DNA from: an uncultured Flavobacteriales bacterium
Lineage (GTDB): Bacteria; Bacteroidota; Bacteroidia; Flavobacteriales_D; Crocinitomicaceae
DNA length: 64,000 bases
Direction: 5' to 3'
Assembly (NCBI GenBank): GCA_943789205.1
Contig: CALSTG010000001.1
Span: forward strand, 982,435-1,046,434
Under the pieces are notes generated by a model. The model saw only the letters and a program-made list of their open reading frames with translations, was not told where the DNA came from and did not search any database. Both the position numbers and the translations under genes were made by a program. Shown here piece by piece: positions 1 to 64,000 of this stretch (within the stretch, counting starts at the first letter, position 1; the number at the start of each line of letters is the position of its first letter).

Positions 1-12
1 AAAAAGATTAGA

Positions 13-336
13 ATGATTTCCTTCTTAATTGATGCTGAAGGTAATCCCGTTAAAGATCTTTCAGTTATTAATGATGCGGTAAAAGATTTAGCTGAAAATT
101 ATGACCCTTCAATTTGGATTTTGGCTAGTGGCGATGTGCGGTCAATCTATAACCTAAATAACAATGGTGTTTCTCTAATCGATGAAGGAGCTAATTTCGA
201 AGAATTGATGCTTCTCATAGATAAAAAAAGTCATCTAAGAATGGTTCTTTCAGGAAAAGTAGAGGGGCAAATCAGAAGAATGAAGCAAAGTATGGCACTG
301 CTTCAGAAACAATATGACAAACAATCTTCAAAGTAA
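13..336 (+). CDS. Hypothetical protein, possibly 5'-truncated by the window edge
   Basis: I do not recognise this 107-aa protein. The frame is open to base 1 (four more codons, KKIR, precede the ATG), so the gene may begin outside the window; the ATG at 13 is only the first one visible. The product has no signal peptide or membrane segment. It begins with a hydrophobic stretch (MISFLIDAEG) and ends in a basic, probably helical tail rich in Gln, Lys and Met. Its stop is 2 nt before the SCO1-family gene, so it is probably cotranscribed with the oxidase-assembly genes downstream. Function unknown. Confidence 0.6.
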   Translation: MISFLIDAEGNPVKDLSVINDAVKDLAENYDPSIWILASGDVRSIYNLNNNGVSLIDEGANFEELMLLIDKKSHLRMVLSGKVEGQIRRMKQSMALLQKQYDKQSSK

Positions 337-338
337 AC

Positions 339-1016
339 ATGAATCGTTTAACTGTATGTTTGGCACTTCTTTTAATTACAGGATGTGATGCAGTACCTGA
401 AAAGGCTACCTCACTTAAAAAACTTCCATATATCGGTCATTACGACCTTGACTATTCAGAGAAGAACGGTATAAAAACTGTTGACACTATTTACCAACCT
501 ATTCGTCCTTTCACCTATTTAAATCAGGATTCCGTGGAAGTATCGAATAAAAGCTTTGCCAACAAAATATGGATTGCGGAATTCTTCTTTGCAACTTGTC
601 CTACGATTTGTCCAGTTATGAATAGTGAAATGCAACATCTTCAAAAAGAATTTGATGAAATGGGGCTCAGTAATGATATTCAGTTTCTTTCATTTTCAAT
701 AGACCCCAAAAAGGATACACCATCAGCATTAAAGGCTTACAAAAATAATTATTGTGACTCTTGTGATAATTGGGACTTTTTGACTGGCAATGAAAAATTT
801 ACGCATAGCCTTGGAATTGAAAGCTTTAAGATTTTTTCAGGAAGAGAGGAAGAGGCTGAAGGAGGATATGCACACTCAGGGGCCTTTTCTATGGTTGATC
901 CAAATGGATATTTAAGAGGTGTATATAATATTACAGGTTTCGATGGAACCGTAAACAAAAAAGAATATCATCGGTTAAAAGAGGAACTAATTGTGCTTAT
1001 TGAAAGTTTAAAATAA
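339..1016 (+). CDS. SCO1/SenC family copper chaperone (lipoprotein)
   Basis: This is a 225-aa SCO-family protein, a thioredoxin-fold factor that delivers copper to, or reduces, the CuA centre of cytochrome c oxidase on the outer face of the inner membrane. The N-terminus is a lipoprotein signal with lipobox LITGC (Cys16). The copper-binding CxxxC is present (C87-PTI-C91, in FFATCPTICPVM), and the third ligand is His179 in GGYAHSGAF. The length matches the family. It lies between a short unknown gene and the DUF3050-DUF420 fusion, with gaps of 2-3 nt, indicating one operon. In related bacteria SCO and DUF420 genes follow cytochrome oxidase genes, so those probably lie just left of this window. 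Confidence 0.93.
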   Translation: MNRLTVCLALLLITGCDAVPEKATSLKKLPYIGHYDLDYSEKNGIKTVDTIYQPIRPFTYLNQDSVEVSNKSFANKIWIAEFFFATCPTICPVMNSEMQHLQKEFDEMGLSNDIQFLSFSIDPKKDTPSALKAYKNNYCDSCDNWDFLTGNEKFTHSLGIESFKIFSGREEEAEGGYAHSGAFSMVDPNGYLRGVYNITGFDGTVNKKEYHRLKEELIVLIESLK

Positions 1017-1019
1017 TAG

Positions 1020-2363
1020 GTGAAAGATCTCAACCAAATAGAAAAAGAACTCTTCCCGTTGAGGAAACAACTTCGGGAACATAGCTTGTATAATCAGATG
1101 CATAGCCTTGAGGACATTAAGACCTTTATGTCACTGCATGTTTTTGCCGTATGGGATTTTATGTCCTTACTGAAATCACTTCAGGTTCAGCTGACCAATA
1201 CTTCTGTACCTTGGACGCCTCGTCCTAATGCAAATCTGTCGCGATTTATAAATGAGATTGTTCACGCAGAGGAAAGTGATGTTAACGAAAAAGGAGAAGC
1301 GAAGAGTCATTTTGAAATGTACCTTGACGCGATGCATCAAATAGGCGCTGACACGAGTGAAATTAAGCATTTAATTAAGGGTGTTGAGAATGGAGAAAAG
1401 ATTCAAACGGTTCTTGATGGTTTATATATTGATAATGCTGTCAAAGAGTTCGTAGCTTTCACTTTTGAAGTGATTGCCTCTGGAAAAGCTCATTGTATTG
1501 CAGCTGCCTTTACTTTTGGTCGAGAGGACGTGATCCCTGATATGTTCATCGAAATACTCAAGCAATCGGATGCCAAAAATAAAAACTATAATAAGCTTCG
1601 CTACTATTTGGACAGACATGTGGAATTAGATGGTGATGAACATGGACCTTTATCCCTTAAGATGGTTGAAGAGCTTTGTAAAGGAGATAGTAAGAAATGC
1701 CAAGAAGCAGTAGATATATCAAAACAAGCATTGGCACACCGCATAAAGTTATGGGATAGTATTGAGCAAAAAATCGTCCAAACAGAGGGTCGAATTGCCA
1801 GAAAACCAAGAAAAAAGAAAACCCTAGATAAGGTCATATTCGCCGTGTCAATTGCTATCCCTCTAGCGGTTGCAGTTTTGTTTTCAGTAAAAATAGAAGG
1901 GATTGACCTTTCGTTCTTACCTCCTATCTATGCCAGTCTGAACGGTCTAACCGCTGCAGGTCTTGTTCTCGCTCTAATTGCTATTAAGCTAAAAAAGATG
2001 AAGCTTCACCAGCGTATTATTCAAGGGTGTCTTTCTTTTTCTATACTATTTCTATTGCTTTATGTCTTGTACCATATGACCTCTGACTCGACTAAATACG
2101 GTGATTTGAATGGGAATGGCCTTTTAGAAAGTACTGAAAGATTGGCCGTAGCTGACACACAAAACCTGTACTTCTTTATATTAATTTCTCACATATTCTT
2201 GAGTCTTGTAGTTATCCCTTTGGTATTGTATGCTTACAAATTTGCTTGGGAAGGAGATTTCGAAAAACATAAAAAATGGACGCGCTTCGCATTTCCAATT
2301 TGGTTATATGTGGCCGTTACAGGAGTGGTCGTTTACTATATGATTTCCCCTTTTTACGGCTAA
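1020..2363 (+). CDS. DUF3050 (heme-oxygenase-like) - DUF420/CtaM fusion membrane protein
   Basis: This 447-aa protein joins two families normally encoded separately. Residues ~1-255 match DUF3050, a heme-oxygenase-like all-helical domain. Candidate metal ligands include Glu84/Glu85, His97, Glu150, His158 and the motif [11 protein letters not shown] (His200, Asp204, His208). Residues ~265-447 match DUF420 (CtaM/YozB), needed for heme-copper oxidase maturation in Firmicutes, with five membrane segments (about 272-292, 305-325, 335-355, 382-405, 421-443) and the family ending [18 protein letters not shown]. Between segments 3 and 4 is a canonical EF-hand loop, [12 protein letters not shown] (362-373). 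GTG at 1020 is the first possible start because TAG immediately precedes it. The linker ([11 protein letters not shown]) has no Met, supporting a genuine fusion. A role in heme or oxidase maturation is inferred from SCO1 next door. Confidence 0.85.
2103..2138 (+). other. EF-hand calcium-binding loop encoded in the DUF420 domain
   Basis: The twelve codons encode [12 protein letters not shown], which fits D-x-N-x-N-G-x-hydrophobic-E-x-x-E at every ligand position. It sits in the loop between predicted membrane segments 3 and 4 of the fusion protein. Calcium binding is inferred from the motif only. Confidence 0.6.
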
Positions 2364-2364
2364 G

Positions 2365-3513
2365 CTATTTTATCAAAATTTCTACACGTCGATTCGCTTC
2401 TTTCTCCATCTCAGAGTTGGGGAATTCATAAACTGGACTTGTAAAACCATAGCCCTTTGCACTTAGCCTTTTCGGTGAAATCCCTGCTGCGATTAAATAT
2501 TTTACAATCTCTTTTGCGCGCTTTTTTGAAAGTCGCTTTGAGCTAAAAGCTTGAGTGCCATCTCCATTTACGTGACCTTGAATTTCTATATTCACCGATG
2601 CGTTGACTAACAGAAAATCACGAAGCCTATTTAGTTTTGGCCCCGACTCTTCAAGAATAGAAGCCAATCCTGCAGTAAAATAAATTTCATCTATTTTAGC
2701 CACTGCACCTCGGACCAGAGGCTTTAAAAAAATCGTGTCTTTTAAGCCGTTTTTAACAAGTATGGAATGGTCTTTTTTATCAAAAGAGAAATAACCCTCT
2801 GCATCAATCTTTAACTCGCATTTCTTGATGTTTTTTCGAATGTTTAAGATCAAGTCACTAGCAACGTATGCGCCATTGATTTCGTTTGCTCCAGTGAGGG
2901 ATATTTTACTTTTAACCGGGCGTTTTGTAATGGCATCTCGGACATGAATGGCATATTCATTTGCATTGGTGTGTGTTGTTAAGTCAAAAAGTAAAGAATC
3001 AACTATTTCATTACCAAATTCATCTTGAGGGGAAAAATCAAATGAGAAATCTAAAGAGTCCTTAATTCCTTCTTTAGCAACTAAAGCTACACCATAGCGC
3101 AGTGATTCTTCAACAAATATGAATTCAGAATTCAGCTCTTCAGTGCTCTGTTCTGAAAAAATGAACTTTGCATTACCTGAAGCTAATTCATCACAAAGCA
3201 TTCCGTTTTTCTCCTGAAAAATATAGATCTGAAAAGATGCTTTTATTTTTTGAATATTAAGCTTCATTAGACCAGAAGATGGCGTATCAAAAAAGAGCCA
3301 AATTTGGTTTTTACTTACCTCTTTTGTCTTTTCATAGCCATAAAGTGACTTTTTATCAATCCCTCTTTTACCTTGAAAAGCTAATGAGTAAAAATTATTA
3401 GGTGACAAAGATATCCCCCCGTAACATTTATAATAACCCACATCTTGCGCCTGAGACGTCATCGTAAATAACGAGGTAAAAAGAATAAATAAAAATACGA
3501 TTCCTTTTTTCAT
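2365..3513 (-). CDS. OmpA-family outer-membrane/peptidoglycan-associated protein
   Basis: This 382-aa protein has a cleavable signal peptide (MKKGIVFLFILFTSLFTMTSQAQ). A large N-terminal region of unrecognised fold covers residues ~24-265, and an OmpA-like peptidoglycan-binding domain covers ~270-382. That domain shows the typical core: IEIQGHVNGDG, SKRLSKKRAKEIVKYLIAAGI, RLSAKGYG and a final NRRVEI. It probably anchors the outer membrane or a surface assembly to the cell wall. Its start abuts the stop of the upstream DUF4403 lipoprotein gene (both minus strand), so the two are probably cotranscribed. It converges with the fusion gene with only 1 nt between stops. Confidence 0.85.
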   Translation of the reverse strand: MKKGIVFLFILFTSLFTMTSQAQDVGYYKCYGGISLSPNNFYSLAFQGKRGIDKKSLYGYEKTKEVSKNQIWLFFDTPSSGLMKLNIQKIKASFQIYIFQEKNGMLCDELASGNAKFIFSEQSTEELNSEFIFVEESLRYGVALVAKEGIKDSLDFSFDFSPQDEFGNEIVDSLLFDLTTHTNANEYAIHVRDAITKRPVKSKISLTGANEINGAYVASDLILNIRKNIKKCELKIDAEGYFSFDKKDHSILVKNGLKDTIFLKPLVRGAVAKIDEIYFTAGLASILEESGPKLNRLRDFLLVNASVNIEIQGHVNGDGTQAFSSKRLSKKRAKEIVKYLIAAGISPKRLSAKGYGFTSPVYEFPNSEMEKEANRRVEILIK

Positions 3514-4911
3514 TTAATTGATATCGACATTTACATTACCTGTAATATTGGTTCTTACATAGAGTCGTTTAGGACCTAAAAAAATATTATTTATACGCAA
3601 CAAATCCAGTCTAGTATTAACATATACTCCGGGGTAAACCTCTCCATTTAATTTACTTTCTAAAGTCGATAATAACCTATTTAAATTTGATGACATGTCA
3701 ATTTTTGACTTTTCCATAATTGTACTTTTAATCCTATTCCCTAACAACCATCCTGCAGACTTTAATAATAATGCCTTTGTTTTTAACTCAAAGTCAACGT
3801 CTTCTAGACTCAATACTTGTGTCTCTAAATCCATTATAGGCCTGCATATTAGATATATCTTTCCTTGTCGAAAGCCCTCAAATTCCATGCGTAAAACCAG
3901 CTTCCCTGACTGCGTTCCTACAACACGCAAATTTCGCACCACAATATCTTTACCTTTAATAGAAATTATTTGGTCTTTAAATGCGCTTGTTAGTATAGAC
4001 GATAATGAATCGTAACTGGCTGCAGCATCCGCTAAAATATCAAAGCCTTTTACCTGTTTTTCGGACTTCATAGGCTTTAAAGAGGTGTACCTATAGCCTT
4101 GATTTTCTGTACTTATTAAAGGTGAGAAGAATAAACTTAATGAAAATTTAGCCGTATTGCCTTCATAGCTTAGTGCTGACATTGAAAACGACTTAGGGTT
4201 TAAATATAATTGCCCATACATATCAATAGGCAAAGGCTCTTGAAGCTTTTTCCAAGCATCCTCAATTTTAGATTTCACATCTATTGCGCCCAACTCCTTG
4301 TCAAGTTTTGATTGCATGTCCTTAAGTTCTTTTGTGATCTCTTTTTGTACTTTATCTGTAACGTTATATTTTAGAAACGTCACCTCGCAAGGATCCTTTA
4401 TTACAAAAGACTTTAAGGTTGTTTTTGCCTGAAACTTATAGTCTTTACTCAGCCCAACCTTAGTTAAATAAGACATGGAATAACGTCTTTTGGGCTCACC
4501 TATACCACAAGAGGCGTAAATTCTTGGAACGGTGCATGATTCCTTTCCGTTCCAGAGCGTTATGCATAATGGGCAATAATTCAAGTCTAAAGAAAACCCT
4601 CCTGAAATAGTAGTCTCAAGCCGACTTGCTTTTGTGGCAAAAGCGATGGGTTTTCGCGTAAAAACATATGCATAACTCATTCCCTCACAATTAGTACTTT
4701 TCCCCTTAAAAGTTTTAGGTGTCGTCTTTTCAGCCTCCTTAAATAATTTATTCATATCGACTTCGACATCTACATTCATTCTTGAAATCACAGGTTCAAT
4801 CTTTTTTGGAGATGTCATTGTAAAGTCAGGAATTGCGGGCTCAATGGTTTTACATGAAACCAAAATGAGGACAATAATTATAAAATAGAGCGACTTCTGT
4901 CTTCTAAACAT
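3514..4911 (-). CDS. DUF4403-family lipoprotein
   Basis: This 465-aa predicted lipoprotein has signal FIIIVLILVSC (Cys20). The body is beta-rich, and its C-terminal half (YLICRPIMDLETQVLSLEDVDF followed by a KSAGWLL helix) resembles DUF4403 proteins of Bacteroidota, which have no established function. It has a local Cys-rich stretch (NYCPLCITLWNGKESCTVPRIYASCGIG) that could form disulfides in the periplasm. It is the first gene of a two-gene minus-strand unit with the OmpA-family gene. The family assignment comes from remembered motifs, not a search. Confidence 0.7.
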   Translation of the reverse strand: MFRRQKSLYFIIIVLILVSCKTIEPAIPDFTMTSPKKIEPVISRMNVDVEVDMNKLFKEAEKTTPKTFKGKSTNCEGMSYAYVFTRKPIAFATKASRLETTISGGFSLDLNYCPLCITLWNGKESCTVPRIYASCGIGEPKRRYSMSYLTKVGLSKDYKFQAKTTLKSFVIKDPCEVTFLKYNVTDKVQKEITKELKDMQSKLDKELGAIDVKSKIEDAWKKLQEPLPIDMYGQLYLNPKSFSMSALSYEGNTAKFSLSLFFSPLISTENQGYRYTSLKPMKSEKQVKGFDILADAAASYDSLSSILTSAFKDQIISIKGKDIVVRNLRVVGTQSGKLVLRMEFEGFRQGKIYLICRPIMDLETQVLSLEDVDFELKTKALLLKSAGWLLGNRIKSTIMEKSKIDMSSNLNRLLSTLESKLNGEVYPGVYVNTRLDLLRINNIFLGPKRLYVRTNITGNVNVDIN

Positions 4912-5019
4912 TTGAGTTTTTGAAATAGGGTTGGCCTAATTTAATTCATTTTTTTAATCCATAAACGATAACGCTCCTTTAAATCGAGGGTTTCTAGGGG
5001 AAAAATTAATAAGATTGGT

Positions 5020-5027
5020 TAAATTTG
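5020..5027 (+). promoter_or_regulatory. Predicted -7 promoter element for the isocitrate dehydrogenase gene
   Basis: TAAATTTG, followed by C, matches the Bacteroidota -7 consensus TAnnTTTG exactly and lies 30 nt upstream of the ATG. No clear -33 TTG is seen at the usual distance. Confidence 0.5.
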
Positions 5028-5051
5028 CAAACACTTTAAATCTAAGTATAA

Positions 5052-8191
<3,140 letters not shown>

Positions 8192-8279
8192 TTCATCCTT
8201 TTAAGCGCTACTAAGTTACGCAATGCACGATTAAATAAACACATTATACATTGAATGGTGTCTGCTTTGAGCTTTATCT

Positions 8280-8287
8280 TAACTTTG
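8280..8287 (+). promoter_or_regulatory. Predicted -7 promoter element for the alpha/beta hydrolase gene
   Basis: TAACTTTG is an exact TAnnTTTG match 22 nt upstream of the ATG at 8310. A TTG lies at 8251, but the 26-nt spacing is longer than usual. Confidence 0.45.
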
Positions 8288-8309
8288 TTCCTCGTTCAAG
8301 GCTGTAATC

Positions 8310-9272
8310 ATGAAATTTATTTTTAAAATTTCTCTTCTGATTCTTGCTGCAATTGTATTTGTAGTCATTCTGCTTTTTGGTTATCGTGATATTACTCTAG
8401 AAACTTTAATGAGCAAGTATGGGCGATCACCATCGTCATTTATTGCTATTGACGGTATGAATGTTCATTATAGAGATGAAGGCTCCTCGGTTCTAGATTC
8501 TATTCCAATTGTATTGATTCATGGAACTGGATCAAGCCTGCATACTTTTAATGGATGGGTGGCTGAACTAAAAGACAATTATAGAGTCCTAAGAATGGAT
8601 TTGCCAGCATATGGACTCACAGGCCCTTTTAGAAAAGGAGATTACTCAATGCAAAGCTATGTGAATTTTATTCATGCATTTTTAAGTGCCAAAGGCATTG
8701 ATAGATGTATACTTGGCGGAAATTCATTGGGCGGTGGAATTGCATGGAACTTCGCCCTTGATTATCCCGATATGGTGCATAAGTTAATACTCATAGATGC
8801 CTCAGGTTATGCAATAAAAGCCCAAAGTACTCCTCTTGCTTTTACAATTGCCCAAACACCCATAATCAATAAACTTTTTACATTTATAACACCGAGGTTC
8901 ATCGCTAGAAAAAGTGTAGAAAATGTATACGCCGATAAATCAAAAGTGACTGAGGTATTGGTTGACCGTTATTTTGAGCTCACCTTAAGAAAAGGAAATA
9001 GACAAGCCTTTATAGATAAATTGACTGCTCCTAAAGGACAAAGTCGCTCTAAAGAAATAAAGCGAATCACTCAAAAAACACTAGTTCTTTGGGGCGAGGA
9101 AGACGCATTAATCCCTATGGAGGCTGCCTATAAATTCAATGCTCAATTACCTAACAACAAGCTTGTTATACTAAAAGGGTTAGGCCATGTACCTATGGAA
9201 GAAAATCCTAAAAAAAGCATACTACCTCTGCTTTCGTTTTTACAAGAGAATGATTCTTTATATCAACAATAA
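8310..9272 (+). CDS. Alpha/beta-fold hydrolase, membrane-anchored
   Basis: This 320-aa alpha/beta hydrolase has an N-terminal hydrophobic helix (ISLLILAAIVFVVILLFGY) that probably anchors it in the inner membrane with the catalytic domain outside. The oxyanion-hole motif HGTGSS, the nucleophile elbow GGNSLGGG (Ser), the acid region LWGEEDALIP (Asp) and the catalytic His in GLGHVPMEENP are all present, so it should be active. The substrate cannot be read from sequence; ester or haloalkane-type hydrolysis are common in the family. The Kazal lipoprotein gene follows within about 30 nt and may be cotranscribed. Confidence 0.9.
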   Translation: MKFIFKISLLILAAIVFVVILLFGYRDITLETLMSKYGRSPSSFIAIDGMNVHYRDEGSSVLDSIPIVLIHGTGSSLHTFNGWVAELKDNYRVLRMDLPAYGLTGPFRKGDYSMQSYVNFIHAFLSAKGIDRCILGGNSLGGGIAWNFALDYPDMVHKLILIDASGYAIKAQSTPLAFTIAQTPIINKLFTFITPRFIARKSVENVYADKSKVTEVLVDRYFELTLRKGNRQAFIDKLTAPKGQSRSKEIKRITQKTLVLWGEEDALIPMEAAYKFNAQLPNNKLVILKGLGHVPMEENPKKSILPLLSFLQENDSLYQQ

Positions 9273-9303
9273 TGAAATGATTCAATCGTTAATGATACAT
9301 ATT

Positions 9304-9558
9304 ATGAAAAGATATATACTCCCATGTTGCATTGGCTTTTTATTCATTATGCCCTCTTGTTCGAAAAACGAAAATTGTTTATTTGAAAATTCTAGCAGCT
9401 CACAAAACTGTATTGACTCGACGCTGATTGATCCCAATATGATGTGTACTGAAGAATATGACCCCGTGTGTGGGTGTGATGGGGTGACTTACTCAAATGA
9501 ATGTGATGCCTCAAGAAACGGCGTGACGATTGTATTACAGGGTGAATGCTGTGAATAA
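9304..9558 (+). CDS. Kazal-type serine protease inhibitor domain lipoprotein
   Basis: This is a short lipoprotein (84 aa) with a signal MKRYILPCCIGFLFIMPSC (Cys19) and one Kazal-like domain at the C-terminus: CTEEYDPVCGCDGVTYSNEC, followed by a final GECCE. Such domains inhibit serine proteases in eukaryotes; bacterial single-domain lipoproteins are usually uncharacterised but could protect surface proteins. The ORF track extends the frame to 9187, inside the hydrolase gene; I chose ATG 9304 because it gives a proper lipoprotein signal. ATG 9277 is a possible alternative. Confidence 0.8.
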   Translation: MKRYILPCCIGFLFIMPSCSKNENCLFENSSSSQNCIDSTLIDPNMMCTEEYDPVCGCDGVTYSNECDASRNGVTIVLQGECCE

Positions 9559-9608
9559 TAAAATAATAATCAGATTAGTTAAATAAAAAATACTATCCAA
9601 TAAGACTT

Positions 9609-12013
9609 ATGAAAAAAATCAGCCTGCTTCTTTTATTACTGTCTTGTATGCAGCTTTCTTTTGCGCAAAAATTCACGATTAGTGGAACTGTAAAAGAAGC
9701 CAAAACGGGAGAACCAATAATTGGCGCCAAAATCTATGATTTAAAATCAAAAAAAGGAACCATCTCAAATGAATATGGCTTTTATAGTCTCACCTTGCCC
9801 CAGGATAGTGTATCCATTAGGGTCTCATACATTGGTTACACAGCTATGGAATATCAATTTGATGGTAAAAAAAATATTGCATTGCCTGTTGAACTTATTG
9901 ACCATTCAAGAACTCGAAGAAGTCACGGTTACCGCTGAAAAAAATATTGAGGAACGCACCCAAATGAGCTCCTTTGATGTCTCCATTGAAAAAATTAAAG
10001 CCCTCCCTGTTTTCTTAGGGAGAGAAAGACATCATTAAAACCATACAGCTCTTTCCAGGTGTTCAGTCGGGTAGTGAAGGCTCAAGTGGAATTTACGTTC
10101 GTGGTGGAGGCCAAGACCAAAACCTCATGCTTTTAGATGGTGTTCCCATTTACAATGCAACCCACTTATTTGGCTTCTTTTCCATATTCAATGCAGATGC
10201 GATCAATAAGGTAACGATGATTAAAGGAGGGTTCCCGGCGCGCTATGGAGGCCGTTTGTCTTCTGTCCTCGATATCAGAATGAAAGAAGGAAATATGAAG
10301 GAGTTTCATGGAGAAGGTAGTATTGGATTGATCTCATCGAAGCTATCTCTAGAGGGCCCAATTAAAAAAGACAAAACTTCGTTTATCGTTTCGGGAAGAC
10401 GTACATACATAGATGTTCTTGCGAGACCTTTTATTAATATGCGTAATAGAAACCAAAGCAGTGGAAAAGGTGAAGAAGGCTCAAGTGAAACACAAACAGG
10501 GGGCTATTACTTTTGGGATTTAAATGCGAAAATCAACCATAAGTTTTCCGAGACCAGCAGGCTCTACTTGAGTGGCTACTTTGGAAGAGATCGTTTCTAT
10601 AACGATGCTACCAATACCTATACCACGGATGAAGACACCTCAAGTACGGACGAAACCTCGAGCAACGGATTAAGATGGGGAAATGCCATTGCGGCGCTGC
10701 GATGGAACAAAATTATTACTCCTAAACTTTTCATGAATCTAACGGGGACTTTCAGTCAATATGAATTTACTGTAGGTGGCCAAAATCAATCAACTACCAC
10801 TTACCAAAACGCTCCTTCAACAAGCCAAAATGTTCTCTTTAACTATAATTCTGGTATTCAAGATTGGACCGTAAAGGCTGATTTTGACTTCAGACCAAAT
10901 CCAAACCATACGATTAAGTTTGGATTTGGAGACACCTACCACACCTTTGTACCGGGGGTGAATCAAATAGCGCTTTCAAATAATACTTCAAGCGGTATTG
11001 ATACCACATTTGGATCGTCAAGACAATATGGTCATGAGCACTGGGCTTATTTTGAGGATGATTGGGAAATTTCAGCACGTCTGAAATTAAACATCGGGAT
11101 TCATTTTTCAGGATTCAAAGCAAATCAGGAGTGGTACCCAAGTATCCAGCCTAGATTCGCAGCAAGATACATGCTCAATGAAAATTCATCATTGAAGATG
11201 TCCTACTCGAGTATGACACAATTTTTACATTTATTGACCAACCCTACAATAGGCTTGCCAACAGACCTGTGGGTTCCTGTAACGGATAGAGTTGCGCCAG
11301 AGTACTCAAATCAGCTTGCCCTGGGTTATGCCCAAACTTTAACTAAGGGATTCCAATTTTCAGTGGAGGGCTATTACAAAGACATGCAGAACCTCATCGC
11401 CTATAAAGAAGGGGTTAGTTTTTTTGGGTCTTCACAAGACTGGCAGGATAAAATCACAGTCGGAAATGGAAATAGCTATGGCCTAGAGGTTCTCGTTGAG
11501 AAGAAATTAGGAAAAACTTCAGGTTGGATTGGTTATACTTTGAGCTGGTCAAATCGACAATTTGACTCTTTGAATTTTGGAAATCCATATCCCTATATCT
11601 ATGACAGAAGACATGATATTGGGCTTGCTGTCACGCATAAGTTTAACGACCGTGTCGATATTGGTGTCGTTTGGGTCTTTGGATCGGGATATGCCACAAC
11701 ACTCGCACAACAAACCTATTTAGGGGTAGATGGTCTTGGTATTGGGGCAAACACACCCTACGCACCCATTGAGCATATTGAGGAACGTAACGATTACAGG
11801 ATGCCCGCCTACCACAGACTCGATATTGGTGTAAACCTTCATAAGAAAAAGAACAACTGGGAGAGTACCTGGAGCTTTGGACTATACAATGCCTACTCCC
11901 GGCAAAATGCATTCTTTCTCTTCTTTGAGGAAGGAAATAATGGAACGCGGACGCTAAATCAGCTTAGCTTATTCCCCATACTCCCTAGTGTTTCATATAG
12001 CTTTAAATTTTAA
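9609..12013 (+). pseudogene. TonB-dependent receptor (DUF4249-associated type), two frameshifts
   Basis: This region encodes an outer-membrane TonB-dependent receptor split over three frames (ORFs at 9609, 9769 and 10127). The signal peptide MKKISLLLLLLSCMQLSFAQ precedes a carboxypeptidase-like domain (TISGTVKEAKTGEPIIGAKIYD), then the plug (TIQLFPGVQSGSEGSSGIYV, RGGGQDQNLMLLDGVPIYNA) and a beta-barrel ending in FKF. Dropping one C at about 9910 (gaccatt to gacatt) restores LIDIQELEEVTVTAEK. Dropping one G at about 10018 (ttaggga to ttagga) restores LGEKDIIKTIQLFPG. The span is 2405 nt, so removing two bases leaves 801 codons exactly (800 aa), normal length. It is followed immediately by the DUF4249 lipoprotein, its usual partner. 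The fine conservation outside the two sites suggests recent mutation or sequencing error. Confidence 0.88.
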
Positions 12014-12017
12014 AAAC

Positions 12018-12938
12018 ATGAAAAAACTTATTTTATTTTTATCTGCAATACCGCTTCTTTTATTCACGAATTGCACAAAAGAAATTGAGTTCGATGCACA
12101 AGATATTGCGTCAAGAATTGTAGTCAATAGTCTTTTTACAAATGACTCTGTATGGACAGCCAATATTAGCCGAAGTGTTGGTGTATTAGAAAGCACAAGC
12201 TATACCAGCATTAATGATGCCTATGTCTCTATTTTCGATGGAAACGGAGTACAGGTTACCACACTTACCAACCAAGGAGATGGGCTGTACATCTCACCAA
12301 CAGGAGCAACTCCACAGGCCGACGAGCTATATACGATTGAAGTGAGTGCTCCTGGATATACGCCCGTAAACGCAACAAATAGGATTCCGGTCGCCGTTCA
12401 AATCAATAGTATTGACACGGTTAGCAGCACCAATAGCGATGGACAAACCATCCTGGAAACAACGATAAACTTTCAAGACCCGCCTGCAAATGAAAACTTC
12501 TATATGGTGGAAGTTTTGGTCAAAGGCACGTGGATTGACGAATGGGGTGAATTCGAAGAGGATACCATCGAGTTTCGGGAACCACTAGAAATTTCTTGCA
12601 ATGATATCAATGTAGAAACCGTAAATAGATTCAATTTCGGAGGCTTTGAAAACACCTATCTATACCTAATGCTCAAGGATGAAAATTTTGATGGGGAAGA
12701 TTACGCACTCACCTTTAGTGTGATCAATTATGCTGAGCTAAAAGATTTAGAGCTCTTTGGTGAAATTAGATTGGTCAACACCAGCGAGGCTTACTTCAAC
12801 TATCTGAAATCCTTTAATCTATATCAAAGAGCAAGTGGAAATCCATTTGCCACGCCTGTGCAAGTCTACTCTAACGTAGAAAATGGCATGGGAATATTCG
12901 CGGGTGGAACACTCACTTATTGGGATGTTGGATTTTGA
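12018..12938 (+). CDS. DUF4249-family lipoprotein, partner of the TonB receptor
   Basis: This 306-aa lipoprotein has signal MKKLILFLSAIPLLLFTNC (Cys19). It shows the DUF4249 pattern: TKEIEFDAQDIASRIVVNSL near the mature N-terminus, an Ig-like domain with INDAYVSIFDGNG and DELYTIEVSAPGY, and a beta-rich C-terminal half. DUF4249 proteins are habitually encoded after TonB-dependent receptors in Bacteroidota and probably act as surface partners in uptake, by analogy with SusD; their substrate is not established. I chose ATG 12018 over the track's 11988, which lies inside the receptor gene. The stop TGA overlaps the probable TTG start of the next gene. Confidence 0.85.
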   Translation: MKKLILFLSAIPLLLFTNCTKEIEFDAQDIASRIVVNSLFTNDSVWTANISRSVGVLESTSYTSINDAYVSIFDGNGVQVTTLTNQGDGLYISPTGATPQADELYTIEVSAPGYTPVNATNRIPVAVQINSIDTVSSTNSDGQTILETTINFQDPPANENFYMVEVLVKGTWIDEWGEFEEDTIEFREPLEISCNDINVETVNRFNFGGFENTYLYLMLKDENFDGEDYALTFSVINYAELKDLELFGEIRLVNTSEAYFNYLKSFNLYQRASGNPFATPVQVYSNVENGMGIFAGGTLTYWDVGF

Positions 12939-13530
12939 TTGTAAGAAATAAACATACAGCATTTATCCTCTTTTTCTTGGGCACATTGCTCCATAGTAGC
13001 GGAAGCTGCAAAAAAGGCTATAAGGCAGGATTTGGCCCATTCTAGATGATACGACCGTAGTTGTCAATGGAGACATGGGAAGCAGAATAGACAATCAGCT
13101 AGAAAGATTGCTCAATAAATACCCAAACATTAGCTACGCTATTATGGAAAAGTGCCCGGGCTCTAGGGATGATGAAGAGCTTTTTAAAGCCGCCATCATG
13201 ATGTATAATCAAGATGTTCATATCCACCTTCCACCGAATGCTAAAATAGAATCCGGCGCCGTAGATTTGTTTTTGGCAGGAACCACACGCACGATGGACG
13301 AAGGAGCCAAAATAGGGGTTCATGCTTGGAGTGATGGAAATACATCTGCCACAGAATATCCTGTTGGACATGAGGAGCACGAGATCTATATTGACTACTA
13401 TGCCAGTATCGGTTATTCACAACAAGAGGCAGAAAATCTGTATTATTTTATCATCAATGCTGCTGGGCCGAACAACATTCACTATATGACAGCAGAAGAA
13501 ATTTTAGCTTTCGGTATTCTTAATCCTTGA
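12935..13530 (+). pseudogene. ClpP/crotonase-like (COG3904-type) lipoprotein, one frameshift
   Basis: The frame from TTG 12935 gives a lipoprotein signal (IVRNKHTAFILFFLGTLLHSSGSC) but stops at TAG in the sequence ggcccattctag. One added C there (about 13037) joins it to the downstream frame: GPILDDTTVVVNGDMGSRID. With that base, 12935-13530 becomes 597 nt, 198 aa. The body contains IESGAVDLFLAG, matching the nucleophile region of ClpP-fold periplasmic proteins (compare SxxVxxFLAG) and GAKIGVHAW, like the GxRxGxH part of that fold. It probably belongs to the receptor-DUF4249 operon. Proteolytic activity is uncertain. The ORF track shows only the C-terminal 151 aa. Confidence 0.65.
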
Positions 13531-13603
13531 TTCTAATCAAACTATTGTATTGGATATTATTAAAGACCAAAAAATAAGTTTTACCGAAGGTATTCGAAAG
13601 GGT

Positions 13604-15307
13604 TTAAGCTTCACCTGTTATAGATTGCGTCACGCTGATTGCATGGTCACCAATCTTCTCTAATGAGTTAAACAAATCGCTATATATTGCGGCATTATCA
13701 TACCGATATTCCCCTTTTTCTACATTTGTAAAGTGCTCCTTTCGAATTTCTTTGCGCAGCTTGTTGAGACTTTTTTCAAGCTTTTTTGCCTCGGTAAGTT
13801 CCACCTCAGAATAGCGCATCTCTAAATTCTTGCACATGTTTTCAAGTACCTGATTCATCAACGAATACATTTCAAGCAATCGTTCTCTTTGCTCTGGAGT
13901 AAACCAAATTTTATTTTTACGCTTACGTTCTGTCGTTTTCGAGATCTGATAATAAATATCTGCAATTCGCTCCATGTCTCCGACCATACTAAGCATCGCA
14001 CGAATCTTTTCAGAAGTTCGCTCACTAAGCTCATTTTGAGAGACCTTAGTTAAATAGCTTGCAACCTCCTCTTCGATTTTATCTGTAATATCCTCGTACT
14101 TGGCAATTCTATCGATGTAATTTCTAAACTCGGATTCCTTTTTTTCCAACAAAATCGTCTGACAAAATGTATTCATTCTCGAAACAATTTTACCAAGCTT
14201 TACAACTTCTCTTTGTGCCTCCAATAAAGAAAGCTCTCCGACAGGAATCGTTGAGGAGAAGAACTTAAGCTGAAACATTTCATCATCGTCAGTTTTGGAG
14301 GGCAATATTCGGACGACCAATCGCTCAATATGCGGAATAAACCACAATAAGAGAAGTGTATTGACAATATTAAATGAAAGGTGGTATACCGCTAAAGACC
14401 ATCGCGTTGTTGACTCAGAATCACCATCAATAATAAGGGCGTTGAAAAAAGTTTCACTTACCAAATAGTCCACAAACTTGAGAAAAGGATAGAAGATCGC
14501 GAGCATCCACAATACGCCAATCACATTGAAGAACAAATGCGCCCTTGCCGCTCTTTTCGCATGAACATTTCCAATCATTGCCGCCATATTGGCCGTAATC
14601 GTTGTTCCGATGTTTTCACCCAAAATAATTGCTGCGGCCAATTCTAAGGGAAGTCCATTAAGCCCCCCACAAAGTGAAAGTGTAATTGCCATTGCAGCGC
14701 TACTCGACTGAACCACAACTGTCAATAGCGTTCCTATTCCAACAAAAATAATGACAGAGCCAAAGCCAAATTGATCAAGTGGTTCAATAATGGTTTTTAT
14801 GAAGGTAGGATCCTCTTTTATAAAACTCATCAAGTCTTTGAGGGCATCAAGACCTCTAAATAATAGAGCAAAGCCAATTAGAAACTCACCAAAAGATTTG
14901 AGTTTTGAATTGGACATAAAAAATAGCGGAAGGCCAATAGCAATAATCGGAAGTGAATAATCTGAAATACTGAATTTTCCGAAACCAAACGCCAACAAAA
15001 GAAATGCCGTAACTGTAGTTCCTATATTGGCGCCCATGATAACTCCTATAGCCTGTCGCAAGGACAATAAGCCAGCATTAACAAAGCTTACAATCATTAC
15101 TGTTGTGGCACTAGAAGACTGAATGATCGCCGTTGTACCAAAACCTGTAAATATTCCAGCAATTCGATTTTGAGTAATCTTTCGAAGGATTGAGCGCATT
15201 TGGTCCCCAGCGAATTTCTGAATTCCATCACTCATTATTTTCATTCCGAAAATAAAAAGACCGAGGGCTCCGATTAAAGAGAGGAACTCATAAAGACCAA
15301 AACTCAT
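13604..15307 (-). CDS. Na+/phosphate cotransporter (NptA family) with PhoU-like C-terminal domain
   Basis: This 567-aa inner-membrane Na+/Pi symporter has the two inverted QSSS repeats that define the family: IIQSSSATTVMIVSF (residues ~61-75) and VVQSSSAAMAITLSL (~198). About eight to ten membrane helices cover residues 1-330, and a helical PhoU-like cytoplasmic domain (~350-560) ends the protein, as is usual for this subfamily. It would import, or under some gradients export, phosphate. Its upstream DNA has an exact -7 element and two TTAA repeats 11 nt apart, and the next genes encode a PhoB-like regulator and surface proteins, so I infer phosphate control. Confidence 0.93.
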   Translation of the reverse strand: MSFGLYEFLSLIGALGLFIFGMKIMSDGIQKFAGDQMRSILRKITQNRIAGIFTGFGTTAIIQSSSATTVMIVSFVNAGLLSLRQAIGVIMGANIGTTVTAFLLLAFGFGKFSISDYSLPIIAIGLPLFFMSNSKLKSFGEFLIGFALLFRGLDALKDLMSFIKEDPTFIKTIIEPLDQFGFGSVIIFVGIGTLLTVVVQSSSAAMAITLSLCGGLNGLPLELAAAIILGENIGTTITANMAAMIGNVHAKRAARAHLFFNVIGVLWMLAIFYPFLKFVDYLVSETFFNALIIDGDSESTTRWSLAVYHLSFNIVNTLLLLWFIPHIERLVVRILPSKTDDDEMFQLKFFSSTIPVGELSLLEAQREVVKLGKIVSRMNTFCQTILLEKKESEFRNYIDRIAKYEDITDKIEEEVASYLTKVSQNELSERTSEKIRAMLSMVGDMERIADIYYQISKTTERKRKNKIWFTPEQRERLLEMYSLMNQVLENMCKNLEMRYSEVELTEAKKLEKSLNKLRKEIRKEHFTNVEKGEYRYDNAAIYSDLFNSLEKIGDHAISVTQSITGEA

Positions 15308-15320
15308 ACGTAATTTTTAA

Positions 15321-15328
15321 CAAATCTA
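15321..15328 (-). promoter_or_regulatory. Predicted -7 promoter element for the Na/Pi cotransporter gene
   Basis: On the minus strand this reads TAGATTTG, an exact TAnnTTTG match, 13 nt upstream of the ATG. Confidence 0.45.
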
Positions 15329-15359
15329 TAATTAGTATTCCAATTATGCCTATCCAGAT

Positions 15360-15376
15360 GTTAAATTATTATTAAC
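15360..15376 (-). promoter_or_regulatory. Putative Pho-box half-sites upstream of the Na/Pi cotransporter
   Basis: On the minus strand TTAAT (15375-15371) and TTAAC (15364-15360) are spaced by exactly 11 nt, about 32 nt upstream of the -7 element. The same spacing and core occur upstream of three neighbouring genes. The sequence is nearly palindromic (gttaa...ttaac), so orientation is uncertain. Binding by the adjacent response regulator is inferred. Confidence 0.35.
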
Positions 15377-15480
15377 ATTTACTAATTATGGCTGCGGGTC
15401 ATACTCGAATTAGAAAAACTTTATTGATGTTTAAAACAGCATCAACATTTTAAATGGGATGGTCAAAGCTCGAGAAAGGT

Positions 15481-15825
15481 CTATTCGCCTTTTAGGTTTT
15501 CCTTAAAATGCGGATCTTCATTGATTTCAATCTTCGATTTCGGATGCTTGGTATGGATATACTTCATTAGCATCTTCATTTCATCATAATTTGAATATTG
15601 ATAATCGATGAGCGTTACTGAAATTTCTTGATACAACTTCTCCTCAAAAAACTCCCATTCCATAGATTCAATCTTCGCAATGGGTTTTCCATCTTTTAAA
15701 ATACTCCAGCCTTGTTCTGAAAATCCTGAGTTCTTCATTTCTTCCTCTGTAAAAGTGAAAGATTCTGTTGTTGCGCATGAAGAAAATAGCACAGAAAATA
15801 AAACGAGAATCAATAGTGGTTTCAT
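15481..15825 (-). CDS. Small hypothetical lipoprotein
   Basis: This 114-aa predicted lipoprotein has signal MKPLLILVLFSVLFSSC (Cys17), followed by an acidic/basic soluble domain of unknown fold. I do not recognise the family. I chose ATG 15825 (MKPLL) because it gives a clean lipobox and lies just downstream of an exact -7 element at 15844-15851; the track's start at 15861 would lie upstream of that promoter. Its promoter carries three 11-nt-phased TTAA repeats, suggesting coregulation with the response regulator next door. Confidence 0.75.
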   Translation of the reverse strand: MKPLLILVLFSVLFSSCATTESFTFTEEEMKNSGFSEQGWSILKDGKPIAKIESMEWEFFEEKLYQEISVTLIDYQYSNYDEMKMLMKYIHTKHPKSKIEINEDPHFKENLKGE

Positions 15826-15843
15826 ATAATTAAATTTTGATGA

Positions 15844-15851
15844 CAAATTTA
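15844..15851 (-). promoter_or_regulatory. Predicted -7 promoter element for the small lipoprotein gene
   Basis: On the minus strand TAAATTTG exactly matches TAnnTTTG, 18 nt upstream of the chosen ATG. The phased TTAA repeats end 11 nt upstream of it, where an activator would sit. Confidence 0.5.
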
Positions 15852-15862
15852 AGTGTTTCAAG

Positions 15863-15889
15863 ATTAAGTCTAAGTTAATTTAATTTTAA
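15863..15889 (-). promoter_or_regulatory. Putative Pho box: three TTAA repeats phased at 11 nt
   Basis: On the minus strand TTAAA (15889-15885), TTAAC (15878-15874) and TTAAT (15867-15863) are spaced 11 nt apart and end 11 nt before an exact -7 element. PhoB/PhoP-type regulators bind direct repeats with 11-nt period; the B. subtilis PhoP core TTAACA is similar. The region is AT-rich, so chance matches are possible. Confidence 0.45.
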
Positions 15890-16166
15890 ATAATTCATAT
15901 CTTTTCTAAAGAAATTAGGATTTAATTTTTTTTGTCCCGCAATCGGTCATCTTCATGCCTTTTTCTCTTTGAATCGTCATTATTTATATACTCGCTCATT
16001 TGTTTTCGGTTTTGTAACTCGTGGTAGACACCAACGCTTTTATTTTCAATCCGCAAAATCAGTGCTTTTTATCCTTACTTTTTTATCAAATCCAGTTCGA
16101 TATGGTCAATTATTTTAATGGTGTGAATGATAATTGTGACATTCACTTTAAAGTTTAAAGCTTGTT
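15890..16166. other. Intergenic region between divergent genes; no convincing gene
   Basis: The stretch between the small lipoprotein gene and the response regulator gene is about 415 nt, counting the regulatory repeats annotated at each end. A 25-codon ATG ORF on the minus strand (15922-15999, product MSEYINNDDSKRKRHEDDRL...) extends without a stop to near 16060, but has no recognisable signal or promoter. I see no tRNA, hairpin terminator or repeat here. Confidence 0.5.
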
Positions 16167-16193
16167 TTAACATTACCTTAACTTTCTGTTAAT
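16167..16193 (+). promoter_or_regulatory. Putative Pho box: three TTAA repeats phased at 11 nt (response regulator promoter)
   Basis: TTAAC at 16167, TTAAC at 16178 and TTAAT at 16189 form a direct repeat with an exact 11-nt period. Twelve nt downstream is TATTCTTA, a weak relative of the -7 element, so the repeats are placed as for an activator. This suggests autoregulation by the PhoB-like protein encoded 48 nt downstream. Confidence 0.5.
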
Positions 16194-16240
16194 TAATTCC
16201 AATTGTATTCTTATTTACTTTAACCCAAAAATAAACAGGT

Positions 16241-16921
16241 GTGAAAAAAACAGCAAAGTCAATAGTTCTTGTAGACGATGACCATGATATTTTAGAGTTT
16301 TTAACTTATAATTTACGTCAAGCTGATTATAAAGTCTATACGGCAACAAACGGTGAGGATGCGATTGCCTTGGTTAATAAGATTGAACCCTCTTTGGTTT
16401 TAATGGATATTATGATGCCGGGTATCGATGGTATAGAGGCCCTAAGATTAATCAGAGCCTCAAGAATAAATGAACAGCCATTGATTGTACTACTTACTGC
16501 GAGGTCAGAGGAGTATTCTCAAATAGCTGGATTCGATGCAGGCGCTGATGATTTCATAACTAAACCGATTCGGCCTAGATTGTTACTTGCAAAAATTGAG
16601 GCTTTACTGAGAAGAAAAGCTGTCAGAAATAACAACGAAATTCAAACTGAGTTTAATGATGTTAAAATTAATCGAGAAAAGTTTACGGTGACCTTTAATG
16701 GCAATGAAATTCAAATTCCTAAAAAGGAATTTGAATTGCTTGAGCTTTTTTTTAGTAGGCCAGGAAAGGTCTTTAAAAGACAACAGATTTTATCTCTTTT
16801 GTGGGGAGACGATACTATTGTAGGAGAGCGAACAGTCGATGTGCACATTAGAAAACTACGTGAAAGGTTTGGTGATAAAATGATTCACACAGTAAAGGGA
16901 GTAGGGTATTCCATTACTTAA
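16241..16921 (+). CDS. PhoB/OmpR-family response regulator
   Basis: This 226-aa two-component response regulator has a receiver domain (1-~120) and an OmpR/PhoB winged-helix DNA-binding domain (~130-226). The receiver has all key residues: acidic pair Asp12/Asp13, phosphoacceptor Asp56 (LVLMDIMMPG), Thr86 and Lys108 (FITKPI). The effector domain ends with RTVDVHIRKLRERFGDKMIHTVKGVGYSIT, typical of PhoB-like proteins. GTG is the start; no in-frame ATG precedes it. No histidine kinase lies in the window, so it is an orphan here. Its promoter has three phased TTAA repeats, and the neighbouring Na/Pi cotransporter and surface genes carry similar repeats, so I infer a phosphate-starvation regulator. 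Confidence 0.92.
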   Translation: MKKTAKSIVLVDDDHDILEFLTYNLRQADYKVYTATNGEDAIALVNKIEPSLVLMDIMMPGIDGIEALRLIRASRINEQPLIVLLTARSEEYSQIAGFDAGADDFITKPIRPRLLLAKIEALLRRKAVRNNNEIQTEFNDVKINREKFTVTFNGNEIQIPKKEFELLELFFSRPGKVFKRQQILSLLWGDDTIVGERTVDVHIRKLRERFGDKMIHTVKGVGYSIT

Positions 16922-16931
16922 AAAGCAAATG

Positions 16932-16947
16932 TTAACCCTGTGTTAAC
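16932..16947 (+). promoter_or_regulatory. Putative Pho-box half-sites upstream of the beta-helix lipoprotein gene
   Basis: TGTTAAC is directly repeated at 16930 and 16941 (TTAAC cores at 16932 and 16943, 11 nt apart). A second pair, ATAAC 16974 and TTAAC 16985, has the same period. They lie about 60-110 nt upstream of the gene and just after the response regulator stop. Confidence 0.45.
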
Positions 16948-17043
16948 AAAATCCTGTAATTCATAATCTCAAAATAACATTCGATTAACGAAAACAACAC
17001 AAGTGTCATAGATATTTGCACCAAACAATTGAAAAAAATCAAA

Positions 17044-18264
17044 ATGAAAAAAACAATTCTATTTTTTGCCGTTGCATCGTTAGTGGCGGTAACAAGCTGT
17101 AAAAAGAAAGGATGTACAGATCCTACTGCTATTAACTACAATTCTGAAGCAGAGAAAGATGACGGTACGTGCGAATACGAACAAGATCAAACCACCGTAA
17201 CTGTTGCGAGCAACATCACAACGAATACAACATGGACTGCAGATAACGTTTATCTTTTAACGAGTCGAGTGGCTGTTGAAGCAGGAGCTGAGCTAACCAT
17301 TGAGGCAGGAACTATCATTAAAGGACAAGCTGGAACAGGTGCAAACGCCACTGCTCTTTTGATCGCAAGAGGTGGTAAGCTTTTTGCCAATGGAACCGCA
17401 GGTGCTCCTATTATATTTACATCTGTAGCTGATGAAATTATGCCCGGAGAAAACGTAAGTCCAAACTTAGACCCTACACTTAATGGTCTATGGGGTGGAT
17501 TAATTGTGTTAGGTAATGCGCCAATTTCTGCAGCCTCTGATGCTGTTCAGATAGAAGGTGTTCCGCCATCGGATGCAAATGGCCTTTACGGAGGTTCTGA
17601 CGCAGCTGATAATTCAGGTTCTATTACCTATGTTTCTATTCGTCACGGTGGAGCAAACATCGGTGAAGGGAACGAAATCAATGGACTTACTCTTGGTGGA
17701 GTCGGATCAGGAACAACCGTTTCAAACATTGAGGTTGTAGGGAATCAAGATGATGGAATAGAATTTTTTGGAGGAACCGTTAATGTTTCAAACGCTTTAG
17801 TATGGAATGCAGGTGATGACGCCATTGACACAGATCAAGGTTGGTCGGGAACACTTGACAACTTTATTATAGTGAATCCAGGAGATGAGTGCTTTGAGCT
17901 TGACGGACCAGAAGGTTCAGCTTCAGGAACGCATACCATTACCAACGGAACGACTTACGCTGGTGTAGCACAAGGATTAGTCGATTTAGATGACAATTCA
18001 AACTTGGTATTTACTAATCAGTATTTCTTTGGTGTTGCTGATGGTCAAGATTTTGATCAAGTGCCGACGGCTGATGGATTTTTAGATGCCTCAAATTTGG
18101 AAGTGACACTTCCTGCGGGAGGCGTCTTAACTGATTTCTTTAAAGATGGATCAGATGCCTTTACAACTGAAGTCGCTGAAGGAGCAAATTCGGTTGGTGC
18201 TGATGCTTCAGTGTTGATCGGGTGGACATGGGCTGGTTTATCAGGAAACCTCTCAGGATTCTAA
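17044..18264 (+). CDS. Predicted beta-helix-like lipoprotein of the phosphate-response locus
   Basis: This 406-aa lipoprotein has signal MKKTILFFAVASLVAVTSC (Cys19). It then carries the Bacteroidota module GCTDPTAINYNSEAEKDDGTCEY, also seen in the T9SS protein at 39-41 kb. The rest is Gly/Asn/Asp-rich with short beta strands (VEAGAELTIEAGTIIKGQ, LFANGTAGAPIIFTS, ISNIEVVGNQDDGIEFFGG-like runs), suggesting a right-handed beta-helix. Function is unknown; a surface ligand-binding role beside the TonB receptor is inferred. I chose ATG 17044 rather than TTG 17029. It lies between a PhoB-like regulator and a TonB receptor, with phased TTAAC repeats upstream. Confidence 0.82.
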   Translation: MKKTILFFAVASLVAVTSCKKKGCTDPTAINYNSEAEKDDGTCEYEQDQTTVTVASNITTNTTWTADNVYLLTSRVAVEAGAELTIEAGTIIKGQAGTGANATALLIARGGKLFANGTAGAPIIFTSVADEIMPGENVSPNLDPTLNGLWGGLIVLGNAPISAASDAVQIEGVPPSDANGLYGGSDAADNSGSITYVSIRHGGANIGEGNEINGLTLGGVGSGTTVSNIEVVGNQDDGIEFFGGTVNVSNALVWNAGDDAIDTDQGWSGTLDNFIIVNPGDECFELDGPEGSASGTHTITNGTTYAGVAQGLVDLDDNSNLVFTNQYFFGVADGQDFDQVPTADGFLDASNLEVTLPAGGVLTDFFKDGSDAFTTEVAEGANSVGADASVLIGWTWAGLSGNLSGF

Positions 18265-18284
18265 AAGTAGAATAGATAATTAAC

Positions 18285-18292
18285 TACATTTG
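18285..18292 (+). promoter_or_regulatory. Predicted -7 promoter element upstream of the TonB receptor gene
   Basis: TACATTTG, followed by C, exactly matches TAnnTTTG, 51 nt upstream of the ATG. Transcription would start at about the left arm of the hairpin at 18295. No -33 TTG is evident. Confidence 0.45.
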
Positions 18293-18294
18293 CG

Positions 18295-18321
18295 GCACCC
18301 GTACCACCTTGGCACGGGTGC
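18295..18321 (+). promoter_or_regulatory. Perfect 8-bp hairpin between beta-helix lipoprotein and TonB receptor genes
   Basis: GCACCCGT and ACGGGTGC are perfectly complementary around an 11-nt loop. There is no following U-run on the plus strand (an A-run follows), so it is not a classic terminator. It may stabilise the receptor mRNA 5' end or separate expression of the two genes. Confidence 0.55.
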
Positions 18322-18343
18322 TTCGATGTAAAAAAAAAATAAA

Positions 18344-21235
18344 ATGAGAAACCTTTATTCATTATTGTTCTTAATCATGTCTAGTTCTTATGCCGTATTT
18401 GGACAGAACGGAATCATAAGAGGATCCGTTATTGATGGATCTACAGGAGAATCCTTACCCATGGTAAAAATTCAAGTGGAAGGATTAAATAAAGGAGCCT
18501 TCTCAGATCTTGATGGAAAGTTTGAGATTACTATGCCAGTTGGTTCATACAATCTTATTTTCTCCATGTATTCCTATAACAATACAGCAATAAATGGTGT
18601 AGAAGTGACAGCAGAAAAAGTGACCCTTGTTGAAAATACGGAATTGCAGGCGCAAGTCACAGAGTTTGGAGAAGTCACTGTACAAGCAGAGTACAAAAAA
18701 AATACAGAAAATGCGATTCTTCGCATGAAACTGAAATCGGCAAATATGATTGATGGAATTTCTGCTTCAAGTTTTAGAAAAACAGGTGACTCAGATGCTG
18801 CCTCTGCCATGCGGAGAGTACCAGGCATCTCGGTGGCCAATGGAAAATATATTTTTATTCGAGGCATTGGAGACAGATACAATAAAACCATTTTAAATGG
18901 TTTAGATATTCCGGGGCTGGATCCTGACCGGAATACGCTACAAATGGATATTTTCCCTACCTCGCTAATTGACAACATGGTTGTTAATAAAACGTTCAGT
19001 GCTGAGCTTCCGGCAGATTTTACAGGAGGGCTTGTAAATATTGAGCTCGCCAGCTTTCCAAATCAAAAAACACAAAGTATTACTGTTCGAACAGGGTATA
19101 ATCCAAATTTCCATTTGCGAAGTGATTATCTCGACTATGAAGGAGGCAAGCTTGATTTTCTAGGGTTCGATGATGGAACAAGAGAAATTCCAGCAGAAAC
19201 AAATATCCCGTCTTTTGTGCAAACACTTGGCAGCAATACAGCAGCAGCAGATCGTTATGCAGATATTTTAAATTCCTTTAATAAGACGCTTGCAGCAAAA
19301 GAATCACAAAGTTTTTTAGATGGTGGTTTAGCAATGAATTTTGGGAATCAAATCAAAAAAGAAAAAAGAACCATCGCCTACAATTTTATGGTCAATTACA
19401 GAAACAATACTGAATTCTATAGAGATGCATTATTTGCGAGGTATGGACTCCCTGGGGATCCAGACAAAACAGAAATGGATACGCTTGAATATCAAAAAGG
19501 TGATTATGGTGTTAATACAGTGATGCTTAGCTCGCTTGCCGGGTTTGCAGTAAAAACACTAAAGGCAAAATACAGCATTACGGCGATGCACCTTCAAAAT
19601 GGCGAATCAAGTGCGGGTGTTTTTGATTTCATCAATAATGATGAGGGCTCCTACTTTACGGGATACCAACATAATCTATCCTACAGCCAAAAATCGTTAT
19701 CTAACCTTCATCTCGCTGCCAAATATAAATTCGAAGAAAAAAATTGGGACCTAGAATGGAAACTATCACCTACATTCTCTAGAATTAAGGATCCAGATAT
19801 TCGTTTTACTAGATACGAAAATGTAAACGATGGTGGCGTAAGAATTAGCTCTGAATCAGGTTTTCCAGAGCGTATATGGAGAGATCTTTCAGAAATCAAC
19901 GGTGTTGCAATTATCGCTGGAAAGAAAACCTACACCGCATTCGGAACTAAGGCATATTTAAAATTAGGTTCGCGATATACCTATAAGCAAAGAGATTTCT
20001 CGATTAAGAACTTTCAAGTCAATGTAAGAGGAGATATTCCACTTACAGGGGATCCAGACGAATTGTTTCAAGATGAAAATCTATGGCCTTATCTCGGTAA
20101 TCCTCAAGAAGGAACCACAATTGATACGCCATTTTTACCCAACAACCCCAATACCTTTAATTCTAGTATAAGTAATGCTTCAGGATACGTGTCGAATGAA
20201 ATGACAATCGGCAAAAAATTTAAGTCCATTATCGGTATAAGAGCTGAGTATTACACACACAGATATACAGGTCAGGATCAATTGGGGACAAATGTTTTGA
20301 ATAATGAAAAAGTTCTTGAAAACCTCGGGATATTTCCAGCTTTGAACTTGGTCTATTCAGTGACGGAAAATCAAAATTTAAGACTTTCCTACGGAAAAAC
20401 CATCGCTAGACCGTCATTCAAGGAGCTTTCATATGCTGAGATTTTCGACCCAATCACAGGTAGAACCTTTGTTGGTGGATTATTTCGGGATGCAGATAAC
20501 GCGACAGGAATTGTTTATTGGGATGGAGAATTGACAAGTACAGATATACATAACCTAGATTTCAGATGGGAGGTATTCCCTAGTAAAGGACGTACCGTTT
20601 CTATCAGTGCCTTTTACAAAAAGTTTATTAACCCTATTGAAATCATTCAGTACGCCACACAACCAGGTGCTTTTCAGCCAAGAAATGTAGGCGACGGACA
20701 AGTCCTTGGAGGAGAATTCGAGATTCGTGAAAACCTAAGCTGGATTAGTGAGAAGACAGAGGCATTTGATTTTGTGTTAAATGTTACGGTTGTGGATTCT
20801 CGAATTGACTTAAGCCAAACAGAATATGACAGCCGCGTGGCTAACGCAAGAACAGGGCAGGTAATCGAAACCTTCAGAAAAATGGCCGGCCAAGCGCCCT
20901 ACATCATAAATGGTGGTTTTTCTTTTAATGGTGCGGAGAATGGGTTTTTTAGCAACTTTCAAGCAGGTCTGTTTTACAACGTTCAAGGGAAAACATTGCA
21001 GTTCGCAGGTATTGTTGATCGTCCCGATATTTACAGTGTGCCATTTCATAGCTTAAATTTTAATTTCAATAAGGCCTTTGGTAAAGACGAAATGTACAGC
21101 TTAGGTGTTAAAGTCACAAACTGTTTGAATGATAAACGGGAAAGTGTATTTGAATCTTACAATGCACAAAATCAATTCTTTTCACAGCTATCACCAGGGG
21201 TTTCAGGTTCGATAAGGTTTAGAATCAATTTATAA
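18344..21235 (+). CDS. TonB-dependent receptor, probable phosphate-locus outer-membrane transporter
   Basis: This 963-aa outer-membrane receptor has a signal peptide ending near SYAVFGQ, a carboxypeptidase-regulatory-like domain (~24-100, GSVIDGSTGESLPMVKIQVEG), a plug (~130-230, SAMRRVPGISVANGKYIFIR and NGLDIPGLDPDR) and a 22-stranded-type barrel ending RFRINL. It is intact. The ligand cannot be read; the neighbouring PhoB-like regulator and Na/Pi cotransporter suggest a phosphorus compound or polyphosphate. It may be cotranscribed with the preceding lipoprotein gene (gap 79 nt) or use its own promoter at 18285. A strong terminator follows. Confidence 0.92.
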   Translation: MRNLYSLLFLIMSSSYAVFGQNGIIRGSVIDGSTGESLPMVKIQVEGLNKGAFSDLDGKFEITMPVGSYNLIFSMYSYNNTAINGVEVTAEKVTLVENTELQAQVTEFGEVTVQAEYKKNTENAILRMKLKSANMIDGISASSFRKTGDSDAASAMRRVPGISVANGKYIFIRGIGDRYNKTILNGLDIPGLDPDRNTLQMDIFPTSLIDNMVVNKTFSAELPADFTGGLVNIELASFPNQKTQSITVRTGYNPNFHLRSDYLDYEGGKLDFLGFDDGTREIPAETNIPSFVQTLGSNTAAADRYADILNSFNKTLAAKESQSFLDGGLAMNFGNQIKKEKRTIAYNFMVNYRNNTEFYRDALFARYGLPGDPDKTEMDTLEYQKGDYGVNTVMLSSLAGFAVKTLKAKYSITAMHLQNGESSAGVFDFINNDEGSYFTGYQHNLSYSQKSLSNLHLAAKYKFEEKNWDLEWKLSPTFSRIKDPDIRFTRYENVNDGGVRISSESGFPERIWRDLSEINGVAIIAGKKTYTAFGTKAYLKLGSRYTYKQRDFSIKNFQVNVRGDIPLTGDPDELFQDENLWPYLGNPQEGTTIDTPFLPNNPNTFNSSISNASGYVSNEMTIGKKFKSIIGIRAEYYTHRYTGQDQLGTNVLNNEKVLENLGIFPALNLVYSVTENQNLRLSYGKTIARPSFKELSYAEIFDPITGRTFVGGLFRDADNATGIVYWDGELTSTDIHNLDFRWEVFPSKGRTVSISAFYKKFINPIEIIQYATQPGAFQPRNVGDGQVLGGEFEIRENLSWISEKTEAFDFVLNVTVVDSRIDLSQTEYDSRVANARTGQVIETFRKMAGQAPYIINGGFSFNGAENGFFSNFQAGLFYNVQGKTLQFAGIVDRPDIYSVPFHSLNFNFNKAFGKDEMYSLGVKVTNCLNDKRESVFESYNAQNQFFSQLSPGVSGSIRFRINL

Positions 21236-21254
21236 ATAAAAGAATTTTACTTTT

Positions 21255-21288
21255 AAAAAAAGGCAAGGAGTGTTCCTTGCCTTTTTTT
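21255..21288. terminator. Strong bidirectional terminator after the TonB receptor
   Basis: The perfect 8-bp stem GGCAAGGA/TCCTTGCC with loop GTGT is flanked by an A-run and a T7 run, so it can terminate transcription in both directions. It closes the phosphate-response locus. Confidence 0.9.
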
Positions 21289-21363
21289 ATGGAACTTATT
21301 TTTGGTTTTATTTTAGGATGCTGAACCTTTCAATTCGAAGGTTGTACACGAATAAAAAAAGAG

Positions 21364-22005
21364 ATGAGCGAGCGCCTAAAAATCGAAACACCATGCCATG
21401 AGGACTGGACCAAAATGTCCCCAAATAAGGAAGGTCGTCATTGTGGACTTTGTGATAAAACCGTAGTGGATTTTACGGTAATGTCGCAGGAAGAAATCAC
21501 AAACTACCTCTCTCATAATAGTAAAACTCATATTTGTGGCCGCATATTGGCCCCCAGAAAAAAAGAACCTGCGATTCAAATAAAACTAAACCAGCTCTAT
21601 AAAAATATAGAGCGTCAAATTCGCTTCAAGCCACTGCGTATATCGCTACTTGGATCCTTGAGCTTAATCATGCTCATTTCAGGGTGTACCGAAAATCACA
21701 ATTCAGATGGGGTAAAAAAGCGACAGGTCCGACGCATTATTCATACGGATACATTGATTGGGGATACCATAGCGCCAGAGATTCAAAAAGAAACGAATCC
21801 AATTAGAGAAACAACACTTGGAAATATAGCGCAACCAGACTTTCACAAATCCTCCAACGAAACCATACAAAATACAACACCCCCAGAAGCTGTCCCTATT
21901 GTTGGAAAGGTCATTTACCAACAAGAATTAATGGGCGAAGTTAAACCACTTGACTCAAATAAGGAGGATACTAATACGCAATTTAAAAAAGACGCCATAA
22001 ACTAA
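21364..22005 (+). CDS. CxxC-containing single-span membrane protein, function unknown
   Basis: This 213-aa protein has an N-terminal Cys-rich module (~9-62): PCHEDWTKMSPNKEGRHC, then GLCDKTVVDFTVMSQEEI and HICGR. Its four cysteines (11, 27, 30, 58) look like a cytoplasmic zinc- or heme-type site. One membrane segment follows (~91-107, LRISLLGSLSLIMLISG), then a Thr/Pro/Asn-rich, low-complexity periplasmic tail (~110-213). The same N-terminal module occurs in several Bacteroidota proteins, often before carboxypeptidase-like domains, but I know no function for it. It stands alone behind the receptor terminator. Confidence 0.7.
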   Translation: MSERLKIETPCHEDWTKMSPNKEGRHCGLCDKTVVDFTVMSQEEITNYLSHNSKTHICGRILAPRKKEPAIQIKLNQLYKNIERQIRFKPLRISLLGSLSLIMLISGCTENHNSDGVKKRQVRRIIHTDTLIGDTIAPEIQKETNPIRETTLGNIAQPDFHKSSNETIQNTTPPEAVPIVGKVIYQQELMGEVKPLDSNKEDTNTQFKKDAIN

Positions 22006-22027
22006 AACTAAGCCTATCTAAAAACCC

Positions 22028-22035
22028 TACCTTTG
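22028..22035 (+). promoter_or_regulatory. Predicted -7 promoter element for proC
   Basis: TACCTTTG followed by C exactly matches TAnnTTTG and lies 17 nt before the ATG. Confidence 0.5.
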
Positions 22036-22052
22036 CCGCCAAATTCATTCCT

Positions 22053-22838
22053 ATGGAAGGCAAAAACATCACCATTATTGGCTGTGGAAATTTAGGGCAA
22101 GCCATCTTAAAAGGCCTCATCAAAAGTAAGAACCAGGTTAATCTTGTGGCCACAAAAAGAGATCCAGACCCTATAAAGCATTTCGAGAAAGAGGGCGTTC
22201 GTATTCTTGGCGACAATATCAAAGCAATTGAAAATGCAGACCTCATTTTATTGGCCCTAAAACCGTACAATGTCTTAGAGGTAATAAAAGATTTAGCGCC
22301 ACATATAGATGCAACAAAACAGGTTGTTGTCTCACTCGCAACGGGTGTGACGCTTTTGACCTTAAGGGAGACCGTTCAAAGTGACATCCCCATCTATAGG
22401 GCGATGCCAAATACAGCTGCAGATGTTTGTGCATCAATGACCTGCATTGCTTCAAATCATTCAAGCCATGACAAGCTCGTAGAAGCATGCTTTAATACCA
22501 TTGGAAGTACGATTCGAATTGATGAAAAACTAATGGATGCCGCTACTGTTTTGGGTGCTTGTGGTGTTGCATTTGTTCTTCGTTTTATGCGTGGTATGGT
22601 ACAAGGAGGTGTTCAAATTGGCTTTGACTCAAAAACCGCAAGTACCATTGTCAACCAGACCGTTAAAGGTGCAGCAGAGCTGCTCATTTCTGGCGGTCAG
22701 CACCCTGAATTTGAGATTGATAAGGTAACTACGCCAAAAGGATGTACCATATCGGGGCTCAATGAAATGGAGCACAATGGATTTAGCTCGGCACTCATTA
22801 AAGGAATTGTAAGCTCGTTTGATGCCATTGATTCATAA
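22053..22838 (+). CDS. proC: Pyrroline-5-carboxylate reductase
   Basis: This is a 261-aa ProC, which reduces 1-pyrroline-5-carboxylate to proline with NAD(P)H, the last step of proline synthesis. The Rossmann motif GCGNLGQA is at residues 10-17. The YRAMPNTAA motif (here IYRAMPNTAADVCASMTC) and the C-terminal region AATVLGACGVAFVLRFM, VKGAAELL and TTPKGCTISGLNEME match the family. Length is normal. It is followed by the DUF2461 gene after 42 nt. Confidence 0.94.
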   Translation: MEGKNITIIGCGNLGQAILKGLIKSKNQVNLVATKRDPDPIKHFEKEGVRILGDNIKAIENADLILLALKPYNVLEVIKDLAPHIDATKQVVVSLATGVTLLTLRETVQSDIPIYRAMPNTAADVCASMTCIASNHSSHDKLVEACFNTIGSTIRIDEKLMDAATVLGACGVAFVLRFMRGMVQGGVQIGFDSKTASTIVNQTVKGAAELLISGGQHPEFEIDKVTTPKGCTISGLNEMEHNGFSSALIKGIVSSFDAIDS

Positions 22839-22880
22839 GAAATCCTTATTTTCAGTACGCAAAAAACAAAACTGTGGAAC

Positions 22881-23546
22881 ATGCTACACCCTTCTATCTT
22901 TCCATTTCTAGATGAGCTTCGAGAAAACAACAACCGTGATTGGTTCAAAGCCAATAAACACAAACATGATGAAGCAAGAGCACATGTAGTTCAATTCACA
23001 CAAGCACTATTTGAGTGTTTGAGTGACGAAAACCAGCTGGATCGTCAAAAAGTATTTCGGGTCTATCGAGACGTGCGTTTTTCAAAAAACAAAACCCCGT
23101 ATAAATCTCATTTCGGCATCGGATTTCACCGTATTAAGCCACAGTTTCGTGGAGGATATTACCTACACCTTGAACCAGGGGCCGCATTCATTGGCGCTGG
23201 GTTTTGGGGGCCAAATAAAGACGATCTCTTTCGAGTCCGAAAAGAAATAGAAATGGACCCTGAATACTTTGAGAAGATGTCAACGGCGAAAACCCTAACA
23301 GGAATTTGGGGAGCCATGAAAGGGGACCAATTAAAAACTGCACCCAAAGGTTTTGACAAGGAAGATCCAGGGATTAAAAACCTGCGTTTTAAGCAATATA
23401 TCTTTACCAAAGAAATACCTGATGAACTACTTTATGATAAAAATTTCGAGCAATGGATGGTGGATCATTTTAATGCCATACGCCCCTTCTTGGATTATAT
23501 GGGCGAGGTGCTTACCTCAGACCTCAACGGAGAGTCTCTCCTCTAA
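22881..23546 (+). CDS. DUF2461 family protein
   Basis: This 221-aa cytoplasmic protein matches DUF2461 (TIGR02453): FPFLDELRENNNRDWFKANK at the N-terminus, RVYRDVRFSKNKTPYKSHFGIGF in the middle and GGYYLHLEPG thereafter. The family is widespread but has no assigned function. No signal peptide or membrane segment is seen. Probably cotranscribed with proC. Confidence 0.9.
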   Translation: MLHPSIFPFLDELRENNNRDWFKANKHKHDEARAHVVQFTQALFECLSDENQLDRQKVFRVYRDVRFSKNKTPYKSHFGIGFHRIKPQFRGGYYLHLEPGAAFIGAGFWGPNKDDLFRVRKEIEMDPEYFEKMSTAKTLTGIWGAMKGDQLKTAPKGFDKEDPGIKNLRFKQYIFTKEIPDELLYDKNFEQWMVDHFNAIRPFLDYMGEVLTSDLNGESLL

Positions 23547-23612
23547 AAGCCAATAAGGAAAGGGCTTCACAATGGAAAAATAAAGATGTATCTTGTGCCT
23601 TACGTTTTCAAA

Positions 23613-23813
23613 CTACATCATGGTAATTATCAGCCCTGAAATATAATCGACCTTTTCTTTGTTCTCTTGTTCTCGAGCAACTTCCAAGCCCTTGAAGTAC
23701 CATTTAAAAGACTCGTCTTCATCTCCATTCTTACTGGCTAAATCGCCCATTTTGATGTAGTCAATGATATTACTGGAAGGCATAATCTTGATCGTTTTTT
23801 CTACTATATCCAT
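23613..23813 (-). CDS. Small TPR-like hypothetical protein
   Basis: This 66-aa ORF encodes a helical protein resembling a short Sel1/TPR unit: MGDLASKNGDEDESFKWYFKGLEVAREQENKEK. It has no antisense rival, since it lies in a gap between plus-strand genes. It could be a real small protein or a remnant of a larger TPR protein. Function unknown. Confidence 0.5.
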   Translation of the reverse strand: MDIVEKTIKIMPSSNIIDYIKMGDLASKNGDEDESFKWYFKGLEVAREQENKEKVDYISGLIITMM

Positions 23814-23982
23814 GTCTCAAATTGTACACAAAGAAAGTTATACATCTTCTAATGGGTGTTAACTCAATGATAATAAATCATGAAGTGTTTATGTCTAGCC
23901 GTTCGTCCTTCTTTTTAAGCGGAAGTTCAATAGCATCAAACGAATAATTTGTACATTTAGATTAAATCACTAAAACATTAAA

Positions 23983-24321
23983 ATGGAGAATTTATCAATG
24001 TTGGCCCAAATCGCCGTTGCCCTATCAGTAGCTTTTGTATGGACTTTTCGCTACCACAACGTCATCGCAGAATTTAAAACCTTTGGCTTAAGTGATTTGA
24101 CGAGAAATTTAGTGGGTGTCTCTAAAATTGCATTGGCGACTTTGTTAGTCACAGGGATTTGGTTTCCAGCAGTCTTATTGCCGGCATCGCTGCTCATGGC
24201 ATTCTTTATGGTTTCTGCTCAGGGATTTCACTTTAAAATTAAGAATACCTTCATTAAGCACCTTCCCTCTCTTATTTTACTGGTTCTTTGTGCCTTCATT
24301 GCTTTTGAAGCCATGAACTAA
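23983..24321 (+). CDS. DoxX-like small membrane protein (first of a pair)
   Basis: This 112-aa protein has about four membrane helices. It resembles DoxX_2-type proteins: AEFKTFGLSDLTRNLVGVSKIALA, then a long hydrophobic run, with conserved FKIK before the last helix. DoxX-family proteins are linked to respiration or redox balance, but this subgroup has no defined role. The next gene, 6 nt downstream, is a related small membrane protein. Confidence 0.75.
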   Translation: MENLSMLAQIAVALSVAFVWTFRYHNVIAEFKTFGLSDLTRNLVGVSKIALATLLVTGIWFPAVLLPASLLMAFFMVSAQGFHFKIKNTFIKHLPSLILLVLCAFIAFEAMN

Positions 24322-24327
24322 GCTAGA

Positions 24328-24660
24328 ATGGACATATTTAGAATCTGCATTCTATTCTCGAGCATTTCTTTCTTTTTTTACTCAATATACTACTTCATCT
24401 CCGCCAGGATGAAAGATGAATTGAAGCGATTGGGCATGCAAAATTTAGGAAGGGTAATCGTCATCTGTCAATTTCTTGGCGCTACCGGACTACTACTTGG
24501 TTTTATTTACAAGCCTTTATGGAGCGTTTCTTCTTTGGGGCTTGCATTACTTATGTTTTGTGGTTTAGCCGTTCGATTTCGATCAAAGGACAGCCTTTGG
24601 GTTTCTCTACCGGCACTGTTCTATTTGATCTTAAATTCCTATATCTTTTTTTATGCATAA
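24328..24660 (+). CDS. DoxX-like small membrane protein (second of a pair)
   Basis: This 110-aa protein has four predicted helices and the same layout as its neighbour: an N-terminal helix, a short polar segment (RMKDELKRLGMQNLGRVIVICQFLGATGLLLGF), then a R/K-rich turn (VRFRSKDSLW) before the last helix. It is probably a diverged paralogue by tandem duplication. A terminator hairpin follows directly. Confidence 0.75.
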   Translation: MDIFRICILFSSISFFFYSIYYFISARMKDELKRLGMQNLGRVIVICQFLGATGLLLGFIYKPLWSVSSLGLALLMFCGLAVRFRSKDSLWVSLPALFYLILNSYIFFYA

Positions 24661-24662
24661 AT

Positions 24663-24694
24663 AAAACAGCCACACATAATGCATTGGCGGTTTT
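24663..24694 (+). terminator. Terminator after the DoxX-like pair
   Basis: A 10-bp stem AAAACAGCCA/TGGCGGTTTT with one mismatch around a 12-nt loop ends in T4, just after the stop at 24660. Confidence 0.6.
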
Positions 24695-24775
24695 AATAAA
24701 GCAACTACTATTTATAAGAACATCGAATTATTTAGAAACATTAATCTAAATTAAGAACGACAATAGCAAAAAAAA

Positions 24776-24799
24776 GCCTCGCGATATGGCGAGGCTTTT
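24776..24799. terminator. Terminator after the thioredoxin-like gene (bidirectional)
   Basis: The perfect 7-bp stem GCCTCGC/GCGAGGC is flanked by an A-run and T4, working for the minus-strand thioredoxin-like gene ending at 24818 and possibly the plus strand. Confidence 0.8.
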
Positions 24800-24817
24800 A
24801 AATATAAATGGAATAAA

Positions 24818-25486
24818 TTATTCACCAAAAGCAAATATTTTTTTTGTAGTACCGTCAGCATAAACATAAATAAGCGGCGTGTTCGCTTTGAATTCAGTTT
24901 CGCGGCCCATATGGTCTAAAATTTTAACCACTACTTTTTCTGATCCTATCATGTCCATAACATTAGCTGATTGGAGCCATTGATCGCTAAGAATGTGGTT
25001 CAAAGTATTCATGTCATGACCACTATAAGCGAGTGTGCTTGCGCCCGGGTTTTCTGCATTAGGAATGAACAATAAAAACCAAGGTAGTGTAGTTGCCCCA
25101 CTCTGCGTGTATTTATTAATGTATGCTTGAAGCTCACTTTCAATATTAATAAAGGAAGGATAACTTGTTCCATGTTCTACGCTCCAAAGGTCTGCATCAT
25201 CACAGTTAGCAGTATTAAAATCGTAATCTTCGTGAATGAATCCAAACACCTTGACGTTTTCACTCATTGTGTTTTGCCAAAGACTCTCAGTCGCTTGAAC
25301 ACCTGCAATGCTCCCTGCACACCATAAACTTGAAAAGTTCATGACAACTGCTTTTCCCTTAGAAAGCTCTGTATACATGCTGTATTCATTTCCTTCACAC
25401 GTCGTAAGCGTCCAGTTTGGAACTTGTGCGGTTAAGGCTAATGTAAGCCCCATAAATAATGTAATTAAAGACATTTTCATACTCAA
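24818..25486 (-). CDS. Secreted thioredoxin-like protein with T9SS-like C-terminus
   Basis: This 222-aa protein has a signal peptide (ending about TAQ) and a redoxin-like fold: VVMNFSSLWCAGSIAGVQATESLW, then FGFIHEDYDFN and LPWFLLFIPN. The active-site-like position has only one Cys (C56, WCAGS), so it cannot form the usual dithiol. The last ~40 residues (VVVKILDHMGRETEFKANTPLIYVYADGTTKKIFAF) resemble the short C-terminal sorting region seen in many flavobacterial T9SS cargo. It probably acts outside the cell or at its surface. Single gene with its own promoter and terminator. Confidence 0.75.
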   Translation of the reverse strand: MSMKMSLITLFMGLTLALTAQVPNWTLTTCEGNEYSMYTELSKGKAVVMNFSSLWCAGSIAGVQATESLWQNTMSENVKVFGFIHEDYDFNTANCDDADLWSVEHGTSYPSFINIESELQAYINKYTQSGATTLPWFLLFIPNAENPGASTLAYSGHDMNTLNHILSDQWLQSANVMDMIGSEKVVVKILDHMGRETEFKANTPLIYVYADGTTKKIFAFGE

Positions 25487-25506
25487 TATTTTTATATTTC
25501 AGGGCG

Positions 25507-25514
25507 CAAAAGTA
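25507..25514 (-). promoter_or_regulatory. Predicted -7 promoter element for the thioredoxin-like gene
   Basis: The minus strand reads TACTTTTG followed by C, an exact TAnnTTTG match 20 nt upstream of the ATG. Confidence 0.5.
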
Positions 25515-25599
25515 CACATTCTTTCATAGTAACAAACAATTTATAAGTGATTTTTATTTTTTATATCTTATTTATTCAGAGGGTGTTACACAATTTATT

Positions 25600-25768
25600 A
25601 AGTGTGTATTTGACACAAAGTGCGTTAGGCCTAGCTTTTTTTGAGCATGCTTCATGAATACCATTAACTTAGTCGTATGAAAAGACTTGCCATAGGGTGG
25701 CAAAAATAAAATATTCATTTTATCGTTTTGTAGTTAAAGAGGTTTGGGTATAACCCCAAACTTTTTTT
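25600..25768 (+). ncRNA. Candidate structured RNA ending in a terminator (no gene upstream)
   Basis: The 320-nt gap between a divergent minus-strand gene and the AsmA-like gene contains two clean plus-strand hairpins: TTGCCA/TGGCAA at 25687-25703 and the terminator at 25742-25768. No plus-strand ORF precedes them, so a terminator here implies a short transcript or a leader attenuator for the gene starting at 25807. The 5' end is a guess; no exact promoter is seen. Confidence 0.3.
25742..25768 (+). terminator. Rho-independent terminator-like hairpin before the AsmA-like gene
   Basis: The perfect 7-bp stem GTTTGGG/CCCAAAC around TATAAC is followed immediately by a T7 run. It lies 39 nt upstream of the AsmA-like start, with no coding sequence before it on this strand. 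Confidence 0.75.
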
Positions 25769-25806
25769 AATTTATAACCATATCTTTAGCACACCTTAAT
25801 GCATTC

Positions 25807-28800
25807 ATGAAAATAACTTTCCTTAAAAAAAGAAAATTTTGGATCCGTTTTACAGGTATTGTACTCGCAGTTCCCGTTGTTGTTTTGAGTATCGCAATAG
25901 CTGTTCTTTACCTTAAACAAGATGGTTTAATTCAATCTGAAATAAACGCGCTCAACAAAAACTACAAGGGCGAAATCAAAGTTGGTGATACGCATTTAGA
26001 ACCCTTTGCAAATTTTCCCTACATCTCAATTAAAGTTGATAACGTGCACATCCACGAGTCGAAAGCGCCTGGAGCAGACGAACTTCTTCATGTTGCCGAT
26101 ATTTACGCTGGATTTAACATTTGGGATATTCTCAAGGGGAACTATGATGTTAAAAACTTACGCATTGAAGACGGGTTTTTAAACCTCATTTACCACAAAG
26201 ATGGTACACTGAATATTCAGAATGCTTTGGCAACAAATTCAGATACTGAGGAAAGCGCTCCTCTTGACATTCATTTAAAAAATATTGAATTGCGCAATAT
26301 TGACATTCATAAACTTGATGAAACCTCTAATGTTGATATAGAAGCTTTTGTGTACAACGCTAAAGGTGGGTTTCAGACTGCAGGGGAACTAATTAATGCA
26401 CATATCGATACGGAATTTGAATTAAACGTCGTAGAAAATGGCGATACCACATACATCAAGCACAAGCACTTTGAATTTCATACAGATCTCTCTCTCAATG
26501 ACCAAACAGGTCTTTTGGTTTTAAAACCTTCAGGTATTCGCATGGAACATGGTGATTTTGACATCGAAGGCTCTATTGACCTTAAAAATGAAGCGACATT
26601 AGACCTTGCTGTAAAGGGTACAAAGCCGAATTTTGATATGCTTATTGCCTTTGCGCCAGAAGAGCTAATTCCTGTTCTTGAGCGTTATAAAAATGCTGGA
26701 AATATCTATTTGAATGCTATTATCAAAGGGCCAACACTTCATGGGGTAATGCCTTTTATCGATGTGAATTTTGGAGCAAGTGAAGCCTATCTCGAAAATA
26801 CAAGTGTACGGAAGAGAATTGACGACCTAGGCTTCGAAGGTCATTTTACAAATGGTGCTAGACGCAATCTAAAAACAATGGAATTTTCACTAAAAGGAAT
26901 GCGCGCCAAACTTGAAACGGGAACTTTTTTAGGTTCTCTTTTGGTAAAAAACTTTGAAAATCCAGAGGTTGATATGCAGCTGAATGCAGACTTCAATGTT
27001 GATTTCCTTACAAAGTTCTTGAACTTAGAGGGCCTTAAAGCCGATGGAAGTGCTCAGCTAGATATAAGATTTCATGATATTATAGATTTAGACAACCCTT
27101 CATCTGCTTTAAACGAACTGAATCAGGCTTATTTCAGTGAATTAATTGTAAAAGATCTAAGCCTAGAATCTTCAGACCTACCAGCGCCACTAAAGAAACT
27201 CGATATGCATCTTGTTATGAATGGCAAAAAAGCGGACCTTGAGCTATTTGACATGGTTTTTGGGGCTTCTGACCTATCCATTAAAGGTTACCTCTCGGAC
27301 TTGCCGGCTATTGTGCACCATGCTGATGTTCCCGTTAGCGCTCATCTCGAAATGACTTCTAATAAACTTGATCTATCAGAAATCACAAACTATTCAAAAA
27401 AGGACAGCGCTGGGATTGATGAAATGATTAAAGAATTAAAGCTTGGGCTCTCGTTCAATACTTCTGCACGAGAATTTACAGAGTCTAAAAACCTTCCTGA
27501 AGGAGAATTCTTTGTAGATAACCTGCATGCAACACTTAAAAATTATCCGCATGAATTACATGATTTTCATATCGATATACTCGTTGGAGAAAGAGATTTA
27601 AGCATCAAAGACTTTAAAGGTTTTATTGATGATTCTGACTTCCGTTTCAATGGTCTTGCTCATGACTATGGCTTTTGGATGAAGGAAAAGCTTGACGGAG
27701 ATGTTGATTTAGACTTAACATTACATGCTGATTTGTTACGTTTAGAGGACGTGTTTTCGTACGGAGGAGAGAATTATGTGCCTGAAGATTATAGACATGA
27801 AGAATTAAAGGGACTCGAATTACACATTAAATCCAATATGCACTATAAAGAATCTACGCTTCATTCTATCGACCTTGAGCTAGACCGTCTAAACGCTAAG
27901 ATGCACGTCCACCCTATGCGTTTTGAGAACTTTAATGGTCATTTTTATTATGAAGACGAACACATAATGGTTAAAGCATTCCAAGGAAAGATTGGACGAA
28001 CGGACTTTGACCTTGATATGAATTATTATCTAGGAAAAAATCAAAGTATCAGAAAAAGGGACAATCATCTTGGAATTAAATCGAATTATATTGACTTTGA
28101 CCAACTTTTTAATTTTGAGCTGCAGAGCCCTGAAAAAAAAGAAGAAAAAAGTACCAAACAAAATATTACAACACATGAAGAGGCCTTTAATCTGTATGAG
28201 CTTCCTTTTACCGATATGACAATTGACGTGGATGTAGCTCAATTTCTTTATCATCGTATAGATTTACAAAAAATACACGCGCGTCTTCGTACTATGCCCA
28301 ACCATTATTTATATGTCGACACGCTCGACTTAAAAGCAGCGGGAGGAAATGTTCGTATGTCAGGTTATTTTAACGGAAGCGATCCAAAGCATATTTATTT
28401 AAAACCGAACCTAAAATTCAAAAACGTAGAATTAGATAAGTTGCTTTTTAAATTTGAAAATTTTGGGCAGGATGCCATCGTTTCTGAAAACCTTCATGGA
28501 AAACTCACCGCTTCAATTACAGGTAAAATAAGGATGTCCCCTGACATGGTGCCTGATATTAATCAATCCGATATTCATATTGATATGAGTGTCTTAGATG
28601 GGCGCCTAGAAAATTATGACTATATGCTTATGTTGTCAGATTATATGGGAGATAAAGACCTTACCTCCGTGCGGTTTGACACACTCGAAAATCATATGGA
28701 TATTACCAATGGAGAACTTAATATCCCTGCAATGACCATTGAGTCGACGTTGGGACATTTTGAGCTTTCAGGTAAACAAGACTTAGCGTTTAATATGGAA

Positions 28801-29004
28801 TATTTTATCCGTATCCCATGGTCACTTATCAAGCAAGGTGCACGATATAAGCTATTTGGAGACAAAAAAACTGCCGATGGACAAACAGGAGACGATAAAA
28901 TTATCGAAGTTGATCCCAATAAAAAAACACGCTACTTAAATTTGAAAATTAAAGGCAATGCCGACGATTATAAAATTACCATTGGAAAGGATCGAAAAAA
29001 TTAA
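25807..29004 (+). CDS. AsmA-like family envelope protein
   Basis: This 1065-aa protein has an N-terminal membrane anchor (WIRFTGIVLAVPVVVLSIAIAVLYL) and a long repetitive beta-rich periplasmic part. The last ~150 residues (ASITGKIRMSPDMVPDINQSDIHIDMSVLDGRLENYDYM then ADDYKITIGK) match the AsmA C-terminal type. AsmA-clan proteins are bridge-like factors that help lipid transport or outer-membrane biogenesis; the exact role here is unknown. A terminator-like leader lies upstream. It is a single gene. Confidence 0.8.
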   Translation: MKITFLKKRKFWIRFTGIVLAVPVVVLSIAIAVLYLKQDGLIQSEINALNKNYKGEIKVGDTHLEPFANFPYISIKVDNVHIHESKAPGADELLHVADIYAGFNIWDILKGNYDVKNLRIEDGFLNLIYHKDGTLNIQNALATNSDTEESAPLDIHLKNIELRNIDIHKLDETSNVDIEAFVYNAKGGFQTAGELINAHIDTEFELNVVENGDTTYIKHKHFEFHTDLSLNDQTGLLVLKPSGIRMEHGDFDIEGSIDLKNEATLDLAVKGTKPNFDMLIAFAPEELIPVLERYKNAGNIYLNAIIKGPTLHGVMPFIDVNFGASEAYLENTSVRKRIDDLGFEGHFTNGARRNLKTMEFSLKGMRAKLETGTFLGSLLVKNFENPEVDMQLNADFNVDFLTKFLNLEGLKADGSAQLDIRFHDIIDLDNPSSALNELNQAYFSELIVKDLSLESSDLPAPLKKLDMHLVMNGKKADLELFDMVFGASDLSIKGYLSDLPAIVHHADVPVSAHLEMTSNKLDLSEITNYSKKDSAGIDEMIKELKLGLSFNTSAREFTESKNLPEGEFFVDNLHATLKNYPHELHDFHIDILVGERDLSIKDFKGFIDDSDFRFNGLAHDYGFWMKEKLDGDVDLDLTLHADLLRLEDVFSYGGENYVPEDYRHEELKGLELHIKSNMHYKESTLHSIDLELDRLNAKMHVHPMRFENFNGHFYYEDEHIMVKAFQGKIGRTDFDLDMNYYLGKNQSIRKRDNHLGIKSNYIDFDQLFNFELQSPEKKEEKSTKQNITTHEEAFNLYELPFTDMTIDVDVAQFLYHRIDLQKIHARLRTMPNHYLYVDTLDLKAAGGNVRMSGYFNGSDPKHIYLKPNLKFKNVELDKLLFKFENFGQDAIVSENLHGKLTASITGKIRMSPDMVPDINQSDIHIDMSVLDGRLENYDYMLMLSDYMGDKDLTSVRFDTLENHMDITNGELNIPAMTIESTLGHFELSGKQDLAFNMEYFIRIPWSLIKQGARYKLFGDKKTADGQTGDDKIIEVDPNKKTRYLNLKIKGNADDYKITIGKDRKN

Positions 29005-29071
29005 CTTTTTCAATCCTTTATCGCAAACAAATTATAGCGCTTAGGTTTTATTTAAATACAACTTATCAACT

Positions 29072-29944
29072 ATGGCAAACCGTACTATTTATAAAATAAT
29101 TCCTGCACAGCGGGTAAATATGGGAGGACACCTATTGGACCAACCGTTGCCCAGTCGCGAGGTTGAAAGTATTGACCCTTTTTTACTCATACACCATTGG
29201 GACGAACCGCTCGTTCCAGGTGGTAAGCAAAGTGAGCTTGGCGTTGGACCTCATCCACATAGAGGCTTTTCACCTGTTACCTTTATTTTTAAAGGGAGTG
29301 TGCGTCACCAGGATTCTATAGGGAATACCGCTGTTATATCAGCAGGGGGTACACAATGGATGCATGCAGGGAGTGGCATCATTCATAGTGAGCGACCAGG
29401 CATCGATTTGGTTGAAAATGGCGGCCAACAAGAATTTATTCAGTTTTGGGTGAATACGCCTGCAAAATATAAAATGGAGGCACCTTATTATCTCCCATTA
29501 ACCGCAGAAGATACACCAAAAATCACAAAAGAAGGTGCAGAAATATCAGTAGTCGCCGGGACATTTGAGGGTATTAATGGTCCAGCTAAAACGTATAGCC
29601 CACAGACTTTACTTCGCATAAACGCTAAAGAAGATACGGTATTGCAGCTTCCGCTACCCAAAACTTATAATGCCCTTATTTATATACTGAATGGAACACT
29701 GGATGTCAACGGTTCATCTGTCACCACAAAAGATATGGTCTGGTTTAAAAACGATGGCGATTTCATAGATTTAAAAGTCAAAGTTTCATCGCGTTTTATT
29801 ATACTTTCTGGCGCTCCATTAGCAGAGCCAGTAACTTCTTATGGTCCATTCGTCATGAATACACAAGAAGAAATACAAGCCGCTCTTTTTGATTTTCAAA
29901 ATGGTAAAATGGGCGCTTTAAAGGAATCCTTTGAAGAGCACTAA
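29072..29944 (+). CDS. Pirin family protein
   Basis: This 290-aa bicupin is a pirin. The metal site is complete: His61 and His63 (HPHRGF), His105 and Glu107 (GIIHSE). Further hallmarks are VTFIFKGSVRHQDSIGN, WMHAGSGIIHSERP and IQFWVNTPAKYKMEAPYY. Bacterial pirins bind iron and have been linked to quercetinase activity or control of metabolism; the substrate here is unknown. It stands 68 nt after the AsmA-like gene. Confidence 0.93.
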   Translation: MANRTIYKIIPAQRVNMGGHLLDQPLPSREVESIDPFLLIHHWDEPLVPGGKQSELGVGPHPHRGFSPVTFIFKGSVRHQDSIGNTAVISAGGTQWMHAGSGIIHSERPGIDLVENGGQQEFIQFWVNTPAKYKMEAPYYLPLTAEDTPKITKEGAEISVVAGTFEGINGPAKTYSPQTLLRINAKEDTVLQLPLPKTYNALIYILNGTLDVNGSSVTTKDMVWFKNDGDFIDLKVKVSSRFIILSGAPLAEPVTSYGPFVMNTQEEIQAALFDFQNGKMGALKESFEEH

Positions 29945-30000
29945 ACTAAAATAGCTTCCAGGCATGTTTTAAGCAATGTTATTAATTACATAATCCTACT

Positions 30001-30008
30001 TATCTTTG
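30001..30008 (+). promoter_or_regulatory. Predicted -7 promoter element for the MscS-type channel gene
   Basis: TATCTTTG is an exact TAnnTTTG match 52 nt upstream of the ATG. Confidence 0.4.
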
Positions 30009-30060
30009 AGCACTTATTCGCAAGAATAATTTAACGCATAACTAACTAGAAAAGAAGAAA

Positions 30061-31119
30061 ATGGAATTTTTAGACTATCAATTTTTAGGAAATTCAATAG
30101 AGGTATGGGCTGTTGCGCTTGCGATCATTGTCGGAACACTTGTAGCGACGAAAATTGTTTATTGGGTCCTTTCAAATATTTTAAGAAAGCTTACAGCAAA
30201 AACAAAGACCAATCTAGATGACGTTCTAATAGACAAACTTGAAAAACCCATCCGTTATTCAATTTTAATCCTAGGTTATTGGATTGCTATTCACTACATA
30301 TATATTGAAAATGAGAGCGTAATGAACTTTTTGGAAGCTGTTGCTTCTTTCTCTGCCGTAGTTACACTAACTTCAATTGCCTCACGTGTTTTTGATGCAC
30401 TTGTTACAGAAGTGGTGCAGCCTATGGTTGAAAAAACTGAAGGTGGCGCTGACAACTATATATTACCAATCATTTCTAAGGCGGTCAAAGGGATTATTTG
30501 GACTTTCGGTATTATCATCGGACTCGATAATATTGGTTTTGACATTACAGCCATGATTGCAGGTCTAGGAATAGGAGGATTGGCGCTCGCTTTGGCGGCC
30601 CAAGACTCAGTAAAAAATATTTTTGCTGGTATTATGATTTTCTTGGACAAACCCTTCAAAATTAAAGATCGAATTCAAATTGAAGGCTTCGATGGAGTCG
30701 TTGAAGAGGTTGGATTAAGAAGTACGCGAATCAGAACACTGGATGGTAGAATTGTTACAATTCCCAACAGCACATTTACTGATAATAGCGTAGTCAATGT
30801 AACATCGCAACCCGCACTGAAAATTATACTTAATCTAGGTCTTACCTATGATACAGATGAGGCAGGAATGCAAAAGGGTGTTGACATTCTAAGACAGATT
30901 GTTGCGGACAATTCAGAAATATTAGAGGAAGACTGTTCCGCTGGGTTTAAAGACTTTGGTGACTTCTCTTTAGGTATTTTATTCATCTATTATGTAAAGC
31001 CGGAAGCACATTGGCTTGACTCGCAAAACACGATTAGCAAAGAGGTCTTAGCAAGATTTACAGCTGCTGGTTTAGACTTTGCATTCCCAACACAAACACT
31101 GTTGAACAAAAGCATCTAA
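30061..31119 (+). CDS. Mechanosensitive ion channel of the MscS family
   Basis: This 352-aa MscS-type channel has four predicted membrane helices. The pore-lining helix is typical: ITAMIAGLGIGGLALALAAQDSVKNIFAGIMIF, followed by the beta domain start DKPFKIKDRIQIEGFDGVVEEVGLRSTRIRT. A C-terminal soluble vestibule domain follows. It would open on membrane tension to protect cells from osmotic downshock. Single gene with its own predicted promoter. Confidence 0.94.
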   Translation: MEFLDYQFLGNSIEVWAVALAIIVGTLVATKIVYWVLSNILRKLTAKTKTNLDDVLIDKLEKPIRYSILILGYWIAIHYIYIENESVMNFLEAVASFSAVVTLTSIASRVFDALVTEVVQPMVEKTEGGADNYILPIISKAVKGIIWTFGIIIGLDNIGFDITAMIAGLGIGGLALALAAQDSVKNIFAGIMIFLDKPFKIKDRIQIEGFDGVVEEVGLRSTRIRTLDGRIVTIPNSTFTDNSVVNVTSQPALKIILNLGLTYDTDEAGMQKGVDILRQIVADNSEILEEDCSAGFKDFGDFSLGILFIYYVKPEAHWLDSQNTISKEVLARFTAAGLDFAFPTQTLLNKSI

Positions 31120-31233
31120 TAATGAAAGCCTTAATTACCAGGCCTTATTTTAAACATTCTCTTGTTGAAAGACTTGTACTGTCAGTAGTATCTCTCATGT
31201 TGTAAAAGCTAATTTGGACGTAAAATTAGACAA

Positions 31234-31662
31234 ATGCAAAAAAGAGCGGGTTCATTGGTTGTCAATCGCAATAAAGAATTATTACTGATTTACAGAAAGG
31301 GAAAATGGGATCTCCCAAAAGGAAAGGTGGAAAAATGCGAGAAAAAAAAACATGGTGCCCTTAGAGAGACAGCGGAAGAAACTGGCCTTGAACTAAAGAA
31401 TTTATCCCTACAGCAACCTTTGAAAAAGACTGCGCATTTGCTAAAGCAGAAAAAGATTAAAACCAAATGGTATCTAGTAAACTATCTGGGGTACAAAAAA
31501 ACAATGAAGCCGCAAAAGGAAGAGGGTATAGAACAATGCATTTGGGTTAAACAAGAATCCCTCGTATTTTATCTCCCTTACCTTAGGTCTTATGCCAAGG
31601 AGGTCCTAAAATACTACATAGAATATACACAAAACCCTTTAGGAATAAAGTTCGTTGCCTAA
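31234..31662 (+). CDS. Nudix hydrolase
   Basis: This 142-aa protein carries the full Nudix box, [23 protein letters not shown] (GX5EX7REUXEEXGU), with the leading GKWDLPKGK typical of the family. It hydrolyses some nucleoside diphosphate-linked compound; the substrate is unknown. Its stop overlaps the convergent fumC stop by 4 nt. Confidence 0.9.
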
Positions 31663-33050
31663 TGCCCGATCATCTTTGAGGGATCAACAATAGCGTCATA
31701 TTCTGTCTCAGAAACATGACCAAGCCCCACGGCTGCCTCTTTAAGCGTTGTTCCGTTTTTATGAGCATATTTTGCTATTTCCGCTGCCTTATAATAACCT
31801 ATTTTAGTATTTAAGGCGGTAACCAGCATCAATGAATTTTCAAGGTGCTTTTTCACCATAGGTGCATTTGCTTTAATACCTGCGGCACAATTAACGGTAA
31901 AAGAATTGCACGCATCTCCAATAAGCCTTGCAGACTCTAATACATTAGCGGCGATAACGGGCTTGAATACATTTAATTCAAAATGTCCATTAGACCCAGC
32001 GACGGAAACCGTTACGTCATTCCCCATTACCTGAGCGCATACCATTGTTAAAGCCTCTGGCTGCGTAGGATTTACTTTACCTGGCATAATTGAAGACCCT
32101 GGCTCATTTTCAGGTAGTATTAGTTCTCCGATCCCACATCTTGGTCCTGACGATAACATTCTAATATCATTCCCTATTTTCATCAAAGAAACTGCCGCTC
32201 TTTTAAGTGCAGAGGAAAGTTCAACCATAGCGTCATGAGCTGCTAAAGCTTCAAATTTATTTGCAGCTGTTTTGAATGGCAACCCTGTAAAAGCTGCTAT
32301 TTTTTTAGCTACGAGAACATCGTATCCTTTCGGAGTGTTAAGGCCTGTGCCTACGGCAGTACCACCAAGTGCGAGCTCTTTAACAGGCTCCAAAGCATTA
32401 TGAATGGCCCTTAAGGATTGATCCAATTGCGCAACATACCCGCTGAACTCTTGTCCTAAGGTTAGCGGCGTTGCATCCATGAAATGCGTACGACCTGTTT
32501 TGACGATATCTTTGAATTCTAAAACTTTTGCAGCTAATGTATTCCTAAGGTTCTCAATTCCTGGAATTGTTATTTCGACAACCTGTTTATAGGAAGCAAT
32601 ATGCATAGCGGTTGGAAAAGTATCGTTGGAAGACTGAGATTTATTGACATCGTCATTTGGATTCAATGTTTTACTGGTATCTGTCAGGCTTCCTCCGTTT
32701 AACACATGCGCTCTATTTGCAATGACTTCGTTGCAATTCATATTGGATTGTGTCCCAGAACCTGTTTGCCAAATCACAAGGGGAAACTCCTCATTGTGCA
32801 TACCAGAAATGATCTCGTCACAAACAGAGGATATTAAATCTTTTTTAGCGGTTTCAAGTACACCAAGCTCTTCATTAGTGTGCGCTGCGGCCTTTTTTAA
32901 ATAAGCAAATGCATGAACAATCTCTATAGGCATTGATGCGGCTGGTCCAATCTTAAAATTATTTCGTGATCGCTCGGTTTGAGCACCCCAATATCTTGTA
33001 GATGGGACCTTTACATCCCCCATTGTATCTTTTTCTATTCTATATTCCAT
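31659..33050 (-). CDS. fumC: Class II fumarate hydratase
   Basis: This 463-aa fumarase (class II, iron-independent) interconverts fumarate and malate in the TCA cycle. The signature [16 protein letters not shown] is intact, as are [19 protein letters not shown] and [20 protein letters not shown]. Length matches the family. It is transcribed divergently from a 51-aa membrane protein gene, with overlapping promoter elements between them. Confidence 0.97.
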
Positions 33051-33079
33051 TTTATAATGAATTATTTATTTAAATTTTT

Positions 33080-33087
33080 TAATTTTG
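33080..33087 (+). promoter_or_regulatory. Predicted -7 promoter element for the 51-aa membrane protein
   Basis: TAATTTTG followed by C is an exact TAnnTTTG match 28 nt upstream of the ATG at 33116. Confidence 0.5.
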
Positions 33088-33100
33088 CCTAAGCGTACAG

Positions 33101-33108
33101 CAAAAATA
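33101..33108 (-). promoter_or_regulatory. Predicted -7 promoter element for fumC
   Basis: The minus strand reads TATTTTTG followed by C, an exact TAnnTTTG match 50 nt upstream of the fumC ATG, interleaved with the plus-strand promoter at 33080. Confidence 0.5.
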
Positions 33109-33115
33109 GTAGAAC

Positions 33116-33271
33116 ATGAGCACTTTTGGTATAGTTTTATTTCTTTTAATTGGAGGCATGGCCTTTTGGATGTTATTATTCTTAATGGGCTTCGTACTTC
33201 CTTACTGGATTACCTTAGGTATTTTTGAGCAATTACGTCCAAAAAGAGTTCTAGACGAGGAGGAGAAATAA
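33116..33271 (+). CDS. Small membrane protein (51 aa), not in the ORF track
   Basis: This 51-aa ORF was too short for the supplied track. It encodes two close hydrophobic segments, STFGIVLFLLIGGMAFWMLLF and MGFVLPYWITLGIF, then a charged tail EQLRPKRVLDEEEK. An exact -7 element lies 28 nt upstream, and it sits in an otherwise unexplained gap. This supports a real gene; function unknown. Confidence 0.6.
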   Translation: MSTFGIVLFLLIGGMAFWMLLFLMGFVLPYWITLGIFEQLRPKRVLDEEEK

Positions 33272-33433
33272 CACCCCTCAAATTTTAACTTCCCTATATT
33301 TATTGACTACTAACCCGTTTTGAACGTACCTATAGGTAATGTAAAGTTATTCTCTAGTATGAAAAAGTAGTCATCCAACTATCCAAACAAAAATAACTAA
33401 CTTCGACTTGTCAATAATTTGAATGCAAAGACT

Positions 33434-34462
33434 ATGGAAATCACACCGGAAATTAAAGCTCGATTAGAGCAGCTTAACAAGAAATATGCGGCAATTGGGC
33501 AAGATCTTGTTTCGTACTTAGACGGCTTGATTTTCGCAAATCCGCTAACATATTGGGATTATATTGAGGTGGATGCGCTTTTGAGTCTTCAAAAACCTAA
33601 AACAGACTATCCTGACGAAAAAATATTTATTGTTTATCATCAAATTACGGAGCTGTACTTCAGCTTGATTCTTCATGAATTGGAACAAGTATGTTACAAT
33701 GGAAAAATCATCTCTGACTCAGGACAAGATCAAGGTTGGAACGAATCCTTAGATGCCTCATTCTTTATCTCTAGGTTGAAGCGCATTAATATGTACTTTG
33801 AAACATTAACGCAATCTTTTGAGGTCATGCGTTATGGCATGGAAAAAGACCAATTCACAAAGTTTCGTATGGCGCTGTTATCCTCAAGTGGATTTCAAAC
33901 CGCTGCATACAGACGAATTGAAATCGCTTGTACTGATCTCAAAAACCTTGTCATCGAAGAGCGTAGAGAAGGGCTTGCAAATGCTGACCACCACGAACAG
34001 TTGGATAATATTTATTGGAGAAGGGGTGCAATCGTTGAGGAAACAGGAGAAAAAGCGCTGACCTTGCGTGATTTTGAAAAAAAGTACCTTCAAGAGTTTC
34101 ATGATTTTGCCGATGAATACCAACCCATTAATATTTGGAATAAATTTATCAGCCTTTCTGAAAGCGATCAAAAAAACGAAACCCTAATATCTGAACTCAG
34201 AACATTGGACGTAAATGTCAATGTAAACTGGCCCCTTGTGCACTATAGAACCGCAGTGCATTATTTATCCAAGGGAACAGGCGACGAAAAAGGAACGGGC
34301 GGTACAAACTGGCAGAAATATCTTCCTCCTCGATTTCAAAAAAGAATGTTTTACCCTAAACTTTGGAGTGAACAAGAAAAGAAGGATTGGGGTAAAAAAT
34401 GGGTTGAAGAAGTTCTAGCCGATAGTATTTCTACGGGCCACCCTTTTAAAGGTAAAAAGTAA
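33434..34462 (+). CDS. Tryptophan 2,3-dioxygenase family protein
   Basis: This 342-aa protein matches the tryptophan 2,3-dioxygenase family (heme enzyme opening the indole ring to N-formylkynurenine): LTYWDYIEVDALLSLQKP, DEKIFIVYHQITELYFSLILHELEQ and FRMALLSSSGFQTAAYRRIEI near the active site. No kynurenine-pathway genes lie nearby, so catabolic or NAD-biosynthetic use cannot be judged. I start at ATG 33434 (MEITPEI); the track uses an upstream TTG at 33419. It converges with the minus-strand solute-binding gene with no gap. Confidence 0.85.
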   Translation: MEITPEIKARLEQLNKKYAAIGQDLVSYLDGLIFANPLTYWDYIEVDALLSLQKPKTDYPDEKIFIVYHQITELYFSLILHELEQVCYNGKIISDSGQDQGWNESLDASFFISRLKRINMYFETLTQSFEVMRYGMEKDQFTKFRMALLSSSGFQTAAYRRIEIACTDLKNLVIEERREGLANADHHEQLDNIYWRRGAIVEETGEKALTLRDFEKKYLQEFHDFADEYQPINIWNKFISLSESDQKNETLISELRTLDVNVNVNWPLVHYRTAVHYLSKGTGDEKGTGGTNWQKYLPPRFQKRMFYPKLWSEQEKKDWGKKWVEEVLADSISTGHPFKGKK

Positions 34463-36151
34463 TTATTCGATTGGCTTAAGATAAGCTGCGGATAAGTCAA
34501 TAATCCCAAAGGAATTTACTTGTGCGCCTCGCAATCGCAAATTAAAGACGACAACTAAATCTTCAAAATATAAGGGTACAATGGGAGCCTCTTCATTTAA
34601 TATTTGGACACAGCCATTGAAATGTTCATTTCGAATGGCGGGTCTTATTTCTGCCCTTGCCCTATCCATCTTAACATCAAACTCCCGACTTGAGTAATGA
34701 ACATTCTTTCCCGTCTTGATTTTGGGATTAGAGTAATAGGGCATTAAGAAGGATTCTGCATCAGGATAATCGGAGATAAAAGCAGATTTCCAAACCAAAG
34801 CGCGACCACTATTAATTGCATCCTGCTTAGCTTTAAAGGATAGACGCACCAATCTAAATTCTAATTTTAGATTTTCTCTAAGCTCTTCAACAAGGCTCTT
34901 GCACCAAGTGTATCCTTGAGAGCCCATTTGTTCACTTAAAAATAAGGTAAGCGTGTCCCCTCTTTTATATTGACTTTTTCTTAAATAGCTTTTTGCCAAT
35001 TTCAAATTATATGGTGTTTTAGTACTCCCAATATATTTAAAGAAGGGGACTGATGGTAAAACGCCTTTGTTTGCAGGCGATCCCTCACCGAATAGATAAT
35101 CCCGACAAATTTTGTCTCGGTCGACAGCGTGGAAAATTGCCTTTCGTAAATAAATGTCGTCAAAAGGCGGGCGGCTACAGTCAAATTCCAAAAGATTAAC
35201 CTTTAGCCCTTTTTTATGCTTCACCTTATGTAAAATGTTCTTCCCTTCTTGGGCATCTATCAAACTTCCAAACAAGGAATTGATTTCATTAATTGGAATG
35301 TTCGAAAGCAGGTCTGTCCGCTGAGAAGTAAACATATCAAATACCTCTTGATCATTGGTCTTAAATTTTAAATCCAAAGAATCAATAAATGGAAGACGGT
35401 TTCCATATTGATCAATTTTCCAATAGTTTGGGTTTCGAGTATAAAGAATACCATTTTTATTGATTCGGTCAAACACAAATGGTCCTGTACCAATTGGGTG
35501 ATTGATGATTTGATCGCTGTAAAAATCATAAGCCGTTTTTGAAATGACAGATAGGCTTTGGTGGGTTAATATCTTTAAAATTGTTTGAGTAGAGTCAATA
35601 AGCTGTATGCGTAATGTTGAATCAGACAGCACTTCTATCCCTTCGACTCCTTTTTTAAAATCTTTATCTTTTGAAGATAGAAACTCGAATGCGCCTATTA
35701 TTTTCGGTGTTAATAATTGTCCTTGCTTATTCAGGGTATTAGAAGAACATGCAAAATCTAAGGTGAACTTAACATCACTAGAGGTCAGTCTACGGCTCTT
35801 ATTTTTGAAACAAGAATCCTCATGGAAATAAATCCCGTTTCTTATATTTAGATCAACGTAAGAATTGTCCGCTGAGAAACGATAGGATGATATTATATTG
35901 GAAATAAGGCTTTGATCTTCCTCATTAAAAGCGAGTAAGGTTTCAAATATTGGGGCTGCTGCACGCTGATCATACATTGAAACGGCAGCCATAGGAAATA
36001 TATTATCAGTTCTTTCACGAGCAAAATAAGAAACATTCCCTCCATAAATTCGGCCTCCTTTAGCTATAAGCTTCTCAGCCGTTTCGGAAGAAGTGCAAGC
36101 CGAGATGAATAAAATAACAAAGGCCGCTAAATGGAAATAATGTTTAAACAT
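34463..36151 (-). CDS. ABC-transporter solute-binding lipoprotein, family 5 (peptide/nickel type)
   Basis: This 562-aa lipoprotein has signal MFKHYFHLAAFVILFISAC (Cys19). It matches family 5 binding proteins (DppA/OppA type): LLAFNEEDQSLISNIISSYRF, YVDLNIRNGIYFHEDS, VKFTLDF, IGTGPFVF and YLRKAIFHAVDRDKI. No ABC permease or ATPase gene is nearby, so it is an orphan. Its start abuts the stop of the upstream T9SS gene. It may capture peptides at the cell surface, but this is inference. Confidence 0.85.
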   Translation of the reverse strand: MFKHYFHLAAFVILFISACTSSETAEKLIAKGGRIYGGNVSYFARERTDNIFPMAAVSMYDQRAAAPIFETLLAFNEEDQSLISNIISSYRFSADNSYVDLNIRNGIYFHEDSCFKNKSRRLTSSDVKFTLDFACSSNTLNKQGQLLTPKIIGAFEFLSSKDKDFKKGVEGIEVLSDSTLRIQLIDSTQTILKILTHQSLSVISKTAYDFYSDQIINHPIGTGPFVFDRINKNGILYTRNPNYWKIDQYGNRLPFIDSLDLKFKTNDQEVFDMFTSQRTDLLSNIPINEINSLFGSLIDAQEGKNILHKVKHKKGLKVNLLEFDCSRPPFDDIYLRKAIFHAVDRDKICRDYLFGEGSPANKGVLPSVPFFKYIGSTKTPYNLKLAKSYLRKSQYKRGDTLTLFLSEQMGSQGYTWCKSLVEELRENLKLEFRLVRLSFKAKQDAINSGRALVWKSAFISDYPDAESFLMPYYSNPKIKTGKNVHYSSREFDVKMDRARAEIRPAIRNEHFNGCVQILNEEAPIVPLYFEDLVVVFNLRLRGAQVNSFGIIDLSAAYLKPIE

Positions 36152-38977
36152 CTAATTTGAAATTCTGATGATTCGCTTCCGCATACTTTCACCGTCTTTT
36201 GTCAAACTTAAATAATAAATACCATTTGCAAGAAATGATAAATCTATAAAATCACTATCCAATTTAGCAGTGATCCATTTACCATCGTGACTAGAAAGAG
36301 CTATTTCATCACAAATATCACTTAATTGAACCAAGCCGACTGTTGGATTCGGATAAACCATGACATTCGAAACATCGTACTCAGTAATATGAGCAATTCC
36401 TATATAAAGTGAATCTGTGAATATGCAATCATTTTGATCGGTTACAAGCACGGTGTACCAGCCAGGATTCAAATAAACGGCAATGGAGTCCGATTGAGAG
36501 GTGCTCCAAGCATAGCTGTATGGAGGCGACCCGCCTTGAGGTGTTACAATTGCAACTCCATCTAAACTGCCTTCACCACTTGCATTTATAACTTCAAATG
36601 AGGCTGTTAGCTCCTCTAGCTGAACGATTTCTATCACTTGTTCTTCGATACACAGATTAGAATCAGAGACTGAGACCGTATATTGACCTGGTATGAGTCC
36701 ATCAAATGAGTTTCCATTAATTTGATTCATTGAGTAACTATAAGGCGTTGTTCCTCCATTAGCTTCAATCAATAAAGAGGAATATACTAATGGGTAACAC
36801 AAAAGTGAATCATATGTCAATTCTAGTAGCAGTGGTTCTGGTTGTTGAACTTCCAAAATAATAGAATCAGTGCATCCTCTAGAGTCCTCAACCGAAAGAC
36901 CATATAGACCTGCTGGTAATGAATCGATATAGGTAGATGATGAGCCATTCGTCCATAAAATATTATAAGGGGTATACAGGGAATCCATGATTAACGTGAG
37001 GCCTCCATTTTCCTCTTGAAAACAACTTACATTTTCAATAAATATAGAATCGATAATAGGATTGGATTCCGGCACAAATACTGAATCCTGCACAATACAA
37101 CCATCAGTATGCGAAATAACGACGGTATTCCAGCCCGAAACTAGAGAATCATTCGGCTTTGTTGTAACTCCATTTTCCCAAAGGAAGGTGCACATACTAA
37201 ACATACATGGGCATCCGGAAGATGATAATGTAGCATTTCCATCTGAGCCACCAGGACATGTTGGCGAGGAAATTGCACCGTATGTGATTTCATATGGATC
37301 AGACAATACGTAGTCCAAAACTTCCATACACCCCAGATTGTCTGTAATGTGAACGGTATATGTTCCTTCTGAAAGTGAAGAGATGCTCGGGCTTATTATT
37401 CCATTAGACCAATGATACGTATAGCTTGGATTTGTTCCTGTCACATTTGGCGTAATGGTTCCATCAGAAAAACCGTTACATGACACATCTGATATGGTAG
37501 TATTCGTTACAACACTATTGTCACCACAAAAAATAGACGCATTATTATAACTAGCATTGAATAGACTTCCAAGATAAGAACCCCAGGCGATTCCAGCATT
37601 AGGCATCGAGGTTTGAAGATTCATTCGGCGAATCGTTATACCATTCCATGCCACAGGGTTTAAGCTGTCATTTCTATTTGCAAAAACAAAGTCCATTGAG
37701 CCATCATTGTCTAGATCCGTTATGAGAGGAGAAGATCCCAAATTAACACCTGCATTTGTTGGTGTCAGGTTCGAAACAGTATTTGTTTCAAAGTCAATGC
37801 TTTCAATGCGGTGTTGAAAAAAACCATCCTGAAAATACGTAATAGATGCCAATGCCTCATCACGTCCATCGTTATTCAAATCTACTGCATTCCCTGAGGA
37901 GTAATTAATTTGTCCTAAACTGTCTATAAACTTTAGCGAACCATCTGCACCATCTAACATAACTTGATAAAAGTCTGAATATGAAGGTGCTATACCTTTG
38001 AAAAGGGTTAAAAAGACATCTGGTTCAAACCCCCCTGTGAAATTACCGATAACAGGAGCAGCGCTAGATTCTGTATTTGGATATTTAAAAGACCATTGCT
38101 CCGAAAAATCTAATCCTGAGAATTTCTGAAGCTTACCATCATAGGAAAGGATATAAATATCAAACCTATTTTCTGATTCATTAAAAACAACTGATGGTGG
38201 GGCAATAAAACCTTTAAGCGAATCTGATGCAAGCACAACAGCATCATCCATAGTATTGTTTAGGATGCTCGCTAAAGGACAAGCATAAAAATTACCGCCT
38301 AAATTTTCACCTCCTGTCCCAAACAAAACCCATTGATTGCCATCATTATTTAGATCACAGAGTACCGGGGAGCAATATGTTTCAGCACTATCAGGAACAA
38401 CTGCTTTGGCGAGTATAGCCCCATCTATGGCTGATAAAACCACAACGTGACCTGGAGGACGATTGGTTTCCCATTCAGGAGCAGTATGATCGCCACCGTT
38501 AGTAACCAAAAAGTCTGGATAAGAGTCTCCATTTACATCATTAATTTTTTGAGGATTATAAAAATTATACCAACCACTGTCTGCAGGATTCGATCCGTAA
38601 GGGAAAAAATCCCATATAACATTTCCATTTACTCCGTTCAAAGCAAGAAATTGCGCCTCTCGTCCTGTTATAAATATATCATCTATACCATCTCCTGAAA
38701 TGTCTTGAAATATTGGTGATCCAAAAAGCTCGTTTCTAGAAGGTGATTGCCAAAGTAATGCACCAGAGGCTCCATTAAAAGCCATAACTCCAGCTGAACT
38801 ATATTCTCCGTCTGTTCCACCACCAATAACAATATCAAGTACACCATCTCCGGTTAAATCTATAGGTCTTGGTGAACTTAGGGTGGGAATAGAATCAATT
38901 TGGCTTTCCCATATCAGTGCTTGACCGAATAGATTTTGAATGGTTACCAAAACTATGAAGGCAACTAAAAATCTCAT
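36152..38977 (-). CDS. T9SS-secreted protein with FG-GAP and SprB repeats (type A sorting domain)
   Basis: This 941-aa secreted protein has signal MRFLVAFIVLVTIQNLFGQ. Residues ~20-460 hold FG-GAP/VCBS-like repeats with calcium-type motifs (LTGDGVLDIVIGG, ISGDGIDDIFITG, LNNDGRDEALA, LDNDGSMDFVFAN). Residues ~470-860 hold SprB-like repeats (YTYHWSNGIISPSISSLSEG, TYTVHITDNLGC and similar). The C-terminal ~75 residues (VYPNPTVGLVQL ... RKRIIRISN) are a T9SS type A sorting signal. It is probably a surface adhesin or gliding-associated protein. It lies 11 nt after a type B T9SS gene, same strand. Confidence 0.9.
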   Translation of the reverse strand: MRFLVAFIVLVTIQNLFGQALIWESQIDSIPTLSSPRPIDLTGDGVLDIVIGGGTDGEYSSAGVMAFNGASGALLWQSPSRNELFGSPIFQDISGDGIDDIFITGREAQFLALNGVNGNVIWDFFPYGSNPADSGWYNFYNPQKINDVNGDSYPDFLVTNGGDHTAPEWETNRPPGHVVVLSAIDGAILAKAVVPDSAETYCSPVLCDLNNDGNQWVLFGTGGENLGGNFYACPLASILNNTMDDAVVLASDSLKGFIAPPSVVFNESENRFDIYILSYDGKLQKFSGLDFSEQWSFKYPNTESSAAPVIGNFTGGFEPDVFLTLFKGIAPSYSDFYQVMLDGADGSLKFIDSLGQINYSSGNAVDLNNDGRDEALASITYFQDGFFQHRIESIDFETNTVSNLTPTNAGVNLGSSPLITDLDNDGSMDFVFANRNDSLNPVAWNGITIRRMNLQTSMPNAGIAWGSYLGSLFNASYNNASIFCGDNSVVTNTTISDVSCNGFSDGTITPNVTGTNPSYTYHWSNGIISPSISSLSEGTYTVHITDNLGCMEVLDYVLSDPYEITYGAISSPTCPGGSDGNATLSSSGCPCMFSMCTFLWENGVTTKPNDSLVSGWNTVVISHTDGCIVQDSVFVPESNPIIDSIFIENVSCFQEENGGLTLIMDSLYTPYNILWTNGSSSTYIDSLPAGLYGLSVEDSRGCTDSIILEVQQPEPLLLELTYDSLLCYPLVYSSLLIEANGGTTPYSYSMNQINGNSFDGLIPGQYTVSVSDSNLCIEEQVIEIVQLEELTASFEVINASGEGSLDGVAIVTPQGGSPPYSYAWSTSQSDSIAVYLNPGWYTVLVTDQNDCIFTDSLYIGIAHITEYDVSNVMVYPNPTVGLVQLSDICDEIALSSHDGKWITAKLDSDFIDLSFLANGIYYLSLTKDGESMRKRIIRISN

Positions 38978-38988
38978 AAAAGTTTTCC

Positions 38989-41286
38989 TTATTGGTTACG
39001 AACAAGTGTCAAAAAGCCATGGCCTTCGACACGCGCTGGAGGCGTATCACTGAAATCATCTTCAAGCCCAAAGGCAATATACTTATAAAAGTAAACCCCT
39101 TCTTCTGCCTCTTTTCCAGAATTAGACATCAAACCATTCCAAGCTGGGTTTTGGTTGTCCGGGTCTGTACTCGTTTCGTCGAAAACAATATTCCCCCAAC
39201 GGTTGAAAATAATAAGTTGAAGCTCTCCTAAATTCTCTGTTGTTAATTCAAATACTTCATTTGAATTGTCTGAATCGTTATTTGGCGTAAACACGTTCGG
39301 GGCGGACACAATGGGCTCCGGCGGGACAGGGTATTGGCAAGAACCATCATCAATGGTTGCTGCTGGATCATAATTTAATGCATTCGCATCTGTGCAGCCA
39401 CAAATCCCTATTTGTATAACTACTTCCATTGAATCGGCACAATTTGCACCTTGAGTTACAATAAGCTCTGCAACGTATGTTGCGGCATTAGGGTTGTCAT
39501 AGGTAAAAGTCATTTGCTCAACTGTAGAACTCGTCTGAGACGAGCCATCGCCGAAGAACAATTCATATCCTTCGGCATTTTGACTTTCGCTGTAATCAAA
39601 GGTTACCAAAAGAGGAGCACAACCTTCTACAGGAGAAGCGGTAAGCGCAGCAATTGGAGGGTCCAATAGCTCCACAAATGCACTATCCTCGACTGTACAA
39701 ACAGCATCCTCTACGGATATATAATACCATCCTGCGGGTAAATCTGTCCAAACTGAAGCTGTAGGGCCATCTTGACCTGCGCCATTCAACCAAGAATAAT
39801 AAACACCATGTTCTGGAGTTACTGAATCTCCAACAACAATAGCTGAAACGAAACCATCAGGTTCACACGTTGCGGGTCCAACATAAATTGTATCAATACC
39901 TAGGGTTTGGTTTAATGTAAGCGTTACTGTATCTGTACCTGAAAACAAACAAAAATCTGTTGCTGTTACGATAACATCAATAGATCCATTTTCGGATATA
40001 CCTTGGGTAATTGTATCTCCCGAACCTATTGAATTCCCATCTAAATCTGTCCACTCGTAGGTGTAGGGGGCATATCCTCCTGAGGCAGATGCGAAAATGG
40101 ATACACTATCATTGGCACAAACAATCGTTGTATCCGATTCTGTAATATTTAATATCGGCCCGTCACCAATATAAATGATTCCTGAAGAAACAATCGTGTC
40201 ACCACAAATATTTATAAGCTCAACCGATATTGTCACTGACTCAAACGGCTCATTAATACCATCTTGGACCGGTGATAAGGTAACGGTCACCGAATCTTGC
40301 CCTGGAAGAAAAACAATGGAATCAGGAAGGAAATTGTAATCTGTCCCTTCAATAGCTACGCCACCGATCTCATAGTTGATAATTAACGTGTCTGCTGTAT
40401 CATTTTCAGGTCTTGTAAAATAAAAGTTGGCATCAGTACAACCTTCCACTATAGTTGTATCACCTGAGACTGTAGCAACTGTAACGTCTACAGCATCCGA
40501 CACAAAACTCCCTGCCTCAATAAAAACAGCTGTATTTAAAAAGTCATCGGAACAATCTGCAATTGCATATTTGAAATGATACGTTTCACCACACTGCACA
40601 GAGAGTTCTACAGGAATTGGCACTGTAAATCCGTTGTGTGAAAAAGAAGTCCCATTGTTATTTATGTAGTATTGACCGTTAAGACCAGGATGAATTGTAC
40701 TAATAGTAATAGGTGTATTTGTACCAGGAACAACCGCTACGTTTTGGGCGCCACCTGGAAAGGCTGCCGGGGCATTGTAAGGTCCCGTTATTCCGGGTCC
40801 ACTAACAAAAAAGGCAAAAACGTCGTTGAAAGTGGAGTTTACCCATTGTAAATATTCATCTGAAGAAAAAACAAAATTAAAGGCGGCAACATTGGAAGAA
40901 GGTACAAAGTCGAATTCTAAAATGGCAGCATCGCTGGTAGAAAAAATACCTGGATTAACAGATTGAGCGACAGAAAGAAGATCATTGTCTGCAATACCAC
41001 TTCCGGGTTGGCCATTATCTGCGACACCAGGCCCTCCTATAAGACCATTGATTGGGCCCGCTGCCAAAACTACACCTGCATCGAATCCTACATTAGCATT
41101 TGTTCCATTAAACGTCCCTATTTGCGTTGGGTTTCCGGTAAAGGTCACATTTGAAATTACAATTCCACCGCCAACAAGACTTTGAACGTACTGTGTCGGC
41201 GTCATTCCTGAGGCGACGGTGAGTTGACCATGTGATGAATAAACAAAACACAGCAATGAAATGAATATGTAAAGTATGTTTTTCAA
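38989..41286 (-). CDS. T9SS-secreted choice-of-anchor L protein (type B, gliding-motility C-terminal domain)
   Basis: This 765-aa protein has a signal peptide (ends SSHG) and an N-terminal choice-of-anchor L domain: LTVASGMTPTQYVQSLVGGG through IVISNVTFTG and the ILEFDFVPSSNVAAFNFVFSSDEYLQWV stretch. A Calx-beta-like region (DYNFLPDSIVFLPGQDSVTVTL) and PKD-like/SprB domains follow, then GCTDANALNYDPAATIDDGSCQY. The last ~100 residues (NVFTPNNDSDN, LIIFNRWGNIVF, EGVYFYKY) are a type B/CHU_C T9SS sorting domain. It is probably surface-attached. Own promoter upstream. Confidence 0.92.
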   Translation of the reverse strand: MKNILYIFISLLCFVYSSHGQLTVASGMTPTQYVQSLVGGGIVISNVTFTGNPTQIGTFNGTNANVGFDAGVVLAAGPINGLIGGPGVADNGQPGSGIADNDLLSVAQSVNPGIFSTSDAAILEFDFVPSSNVAAFNFVFSSDEYLQWVNSTFNDVFAFFVSGPGITGPYNAPAAFPGGAQNVAVVPGTNTPITISTIHPGLNGQYYINNNGTSFSHNGFTVPIPVELSVQCGETYHFKYAIADCSDDFLNTAVFIEAGSFVSDAVDVTVATVSGDTTIVEGCTDANFYFTRPENDTADTLIINYEIGGVAIEGTDYNFLPDSIVFLPGQDSVTVTLSPVQDGINEPFESVTISVELINICGDTIVSSGIIYIGDGPILNITESDTTIVCANDSVSIFASASGGYAPYTYEWTDLDGNSIGSGDTITQGISENGSIDVIVTATDFCLFSGTDTVTLTLNQTLGIDTIYVGPATCEPDGFVSAIVVGDSVTPEHGVYYSWLNGAGQDGPTASVWTDLPAGWYYISVEDAVCTVEDSAFVELLDPPIAALTASPVEGCAPLLVTFDYSESQNAEGYELFFGDGSSQTSSTVEQMTFTYDNPNAATYVAELIVTQGANCADSMEVVIQIGICGCTDANALNYDPAATIDDGSCQYPVPPEPIVSAPNVFTPNNDSDNSNEVFELTTENLGELQLIIFNRWGNIVFDETSTDPDNQNPAWNGLMSNSGKEAEEGVYFYKYIAFGLEDDFSDTPPARVEGHGFLTLVRNQ

Positions 41287-41345
41287 TCTTCTAGTTATTG
41301 ATAAGTTTACCTGTTAGACGCATTTCTACAACGCGTAGTTGCTCG

Positions 41346-41353
41346 CAAAAATA
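41346..41353 (-). promoter_or_regulatory. Predicted -7 promoter element for the choice-of-anchor L gene
   Basis: The minus strand reads TATTTTTG followed by C, an exact TAnnTTTG match 59 nt upstream of the ATG. Confidence 0.45.
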
Positions 41354-41507
41354 AGGAATAATTCAAGACTAAAAAAAAGTTTAAGGACCCGGCTCAAATG
41401 AAATTTAATTTTCGACCTGTTTTTATAGACAATATGCGTATTTTTACAATTCTCAAAGCGTCAGTTTTTCTATTAAGTTTCATCGCTTTAAAGCTTAAAA
41501 TTATACT

Positions 41508-42897
41508 ATGATAAACACACAAGATTACATTACGTCAAATAAAGATCGGTTTTTAAATGAGCTATTAAACCTACTCAGGATTCCTTCTGTTTCGGCGGAT
41601 TCAAAATACAATGATGACGTTGTAAAATGTGCCAATACGCTAGCAGAGGACCTCAAAAAAATAGGCTTAGACAATGTTGAAATTTGCCAAACTAAAGGGC
41701 ATCCGATTGTTTATGGAGAAAAAATTTTAGATGAAGCACTACCTACGGTTCTCGTATATGGCCATTACGATGTACAACCAGCCGACCCTATAGATTTATG
41801 GACAAATCCACCTTTTGACCCTGTTATAAAAAAAACAGAATTGCATCCTGAAGGTGCTATTTTCGCAAGGGGTGCATGTGACGACAAAGGCCAAATGTAC
41901 ATGCATGTCAAAGCTGTTGAGTCGATGCTTGCAAAAAATGAACTTCCCTGCAATGTGAAATTCATGATTGAAGGCGAAGAAGAGGTCGGCAGCGAAAACC
42001 TTGGGGTTTTTGTTAAGAATGAAAAAGAAAGATTATCGGCAGATATCATATTGGTTTCTGATACCGGGATGCTCGCCAATGACGTTCCTTCGATAACTAC
42101 AGGCTTGAGAGGCCTGAGCTATGTTGAGGTTGAAGTAACAGGTCCCGAACAGAGACCTTCATTCTGGTCTTTATGGAGGTTGTGTAGCAAACCCTATCAA
42201 TATACTATGTGAAATGATTGATGCCTTACAAGATGAAAACAAAGCAATTAATATCCCTGGGTTTTACGACGATGTTGAAGTTCTTTCAAAAAAAGAACGA
42301 GCAGAAATGGCAAAGGCTCCTTTTTCTCATGAAGCATACTGTAAGGCCTTAGATATTAAAAATACCATGGGCGAAGAGGGCTACTCTACTCCTGAACGTG
42401 GATCAATTCGACCTTCTTTAGATGTAAATGGGATTTGGGGAGGATACACAGGGGAAGGAGCAAAAACAGTTATTGCTTCGAAAGCTTATGCTAAAATTTC
42501 CATGAGGCTGGTTCCAAATCAAGACCCACATAAAATTACAACGCTTTTTACTAAACACTTTAATTCGCTAGCACCAAAAGGAACAACAGTTAAGGTAACA
42601 CCACATCATGGTGGTGAACCCGCTGTAACACCTGTGGATTCAATAGGTTATCTTGCAGCAAGCGATGCTTACGAAAAGTCATTTGGCGTAAAACCAATAC
42701 CTGTTCGAAGCGGTGGTAGTATTCCAATTGTGGCAATGTTTGAAAAAGAGCTTGGCTTAAAAACCGTACTTATGGGCTTTGGGCTGGATAGTGATGCCAT
42801 TCACTCACCAGACGAACATTACGGTCTTTTCAATTATTACAAAGGAATTGAAACGATCCCTTACTTTTTTGAAGCGTTTGCAAAAAGAATGAAATGA
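41508..42897 (+). pseudogene. M20-family dipeptidase, one frameshift
   Basis: Two adjoining ORFs (41508-42212 and 42214-42897) together encode one M20 metallopeptidase. The first half has VLVYGHYDVQPA, GAIFARGACDDKGQMYMH and EGEEEVGSENLG (zinc-site residues). It shifts frame in 'acaggtcccgaaca' (about 42144): removing one C continues as GPNRDLHSGLYGGCVANPINILCEMIDA into the second ORF. The span, 1390 nt, minus one base gives 463 codons (462 aa), the family's usual length. Either a real disabling mutation or a sequencing error in a CCC run. It would cleave dipeptides in the cytoplasm. The stop overlaps the next gene by 4 nt. Confidence 0.88.
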
Positions 42898-43349
42898 GGA
42901 TCGTCAGTTTTTGCTTAGCGTTCTTGTTTTTGTGCTCTTGTTCTCCTTTATTGATGCCTGAAATTGAAAGTTTTGACGGTGTATCCGGCCTTAAAATGAA
43001 TGACAAAAAGGTCTCAATTTCAGTAAATGCCCGTGTTGATAATCCCAATAAAAAAAGGGTGTCTATAGAAAAACTAATAACGAAGGTCATCGTTAATGAT
43101 AAGATGCTTGCCACTGTTTATGCAAATGAAAAAGTGGTTCTTGAAAAAACAAGCGTTACTGATGTTTCCATCCCAGTAGAGATAGCATTAGAACCTGGTG
43201 CTTTCTTTCGAATGGGAATGCTTGCGCTCAAAGATTCTGCTGACTTTATTTTTAAAGGTTCTGCTCGAGGTGGATTGGGTATTGTGAGAAAGCGAATTCG
43301 CTTTAAAATTGACCAAAGACTGCCTACAAATCAATTAAAATTACCTTAA
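42894..43349 (+). CDS. LEA14-like lipoprotein
   Basis: This 151-aa lipoprotein has signal MRIVSFCLAFLFLCSC (Cys16). Its core resembles LEA type 2/water-stress domains: VSISVNARVDNPNKKRVSIEKLITKVIVND, then a VSIPVEIALEPG strand and a KRIRFKID end. Similar lipoproteins sit between unrelated genes in many Bacteroidota; function unknown. It overlaps the peptidase stop by 4 nt and abuts polA, so the three genes are likely one operon. Confidence 0.7.
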   Translation: MRIVSFCLAFLFLCSCSPLLMPEIESFDGVSGLKMNDKKVSISVNARVDNPNKKRVSIEKLITKVIVNDKMLATVYANEKVVLEKTSVTDVSIPVEIALEPGAFFRMGMLALKDSADFIFKGSARGGLGIVRKRIRFKIDQRLPTNQLKLP

Positions 43350-46184
43350 ATGCTATCGGCCGAACATCCTAAAAAACTATTCTTACTAGATGCATATGCG
43401 CTCATTTACAGAGCTTATTTTGCATTTTCAAAAAATCCAAGAGTAAACTCTAAAGGAGAAAACACTTCAGCCGCTTTTGGATTCACTAATGTCTTAATTG
43501 ACATCTTAAAAAATGAACGACCAACACATATTGCTGTGGTTTTTGATCCGCCCGGTGGTTCAACCGTGCGACAAGAAGATTTTAAAGAATATAAAGCCCA
43601 TAGAGAAGCAATGCCTGAAGACATAAGATCTATGATTGGGCCAATAAAAGACTTGATTCGTTCTTTCAATATTGAGGTTATAGAGGTAGCCGGTTATGAG
43701 GCTGATGATGTTATAGGAACACTATGTAAGGAAGCAGAAAATCATGGTTTTTTTACCTATATGATGACGCCTGATAAAGATTATGCCCAACTCGTTTCTT
43801 CAAATTCCTTTATGTATAAACCCGGTCGAGGTGGGGCTCCTGCACAAATTTGGGGTGTCCACGAAGTTCAAGAAAAATTCGGTGTTGACGACCCCTTACA
43901 AGTTATTGACATCCTTGGTTTATGGGGAGATGCTGCTGACAATATTCCTGGCATTCCTGGTATAGGAGAAAAAACCTCTAAAATATTGGTCTCAAAATAT
44001 GGTTCTATCGAAGGACTTCTTAAAAATGTGACGGACCTCAAAGGAAAGCAGAAAGAAAATGTCATCAATTTCGCGGACCAGGGGCTCTTATCTAAAAAAC
44101 TTGCCACCATCATTACAGATGTTGATGTTGCATTTGATGAAGAGAAACTAAAAATCAAACCTGTCGATAAAGAAAAATTAAAAGCCGCTTTTACTGAGCT
44201 TGAATTCAGAACACTAGGTAAACGAGTGCTGGGAGAAGAAATTGAAACTCAGGAGACCCCAAGATCAGATGGGCCAAACTTTAAAAGCCCTACAAAAGAT
44301 GCTTCTCAATTGGATCTTTTCGGTGCACAAAGCTTAGTTGAAGAAAAAGAACCTGAGCCGACCTCATCGCTCAAAACTATTGCAACTGAAGCTGCAAAAT
44401 ATCATTTAGTCGACACAGAGGAAGAGGTCGAAAAGTTAATCACTTTACTTTCCAAACAAAAAGAGTTTTGCTTTGACACAGAAACAGACAATATTGAGCC
44501 GAGACATGCAAATCTAATCGGTGTTTCATTCTCCTATCAGAAAAAAGAAGCCTTTTATGTGCCTATTCAAGAAACACTATCGTTTTCTGACAGTCTTATT
44601 CATAGATTCAAAGATCTTTTCTTGAATCCGCTAATCTTAAAAATTGGTCATAACCTCAAATATGATTTAAAAGTATTGGGACGCTATGGTATCGATATAT
44701 CTTCGGCATGTTTTGATACAATGATTGCGCATTATTTAATGAATCCAGAATCAAAACAGGGCATGGATTTTCTTGCGGAAAAACATCTCAATTATCAGTG
44801 TGTGTCAATTGAGTCGCTGATTGGTAAAAAGGGGAAAAATCAAAAAAACATGAAGGATCTTACTCCTGCCCAGGTTTGTGATTATGCATGTGAGGATGCG
44901 GATATTACCTTTCAATTGAAAAAGCTTTTTGAACAAGAAATTGAACAACCACATCTTAAGTCCTTATTTGAAAATGTTGAAATGCCACTCATGTATGTAC
45001 TTAAAAACATGGAGGTTGAAGGAATAAATATCGATGTGGCCGCTTTGAAAACTTTTGGCGCGGAACTCAATGACGACCTTGTTCGCTTAAAATCAGCCAT
45101 TATTGAAGCAGCGGGTGAAGAATTTAATCTAGATTCCCCGAGACAACTTGGTACGATTTTATTTGAAAAGATGCAGATTTCAAGTAAAGCAAAAAAAACA
45201 AAAACGGGGCAATACGCCACTTCTGAAGACGTGCTTCAAAAACATGAAAAAGACCATCCGATTGTCGGAAATATTTTAACGTATCGACAACTTAAAAAAT
45301 TGAAAAGCACATACGTGGACCCATTGCCTGAATTGTGCGATACAAAAGATGGAAGAATTCACACGAGCTTTATGCAAACCGTTACGGCTACAGGACGCTT
45401 AAGCTCCAACAATCCTAATCTACAAAACATCCCTATTCGGACAGCAAAAGGGCGCGAGATTAGAAAAGCTTTTGTACCTCGGGACGATATGCATGAATTA
45501 TTGGCTGTTGACTATTCGCAGATTGAACTTAGAATTATAGCAGCTTTAAGTGACGACAAATCAATGATCGAAGCTTTTAAAGATGGCATTGATATTCATA
45601 CCGCTACTGCATCAAAAGTTTTTCACACCCCAGTGGATCAAATTACTCGCGAACAAAGGTCCCAAGCAAAAGCCGTAAACTTTGGGATTATTTACGGCCA
45701 ATCTGCTTTTGGATTAGCACAAAACTTAAATATTAGTAGAAAAGAGGCTAAAGGCATTATTGATAGCTACTTTGAAGAGTATCCTACAATCAAAAAATAT
45801 ATGGAAACAGTCGTGGCTGAGGCACGGGAGCAGGGCTATGTTAAAACGGTTCTTGACCGCAGACGATACTTACCAGACATTAATAGCACCAACGCTATTG
45901 TTCGCGGATATGCTGAAAGAAATGCCATTAATGCGCCAATTCAAGGTTCTGCTGCTGACGTAATTAAAGTTGCTATGGTGGCGGTTCAAAAAGACATTCG
46001 TGAAAGAAATTTAAAATCCAAAATGATCTTACAGGTTCATGATGAGCTCGTCTTTGATGTTCATTCTGATGAAAGGGAAACTCTTGAAAAACTTGTTAAA
46101 GAAAGTATGGAAGGTGCATTAAAACTAAGTGTCCCTCTGGAGGTGGAATACAAAATTGCAAGCAATTGGCTCGATGCCCATTGA
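43350..46184 (+). CDS. polA: DNA polymerase I
   Basis: This 944-aa enzyme fills gaps and removes RNA primers. All three domains are present: 5'-3' exonuclease (1-~290; LLDAYALIYRAYFAFSKN, YEADDVIGTLCKEAE), 3'-5' exonuclease (~355-530; FCFDTETDNIEPRHANLIGVSF, with DxE intact) and polymerase (~540-944; LLAVDYSQIELRIIAALS, SQAKAVNFGIIYGQS, QVHDELVFDVH). Having both exonuclease domains intact is common in this group. It directly abuts the LEA14-like gene. Confidence 0.97.
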   Translation: MLSAEHPKKLFLLDAYALIYRAYFAFSKNPRVNSKGENTSAAFGFTNVLIDILKNERPTHIAVVFDPPGGSTVRQEDFKEYKAHREAMPEDIRSMIGPIKDLIRSFNIEVIEVAGYEADDVIGTLCKEAENHGFFTYMMTPDKDYAQLVSSNSFMYKPGRGGAPAQIWGVHEVQEKFGVDDPLQVIDILGLWGDAADNIPGIPGIGEKTSKILVSKYGSIEGLLKNVTDLKGKQKENVINFADQGLLSKKLATIITDVDVAFDEEKLKIKPVDKEKLKAAFTELEFRTLGKRVLGEEIETQETPRSDGPNFKSPTKDASQLDLFGAQSLVEEKEPEPTSSLKTIATEAAKYHLVDTEEEVEKLITLLSKQKEFCFDTETDNIEPRHANLIGVSFSYQKKEAFYVPIQETLSFSDSLIHRFKDLFLNPLILKIGHNLKYDLKVLGRYGIDISSACFDTMIAHYLMNPESKQGMDFLAEKHLNYQCVSIESLIGKKGKNQKNMKDLTPAQVCDYACEDADITFQLKKLFEQEIEQPHLKSLFENVEMPLMYVLKNMEVEGINIDVAALKTFGAELNDDLVRLKSAIIEAAGEEFNLDSPRQLGTILFEKMQISSKAKKTKTGQYATSEDVLQKHEKDHPIVGNILTYRQLKKLKSTYVDPLPELCDTKDGRIHTSFMQTVTATGRLSSNNPNLQNIPIRTAKGREIRKAFVPRDDMHELLAVDYSQIELRIIAALSDDKSMIEAFKDGIDIHTATASKVFHTPVDQITREQRSQAKAVNFGIIYGQSAFGLAQNLNISRKEAKGIIDSYFEEYPTIKKYMETVVAEAREQGYVKTVLDRRRYLPDINSTNAIVRGYAERNAINAPIQGSAADVIKVAMVAVQKDIRERNLKSKMILQVHDELVFDVHSDERETLEKLVKESMEGALKLSVPLEVEYKIASNWLDAH

Positions 46185-46234
46185 TAATATTTGTTAATCC
46201 CTTCGTGCATTAGAAAATGACACTTGAATAGTTG

Positions 46235-46242
46235 TATCTTTG
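46235..46242 (+). promoter_or_regulatory. Predicted -7 promoter element for rseP
   Basis: TATCTTTG is an exact TAnnTTTG match 17 nt upstream of ATG 46260, and it lies downstream of the track's alternative start at 46224, favouring 46260. Confidence 0.5.
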
Positions 46243-46259
46243 TGTCTCAAATTTTGGAA

Positions 46260-47681
46260 ATGGATATTTGGATCAAAGCTGCTCAATTATTTTTATCACT
46301 CGCCATACTTGTCTCCCTTCATGAATTGGGACACTTTATACCCGCGAAACTCTTTAAAACACGAATAGAAAAATTTTATTTATTCTTCAATCCTTGGTTT
46401 TCACTGTTTAGATATAAAAAAATTAACGGAAAGAAAAAGTACTCTTGGTTTACAAAAGAGTCGCCTAAAGATTGGGAAGAAGATGAAACTACAACAGAGT
46501 GGGGCCTTGGTTGGCTTCCTTTGGGAGGATATGTCAAGATTTCTGGAATGATTGACGAATCCATGGACAAAGAACAGCTAGAAAAACCAGCTGAGCCATG
46601 GGAGTTTCGTTCTAAGCCAGCTTGGCAAAGATTAATTATTATGATTGGGGGTGTCACTGTCAATCTTCTTCTTGGATTTTTTATCTACACCATGGTTATT
46701 TTCGCATGGGGGCGCGTTCAAATCAACCCTCAAAAAATGACACATGGGGTTAGTGTCCATCCATATATTACTGAGAAGTATGGCATTTCTTCTGGTGATA
46801 AAATTCTGAAAGTTGATGATGATACACTGTATAACTTGGATGAACTAAATAAAATTATAATGCTTCGGGACATTTCAAGCTTAACTGTTGAGCATGCAAA
46901 TGGTGTACAAGAGACGGTAGCATTACCTGAAGATATAGGTCTTGAATTGTTTCAAAATAATGCATTTCCTGCATTCGGTATGCGCTCTACATCATCATAT
47001 GTAGAGGTTGTTGATCAAGCATCAAACGCCGAAAAAGCGGGGCTTCAAGCGAAAGACCACCTACTGCAAATTAATGGAGAAGAAGTAACATACTTTGATG
47101 AAATTCAAAACGCCCTTTATGCAAATAAAAATAAAACAGTAGCATTAACTGTACTTCGCCAAACAGAAGAAAATAATAACGATACAATTACATTAAATGC
47201 TAAAGTGAACGAGGGTGGAACGATTGGTTTTGCTGTTGGGGTTTCAGCGGTCGAAGATTCAACGGCTGTAGAAACGCTTTCTTACTCTTTTTTAAAGAGT
47301 ATTTCTGCTGGAACCCAATATGGGTTAAATACCCTTGGAGATTATGTAAGTCAATTCAAATTTATTTTCACCAAAAAAGGAGCGGGTTCTGTAGGTGGTT
47401 TTGCCACTATCGGGAATTTATTTCCGGCCGTTTGGGATTGGCAAGCCTTCTGGATGCAAACGGCATTGCTTTCAATTATCCTTGCTTTTATGAATATTCT
47501 TCCTATACCAGCTCTCGATGGTGGACATGTCATATTCTTAATTTATGAGATGATCACGGGTAAAGAGGCGCCACAAAGAGTACTAGAGATTGCGCAATAC
47601 GTTGGTATTTTCCTTTTATTAGGGCTGATGATTTACGCGAATGGAAATGATTTAATTCGTTGGATTAATGGTGGGTTTTAA
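46260..47681 (+). CDS. rseP: RIP metalloprotease RseP
   Basis: This is a 473-aa site-2 intramembrane metalloprotease. The zinc motif HELGH is at residues 21-25 in the first helix, and the second active-site motif is LPIPALDGGHVIF near the C-terminus. One or two PDZ domains (~210-360; SGDKILKVDDDTL and AGLQAKDHLLQINGEEV) separate the halves. It cleaves membrane-anchored substrates such as anti-sigma factors or remnant signal peptides. I start at ATG 46260 because an exact promoter lies between it and the track's TTG start. The next small lipoprotein gene follows 65 nt downstream. Confidence 0.95.
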   Translation: MDIWIKAAQLFLSLAILVSLHELGHFIPAKLFKTRIEKFYLFFNPWFSLFRYKKINGKKKYSWFTKESPKDWEEDETTTEWGLGWLPLGGYVKISGMIDESMDKEQLEKPAEPWEFRSKPAWQRLIIMIGGVTVNLLLGFFIYTMVIFAWGRVQINPQKMTHGVSVHPYITEKYGISSGDKILKVDDDTLYNLDELNKIIMLRDISSLTVEHANGVQETVALPEDIGLELFQNNAFPAFGMRSTSSYVEVVDQASNAEKAGLQAKDHLLQINGEEVTYFDEIQNALYANKNKTVALTVLRQTEENNNDTITLNAKVNEGGTIGFAVGVSAVEDSTAVETLSYSFLKSISAGTQYGLNTLGDYVSQFKFIFTKKGAGSVGGFATIGNLFPAVWDWQAFWMQTALLSIILAFMNILPIPALDGGHVIFLIYEMITGKEAPQRVLEIAQYVGIFLLLGLMIYANGNDLIRWINGGF

Positions 47682-47746
47682 GTGAATTGAAAAAATCAAT
47701 TCTCTTGAATTCAAATGATTTTCGTTTCTTTATAAAAAAAAATAAA

Positions 47747-47965
47747 ATGAACTTTAAACGTCCAACAATTACTTTCTTTTCTGTAATAACCGTAGGCCTT
47801 TTTCTCAACTCTTGTAGTGGAACCTCTGCATGTGAATGCAAAGCAAATGACCTTAAAGGTGCCGCATTAGATACAGAAATAGAAGAAAAATGTAAGGCTG
47901 CTGAGAATGAGATGTCAGTAGAAGAAAAAGAAGCATACATTTCCGAATACAAAGACTGTAAATAA
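47747..47965 (+). CDS. Small Cys-rich hypothetical lipoprotein
   Basis: This 72-aa lipoprotein has signal FFSVITVGLFLNSC (Cys23). The mature part carries four more Cys (SACECKANDLKGA, EEKCKAAENEM, EYKDCK) and is strongly acidic and helical. I do not recognise the family. I chose ATG 47747 over TTG 47687, which lacks a sensible signal. A terminator follows. Confidence 0.65.
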   Translation: MNFKRPTITFFSVITVGLFLNSCSGTSACECKANDLKGAALDTEIEEKCKAAENEMSVEEKEAYISEYKDCK

Positions 47966-47986
47966 ACCACAGCTCATAATTTTTTC

Positions 47987-48012
47987 GGCTCCTAGAGCTG
48001 CAGGGGCCTTTT
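47987..48012 (+). terminator. Terminator after the small lipoprotein
   Basis: A 7-bp stem GGCTCCT/AGGGGCC (one T-G pair) around an 8-nt loop is followed by T4, 22 nt after the stop. Confidence 0.55.
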
Positions 48013-48035
48013 AGTGAACCTTTTAATAAAATCCT

Positions 48036-50087
48036 ATGCAAGATTTTCAAAACTATATTCTTGGCTCTTGGGGCAAGGGTGAAGGAATAGAAACGAACCT
48101 CTATAATGCCATTAATGGAGACGCTCTGGGAGGTGTTTCGAGCGCCGGAATTGACTATAAAGCGGTTTTAGACTATGGCCGTAAAGTCGGCGGGCCGGCT
48201 TTAAGAAAAATGACCTTTCAAGAAAGGGGCAGAATGCTTAAAGCATTGGCTTTTTACCTCCTCGAAAGAAAATCGAGCTATTATAAAATCAGTTCTTGGA
48301 CGGGCGCAACCAAAATTGATTCATGGATCGATATTGAAGGGGGTATTGGGAATTTGTTTGCAAATGCCTCATTAAGAAAGCAATTTCCTGACTTACCTTA
48401 TTATGTGGATGGTGTCGCTGCGCCTCTTTCAAAAGAAGGAACATTTATCGGCCACCATATCATGGTTCCAAAAGAAGGTGTTGCAATTCACATTAATGCC
48501 TTTAACTTTCCAATTTGGGGTATGCTAGAAAAAATTGCTGTTAACTTAATGGCTGGTGTACCCGCTATTGTTAAGCCTTCTGAATATACTTGTTACTTAA
48601 CAGAAGTTATGGTTAAAGATATTATTGCCTCTAAAATTTTACCAGAAGGTTCACTTCAGTTGGTTTGTGGTTTGGGTAGAGGTATTATTGATCACGTAGA
48701 CGAAAGAGATACTGTAACTTTTACGGGTAGTGCCGCAACAGGAAAAGTCCTCAAAGGATTGCCACATATTACAGAAAAAAGTGTTTCTTTTAATCTTGAG
48801 GCTGACTCTTTAAATGCGTCTATTCTTGGAATGCATGCAACTCCTGATACTGAAGAGTTCAATTTATTTGTGAAAGAGTGTGTAAAAGAAATCACTATCA
48901 AAGCAGGTCAAAAATGCACTGCAGTTCGGAGAATCATTGTGCCTGAAAATCTTATTGATGAAGTACAAAGTGCCATATCAGCTAAACTTGAAAAAATAAA
49001 AATTGGTGACCCTTCTATTGAAGGGGTCCGCATGGGGGCTTTAGCCTCAAGACTTCAGGTAGAGCGCGTCAAGGAAAGTGTATTAACACTGGAACAAACT
49101 CAAAAAATTGTCTCTGGTGATATAGAAAACTTCGATGTGGAGGGTGCTGATAAAAAACTAGGTGCTTTTTTCTCTCCTATTCTTTTTAGAAATGACGACC
49201 CCTTTAATAAGGTGGCTTGTCACGATATAGAAGCTTTTGGGCCCGTTTCAACGATAATGCCCTATAAAGACATCGGTGACGCCATTGAGCTTGCTAAAAT
49301 GGGGAAAGGCTCCTTGGTGTCGTCAATCGTCACGCCAAACAACCAGGAAGCAAGAGATTACGTGGTAGGTGCTGCCAGTATGCACGGTAGAATCCTTGTG
49401 CTGAATAAAGATTGTGCAAAAGAAAGTACAGGACACGGTTCACCCATGCCATTACTTACCCATGGCGGTCCCGGACGTGCTGGAGGTGGAGAAGAAATGG
49501 GAGGAAAGCGAGGCGTACTTCATTACTTGCAACGGACTGCTATTCAAGGTCATCCATCAACCATAACAGCAATTACAGAACAATTTCAAATCGGTGCAGC
49601 TATGCCTGAAGCCAATCCACATGTTTTTCGAAAGCACTTTGAAGAGTTGGTTGTAGGTGAAACTGTATTTACGCACAAGCACACCGTAACGGATGCTGAT
49701 ATTGTTAATTTCGCAAATGTTTCGGGGGACAACTTTTACGCACACATGGATGCAACATCCTTAGATGGAACCATTTTCGAGCAACGCGTAGCACATGGTT
49801 ATTTCATTCTTTCTAAAGCTGCTGGCTTATTTGTGGACCCAAAGAAAGGGCCTGTTCTTTTAAATTATGGTCTCGATGATGCGCGGTTTATCAAGCCTGT
49901 CTACCCTGGGGCTACAATTGGTGTTCGTTTTACTGTAAAGGAAAAAATGGACCAAGAAAAACGTAGTGATGAGGACATCGCTAAAGGAATTGTTCGTTTT
50001 TTAGTTGATGTTTATGATGAAACTGGAGAAACTGTTGCGCTTGCTACCATCTTAACTATGGTTAAAAAGCTAGATCAAACAAAATGA
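48036..50087 (+). CDS. paaZ: PaaZ-type bifunctional aldehyde dehydrogenase / enoyl-CoA hydratase
   Basis: This 683-aa protein matches PaaZ (oxepin-CoA hydrolase/3-oxo-5,6-dehydrosuberyl-CoA dehydrogenase) of phenylacetate degradation. The N-terminal aldehyde dehydrogenase (~1-530) has the catalytic Cys in [16 protein letters not shown]. The C-terminal MaoC-like hydratase (~545-683) has [22 protein letters not shown] and [17 protein letters not shown]. No other paa genes are in the window, so the pathway genes must be elsewhere, or it has another role. An ABM-domain gene overlaps its stop by 4 nt. Confidence 0.92.
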
Positions 50088-50413
50088 ACCATAGCCGATT
50101 TCCCGGAGCAAAATATGCAAACATCTTCAGTTATAAGCGCACAAACACCTCCGATGGTTATGAAGATCTAGATGAACAAACCCTGCTCCTTGTGAAAGAA
50201 ATCCCTGGATATTTAGGTTACGAAAATATCACAGATAGTTCTGGTCGTAGTATATTCATTAGTTATTGGGACTCAAAAAAAGCGATAGATTTATGGCGAA
50301 AAAACGCCGTTCATAAAATGGCAAAAGACAAAAGCAAAACATGGTATGCTGCCTACCACACCATGCTTGTTCACATCGAATATAGCAATGAGTACAATTC
50401 ACAACAGCTTTAA
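50084..50413 (+). CDS. Antibiotic biosynthesis monooxygenase (ABM)-domain protein
   Basis: This 109-aa ferredoxin-like dimeric alpha-beta barrel protein resembles ABM-domain proteins: YANIFSYKRTNTSDGYEDLDEQTLLLVKEIPGYLGYE, then ISYWDSKKAIDLWRKNAVHKMAKDK. Such proteins are small oxygenases or heme-degrading/accessory enzymes; the substrate is unknown. The ATG overlaps the paaZ stop by 4 nt, suggesting translational coupling. Confidence 0.85.
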   Translation: MNHSRFPGAKYANIFSYKRTNTSDGYEDLDEQTLLLVKEIPGYLGYENITDSSGRSIFISYWDSKKAIDLWRKNAVHKMAKDKSKTWYAAYHTMLVHIEYSNEYNSQQL

Positions 50414-50492
50414 AAAGTACTGCTAATCAGCATTTTGTGTGGTTTTTTAATAAAAAAAGTCGTTCTTTCTTGTCTAAGTGTCATTTATACAC

Positions 50493-50500
50493 TAAGTTTG
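50493..50500 (+). promoter_or_regulatory. Predicted promoter (-33 TTG, -7 TAAGTTTG) for the amt operon
   Basis: TAAGTTTG exactly matches TAnnTTTG, and a TTG at 50470-50472 lies 20 nt upstream, the usual -33 to -7 spacing. It precedes the 70-aa ORF and amt. Confidence 0.6.
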
Positions 50501-50523
50501 AGTTGTATAATTAAATCAATGAT

Positions 50524-50736
50524 ATGATCACGACTAAAAAAAGAAGCTTAAATGAAATAAGACAAACAAAAGATTGTTTTTATGAAGTCCCTAACCTTGA
50601 TAAAAAGAGCATCGCTGAAGAAGTGCTTGGTGCTTATTTTTCACACCCAAGTGCACCTAATCAGATTTCCAAAGAAAATATCAACGATTTCATTAAGTTT
50701 TTAAACATCAACCGTTACAAAATAACACAAGAATAA
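50524..50736 (+). CDS. Small hypothetical protein upstream of amt
   Basis: This 70-aa soluble protein (KRSLNEIRQTKDCFYEVPNL near the N-terminus) is cotranscribed with amt: the amt ATG follows its stop directly. It is not PII/GlnK-like. Function unknown; a good consensus promoter just upstream supports expression. Confidence 0.65.
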   Translation: MITTKKRSLNEIRQTKDCFYEVPNLDKKSIAEEVLGAYFSHPSAPNQISKENINDFIKFLNINRYKITQE

Positions 50737-52032
50737 ATGAATTCAAGAATCGGCAGCAAGCTCAACTTTATCTTTCTTGCTGTAGTTGTCTTATTAATTC
50801 TCATCGGTAATAAAGCTTATAACTACGAAATAAGCAGTTATAATATTGACAGTGGTGACACATCCTGGATGCTTGTATCAAGTGCATTCGTACTTCTCAT
50901 GACTCCTGGTCTTGCTTTTTTTTACGGAGGTATGGTCAATGTAAAAAATATAATTTCAACCATGCTTCAAAGCTTTGTCGCGTTAGGAGTTATTACTATT
51001 GTTTGGATATTTGTTGGTTTTAGCTTATCCTTTGGTGATAGCTTTTATGGAATAATTGGAAACCCGACTACCTTTTTATTTTTTGATAATGTGACCTTAG
51101 CGCCAAATCCAAATTACGGACCTACTATTCCCTTTCTATTATTCGCCTTTTTTCAACTAAAATTTGCCATCATAACTCCTGCTTTAATCTCAGGAAGTTT
51201 TGCTGAACGTATTCGTTTTAGGAGCTATATTCTTTTTATGCTCCTATTTACACTTCTAATCTATACCCCACTTGCACATATGACTTGGCATCCAGATGGC
51301 TTATTTCGAAAATGGGGTGTCATCGATTTTGCTGGAGGAACTGTAGTTCATATGTCAGCTGGATTGGCTGCACTTGCAGGTGCTTTATTCCTTGGGAAAA
51401 GGAAAAAAATAATCGAGAAGCCCGCAAATATTCCATTCGTAATTCTGGGAACAGGATTACTCTGGTTTGGATGGTTTGGCTTCAATGCTGGTTCCGCCTT
51501 AGGAGCTAATTTCGATGCTGTTGTTGCGTTTGCCAATACAAATGTAGCCTCAGCAACAAGTATGATTACCTGGATATTTTTTGATCGATTTACAAATCGA
51601 AAAATGTCAGCAATCGGAGCGTGCATTGGAGCTATTGTGGGTCTCGTTGCTATTACACCTGCCGCGGGAGTCGTCACACTGGGGCAAAGTGTTTTTATTG
51701 GTTTTGTGGCGGCATTGATTAGTAATTTGGCGATTCGGTTCTTTAGAAAGCTCAATGTTGATGATACACTTGATGTTTTTCCAAGTCATGGAATAGGGGG
51801 AATAACCGGAATGATATTAACTGCTTTGTTCGCTTCGGAGGTTGGCCTAATTTATGGTGAGACTGAGACCTTTATAATGCACCTGATCGCTATTTTACTA
51901 GTTGTTTTATACACCTTAACCATGAGTTACCTTTTATTTAAACTCGTAAATGTAATCACCCCTCTTCGTGTGCGTGAGGACCAAGAGGAAAGAGGGCTAG
52001 ACGCCTCTCAACACGGCGAACACTTCGTCTAG
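50737..52032 (+). CDS. amt: Ammonium transporter
   Basis: This 431-aa Amt/MEP/Rh channel has about 11 membrane helices. The signature IDFAGGTVVHMSAGLAALAGALFLG and FPSHGIGGITGMILTALFAS are intact; MTPGLAFFYGGMV and LQSFVALGVITIVW are typical of the family. It would import ammonium. It directly follows a 70-aa ORF, and no glnK/PII gene is adjacent, which is unusual for amt loci. Confidence 0.95.
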   Translation: MNSRIGSKLNFIFLAVVVLLILIGNKAYNYEISSYNIDSGDTSWMLVSSAFVLLMTPGLAFFYGGMVNVKNIISTMLQSFVALGVITIVWIFVGFSLSFGDSFYGIIGNPTTFLFFDNVTLAPNPNYGPTIPFLLFAFFQLKFAIITPALISGSFAERIRFRSYILFMLLFTLLIYTPLAHMTWHPDGLFRKWGVIDFAGGTVVHMSAGLAALAGALFLGKRKKIIEKPANIPFVILGTGLLWFGWFGFNAGSALGANFDAVVAFANTNVASATSMITWIFFDRFTNRKMSAIGACIGAIVGLVAITPAAGVVTLGQSVFIGFVAALISNLAIRFFRKLNVDDTLDVFPSHGIGGITGMILTALFASEVGLIYGETETFIMHLIAILLVVLYTLTMSYLLFKLVNVITPLRVREDQEERGLDASQHGEHFV

Positions 52033-52034
52033 TT

Positions 52035-53222
52035 TTAGTATAAAAAGTTATTGTACGGATAACGTACCTTAAATATCTCTTTTACCTGCTTGTACAATAT
52101 ATCACGAAGCTCGTCCATGTTCTCCTTTTTTTGAGCAGAGATAAATATTACTTTTTCTGAACCTAGCTTGGACATCCAAGATTTTTTCAAAGCATCTATG
52201 GAGGAAAGACCATCGGGATCTTCAAGCTCATCTTCCGGAGGTAAATAAGCGTCTATTTTATTAAAAACCACAATGGTTGGCTTTTCTGATTTGTCAATCT
52301 CTGCTAAGGTTTCATTGACAACACGATAATGGTCTTCGAAATTTAGATGAGCTATATCCAAAACGTGAATTAGAAGGTCTGCCTCACGAACCTCATCTAA
52401 GGTTGACTTAAAAGATTCCATTAGCTGCTGCGGGAGCTTGCGGATAAACCCAACTGTGTCAGTTAACAGTAAGGGTAAATTACCTAAAACTACTTTTCTT
52501 ACGGTCGTATCGAGTGTGGCAAATAATTTGTTCTCTGCAAAAACCTTTGATTTTGACAGTACGTTCATCAAAGTGCTTTTCCCGACATTAGTATAACCTA
52601 CGAGTGCCACGCGAACTAGCTGTCCTCTGTTTCCTCTTTGAACGCGCTTTTGTTTATCAATAGATTTTAGACGTTCTTTCATTAAGGAAATTCTTTGCCC
52701 AATAATCCGTCTATCTGTTTCTATTTGAGATTCTCCTGGTCCGCGCATCCCAATTCCACCTTTCTGACGTTCAAGGTGGGTCCATAAACCTGTTAATCTC
52801 GGTAACATATATTGGAGTTGGGCAAGCTCTACTTGTGTCTTTGCGTGATAGGTCATCGCTCTGCTGGCAAAAATATCTAGAATTAAAATTGTCCTATCCA
52901 ATATTTTACAAGCTAAAATCTTCTCAATATTGCGGAGCTGAGAGGGTGCTAATTCATCATCAAAAATCACTAATGTGATTCCCTTCATTTTAATATACTC
53001 ACGAATTTCTTCAATTTTACCACTTCCGACATAGGTTTTAGGATTTGGTACAGGCAAATTTTGGAGGAACATGTGTTCAGTATGTGCGCCTGCTGTTTCA
53101 GCTAAAAAACGCAATTCCTCTAAATGCTCTCTTGCTTCTTCATCAGAAATCCTAGAATGTGCGACACCAACTAACGCACACAATTCTTGTTCTAATTCAT
53201 TTTTTTTTGTCGGTTTTCCCAT
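52035..53222 (-). CDS. hflX: GTPase HflX
   Basis: This 395-aa ribosome-associated GTPase (HflX) can rescue or disassemble stalled 50S/70S ribosomes under stress. An N-terminal HflX domain (~10-190: PNPKTYVGSGKIEEIR, VIFDDELAPSQLRNIEK, GIGMRGPGESQIETDRR) precedes a GTPase domain (~195-380: GYTNVGKSTLMN, DTVGFIRKLP, VFNKID). Its ATG overlaps the stop of the upstream cytochrome c gene by 1 nt, so the two are cotranscribed. Confidence 0.94.
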   Translation of the reverse strand: MGKPTKKNELEQELCALVGVAHSRISDEEAREHLEELRFLAETAGAHTEHMFLQNLPVPNPKTYVGSGKIEEIREYIKMKGITLVIFDDELAPSQLRNIEKILACKILDRTILILDIFASRAMTYHAKTQVELAQLQYMLPRLTGLWTHLERQKGGIGMRGPGESQIETDRRIIGQRISLMKERLKSIDKQKRVQRGNRGQLVRVALVGYTNVGKSTLMNVLSKSKVFAENKLFATLDTTVRKVVLGNLPLLLTDTVGFIRKLPQQLMESFKSTLDEVREADLLIHVLDIAHLNFEDHYRVVNETLAEIDKSEKPTIVVFNKIDAYLPPEDELEDPDGLSSIDALKKSWMSKLGSEKVIFISAQKKENMDELRDILYKQVKEIFKVRYPYNNFLY

Positions 53223-53542
53223 TAATTCCTTAAACTAATGACATATTCAGACAGCCAGTTAAATTTTTCTTTTGAATCCAATGTGTTGGCATAAGCGGGC
53301 ATCGCTCCTTTACCTTCACTTATTATTTTTGTGATTTCAGGAGGCTTCAATGTACTAATTTTCAAGTTTTTTGAACCACTTGCCCCGAGATCCCCTGAGG
53401 GCCCGTGACATCTTAAGCAATGGATCATATAAAGCTTCTCTCCGTTTTCTAAGGAAGAGGCACTCCATTGCTCTTCTGTTTCTTCAGTCCCACAAGAGAG
53501 CAACAAGAATCCAAAAGAAAGAAAAAGAACTCTTAGAACCAT
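53222..53542 (-). CDS. Small c-type cytochrome lipoprotein
   Basis: This 106-aa lipoprotein (signal VLRVLFLSFGFLLLSC, Cys17) contains one heme c motif, CLRCH (residues ~42-46), and a likely distal Met in AMPAYANTL. It is a typical class I cytochrome c domain on the outer face of a membrane. It overlaps the membrane cytochrome-b-like gene by 10 nt and hflX by 1 nt, so it probably donates or accepts electrons with that neighbour. Confidence 0.88.
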   Translation of the reverse strand: MVLRVLFLSFGFLLLSCGTEETEEQWSASSLENGEKLYMIHCLRCHGPSGDLGASGSKNLKISTLKPPEITKIISEGKGAMPAYANTLDSKEKFNWLSEYVISLRN

Positions 53543-53958
53543 TGTCCTCCTAAACCTCTAAATGGCCATGGAATAGATGCAATAATCAACACAAGCCCCA
53601 AAGTATACCAAATAGCAATTTTTTTGTTTTTTTGAGCAGGTAATTCTTGCTTCTCCGCTATTTTTCGTCCAATTGTAACAATTACAATTGCTATCAACAT
53701 TCCTATGAGATGCTCCATCCCGTAAAAACGCAAAGCTGCATCTTTCATCCAACCCGAGGCGAATGAAACTTTAGGTGATGTAAAATATAATATCAGTCCT
53801 AATAGCAATTGAACATGAAGAGAAATCATCGCGAATAAATTCACCATTTTATCTTTCTTTTCATAGCTTGATTTATTCTTGCCAATCGCATTGAATATTG
53901 CATATAATAACAACCCTAATACGAGCCATCTTAATCCTGAATGAGCGTGTACCAACAT
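53533..53958 (-). CDS. Cytochrome b-like small membrane protein
   Basis: This 141-aa protein has four predicted membrane helices and membrane-embedded histidines (His4/His6 in VHAHSGLRW, His48, His83), consistent with a b-type heme protein; relatives are annotated 'cytochrome B'. Heme binding is inferred. It overlaps the c-type cytochrome gene by 10 nt, so the pair may form a small electron-transfer module. It lies 9 nt after the lepA stop. Confidence 0.7.
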   Translation of the reverse strand: MLVHAHSGLRWLVLGLLLYAIFNAIGKNKSSYEKKDKMVNLFAMISLHVQLLLGLILYFTSPKVSFASGWMKDAALRFYGMEHLIGMLIAIVIVTIGRKIAEKQELPAQKNKKIAIWYTLGLVLIIASIPWPFRGLGGQWF

Positions 53959-53967
53959 ATTTTTTAT

Positions 53968-55764
53968 TTAATCGTTCAATTTTAAAACTGCAAGAAATGC
54001 TTCTTGAGGCACCTCTACTTTACCAACTTGACGCATTCGTTTTTTACCTGCCTTTTGTTTTTCTAATAATTTTCTTTTCCGAGTAATATCGCCACCATAA
54101 CATTTAGCTGTTACATCTTTTCTAAGGGCCTTTATTGTTTCTCTGGCAATCACTTTTGCACCAATTGCTGCTTGAACCGGAATCTCAAATTGTTGTCTAG
54201 GGATTAGCTCTTTAAGCTTTAAACAAATTCTTTTCCCTAAATCAAAAGCATTACTTCTATGAACCAAAGCAGATAAAGCGTCAACCTGCTCACCATTTAA
54301 CAGTAAATCCATTTTTATTAAATCCGAGGCTTTATATCCCGTAGGATGGTAATCAAAAGAAGCGTAACCTCTTGAAACAGATTTAAGCCTATCATAAAAA
54401 TCAAATACGATTTCTGCAAGCGGCATTTCAAAAGTGATCTCAACTCTATCTTGAGTGAGATAAACTTGGTTTTGAAGCTCTCCACGCTTTTCAATACATA
54501 GTGTCATTATAGCCCCTACGTATTCTGTTTTAGTTATGACTTGAGCGCGAATGTATGGCTCTTCTATTTTATCCATACCTGAGGGGTCAGGAAGCTCAGA
54601 AGGGTTGTTCACGATCAACATCTCATCTGGCGTCTTTTTCATGTATGACTTGTATGAAACGTTTGGAACCGTTGTAATGACGGTCATGTTAAACTCACGC
54701 TCCAGTCGTTCTTGAATGATTTCCATGTGAAGCATTCCAAGAAACCCGCATCTGAAACCAAATCCTAAAGCCGCTGAAGATTCAGGTTCAAAAACCAAGG
54801 AAGAATCGTTGAGTTGAAGTTTTTCCATGGAGTACCTGAGCTCTTCATAATCCTCAGAGTCTACAGGATAAATACCTGCAAACACCATTGGCTTTACATC
54901 CTCAAATCCCTTTAGGGCTGATTCGCACTGGTTTTCTGTTGCTGTGATTGTATCTCCTACTTTAACCTCATTGGCTTGTTTAATACCAGATATAATATAT
55001 CCCACGTCTCCAGCTCTAACTTCTTTTTTAGGATCCAGTCCCATTTTTAAGACACCAATTTCATCGGCATTATAATCTCGCTTAGTATTGAAAAATCTTA
55101 TTCTTTGACCCTTTCGAATCACGCCATTTTTCACTCGATAATATGCTATAATTCCTCTAAAAGGATTGAAAACAGAATCAAATATCATGGCCTGCAACGG
55201 TGCCTCTTCATCTCCTTTTGGGGAGGGTACTGTTTTAACAACAGCTGCTAAAATTTCTTCAACGCCCAAGCCTGTCTTTCCCGAAGCCGGAATAATCTCT
55301 TCATACTCACAACCAATAAGTTCGACAATTTGATCTGAAACCTCTTCTGGCATTGCGCCAGGCAAATCCATTTTATTTAGAATAGGGATAATTTGTAAAT
55401 CGTGCTCCAAAGCCAAGTATAGATTTGAAATGGTTTGTGCCTCAATACCCTGAGAAGCATCTACGATAAGTAAAGCCCCTTCACAAGCTGCTATAGATCT
55501 GGAAACTTCATAAGAAAAATCAACATGCCCGGGAGTATCAATAAGATTCAAAATATAATCTTCACCTTCGTACTCATAATTCATTTGAATTGCATGACTT
55601 TTTATAGTTATGCCTCTTTCGCGCTCTAGCTCCATATCATCAAGAGCTTGATTTTGCATTTCTCTTTCAGAGATTGTTCCAGTAGTTTGTAAAAGCCGAT
55701 CTGCTAGGGTGCTTTTTCCATGGTCAATGTGGGCAATTATACAGAAATTTCGAATGTGCTTCAT
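53968..55764 (-). CDS. lepA: Elongation factor 4 (LepA)
   Basis: This 598-aa translational GTPase matches EF4/LepA in full length (about 600 aa). The GTPase domain (1-~180) has [35 protein letters not shown] and NKMDLP. The C-terminal family tail [25 protein letters not shown] is present. It assists ribosome translocation or initiation under stress. An exact -7 element lies 8 nt upstream, implying a very short leader. It heads an apparent unit with the two cytochrome genes and hflX. Confidence 0.97.
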
Positions 55765-55771
55765 GAGTTAT

Positions 55772-55779
55772 CAAAATTA
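55772..55779 (-). promoter_or_regulatory. Predicted -7 promoter element for lepA
   Basis: The minus strand reads TAATTTTG, an exact TAnnTTTG match 7 nt upstream of the ATG, implying an almost leaderless mRNA. Confidence 0.45.
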
Positions 55780-55831
55780 CACTTTTAAATCCGATTCTAT
55801 TGCTTGTTGGAACACCTATTTCTAAAATGAA

Positions 55832-56869
55832 TTACTTGATAAACCTAGTGTATTCTACCTCTGGGTGAAGCGGCTTACCATTCACCATATACTCCGCCAT
55901 CTCAAAAGAAAGTAAGGGGGCCAACATGTAGCCCTTAGTACCTAGTCCATTAAAAATAAAAAGTCCCTTATGTTCTGGGTGCATTCCTAGTACAGGCCTT
56001 CGATCTGAAACAGTAGGCCGCATACCAACCTTTTGACCTAAAACAGAATATGACAGGTCTGTAATGCTATTTATTACAAGCTCTAGCTTATCTCTTGCTT
56101 CCTTTGTGGTATTCAGTTCCGGCTCATTCCATTCATAGGTAGCGCCTAGCTTAAACTTGTTTGATCCGATCGGTAATATAAATCCCTTTCGATTCCAAGA
56201 TTCTTTTTCTGGCAGCTCCTCGCTATGAATATCAAGAATTTGTCCTCGATTGTATTGAATTTTCGCTGCCTTAAAAAACGGAATTTTATCATTGTTAGAG
56301 CCGCAGCAGAAAGCAACAGCGTCATACTTGATGTCTTCATACTCCAATTTCTTTTGGTTAAATAAATGCCCCTTAAAAGTTTCAATTTTTAAAACATCCT
56401 TTAGACGCAAATAATCATGAAGACTTGTCATAAATTTTTCAGATCTAATCCAAAAAGCACTTTTAACTACACCTGAACCAAATTCACTTTTTGCATTGGG
56501 AATTGGAATGTTAAAGTCTTCATGTACCGTCAAAAAATCTTTGTATAAATCCTCATGTTGCTTCGTTTGCCAATAACCACGCTCTTGTTCTGAAGAAAAA
56601 AATCTTCTGATTTTAAGATCAGCTAAAAAGCTGGCTTCAAACTTTTTTTCAAGCCCCGAATAAAAACGTCTTGCGTATGGGATAAATTCTTGCGCCCGCC
56701 AAGACAGGTTCATTCGCCTAAAGACCATAGGATTTACCATCCCTGTTGCAATTACAGAAGAATGGTTTTCCCCTCGATCCAAAATAGTGACGTCAATTCC
56801 CTTATCCATGAGCTGGAGCGCTAAAGAACCTCCCGCAATACCCCCTCCAACTATTAAAACTTTTTTCAT
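55832..56869 (-). CDS. FAD-dependent oxidoreductase (DAO family)
   Basis: This 345-aa flavoenzyme begins with the FAD-binding Rossmann motif VLIVGGGIAGGSLALQL. Conserved DAO-like elements follow: TGMVNPMVFRRM, KLGATYEW, VGMRPTVSDRRPVLGMHPEHKGLFIFNG and TKGYMLAPLLS. It resembles the MnmC oxidase-like/glycine-oxidase group; the substrate is unknown. Its ATG overlaps the comF stop by 4 nt. Confidence 0.85.
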   Translation of the reverse strand: MKKVLIVGGGIAGGSLALQLMDKGIDVTILDRGENHSSVIATGMVNPMVFRRMNLSWRAQEFIPYARRFYSGLEKKFEASFLADLKIRRFFSSEQERGYWQTKQHEDLYKDFLTVHEDFNIPIPNAKSEFGSGVVKSAFWIRSEKFMTSLHDYLRLKDVLKIETFKGHLFNQKKLEYEDIKYDAVAFCCGSNNDKIPFFKAAKIQYNRGQILDIHSEELPEKESWNRKGFILPIGSNKFKLGATYEWNEPELNTTKEARDKLELVINSITDLSYSVLGQKVGMRPTVSDRRPVLGMHPEHKGLFIFNGLGTKGYMLAPLLSFEMAEYMVNGKPLHPEVEYTRFIK

Positions 56870-57591
56870 TCTTTTTGTGCTAATGCAAGGCTAAAAATAG
56901 TGATTTGTAGATTGATATTCTTCTCCATCAACACCTCACATATAGCATTAATGGTCGCCCCTGTTGTGACAACGTCGTCTACGATCGCAATCGCTTTATA
57001 TTTCATAATATCTTCAGAAACACGAAAGCTCCCTTTTGTGTTTAATAAGCGTTCCTTTTTATTCAGTTGTGTTTGTGTTTTTGTGTTTTTAATTTTTTTC
57101 AAAACTTTAGTGGATATTGGTATGCCTGTAACCGTTGAAATTCCTTTGGCTAACAATTCACTTTGATTGTAACCTCTATCAAATTTTTTACGTGCATGAA
57201 TTGGAACAGGAACTAAAATCTCTATTGGATCATTACTTTTTTCTAAAGCATATTGAGACCCCAGCTCCTTGCCATAATACAAGCCTAAGTTTCGGTTAAA
57301 CCTATACTTTAGCTCATGTAAAAGGGTTTGAATTGGTGCCGATTCTTCAAACTTATATAAGGCACAAATATAGATTATTTGATTTGAGTCTATGGATTGA
57401 TATACGATATTATAAGCTGCTTTTTCTTGCCATTTAATGAGTTTTAAGCGCATTGTGCATGTATAACACAGATAGGGGTGCTTAGGTGTCAATTCCCTTT
57501 TACAATGAACACATAAATCAGGATATAATAAATGAAATAATGCCTTTAATAAAATATTTATTTGACCAAAAAGTGCATAGAACCAAGACAT
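56866..57591 (-). CDS. ComF family protein (phosphoribosyltransferase domain)
   Basis: This 241-aa protein matches the ComF family: an N-terminal zinc finger (CVHCKRELTPKHPYLCYTC), the HELKYRFNRNLG region and a C-terminal PRTase domain with PVPIHARKKFDRGYNQSELLAKG and the PRPP motif AIVDDVVTTGATINA. ComF proteins aid DNA uptake in competent bacteria; its role here is unknown. It heads the minus-strand pair with the DAO gene. Confidence 0.9.
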   Translation of the reverse strand: MSWFYALFGQINILLKALFHLLYPDLCVHCKRELTPKHPYLCYTCTMRLKLIKWQEKAAYNIVYQSIDSNQIIYICALYKFEESAPIQTLLHELKYRFNRNLGLYYGKELGSQYALEKSNDPIEILVPVPIHARKKFDRGYNQSELLAKGISTVTGIPISTKVLKKIKNTKTQTQLNKKERLLNTKGSFRVSEDIMKYKAIAIVDDVVTTGATINAICEVLMEKNINLQITIFSLALAQKE

Positions 57592-58053
57592 AAAAGGGTT
57601 TTAATCTATATGAACAATTCAGTGTGAAAAACACCTTCAACTTTCATGTATTATTAATTTGAATGTCCTCTATATTTATACTTATAAAAGATTGTAAAAA
57701 AATCAATACCATTTCTAAAAAACATCAATAAAAGTTTTAAAGAACACCAAAAAAAGTTGTGGATATCTTTACTCTTGGTGTTCATAATCGCTGAAAGGAT
57801 TGTCTATGAATGGTTTGCGATAATCAGTGTTGAAAACATTAAAGAATTGTTAATTTCTTTAATTTGATTTGGAAAGATTTTTAACAATTTTTGTATGCCT
57901 TAGTTGTCTGAAGCTCTTCACCAAAAAAGAGTCCAAACAGAAGCCTGAGGAAGCAAGTTTTTTTTAGGGAAACGCGATAATTATAACGAGAATTAAAACC
58001 CTCGCAAGCCATTGCCTCCCCTTAAGTATTAGAAACCAAGTAACTAAATAAAT
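57592..58053 (+). other. Intergenic/promoter region upstream of nrdBA
   Basis: This 462-nt gap separates comF (minus) from nrdB (plus). It holds a perfect 9-bp inverted repeat with a DnaA-box-like loop (57742-57783) and is otherwise AT-rich; no exact TAnnTTTG or gene is seen. Confidence 0.6.
57742..57783 (+). promoter_or_regulatory. Inverted repeat with DnaA-box-like sequence upstream of nrdB
   Basis: GAACACCAA and TTGGTGTTC form a perfect 9-bp inverted repeat around 24 nt. The loop contains TGTGGATAT (57758-57766), one mismatch from the DnaA box TGTGGATAA. E. coli nrdAB is DnaA-regulated, so a regulatory role is possible. Confidence 0.4.
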
Positions 58054-59031
58054 ATGGCAGACGCAACAGAACCGATTCTACAGGAGAACAATAACCGATT
58101 TGTTCTTTTTCCAATTCAACATGATGACATTTGGTCATTCTACAAGAGGAGTGAAGCAAGCTTTTGGACAGCTGAAGAAATTGACCTGTCCCCAGATCTT
58201 ATCGACTGGGAAAATAAGTTAAATGATGATGAAAAACATTTCATTAAACACGTTCTTGCCTTTTTTGCAGCTTCTGATGGAATTGTAAACGAGAATTTAG
58301 CAGAAAACTTTCTTGCCGAAGTTCAATACACTGAGGCAAAGTTTTTCTATGGTTTTCAAATAGCTATGGAGAATGTTCATTCAGAAACATACTCATTACT
58401 TATAGACACTTACATCAAAGATTCAGCAGAGAAGAAGCACCTCTTTAACGCTATTGACACTTTAGATTGTGTGAAGAAAAAAGCAGACTGGGCGCTAAGA
58501 TGGATTGATAAAGGGTCCTACGCAGAACGCTTAATTGCATTTGCGGCTGTTGAGGGCATATTCTTTTCAGGTTCTTTCTGTTCTATTTTCTGGCTGAAAA
58601 AAAGAGGCCTAATGCCAGGGCTTACTTTTTCAAATGAATTGATTTCTAGAGATGAGGGTTTGCACTGTGATTTTGCTTGTTTGTTATACACCAAACACCT
58701 CAAAAACATGCTTCCAAAAGAGCAGGTTACTGAAATAATCAAGGATGCTGTTGAAATTGAAAAAGAGTTTGTTACCGATGCGCTTCCTGTAAGACTAATT
58801 GGAATGAACAGTGACTTAATGACACAATATATAGAGTTTGTAGCTGACAGACTTCTCGTTGAGCTAGGTAATGAAAAGATTTACAATGCCACAAATCCAT
58901 TTGGGTTTATGGAAATGATTTCTATTCAAGGAAAAACCAACTTTTTCGAGAAAAGAGTTGGTGAGTACCAAAAAGCGGGAGTCTTATCAGGAGACAACAG
59001 TCAGACCTTCAGCACGGATGAAGATTTTTAA
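58054..59031 (+). CDS. nrdB: Class I ribonucleotide reductase, beta (radical) subunit
   Basis: This 325-aa R2 subunit resembles the eukaryotic-type class Ia R2. Metal-site helices are present ([47 protein letters not shown]) and the radical Tyr is in [14 protein letters not shown]. The C-terminal tail TFSTDEDF matches the R1-binding peptide. With nrdA downstream (24 nt) it makes deoxyribonucleotides. Note the regulatory repeat upstream. Confidence 0.96.
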
Positions 59032-59054
59032 TAACCGAGAAAAGAGATTAGTAG

Positions 59055-61403
59055 ATGTACGTAGTTAAAAGAGATAGTAGAAAAGAGCCTGTAAAGTTTG
59101 ATAAAATTACAGCAAGAATCATTAAGATGTGTTATGGCCTTGACCCTTTAGTTTCGCCTGAGGCTGTTGCGATGAAGGTTATTGAGGGTATTTATGACGG
59201 TGTTACCACAACCGACTTAGATGAACTCGCTGCAGAAGTCGCGGCTGCAAAAACCATAGATCATCCTGATTATGCATTGTTGGCATCCCGTATTGCAGTT
59301 TCGAATTTGCATAAGGACACTAAAAAAACCTTTTCGGATGTCATGAGTGACCTTTACAATTATATCGATCCAAAAACAGGCGAAAATGCTGCTCTGCTTT
59401 CTGAGGAAGTATTCGATATTATAATGGAAAATAAAGACCGATTTGATTCCAACATTATCTATGATAGAGATTTTAGATATGACTACTTTGGCTTCAAAAC
59501 GCTAACGCGTTCTTATCTCATGAAGTTAAACGGTAAAATTGTAGAACGCCCTCAACAAATGTTGATGAGAGTCTCTATTGGTATTCACAAGAATGATATT
59601 GACTCGGCCCTAAAAACATACAACTTAATGTCTGAAGGTTGGTTTACGCATGCAACCCCGACACTATTCAACTCAGGAACACCGAAGCCACAAATGTCGT
59701 CTTGTTTCCTTTTAACCACAAAAGAAGACAGCATCAATGGCATCTATGATACCCTGAAGTCCTGCGCGCAAATCTCGCAATCAGCTGGAGGAATCGGACT
59801 ATCAATCCATGATATTCGTGCAACAGGTTCATATATAAAAGGCACCAACGGTGAGTCCAACGGTATCGTTCCTATGCTTAGAGTTTTTAATGATACTGCT
59901 CGTTACGTAGATCAAGGCGGTGGTAAAAGAAAAGGTTCTTTCGCTATCTATTTAGAACCGTGGCATGCGGATGTTTTTGATTTCCTAGATTTAAAGAAAA
60001 ACCATGGTAAGGAAGAACAAAGAGCCCGTGACCTATTCTATGCACTTTGGATACCGGACTTATTTATGAAGCGTGTCAAAGAAAACGGTGACTGGACCTT
60101 AATGTGTCCTCATGAATGCCCAGGCTTGTCTGATACGCACAGTAAAGAATTCGAAAAGTTATATACGAAATATGAAAAAGCTGGTAAGGGAAGAAAAACA
60201 ATCAAAGCTCAAGACCTTTGGTTCAAAATCCTAGAGTCCCAAATTGAAACCGGAACGCCTTACATGCTATATAAAGATGCGGCTAATGCTAAATCTAACC
60301 AGCAAAACCTTGGCGTCATAAAGTCTTCTAACTTGTGTACTGAAATTATAGAATATACTGCTCCAGATGAAGTGGCAGTATGTAATTTAGCATCTCTTGC
60401 ACTTCCAAAGTACATCAATGAAGATAAGACCTTCGATTTTGAAAAGCTCTTTAATGTAACCTATCAAGCGACATTAAACCTGAATAAAATCATTGACGGA
60501 AACTACTATCCTGTTGAGGAAGCTAAAAATTCTAACTTAAGGCACCGCCCTATCGGACTTGGTGTTCAAGGATTAGCTGATGCCTTTATACTTATGGGTT
60601 ACCCATTCGAATCTAAGGAAGCTAAAGCATTAAACCAAGAAATTTTTGAAACTATCTATTTTGCCTCAATGACGGCGTCAAAAGATCTTGCTAAAGAATT
60701 AGGTCATTACGAAACCTATCCTGGATCACCAGTTTCAAAAGGTGTTTTCCAATACGATATGTGGAATGTTAAACCAACAGACCGCTGGGAATGGAAATTG
60801 TTAAAAGATGAAGTTAAGAAATACGGCGTACGAAACTCCCTTCTACTCGCTCCAATGCCAACAGCATCAACGGCACAAATTCTCGGTAACAACGAGTGCT
60901 TTGAACCTTACACTTCAAATATCTACACAAGACGTGTTCTTTCAGGAGAGTTTATTATAGTAAACAAACACCTTTTAAAAGACCTCGTAAAAGAGAATTT
61001 GTGGAATTCAGATATGCGTCAAAAAATAATGGCTGCAAATGGTTCTGTTCAAAATATTGAAGAAGTACCTCAGCACATCAAAGATCTTTATAAAACAGCT
61101 TGGGAAATTTCGCAAAAATCGATTATCGAACAGGCCGCTGACCGAGGTGCTTATATTTGCCAAAGTCAATCTCTTAATATCTTTATGGAAAATGCCAATT
61201 TTGGAAAACTGACCTCCATGCATTTTTACGGATGGGAGAAAGGGCTTAAAACAGGAATGTACTACTTAAGAACTAAAGCTGCGACTGATGCTATTAAATT
61301 TACAGTTGATAAATCTGTTGTTGCGAATACGAGCCCAAAGTCAGAGGAAGAAATTGCATGCTCTATTGACAATGGAGATGACTGCGAAATGTGTTCTGGC
61401 TGA
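59055..61403 (+). CDS. nrdA: Class I ribonucleotide reductase, alpha (catalytic) subunit
   Basis: This 782-aa R1 subunit begins with an ATP-cone regulatory domain (~1-90: [20 protein letters not shown]). The catalytic region has [17 protein letters not shown], the glycyl/thiyl-site segment [10 protein letters not shown] and the substrate strand [34 protein letters not shown]. The C-terminal redox pair is DDCEMCSG. It forms the RNR complex with NrdB, encoded just upstream. Confidence 0.96.
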
Positions 61404-61430
61404 TTCAAAAGAAATTTTCAATATTATTAT

Positions 61431-61462
61431 GAAAGGGGGATGCATTACGCTCCCCCCTTTTC
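61431..61462 (+). terminator. Terminator after nrdA
   Basis: The stem GGGGGA/TCCCCC with loop TGCATTACGC, extended by A/T pairs and followed by CTTTTCTTTTT, lies 30 nt after the nrdA stop. Confidence 0.7.
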
Positions 61463-61493
61463 TTTTTAAACCATGTAAAGAACTTGCTTCAAA

Positions 61494-63014
61494 ATGAAAA
61501 AAATAAAATCGGCTTTAATTTCAGTTTTCTATAAAAATGGACTTGACGAAATTGTTAAAGAACTTCATGAAAATGGAGTTCATCTGTACTCTACAGGAGG
61601 AACACAGGCATTTATCGAATCATTAGATATTCCAGTCACACCTGTTGAAGACTTAACAGAATACCCTTCAATTCTCGGTGGTCGGGTTAAAACCTTACAT
61701 CCCAAAATCTTCGGTGGTATATTAAATAGACGAAGTCTAGCCGAAGATCAACAAACCATTGAAGACTACAATATTCCTGCTTTAGACTTGGTGATTGTTG
61801 ACCTATATCCTTTTGAAGAGGTTGTGGCTTCTGGAGCTTCACATAAGGACATTATTGAAAAAGTCGATATCGGTGGTATTTCATTAATCAGGGCTGCTGC
61901 AAAAAACTACGCAGATGTTCTCGTTATTTCATCTACAAACCAGTACAATAAATTTTTAAATGATCTACAAACAGGAGGTTGCAAGTTTGACGAAGATCAA
62001 AGAAAAGAATATGCAAAAGAATCTTTTCAGATTTCTTCTCATTATGATACCTCTATTTATAACTATTTCTCAGGCGGATATGATGATGCCCTTAAAATAA
62101 GCTCTACGCAGCAGCGTTCACTTAGATATGGAGAAAACCCACATCAAAAAGGTTCTTTTTATGGAGACTTTGATGCTGTCTTCAATCAATTACACGGAAA
62201 AGAATTGTCCTACAATAACCTTCTAGATGTAGATGCGGCGACAAATCTAATGCAAGAGTTTATAGATGACGGGCCAACATTCGCAATTACTAAACATAAT
62301 AATGCTTGTGGGCTCGCAACGAGAGATACAGTAATAGAAGCCTATGATGCCGCCTTAGCTGGGGATCCTGTTAGTGCCTTTGGGGGTGTTTTAATCTCTA
62401 ATACGATTATAGATAAGGCAACGGCAACGCAGATTCATGAATTGTTTTGTGAAGTTTTAATTGCGCCCGCCTTTGATGAAGAAGGCCTCAAAATTTTAAT
62501 GCAAAAGAAAAACAGAATACTACTAGAATCAAAACCATTAAAAGCGCCCTTGAAAACAGTGAGGTCTGTATTAAATGGGTACCTCGTGCAAGATAAAGAT
62601 AGTGCTATTGAAACTGAAAAAGATCTTAAGAATGCAACGAAACTAAACCCTTCAGCTTCGGAAATTAAGGACTTATTATTTGCTAATAAAATCTCTAAAC
62701 ATACGAAGTCAAATACGATTGTGCTGGCTAAAGACCTACAATTACTCGCAAGCGGAACAGGCCAAACTTCAAGGGTTGATGCTCTAAGACAAGCCATTCA
62801 CAAAGCAAAATCATTTAATTTTGAACTGAAAGGGGCTGTAATGGCGAGTGATGCTTTTTTCCCTTTTCCAGATTGCGTAGAAATCGCTCATGATGAAGGA
62901 ATTGATACGGTAATTCAGCCAGGTGGCTCGATAAAAGATAAGTTGTCCATTGATTATTGTGACGGAAATAATATGAAGATGGTTTTTACAGGAATTCGTC
63001 ATTTCAAACATTAA
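61494..63014 (+). CDS. purH: Bifunctional AICAR transformylase/IMP cyclohydrolase
   Basis: This 506-aa PurH performs the last two steps of de novo purine synthesis. The IMP cyclohydrolase/MGS domain (1-~190) has LYSTGGTQAFIESLDIPVTPVEDLTEYPSILGGRVKTLHPKIFGGIL. The transformylase domain has LRYGENPHQKGSFYG, ITKHNNACGLAT and SAFGGVLISN. Full length. Its stop is 75 nt before mreB. Confidence 0.96.
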   Translation: MKKIKSALISVFYKNGLDEIVKELHENGVHLYSTGGTQAFIESLDIPVTPVEDLTEYPSILGGRVKTLHPKIFGGILNRRSLAEDQQTIEDYNIPALDLVIVDLYPFEEVVASGASHKDIIEKVDIGGISLIRAAAKNYADVLVISSTNQYNKFLNDLQTGGCKFDEDQRKEYAKESFQISSHYDTSIYNYFSGGYDDALKISSTQQRSLRYGENPHQKGSFYGDFDAVFNQLHGKELSYNNLLDVDAATNLMQEFIDDGPTFAITKHNNACGLATRDTVIEAYDAALAGDPVSAFGGVLISNTIIDKATATQIHELFCEVLIAPAFDEEGLKILMQKKNRILLESKPLKAPLKTVRSVLNGYLVQDKDSAIETEKDLKNATKLNPSASEIKDLLFANKISKHTKSNTIVLAKDLQLLASGTGQTSRVDALRQAIHKAKSFNFELKGAVMASDAFFPFPDCVEIAHDEGIDTVIQPGGSIKDKLSIDYCDGNNMKMVFTGIRHFKH

Positions 63015-63020
63015 CTTTAG

Positions 63021-63028
63021 TATATTTG
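63021..63028 (+). promoter_or_regulatory. Predicted -7 promoter element for mreB
   Basis: TATATTTG exactly matches TAnnTTTG, 61 nt upstream of the mreB ATG and just after the purH stop. Confidence 0.4.
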
Positions 63029-63089
63029 AAGAAGGTCCTCTTTAGTTAGAGAAATAGAATTAAAACAAGAGCAAAGTAGCATCTGAAAT

Positions 63090-64000
63090 ATGGGTATTTT
63101 TAGTTTTTTAACACAGGAAATTGCAATTGATTTAGGTACGGCAAATACCCTTATCATTTGGAATGACAAAGTTGTTGTTGATGAACCTTCGATTGTAGCT
63201 AAAGATATTCAATCCGGTAAAATTGTTGCCATTGGTAAAAAGGCGCAGCAAATGCATGGTAAAACACATAAACTTATAGAGACCGTTAGGCCTCTCAAAG
63301 ATGGTGTAATCGCAGACTTCCAAAGTGCAGAACAGATGATTCGTGGAATGATCAAAATGATCAACTCTGGAAGAAGTCTTTTCAACCCGACACTGAGAAT
63401 GGTTATTTGTATCCCCTCTGGAATTACAGAGGTAGAAAAAAGAGCTGTTCGAGATTCAGCTGAACATGCCGGGGCCAAAGAAGTTTATCTTATTCATGAG
63501 CCAATGGCTGCCGCTATTGGAATTGGAATTGATGTAGAAGAACCAATGGGCAATATGATTATAGATATAGGTGGAGGGACTTCAGAGATTGCTGTAATCG
63601 CTCTTGGAGGAATCGTGTGTGATAAATCAATAAGGGTTGCAGGTGATGACTTCACTAATGATATTGAAGAATACATGCGTCGTCAGCATAATATTTTAGT
63701 AGGTGAACGAACAGCTGAGCAGATAAAAATAGAGGTAGGAGCCGCACTTCCTGAGCTATCAGACCCGCCGCCTGAGTATGCAGTTCGTGGACGCGACCTT
63801 ATGACAGGTATTCCTAAAGAAATAAAAGTGACTTACACAGAAGTAGCACATGCTTTAGATAAAACTATTTCAAAAATTGAAGAAGCTATTCTAAGTGCTC
63901 TCGAAATGACACCTCCAGAGTTATCTGCGGACATATACAAAACGGGGATTTACCTTGCTGGCGGAGGGTCAATGTTGAGAGGTCTCGATGATCGCATATC
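63090..64000 (+). CDS. mreB: Rod shape-determining protein MreB (partial, runs off the window)
   Basis: The visible 303 codons encode MreB, the actin-like protein directing rod-shaped wall growth. The phosphate-1 loop IAIDLGTANTLI, the connector VRPLKDGVIADFQ, ICIPSGITEVEKRAV and the phosphate-2 loop IIDIGGGTSEIAVI are intact. The frame is open at the right edge, so the last ~40 residues are missing. The ORF track omits it because no stop is reached. mreC/mreD probably follow. Confidence 0.96.
   Translation, partial: MGIFSFLTQEIAIDLGTANTLIIWNDKVVVDEPSIVAKDIQSGKIVAIGKKAQQMHGKTHKLIETVRPLKDGVIADFQSAEQMIRGMIKMINSGRSLFNPTLRMVICIPSGITEVEKRAVRDSAEHAGAKEVYLIHEPMAAAIGIGIDVEEPMGNMIIDIGGGTSEIAVIALGGIVCDKSIRVAGDDFTNDIEEYMRRQHNILVGERTAEQIKIEVGAALPELSDPPPEYAVRGRDLMTGIPKEIKVTYTEVAHALDKTISKIEEAILSALEMTPPELSADIYKTGIYLAGGGSMLRGLDDRI

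Follow-up and report, generated by a model that had tools for sequence, protein, structure and literature searches.

An orphan intrinsic terminator in a Crocinitomicaceae genome is very probably the remnant of a deleted three-gene operon

Within a 64,000 nt stretch of the genome of an uncultured Crocinitomicaceae bacterium (the window), an intrinsic terminator without a gene in front of it is very probably the scar of a clean 1,452-bp deletion of a three-gene operon, of which it would represent the surviving tail. The terminator is located in a gap bounded by a divergent gene on the minus strand (24818–25486), which encodes an AhpC/TSA (thioredoxin-like) protein (PF00578, E 3e-5, just below the curated cut-off), and by an AsmA/DUF748-like gene on the plus strand (25807–29004). 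The sequence-only reading of the window had described two plus-strand hairpins in this gap, without a plus-strand gene before them, and had proposed that these reflect either an unseen transcript or an attenuated leader of the AsmA-like gene. Both hairpins were found where they had been described, and the list of open reading frames (ORFs) agrees, with no plus-strand ORF of at least 40 aa ending between the divergent gene and the AsmA-like gene, except for one which is an antisense overlap with the divergent gene and ends at 25529. The sole plus-strand frame beside the hairpins has 10 codons (25677–25709, ATG AAA AGA CTT GCC ATA GGG TGG CAA AAA TAA), and on comparison with relatives turns out to be a gene remnant. 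No Rfam family matched the region above its gathering score, and relaxing the E-value added nothing beyond chance matches under the cut-off.

In 40 relatives, the DNA of the complete gap had short and weak matches only, and a genus-wide search of 85 congeners identified one in which the gap is split by approximately 1.45 kb of other DNA. This contig (JAKMFD010000075.1, Crocinitomicaceae bacterium MOX_bin63, labelled G059 in the genus-wide search and L069 hereafter) has an AsmA-like protein 95% identical to that of the window. In the genus-wide search, the left part of the gap (to 25694) was 81% identical to this congener and the right part (from 25694) was 96% identical, while a direct blastn alignment of the window with L069 gave 91% identity up to 25694 and 95% beyond it. 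Positions 705 and 2157 of L069 meet at 25694 in the window, with a single A shared between the two sides; the junction of the deletion is thus at 25694–25695, and the DNA missing from the window relative to L069 is exactly 1,452 bp.

The intervening DNA of L069 contains three plus-strand genes followed by the same terminator as in the window. The first gene encodes a 225-aa putative membrane protein without a Pfam family, the second a Crp/Fnr-like regulator of approximately 160 aa with a cNMP_binding domain slightly below the Pfam cut-off, and the third a CDGSH iron-sulfur protein of 67 aa (zf-CDGSH, E 3e-18). The same three genes, with the same AhpC/TSA-like and AsmA-like flanking genes and the same terminator hairpin after them, are present in a second relative (JAQXCN010000030.1, also labelled G066 and termed L072 hereafter), which has an AsmA-like protein approximately 72% identical to that of the window and serves as the outgroup. 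In L069, a terminator-like hairpin (GGGTAA-ATAGTC-TTACCC-T7, L069:627–652), missing from both the window and L072, is located ahead of the operon, and the start codon of the first gene is ATA rather than ATG (L069:688–690); the operon in L069 may be decaying too, or may use a later start. A YceI-family gene is located in L072 (732–1394, minus strand) between a DoxX pair and the AhpC/TSA-like gene; it is missing from the corresponding position of the window (24660–24818), and two YceI genes are present elsewhere in the window's genome.

Searches of all contigs of the window's genome found no orthologue of the first gene or of the CDGSH gene, and gave only a marginal match for the Crp/Fnr-like regulator (E 0.18), which is not an orthologue. 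The assembly from which the window derives is a draft of seven contigs, and the junction might therefore be artefactual and the operon still be present in the species, but this is extremely unlikely, as the junction is on a 2.2 Mb contig with both flanks clean, the one base shared at the junction offers no repeat for mis-joining, and the three genes lack orthologues on all of the other contigs.

What is left in the window on either side of the junction can be assigned to the two ends of the operon. Gene 1 retains its initial six codons, with the ATG, at 25677–25694, and this 18 nt sequence, which reads ATGAAAAGACTTGCCATA in the window and ATGAAAAAACTTGCCATA in L072, is the only coding sequence of the lost operon left in the window; its frame now runs to a stop codon at 25707–25709. 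It is directly followed by a remnant of the 3′ untranslated region (3′ UTR) of the CDGSH gene (25695–25735), of which 40 out of 41 nt are identical to L069. The start of gene 1, the 3′ UTR, the terminator and the −7 element of the AsmA-like gene all align across the window, L069 and L072.

The second hairpin (25736–25768) corresponds to the terminator of the lost operon, with arms AAAGAGGTTTGGG and CCCAAACTTTTTTT, a TATAAC loop and a subsequent run of seven T residues, and has its counterparts at 2201–2228 in L069 and at 3936–3957 in L072. Its predicted folding energy is −14.3 kcal/mol, compared to a mean of −6.0 for shuffled sequences (z −3.6, with 0/200 shuffles as good), and it was also picked up by a terminator scan, which detected a total of 6 sites in the region versus 1.8 expected. 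The earlier view that this is a terminator is hence borne out by both fold and scan, which indicate a strong intrinsic terminator. The first hairpin (25687–25703) has a weaker fold (−7.8 kcal/mol, z −2.3). The beginning of gene 1 supplies one of its arms (TTGCCAT) and the CDGSH 3′ UTR the second (GTGGCAA), with the junction located in the loop. As its arms derive from opposite sides of the junction, the first hairpin is a by-product of the fusion and was absent before the deletion. The two hairpins do not occur as a conserved unit in relatives, with the first being absent before the fusion and the second being the operon terminator.

A tree built from twelve AsmA-like proteins has the window and L069 as sisters (support 100/100) within a set of five that includes L072 (100/98). 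L072 branches outside the window/L069 pair, and also outside L070 and L071, although the latter with a support of only 84/93. As the operon is present in L072, which is outside the window/L069 pair, the distribution is most simply explained by the operon being ancestral and lost in the window. A gain of the operon by insertion in the relatives was considered, and is ruled out by the 18 nt of the gene 1 start retained in the window together with the presence of the operon in the outgroup. In L070 (1406–1534) there is neither operon nor terminator, and the divergent AhpC-like and AsmA-like genes are directly adjacent, while L071 has a distant Crp-like gene before its AsmA-like gene (27–29% identity). 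With the operon also absent from L070 and L071, loss or replacement must have occurred more than once, and the module at this site looks prone to loss or exchange. Crp-like and CDGSH genes are also found together at other loci in congeners, accompanied by DoxX or YceI genes (L123:2236–3424 and L124:2649–3543), which suggests that they form a recurrent redox-related gene set.

The ancestor of the window would thus have had a plus-strand operon encoding the membrane protein, the Crp/Fnr-like regulator and the CDGSH protein, in divergent orientation to the AhpC/TSA-like gene and with an intrinsic terminator at its end, immediately ahead of a separately promoted AsmA-like gene. A single deletion in the lineage of the window very probably took out the operon from codon 7 of gene 1 into the 3′ UTR of the CDGSH gene, leaving the conserved start region and the terminator of the operon back to back, and the terminator would lack a gene because its operon was deleted. 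The deletion itself is ordinary, recent and well supported.

The probable promoter of the lost operon (25640–25672) was assigned by alignment and by comparison with the flavobacterial −7 consensus TAnnTTTG (PMC9723704), and consists of TTTG at 25640–25643, a 21 nt spacer and TAACTTAG at 25665–25672, which is one base off the consensus. The sequence AATACCATTAACTTAG, which is located just 5′ of gene 1 and contains TAACTTAG, is identical in the window, L069 and L072. An alternative promoter with TTTG at 25609–25612, a 19 nt spacer and TAGCTTTT at 25632–25639 was rejected in favour of the conserved TAACTTAG element, because it is located in the least conserved stretch of the region (38/57 identical to L069). 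An inverted repeat GTGT-N7-ACAC (25602–25616), located between the two divergent promoters, is kept in the alignment of the window, L069 and L072, and may have served as operator for the lost Crp/Fnr-like regulator, in which case the AhpC/TSA-like gene is perhaps also affected.

The AsmA-like gene has a −7-like element of its own (TATCTTTA, 25781–25788) located 3′ of the terminator, and TATAACCATATCTTTAGC, which represents this element, is identical in the window, L069 and L072 (18/18 bases). Counterparts were found as TACCTTTA in L005 and TAACTTTA in L070, both of which are genomes without the terminator, and in L070 the AsmA-like gene is preceded by TTTG-N19-TAACTTTA. When read by eye, the element in the window, L069 and L072 is without a clearly recognisable TTG at −33. 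The upstream DNA is unrelated in most AsmA orthologues, for which reason a conserved AsmA leader was rejected. Leader attenuation of the AsmA-like gene, as put forward from the sequence alone, is unlikely because the terminator comes before the conserved −7 element of this gene. The terminator might have become an attenuator in an AsmA-like leader only after the deletion, through read-through from the old operon promoter, since the deletion brings that promoter to approximately 130 nt ahead of the AsmA-like gene, and the weak −33 box means that the gene may partly depend on read-through. We consider this unlikely as well, given that the −7 element is conserved downstream of the terminator and has related counterparts in the terminator-free L005 and L070, and that the fold shows no alternative anti-terminator pairing. 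Following the preferred explanation of a deletion scar, the terminator would now mainly shield the AsmA-like promoter from relic transcription.

The surviving start region and terminator may still give rise to a relic transcript of approximately 90 nt (25677–25768), and if the promoter assignment is right, we infer that it starts close to 25677 and stops at approximately 25768, with three predicted hairpins and the 10-codon frame. The RNA from 25677 to 25769 folds with −24 kcal/mol, versus −14.8 kcal/mol for shuffled sequences (z −3.2). In the segment from 25695 to 25769, 3 of the 75 sites differ from L069, compared to 14% at the fourfold-degenerate sites of the AsmA-like gene (P ~0.005), and alignment with L072 places at least two of these three differences on the side of the window, with one window-side change converting the G-C pair at the base of the terminator stem to G-U. 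Such constraint on 25695–25769 would be expected of an mRNA 3′ UTR and terminator during most of the period after the lineages split, and is no proof of a function after the deletion.

The better-than-shuffled fold, the lower divergence of the 3′ part from L069 when compared with AsmA fourfold sites, and the retained promoter-like start region could together point to a functional small RNA (sRNA) of approximately 90–120 nt expressed from the gap and ending at the terminator, perhaps a CDGSH 3′ UTR-derived RNA which has outlived its mRNA. This is very unlikely, however, as the first hairpin arose only with the deletion, the earlier role as mRNA terminator and 3′ UTR would account for the conservation, a window-specific change turned the basal terminator pair from G-C to G-U, Rfam lacks a match, and the 85 congeners hold no further full-length copy. 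We likewise consider it very unlikely that the deletion itself gave birth to a new sRNA, with a regulated operon promoter driving a 90-nt, three-hairpin RNA, in part made by the fusion and in part inherited from the 3′ UTR, that was kept for its function; literature searched at title and abstract level contained no direct precedent for sRNAs born of gene loss. A short relic transcript is possible, whereas a function for it is unsupported, and if the relic promoter still fires, its product of approximately 90 nt would be without function. The unseen transcript predicted from the sequence alone is therefore accurate in part: the terminator is genuine and its gene was indeed unseen, having been deleted and with the operon present in two relatives, but a dedicated sRNA is not supported, as the hairpins are explained by the fusion and by the mRNA terminator.

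The situation resembles the orphan intrinsic terminators described during sRNA gene prediction in Sinorhizobium meliloti (PMC2573895), in that the terminator cannot be assigned to a flanking gene and has a promoter-like sequence upstream, but differs in that the orphan state here was created by deletion of the operon which the terminator served, as shown by the relatives. With the Crp/Fnr-like and CDGSH gene set of L069 and L072, the window shares homologous flanks, the beginning of gene 1, the 3′ UTR and the terminator, but it has lost all coding sequence save for six codons. As in mRNA leader attenuators, the terminator is upstream of a co-directional gene, but here the gene that follows is equipped with a separate, conserved −7 element past the terminator, and a competing anti-terminator was not detected.

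An orphan terminator, which is often used as a cue for an sRNA gene, can thus be the scar of a lost operon and need not signify an sRNA gene, and a single genome comparison suffices to separate the two. The comparison also shows that a redox-type module of Crp/Fnr-like and CDGSH genes was lost within a Crocinitomicaceae lineage. Should the relic transcript be produced, the locus would be a young case of promoter-terminator fusion, which is one possible route to new sRNAs.
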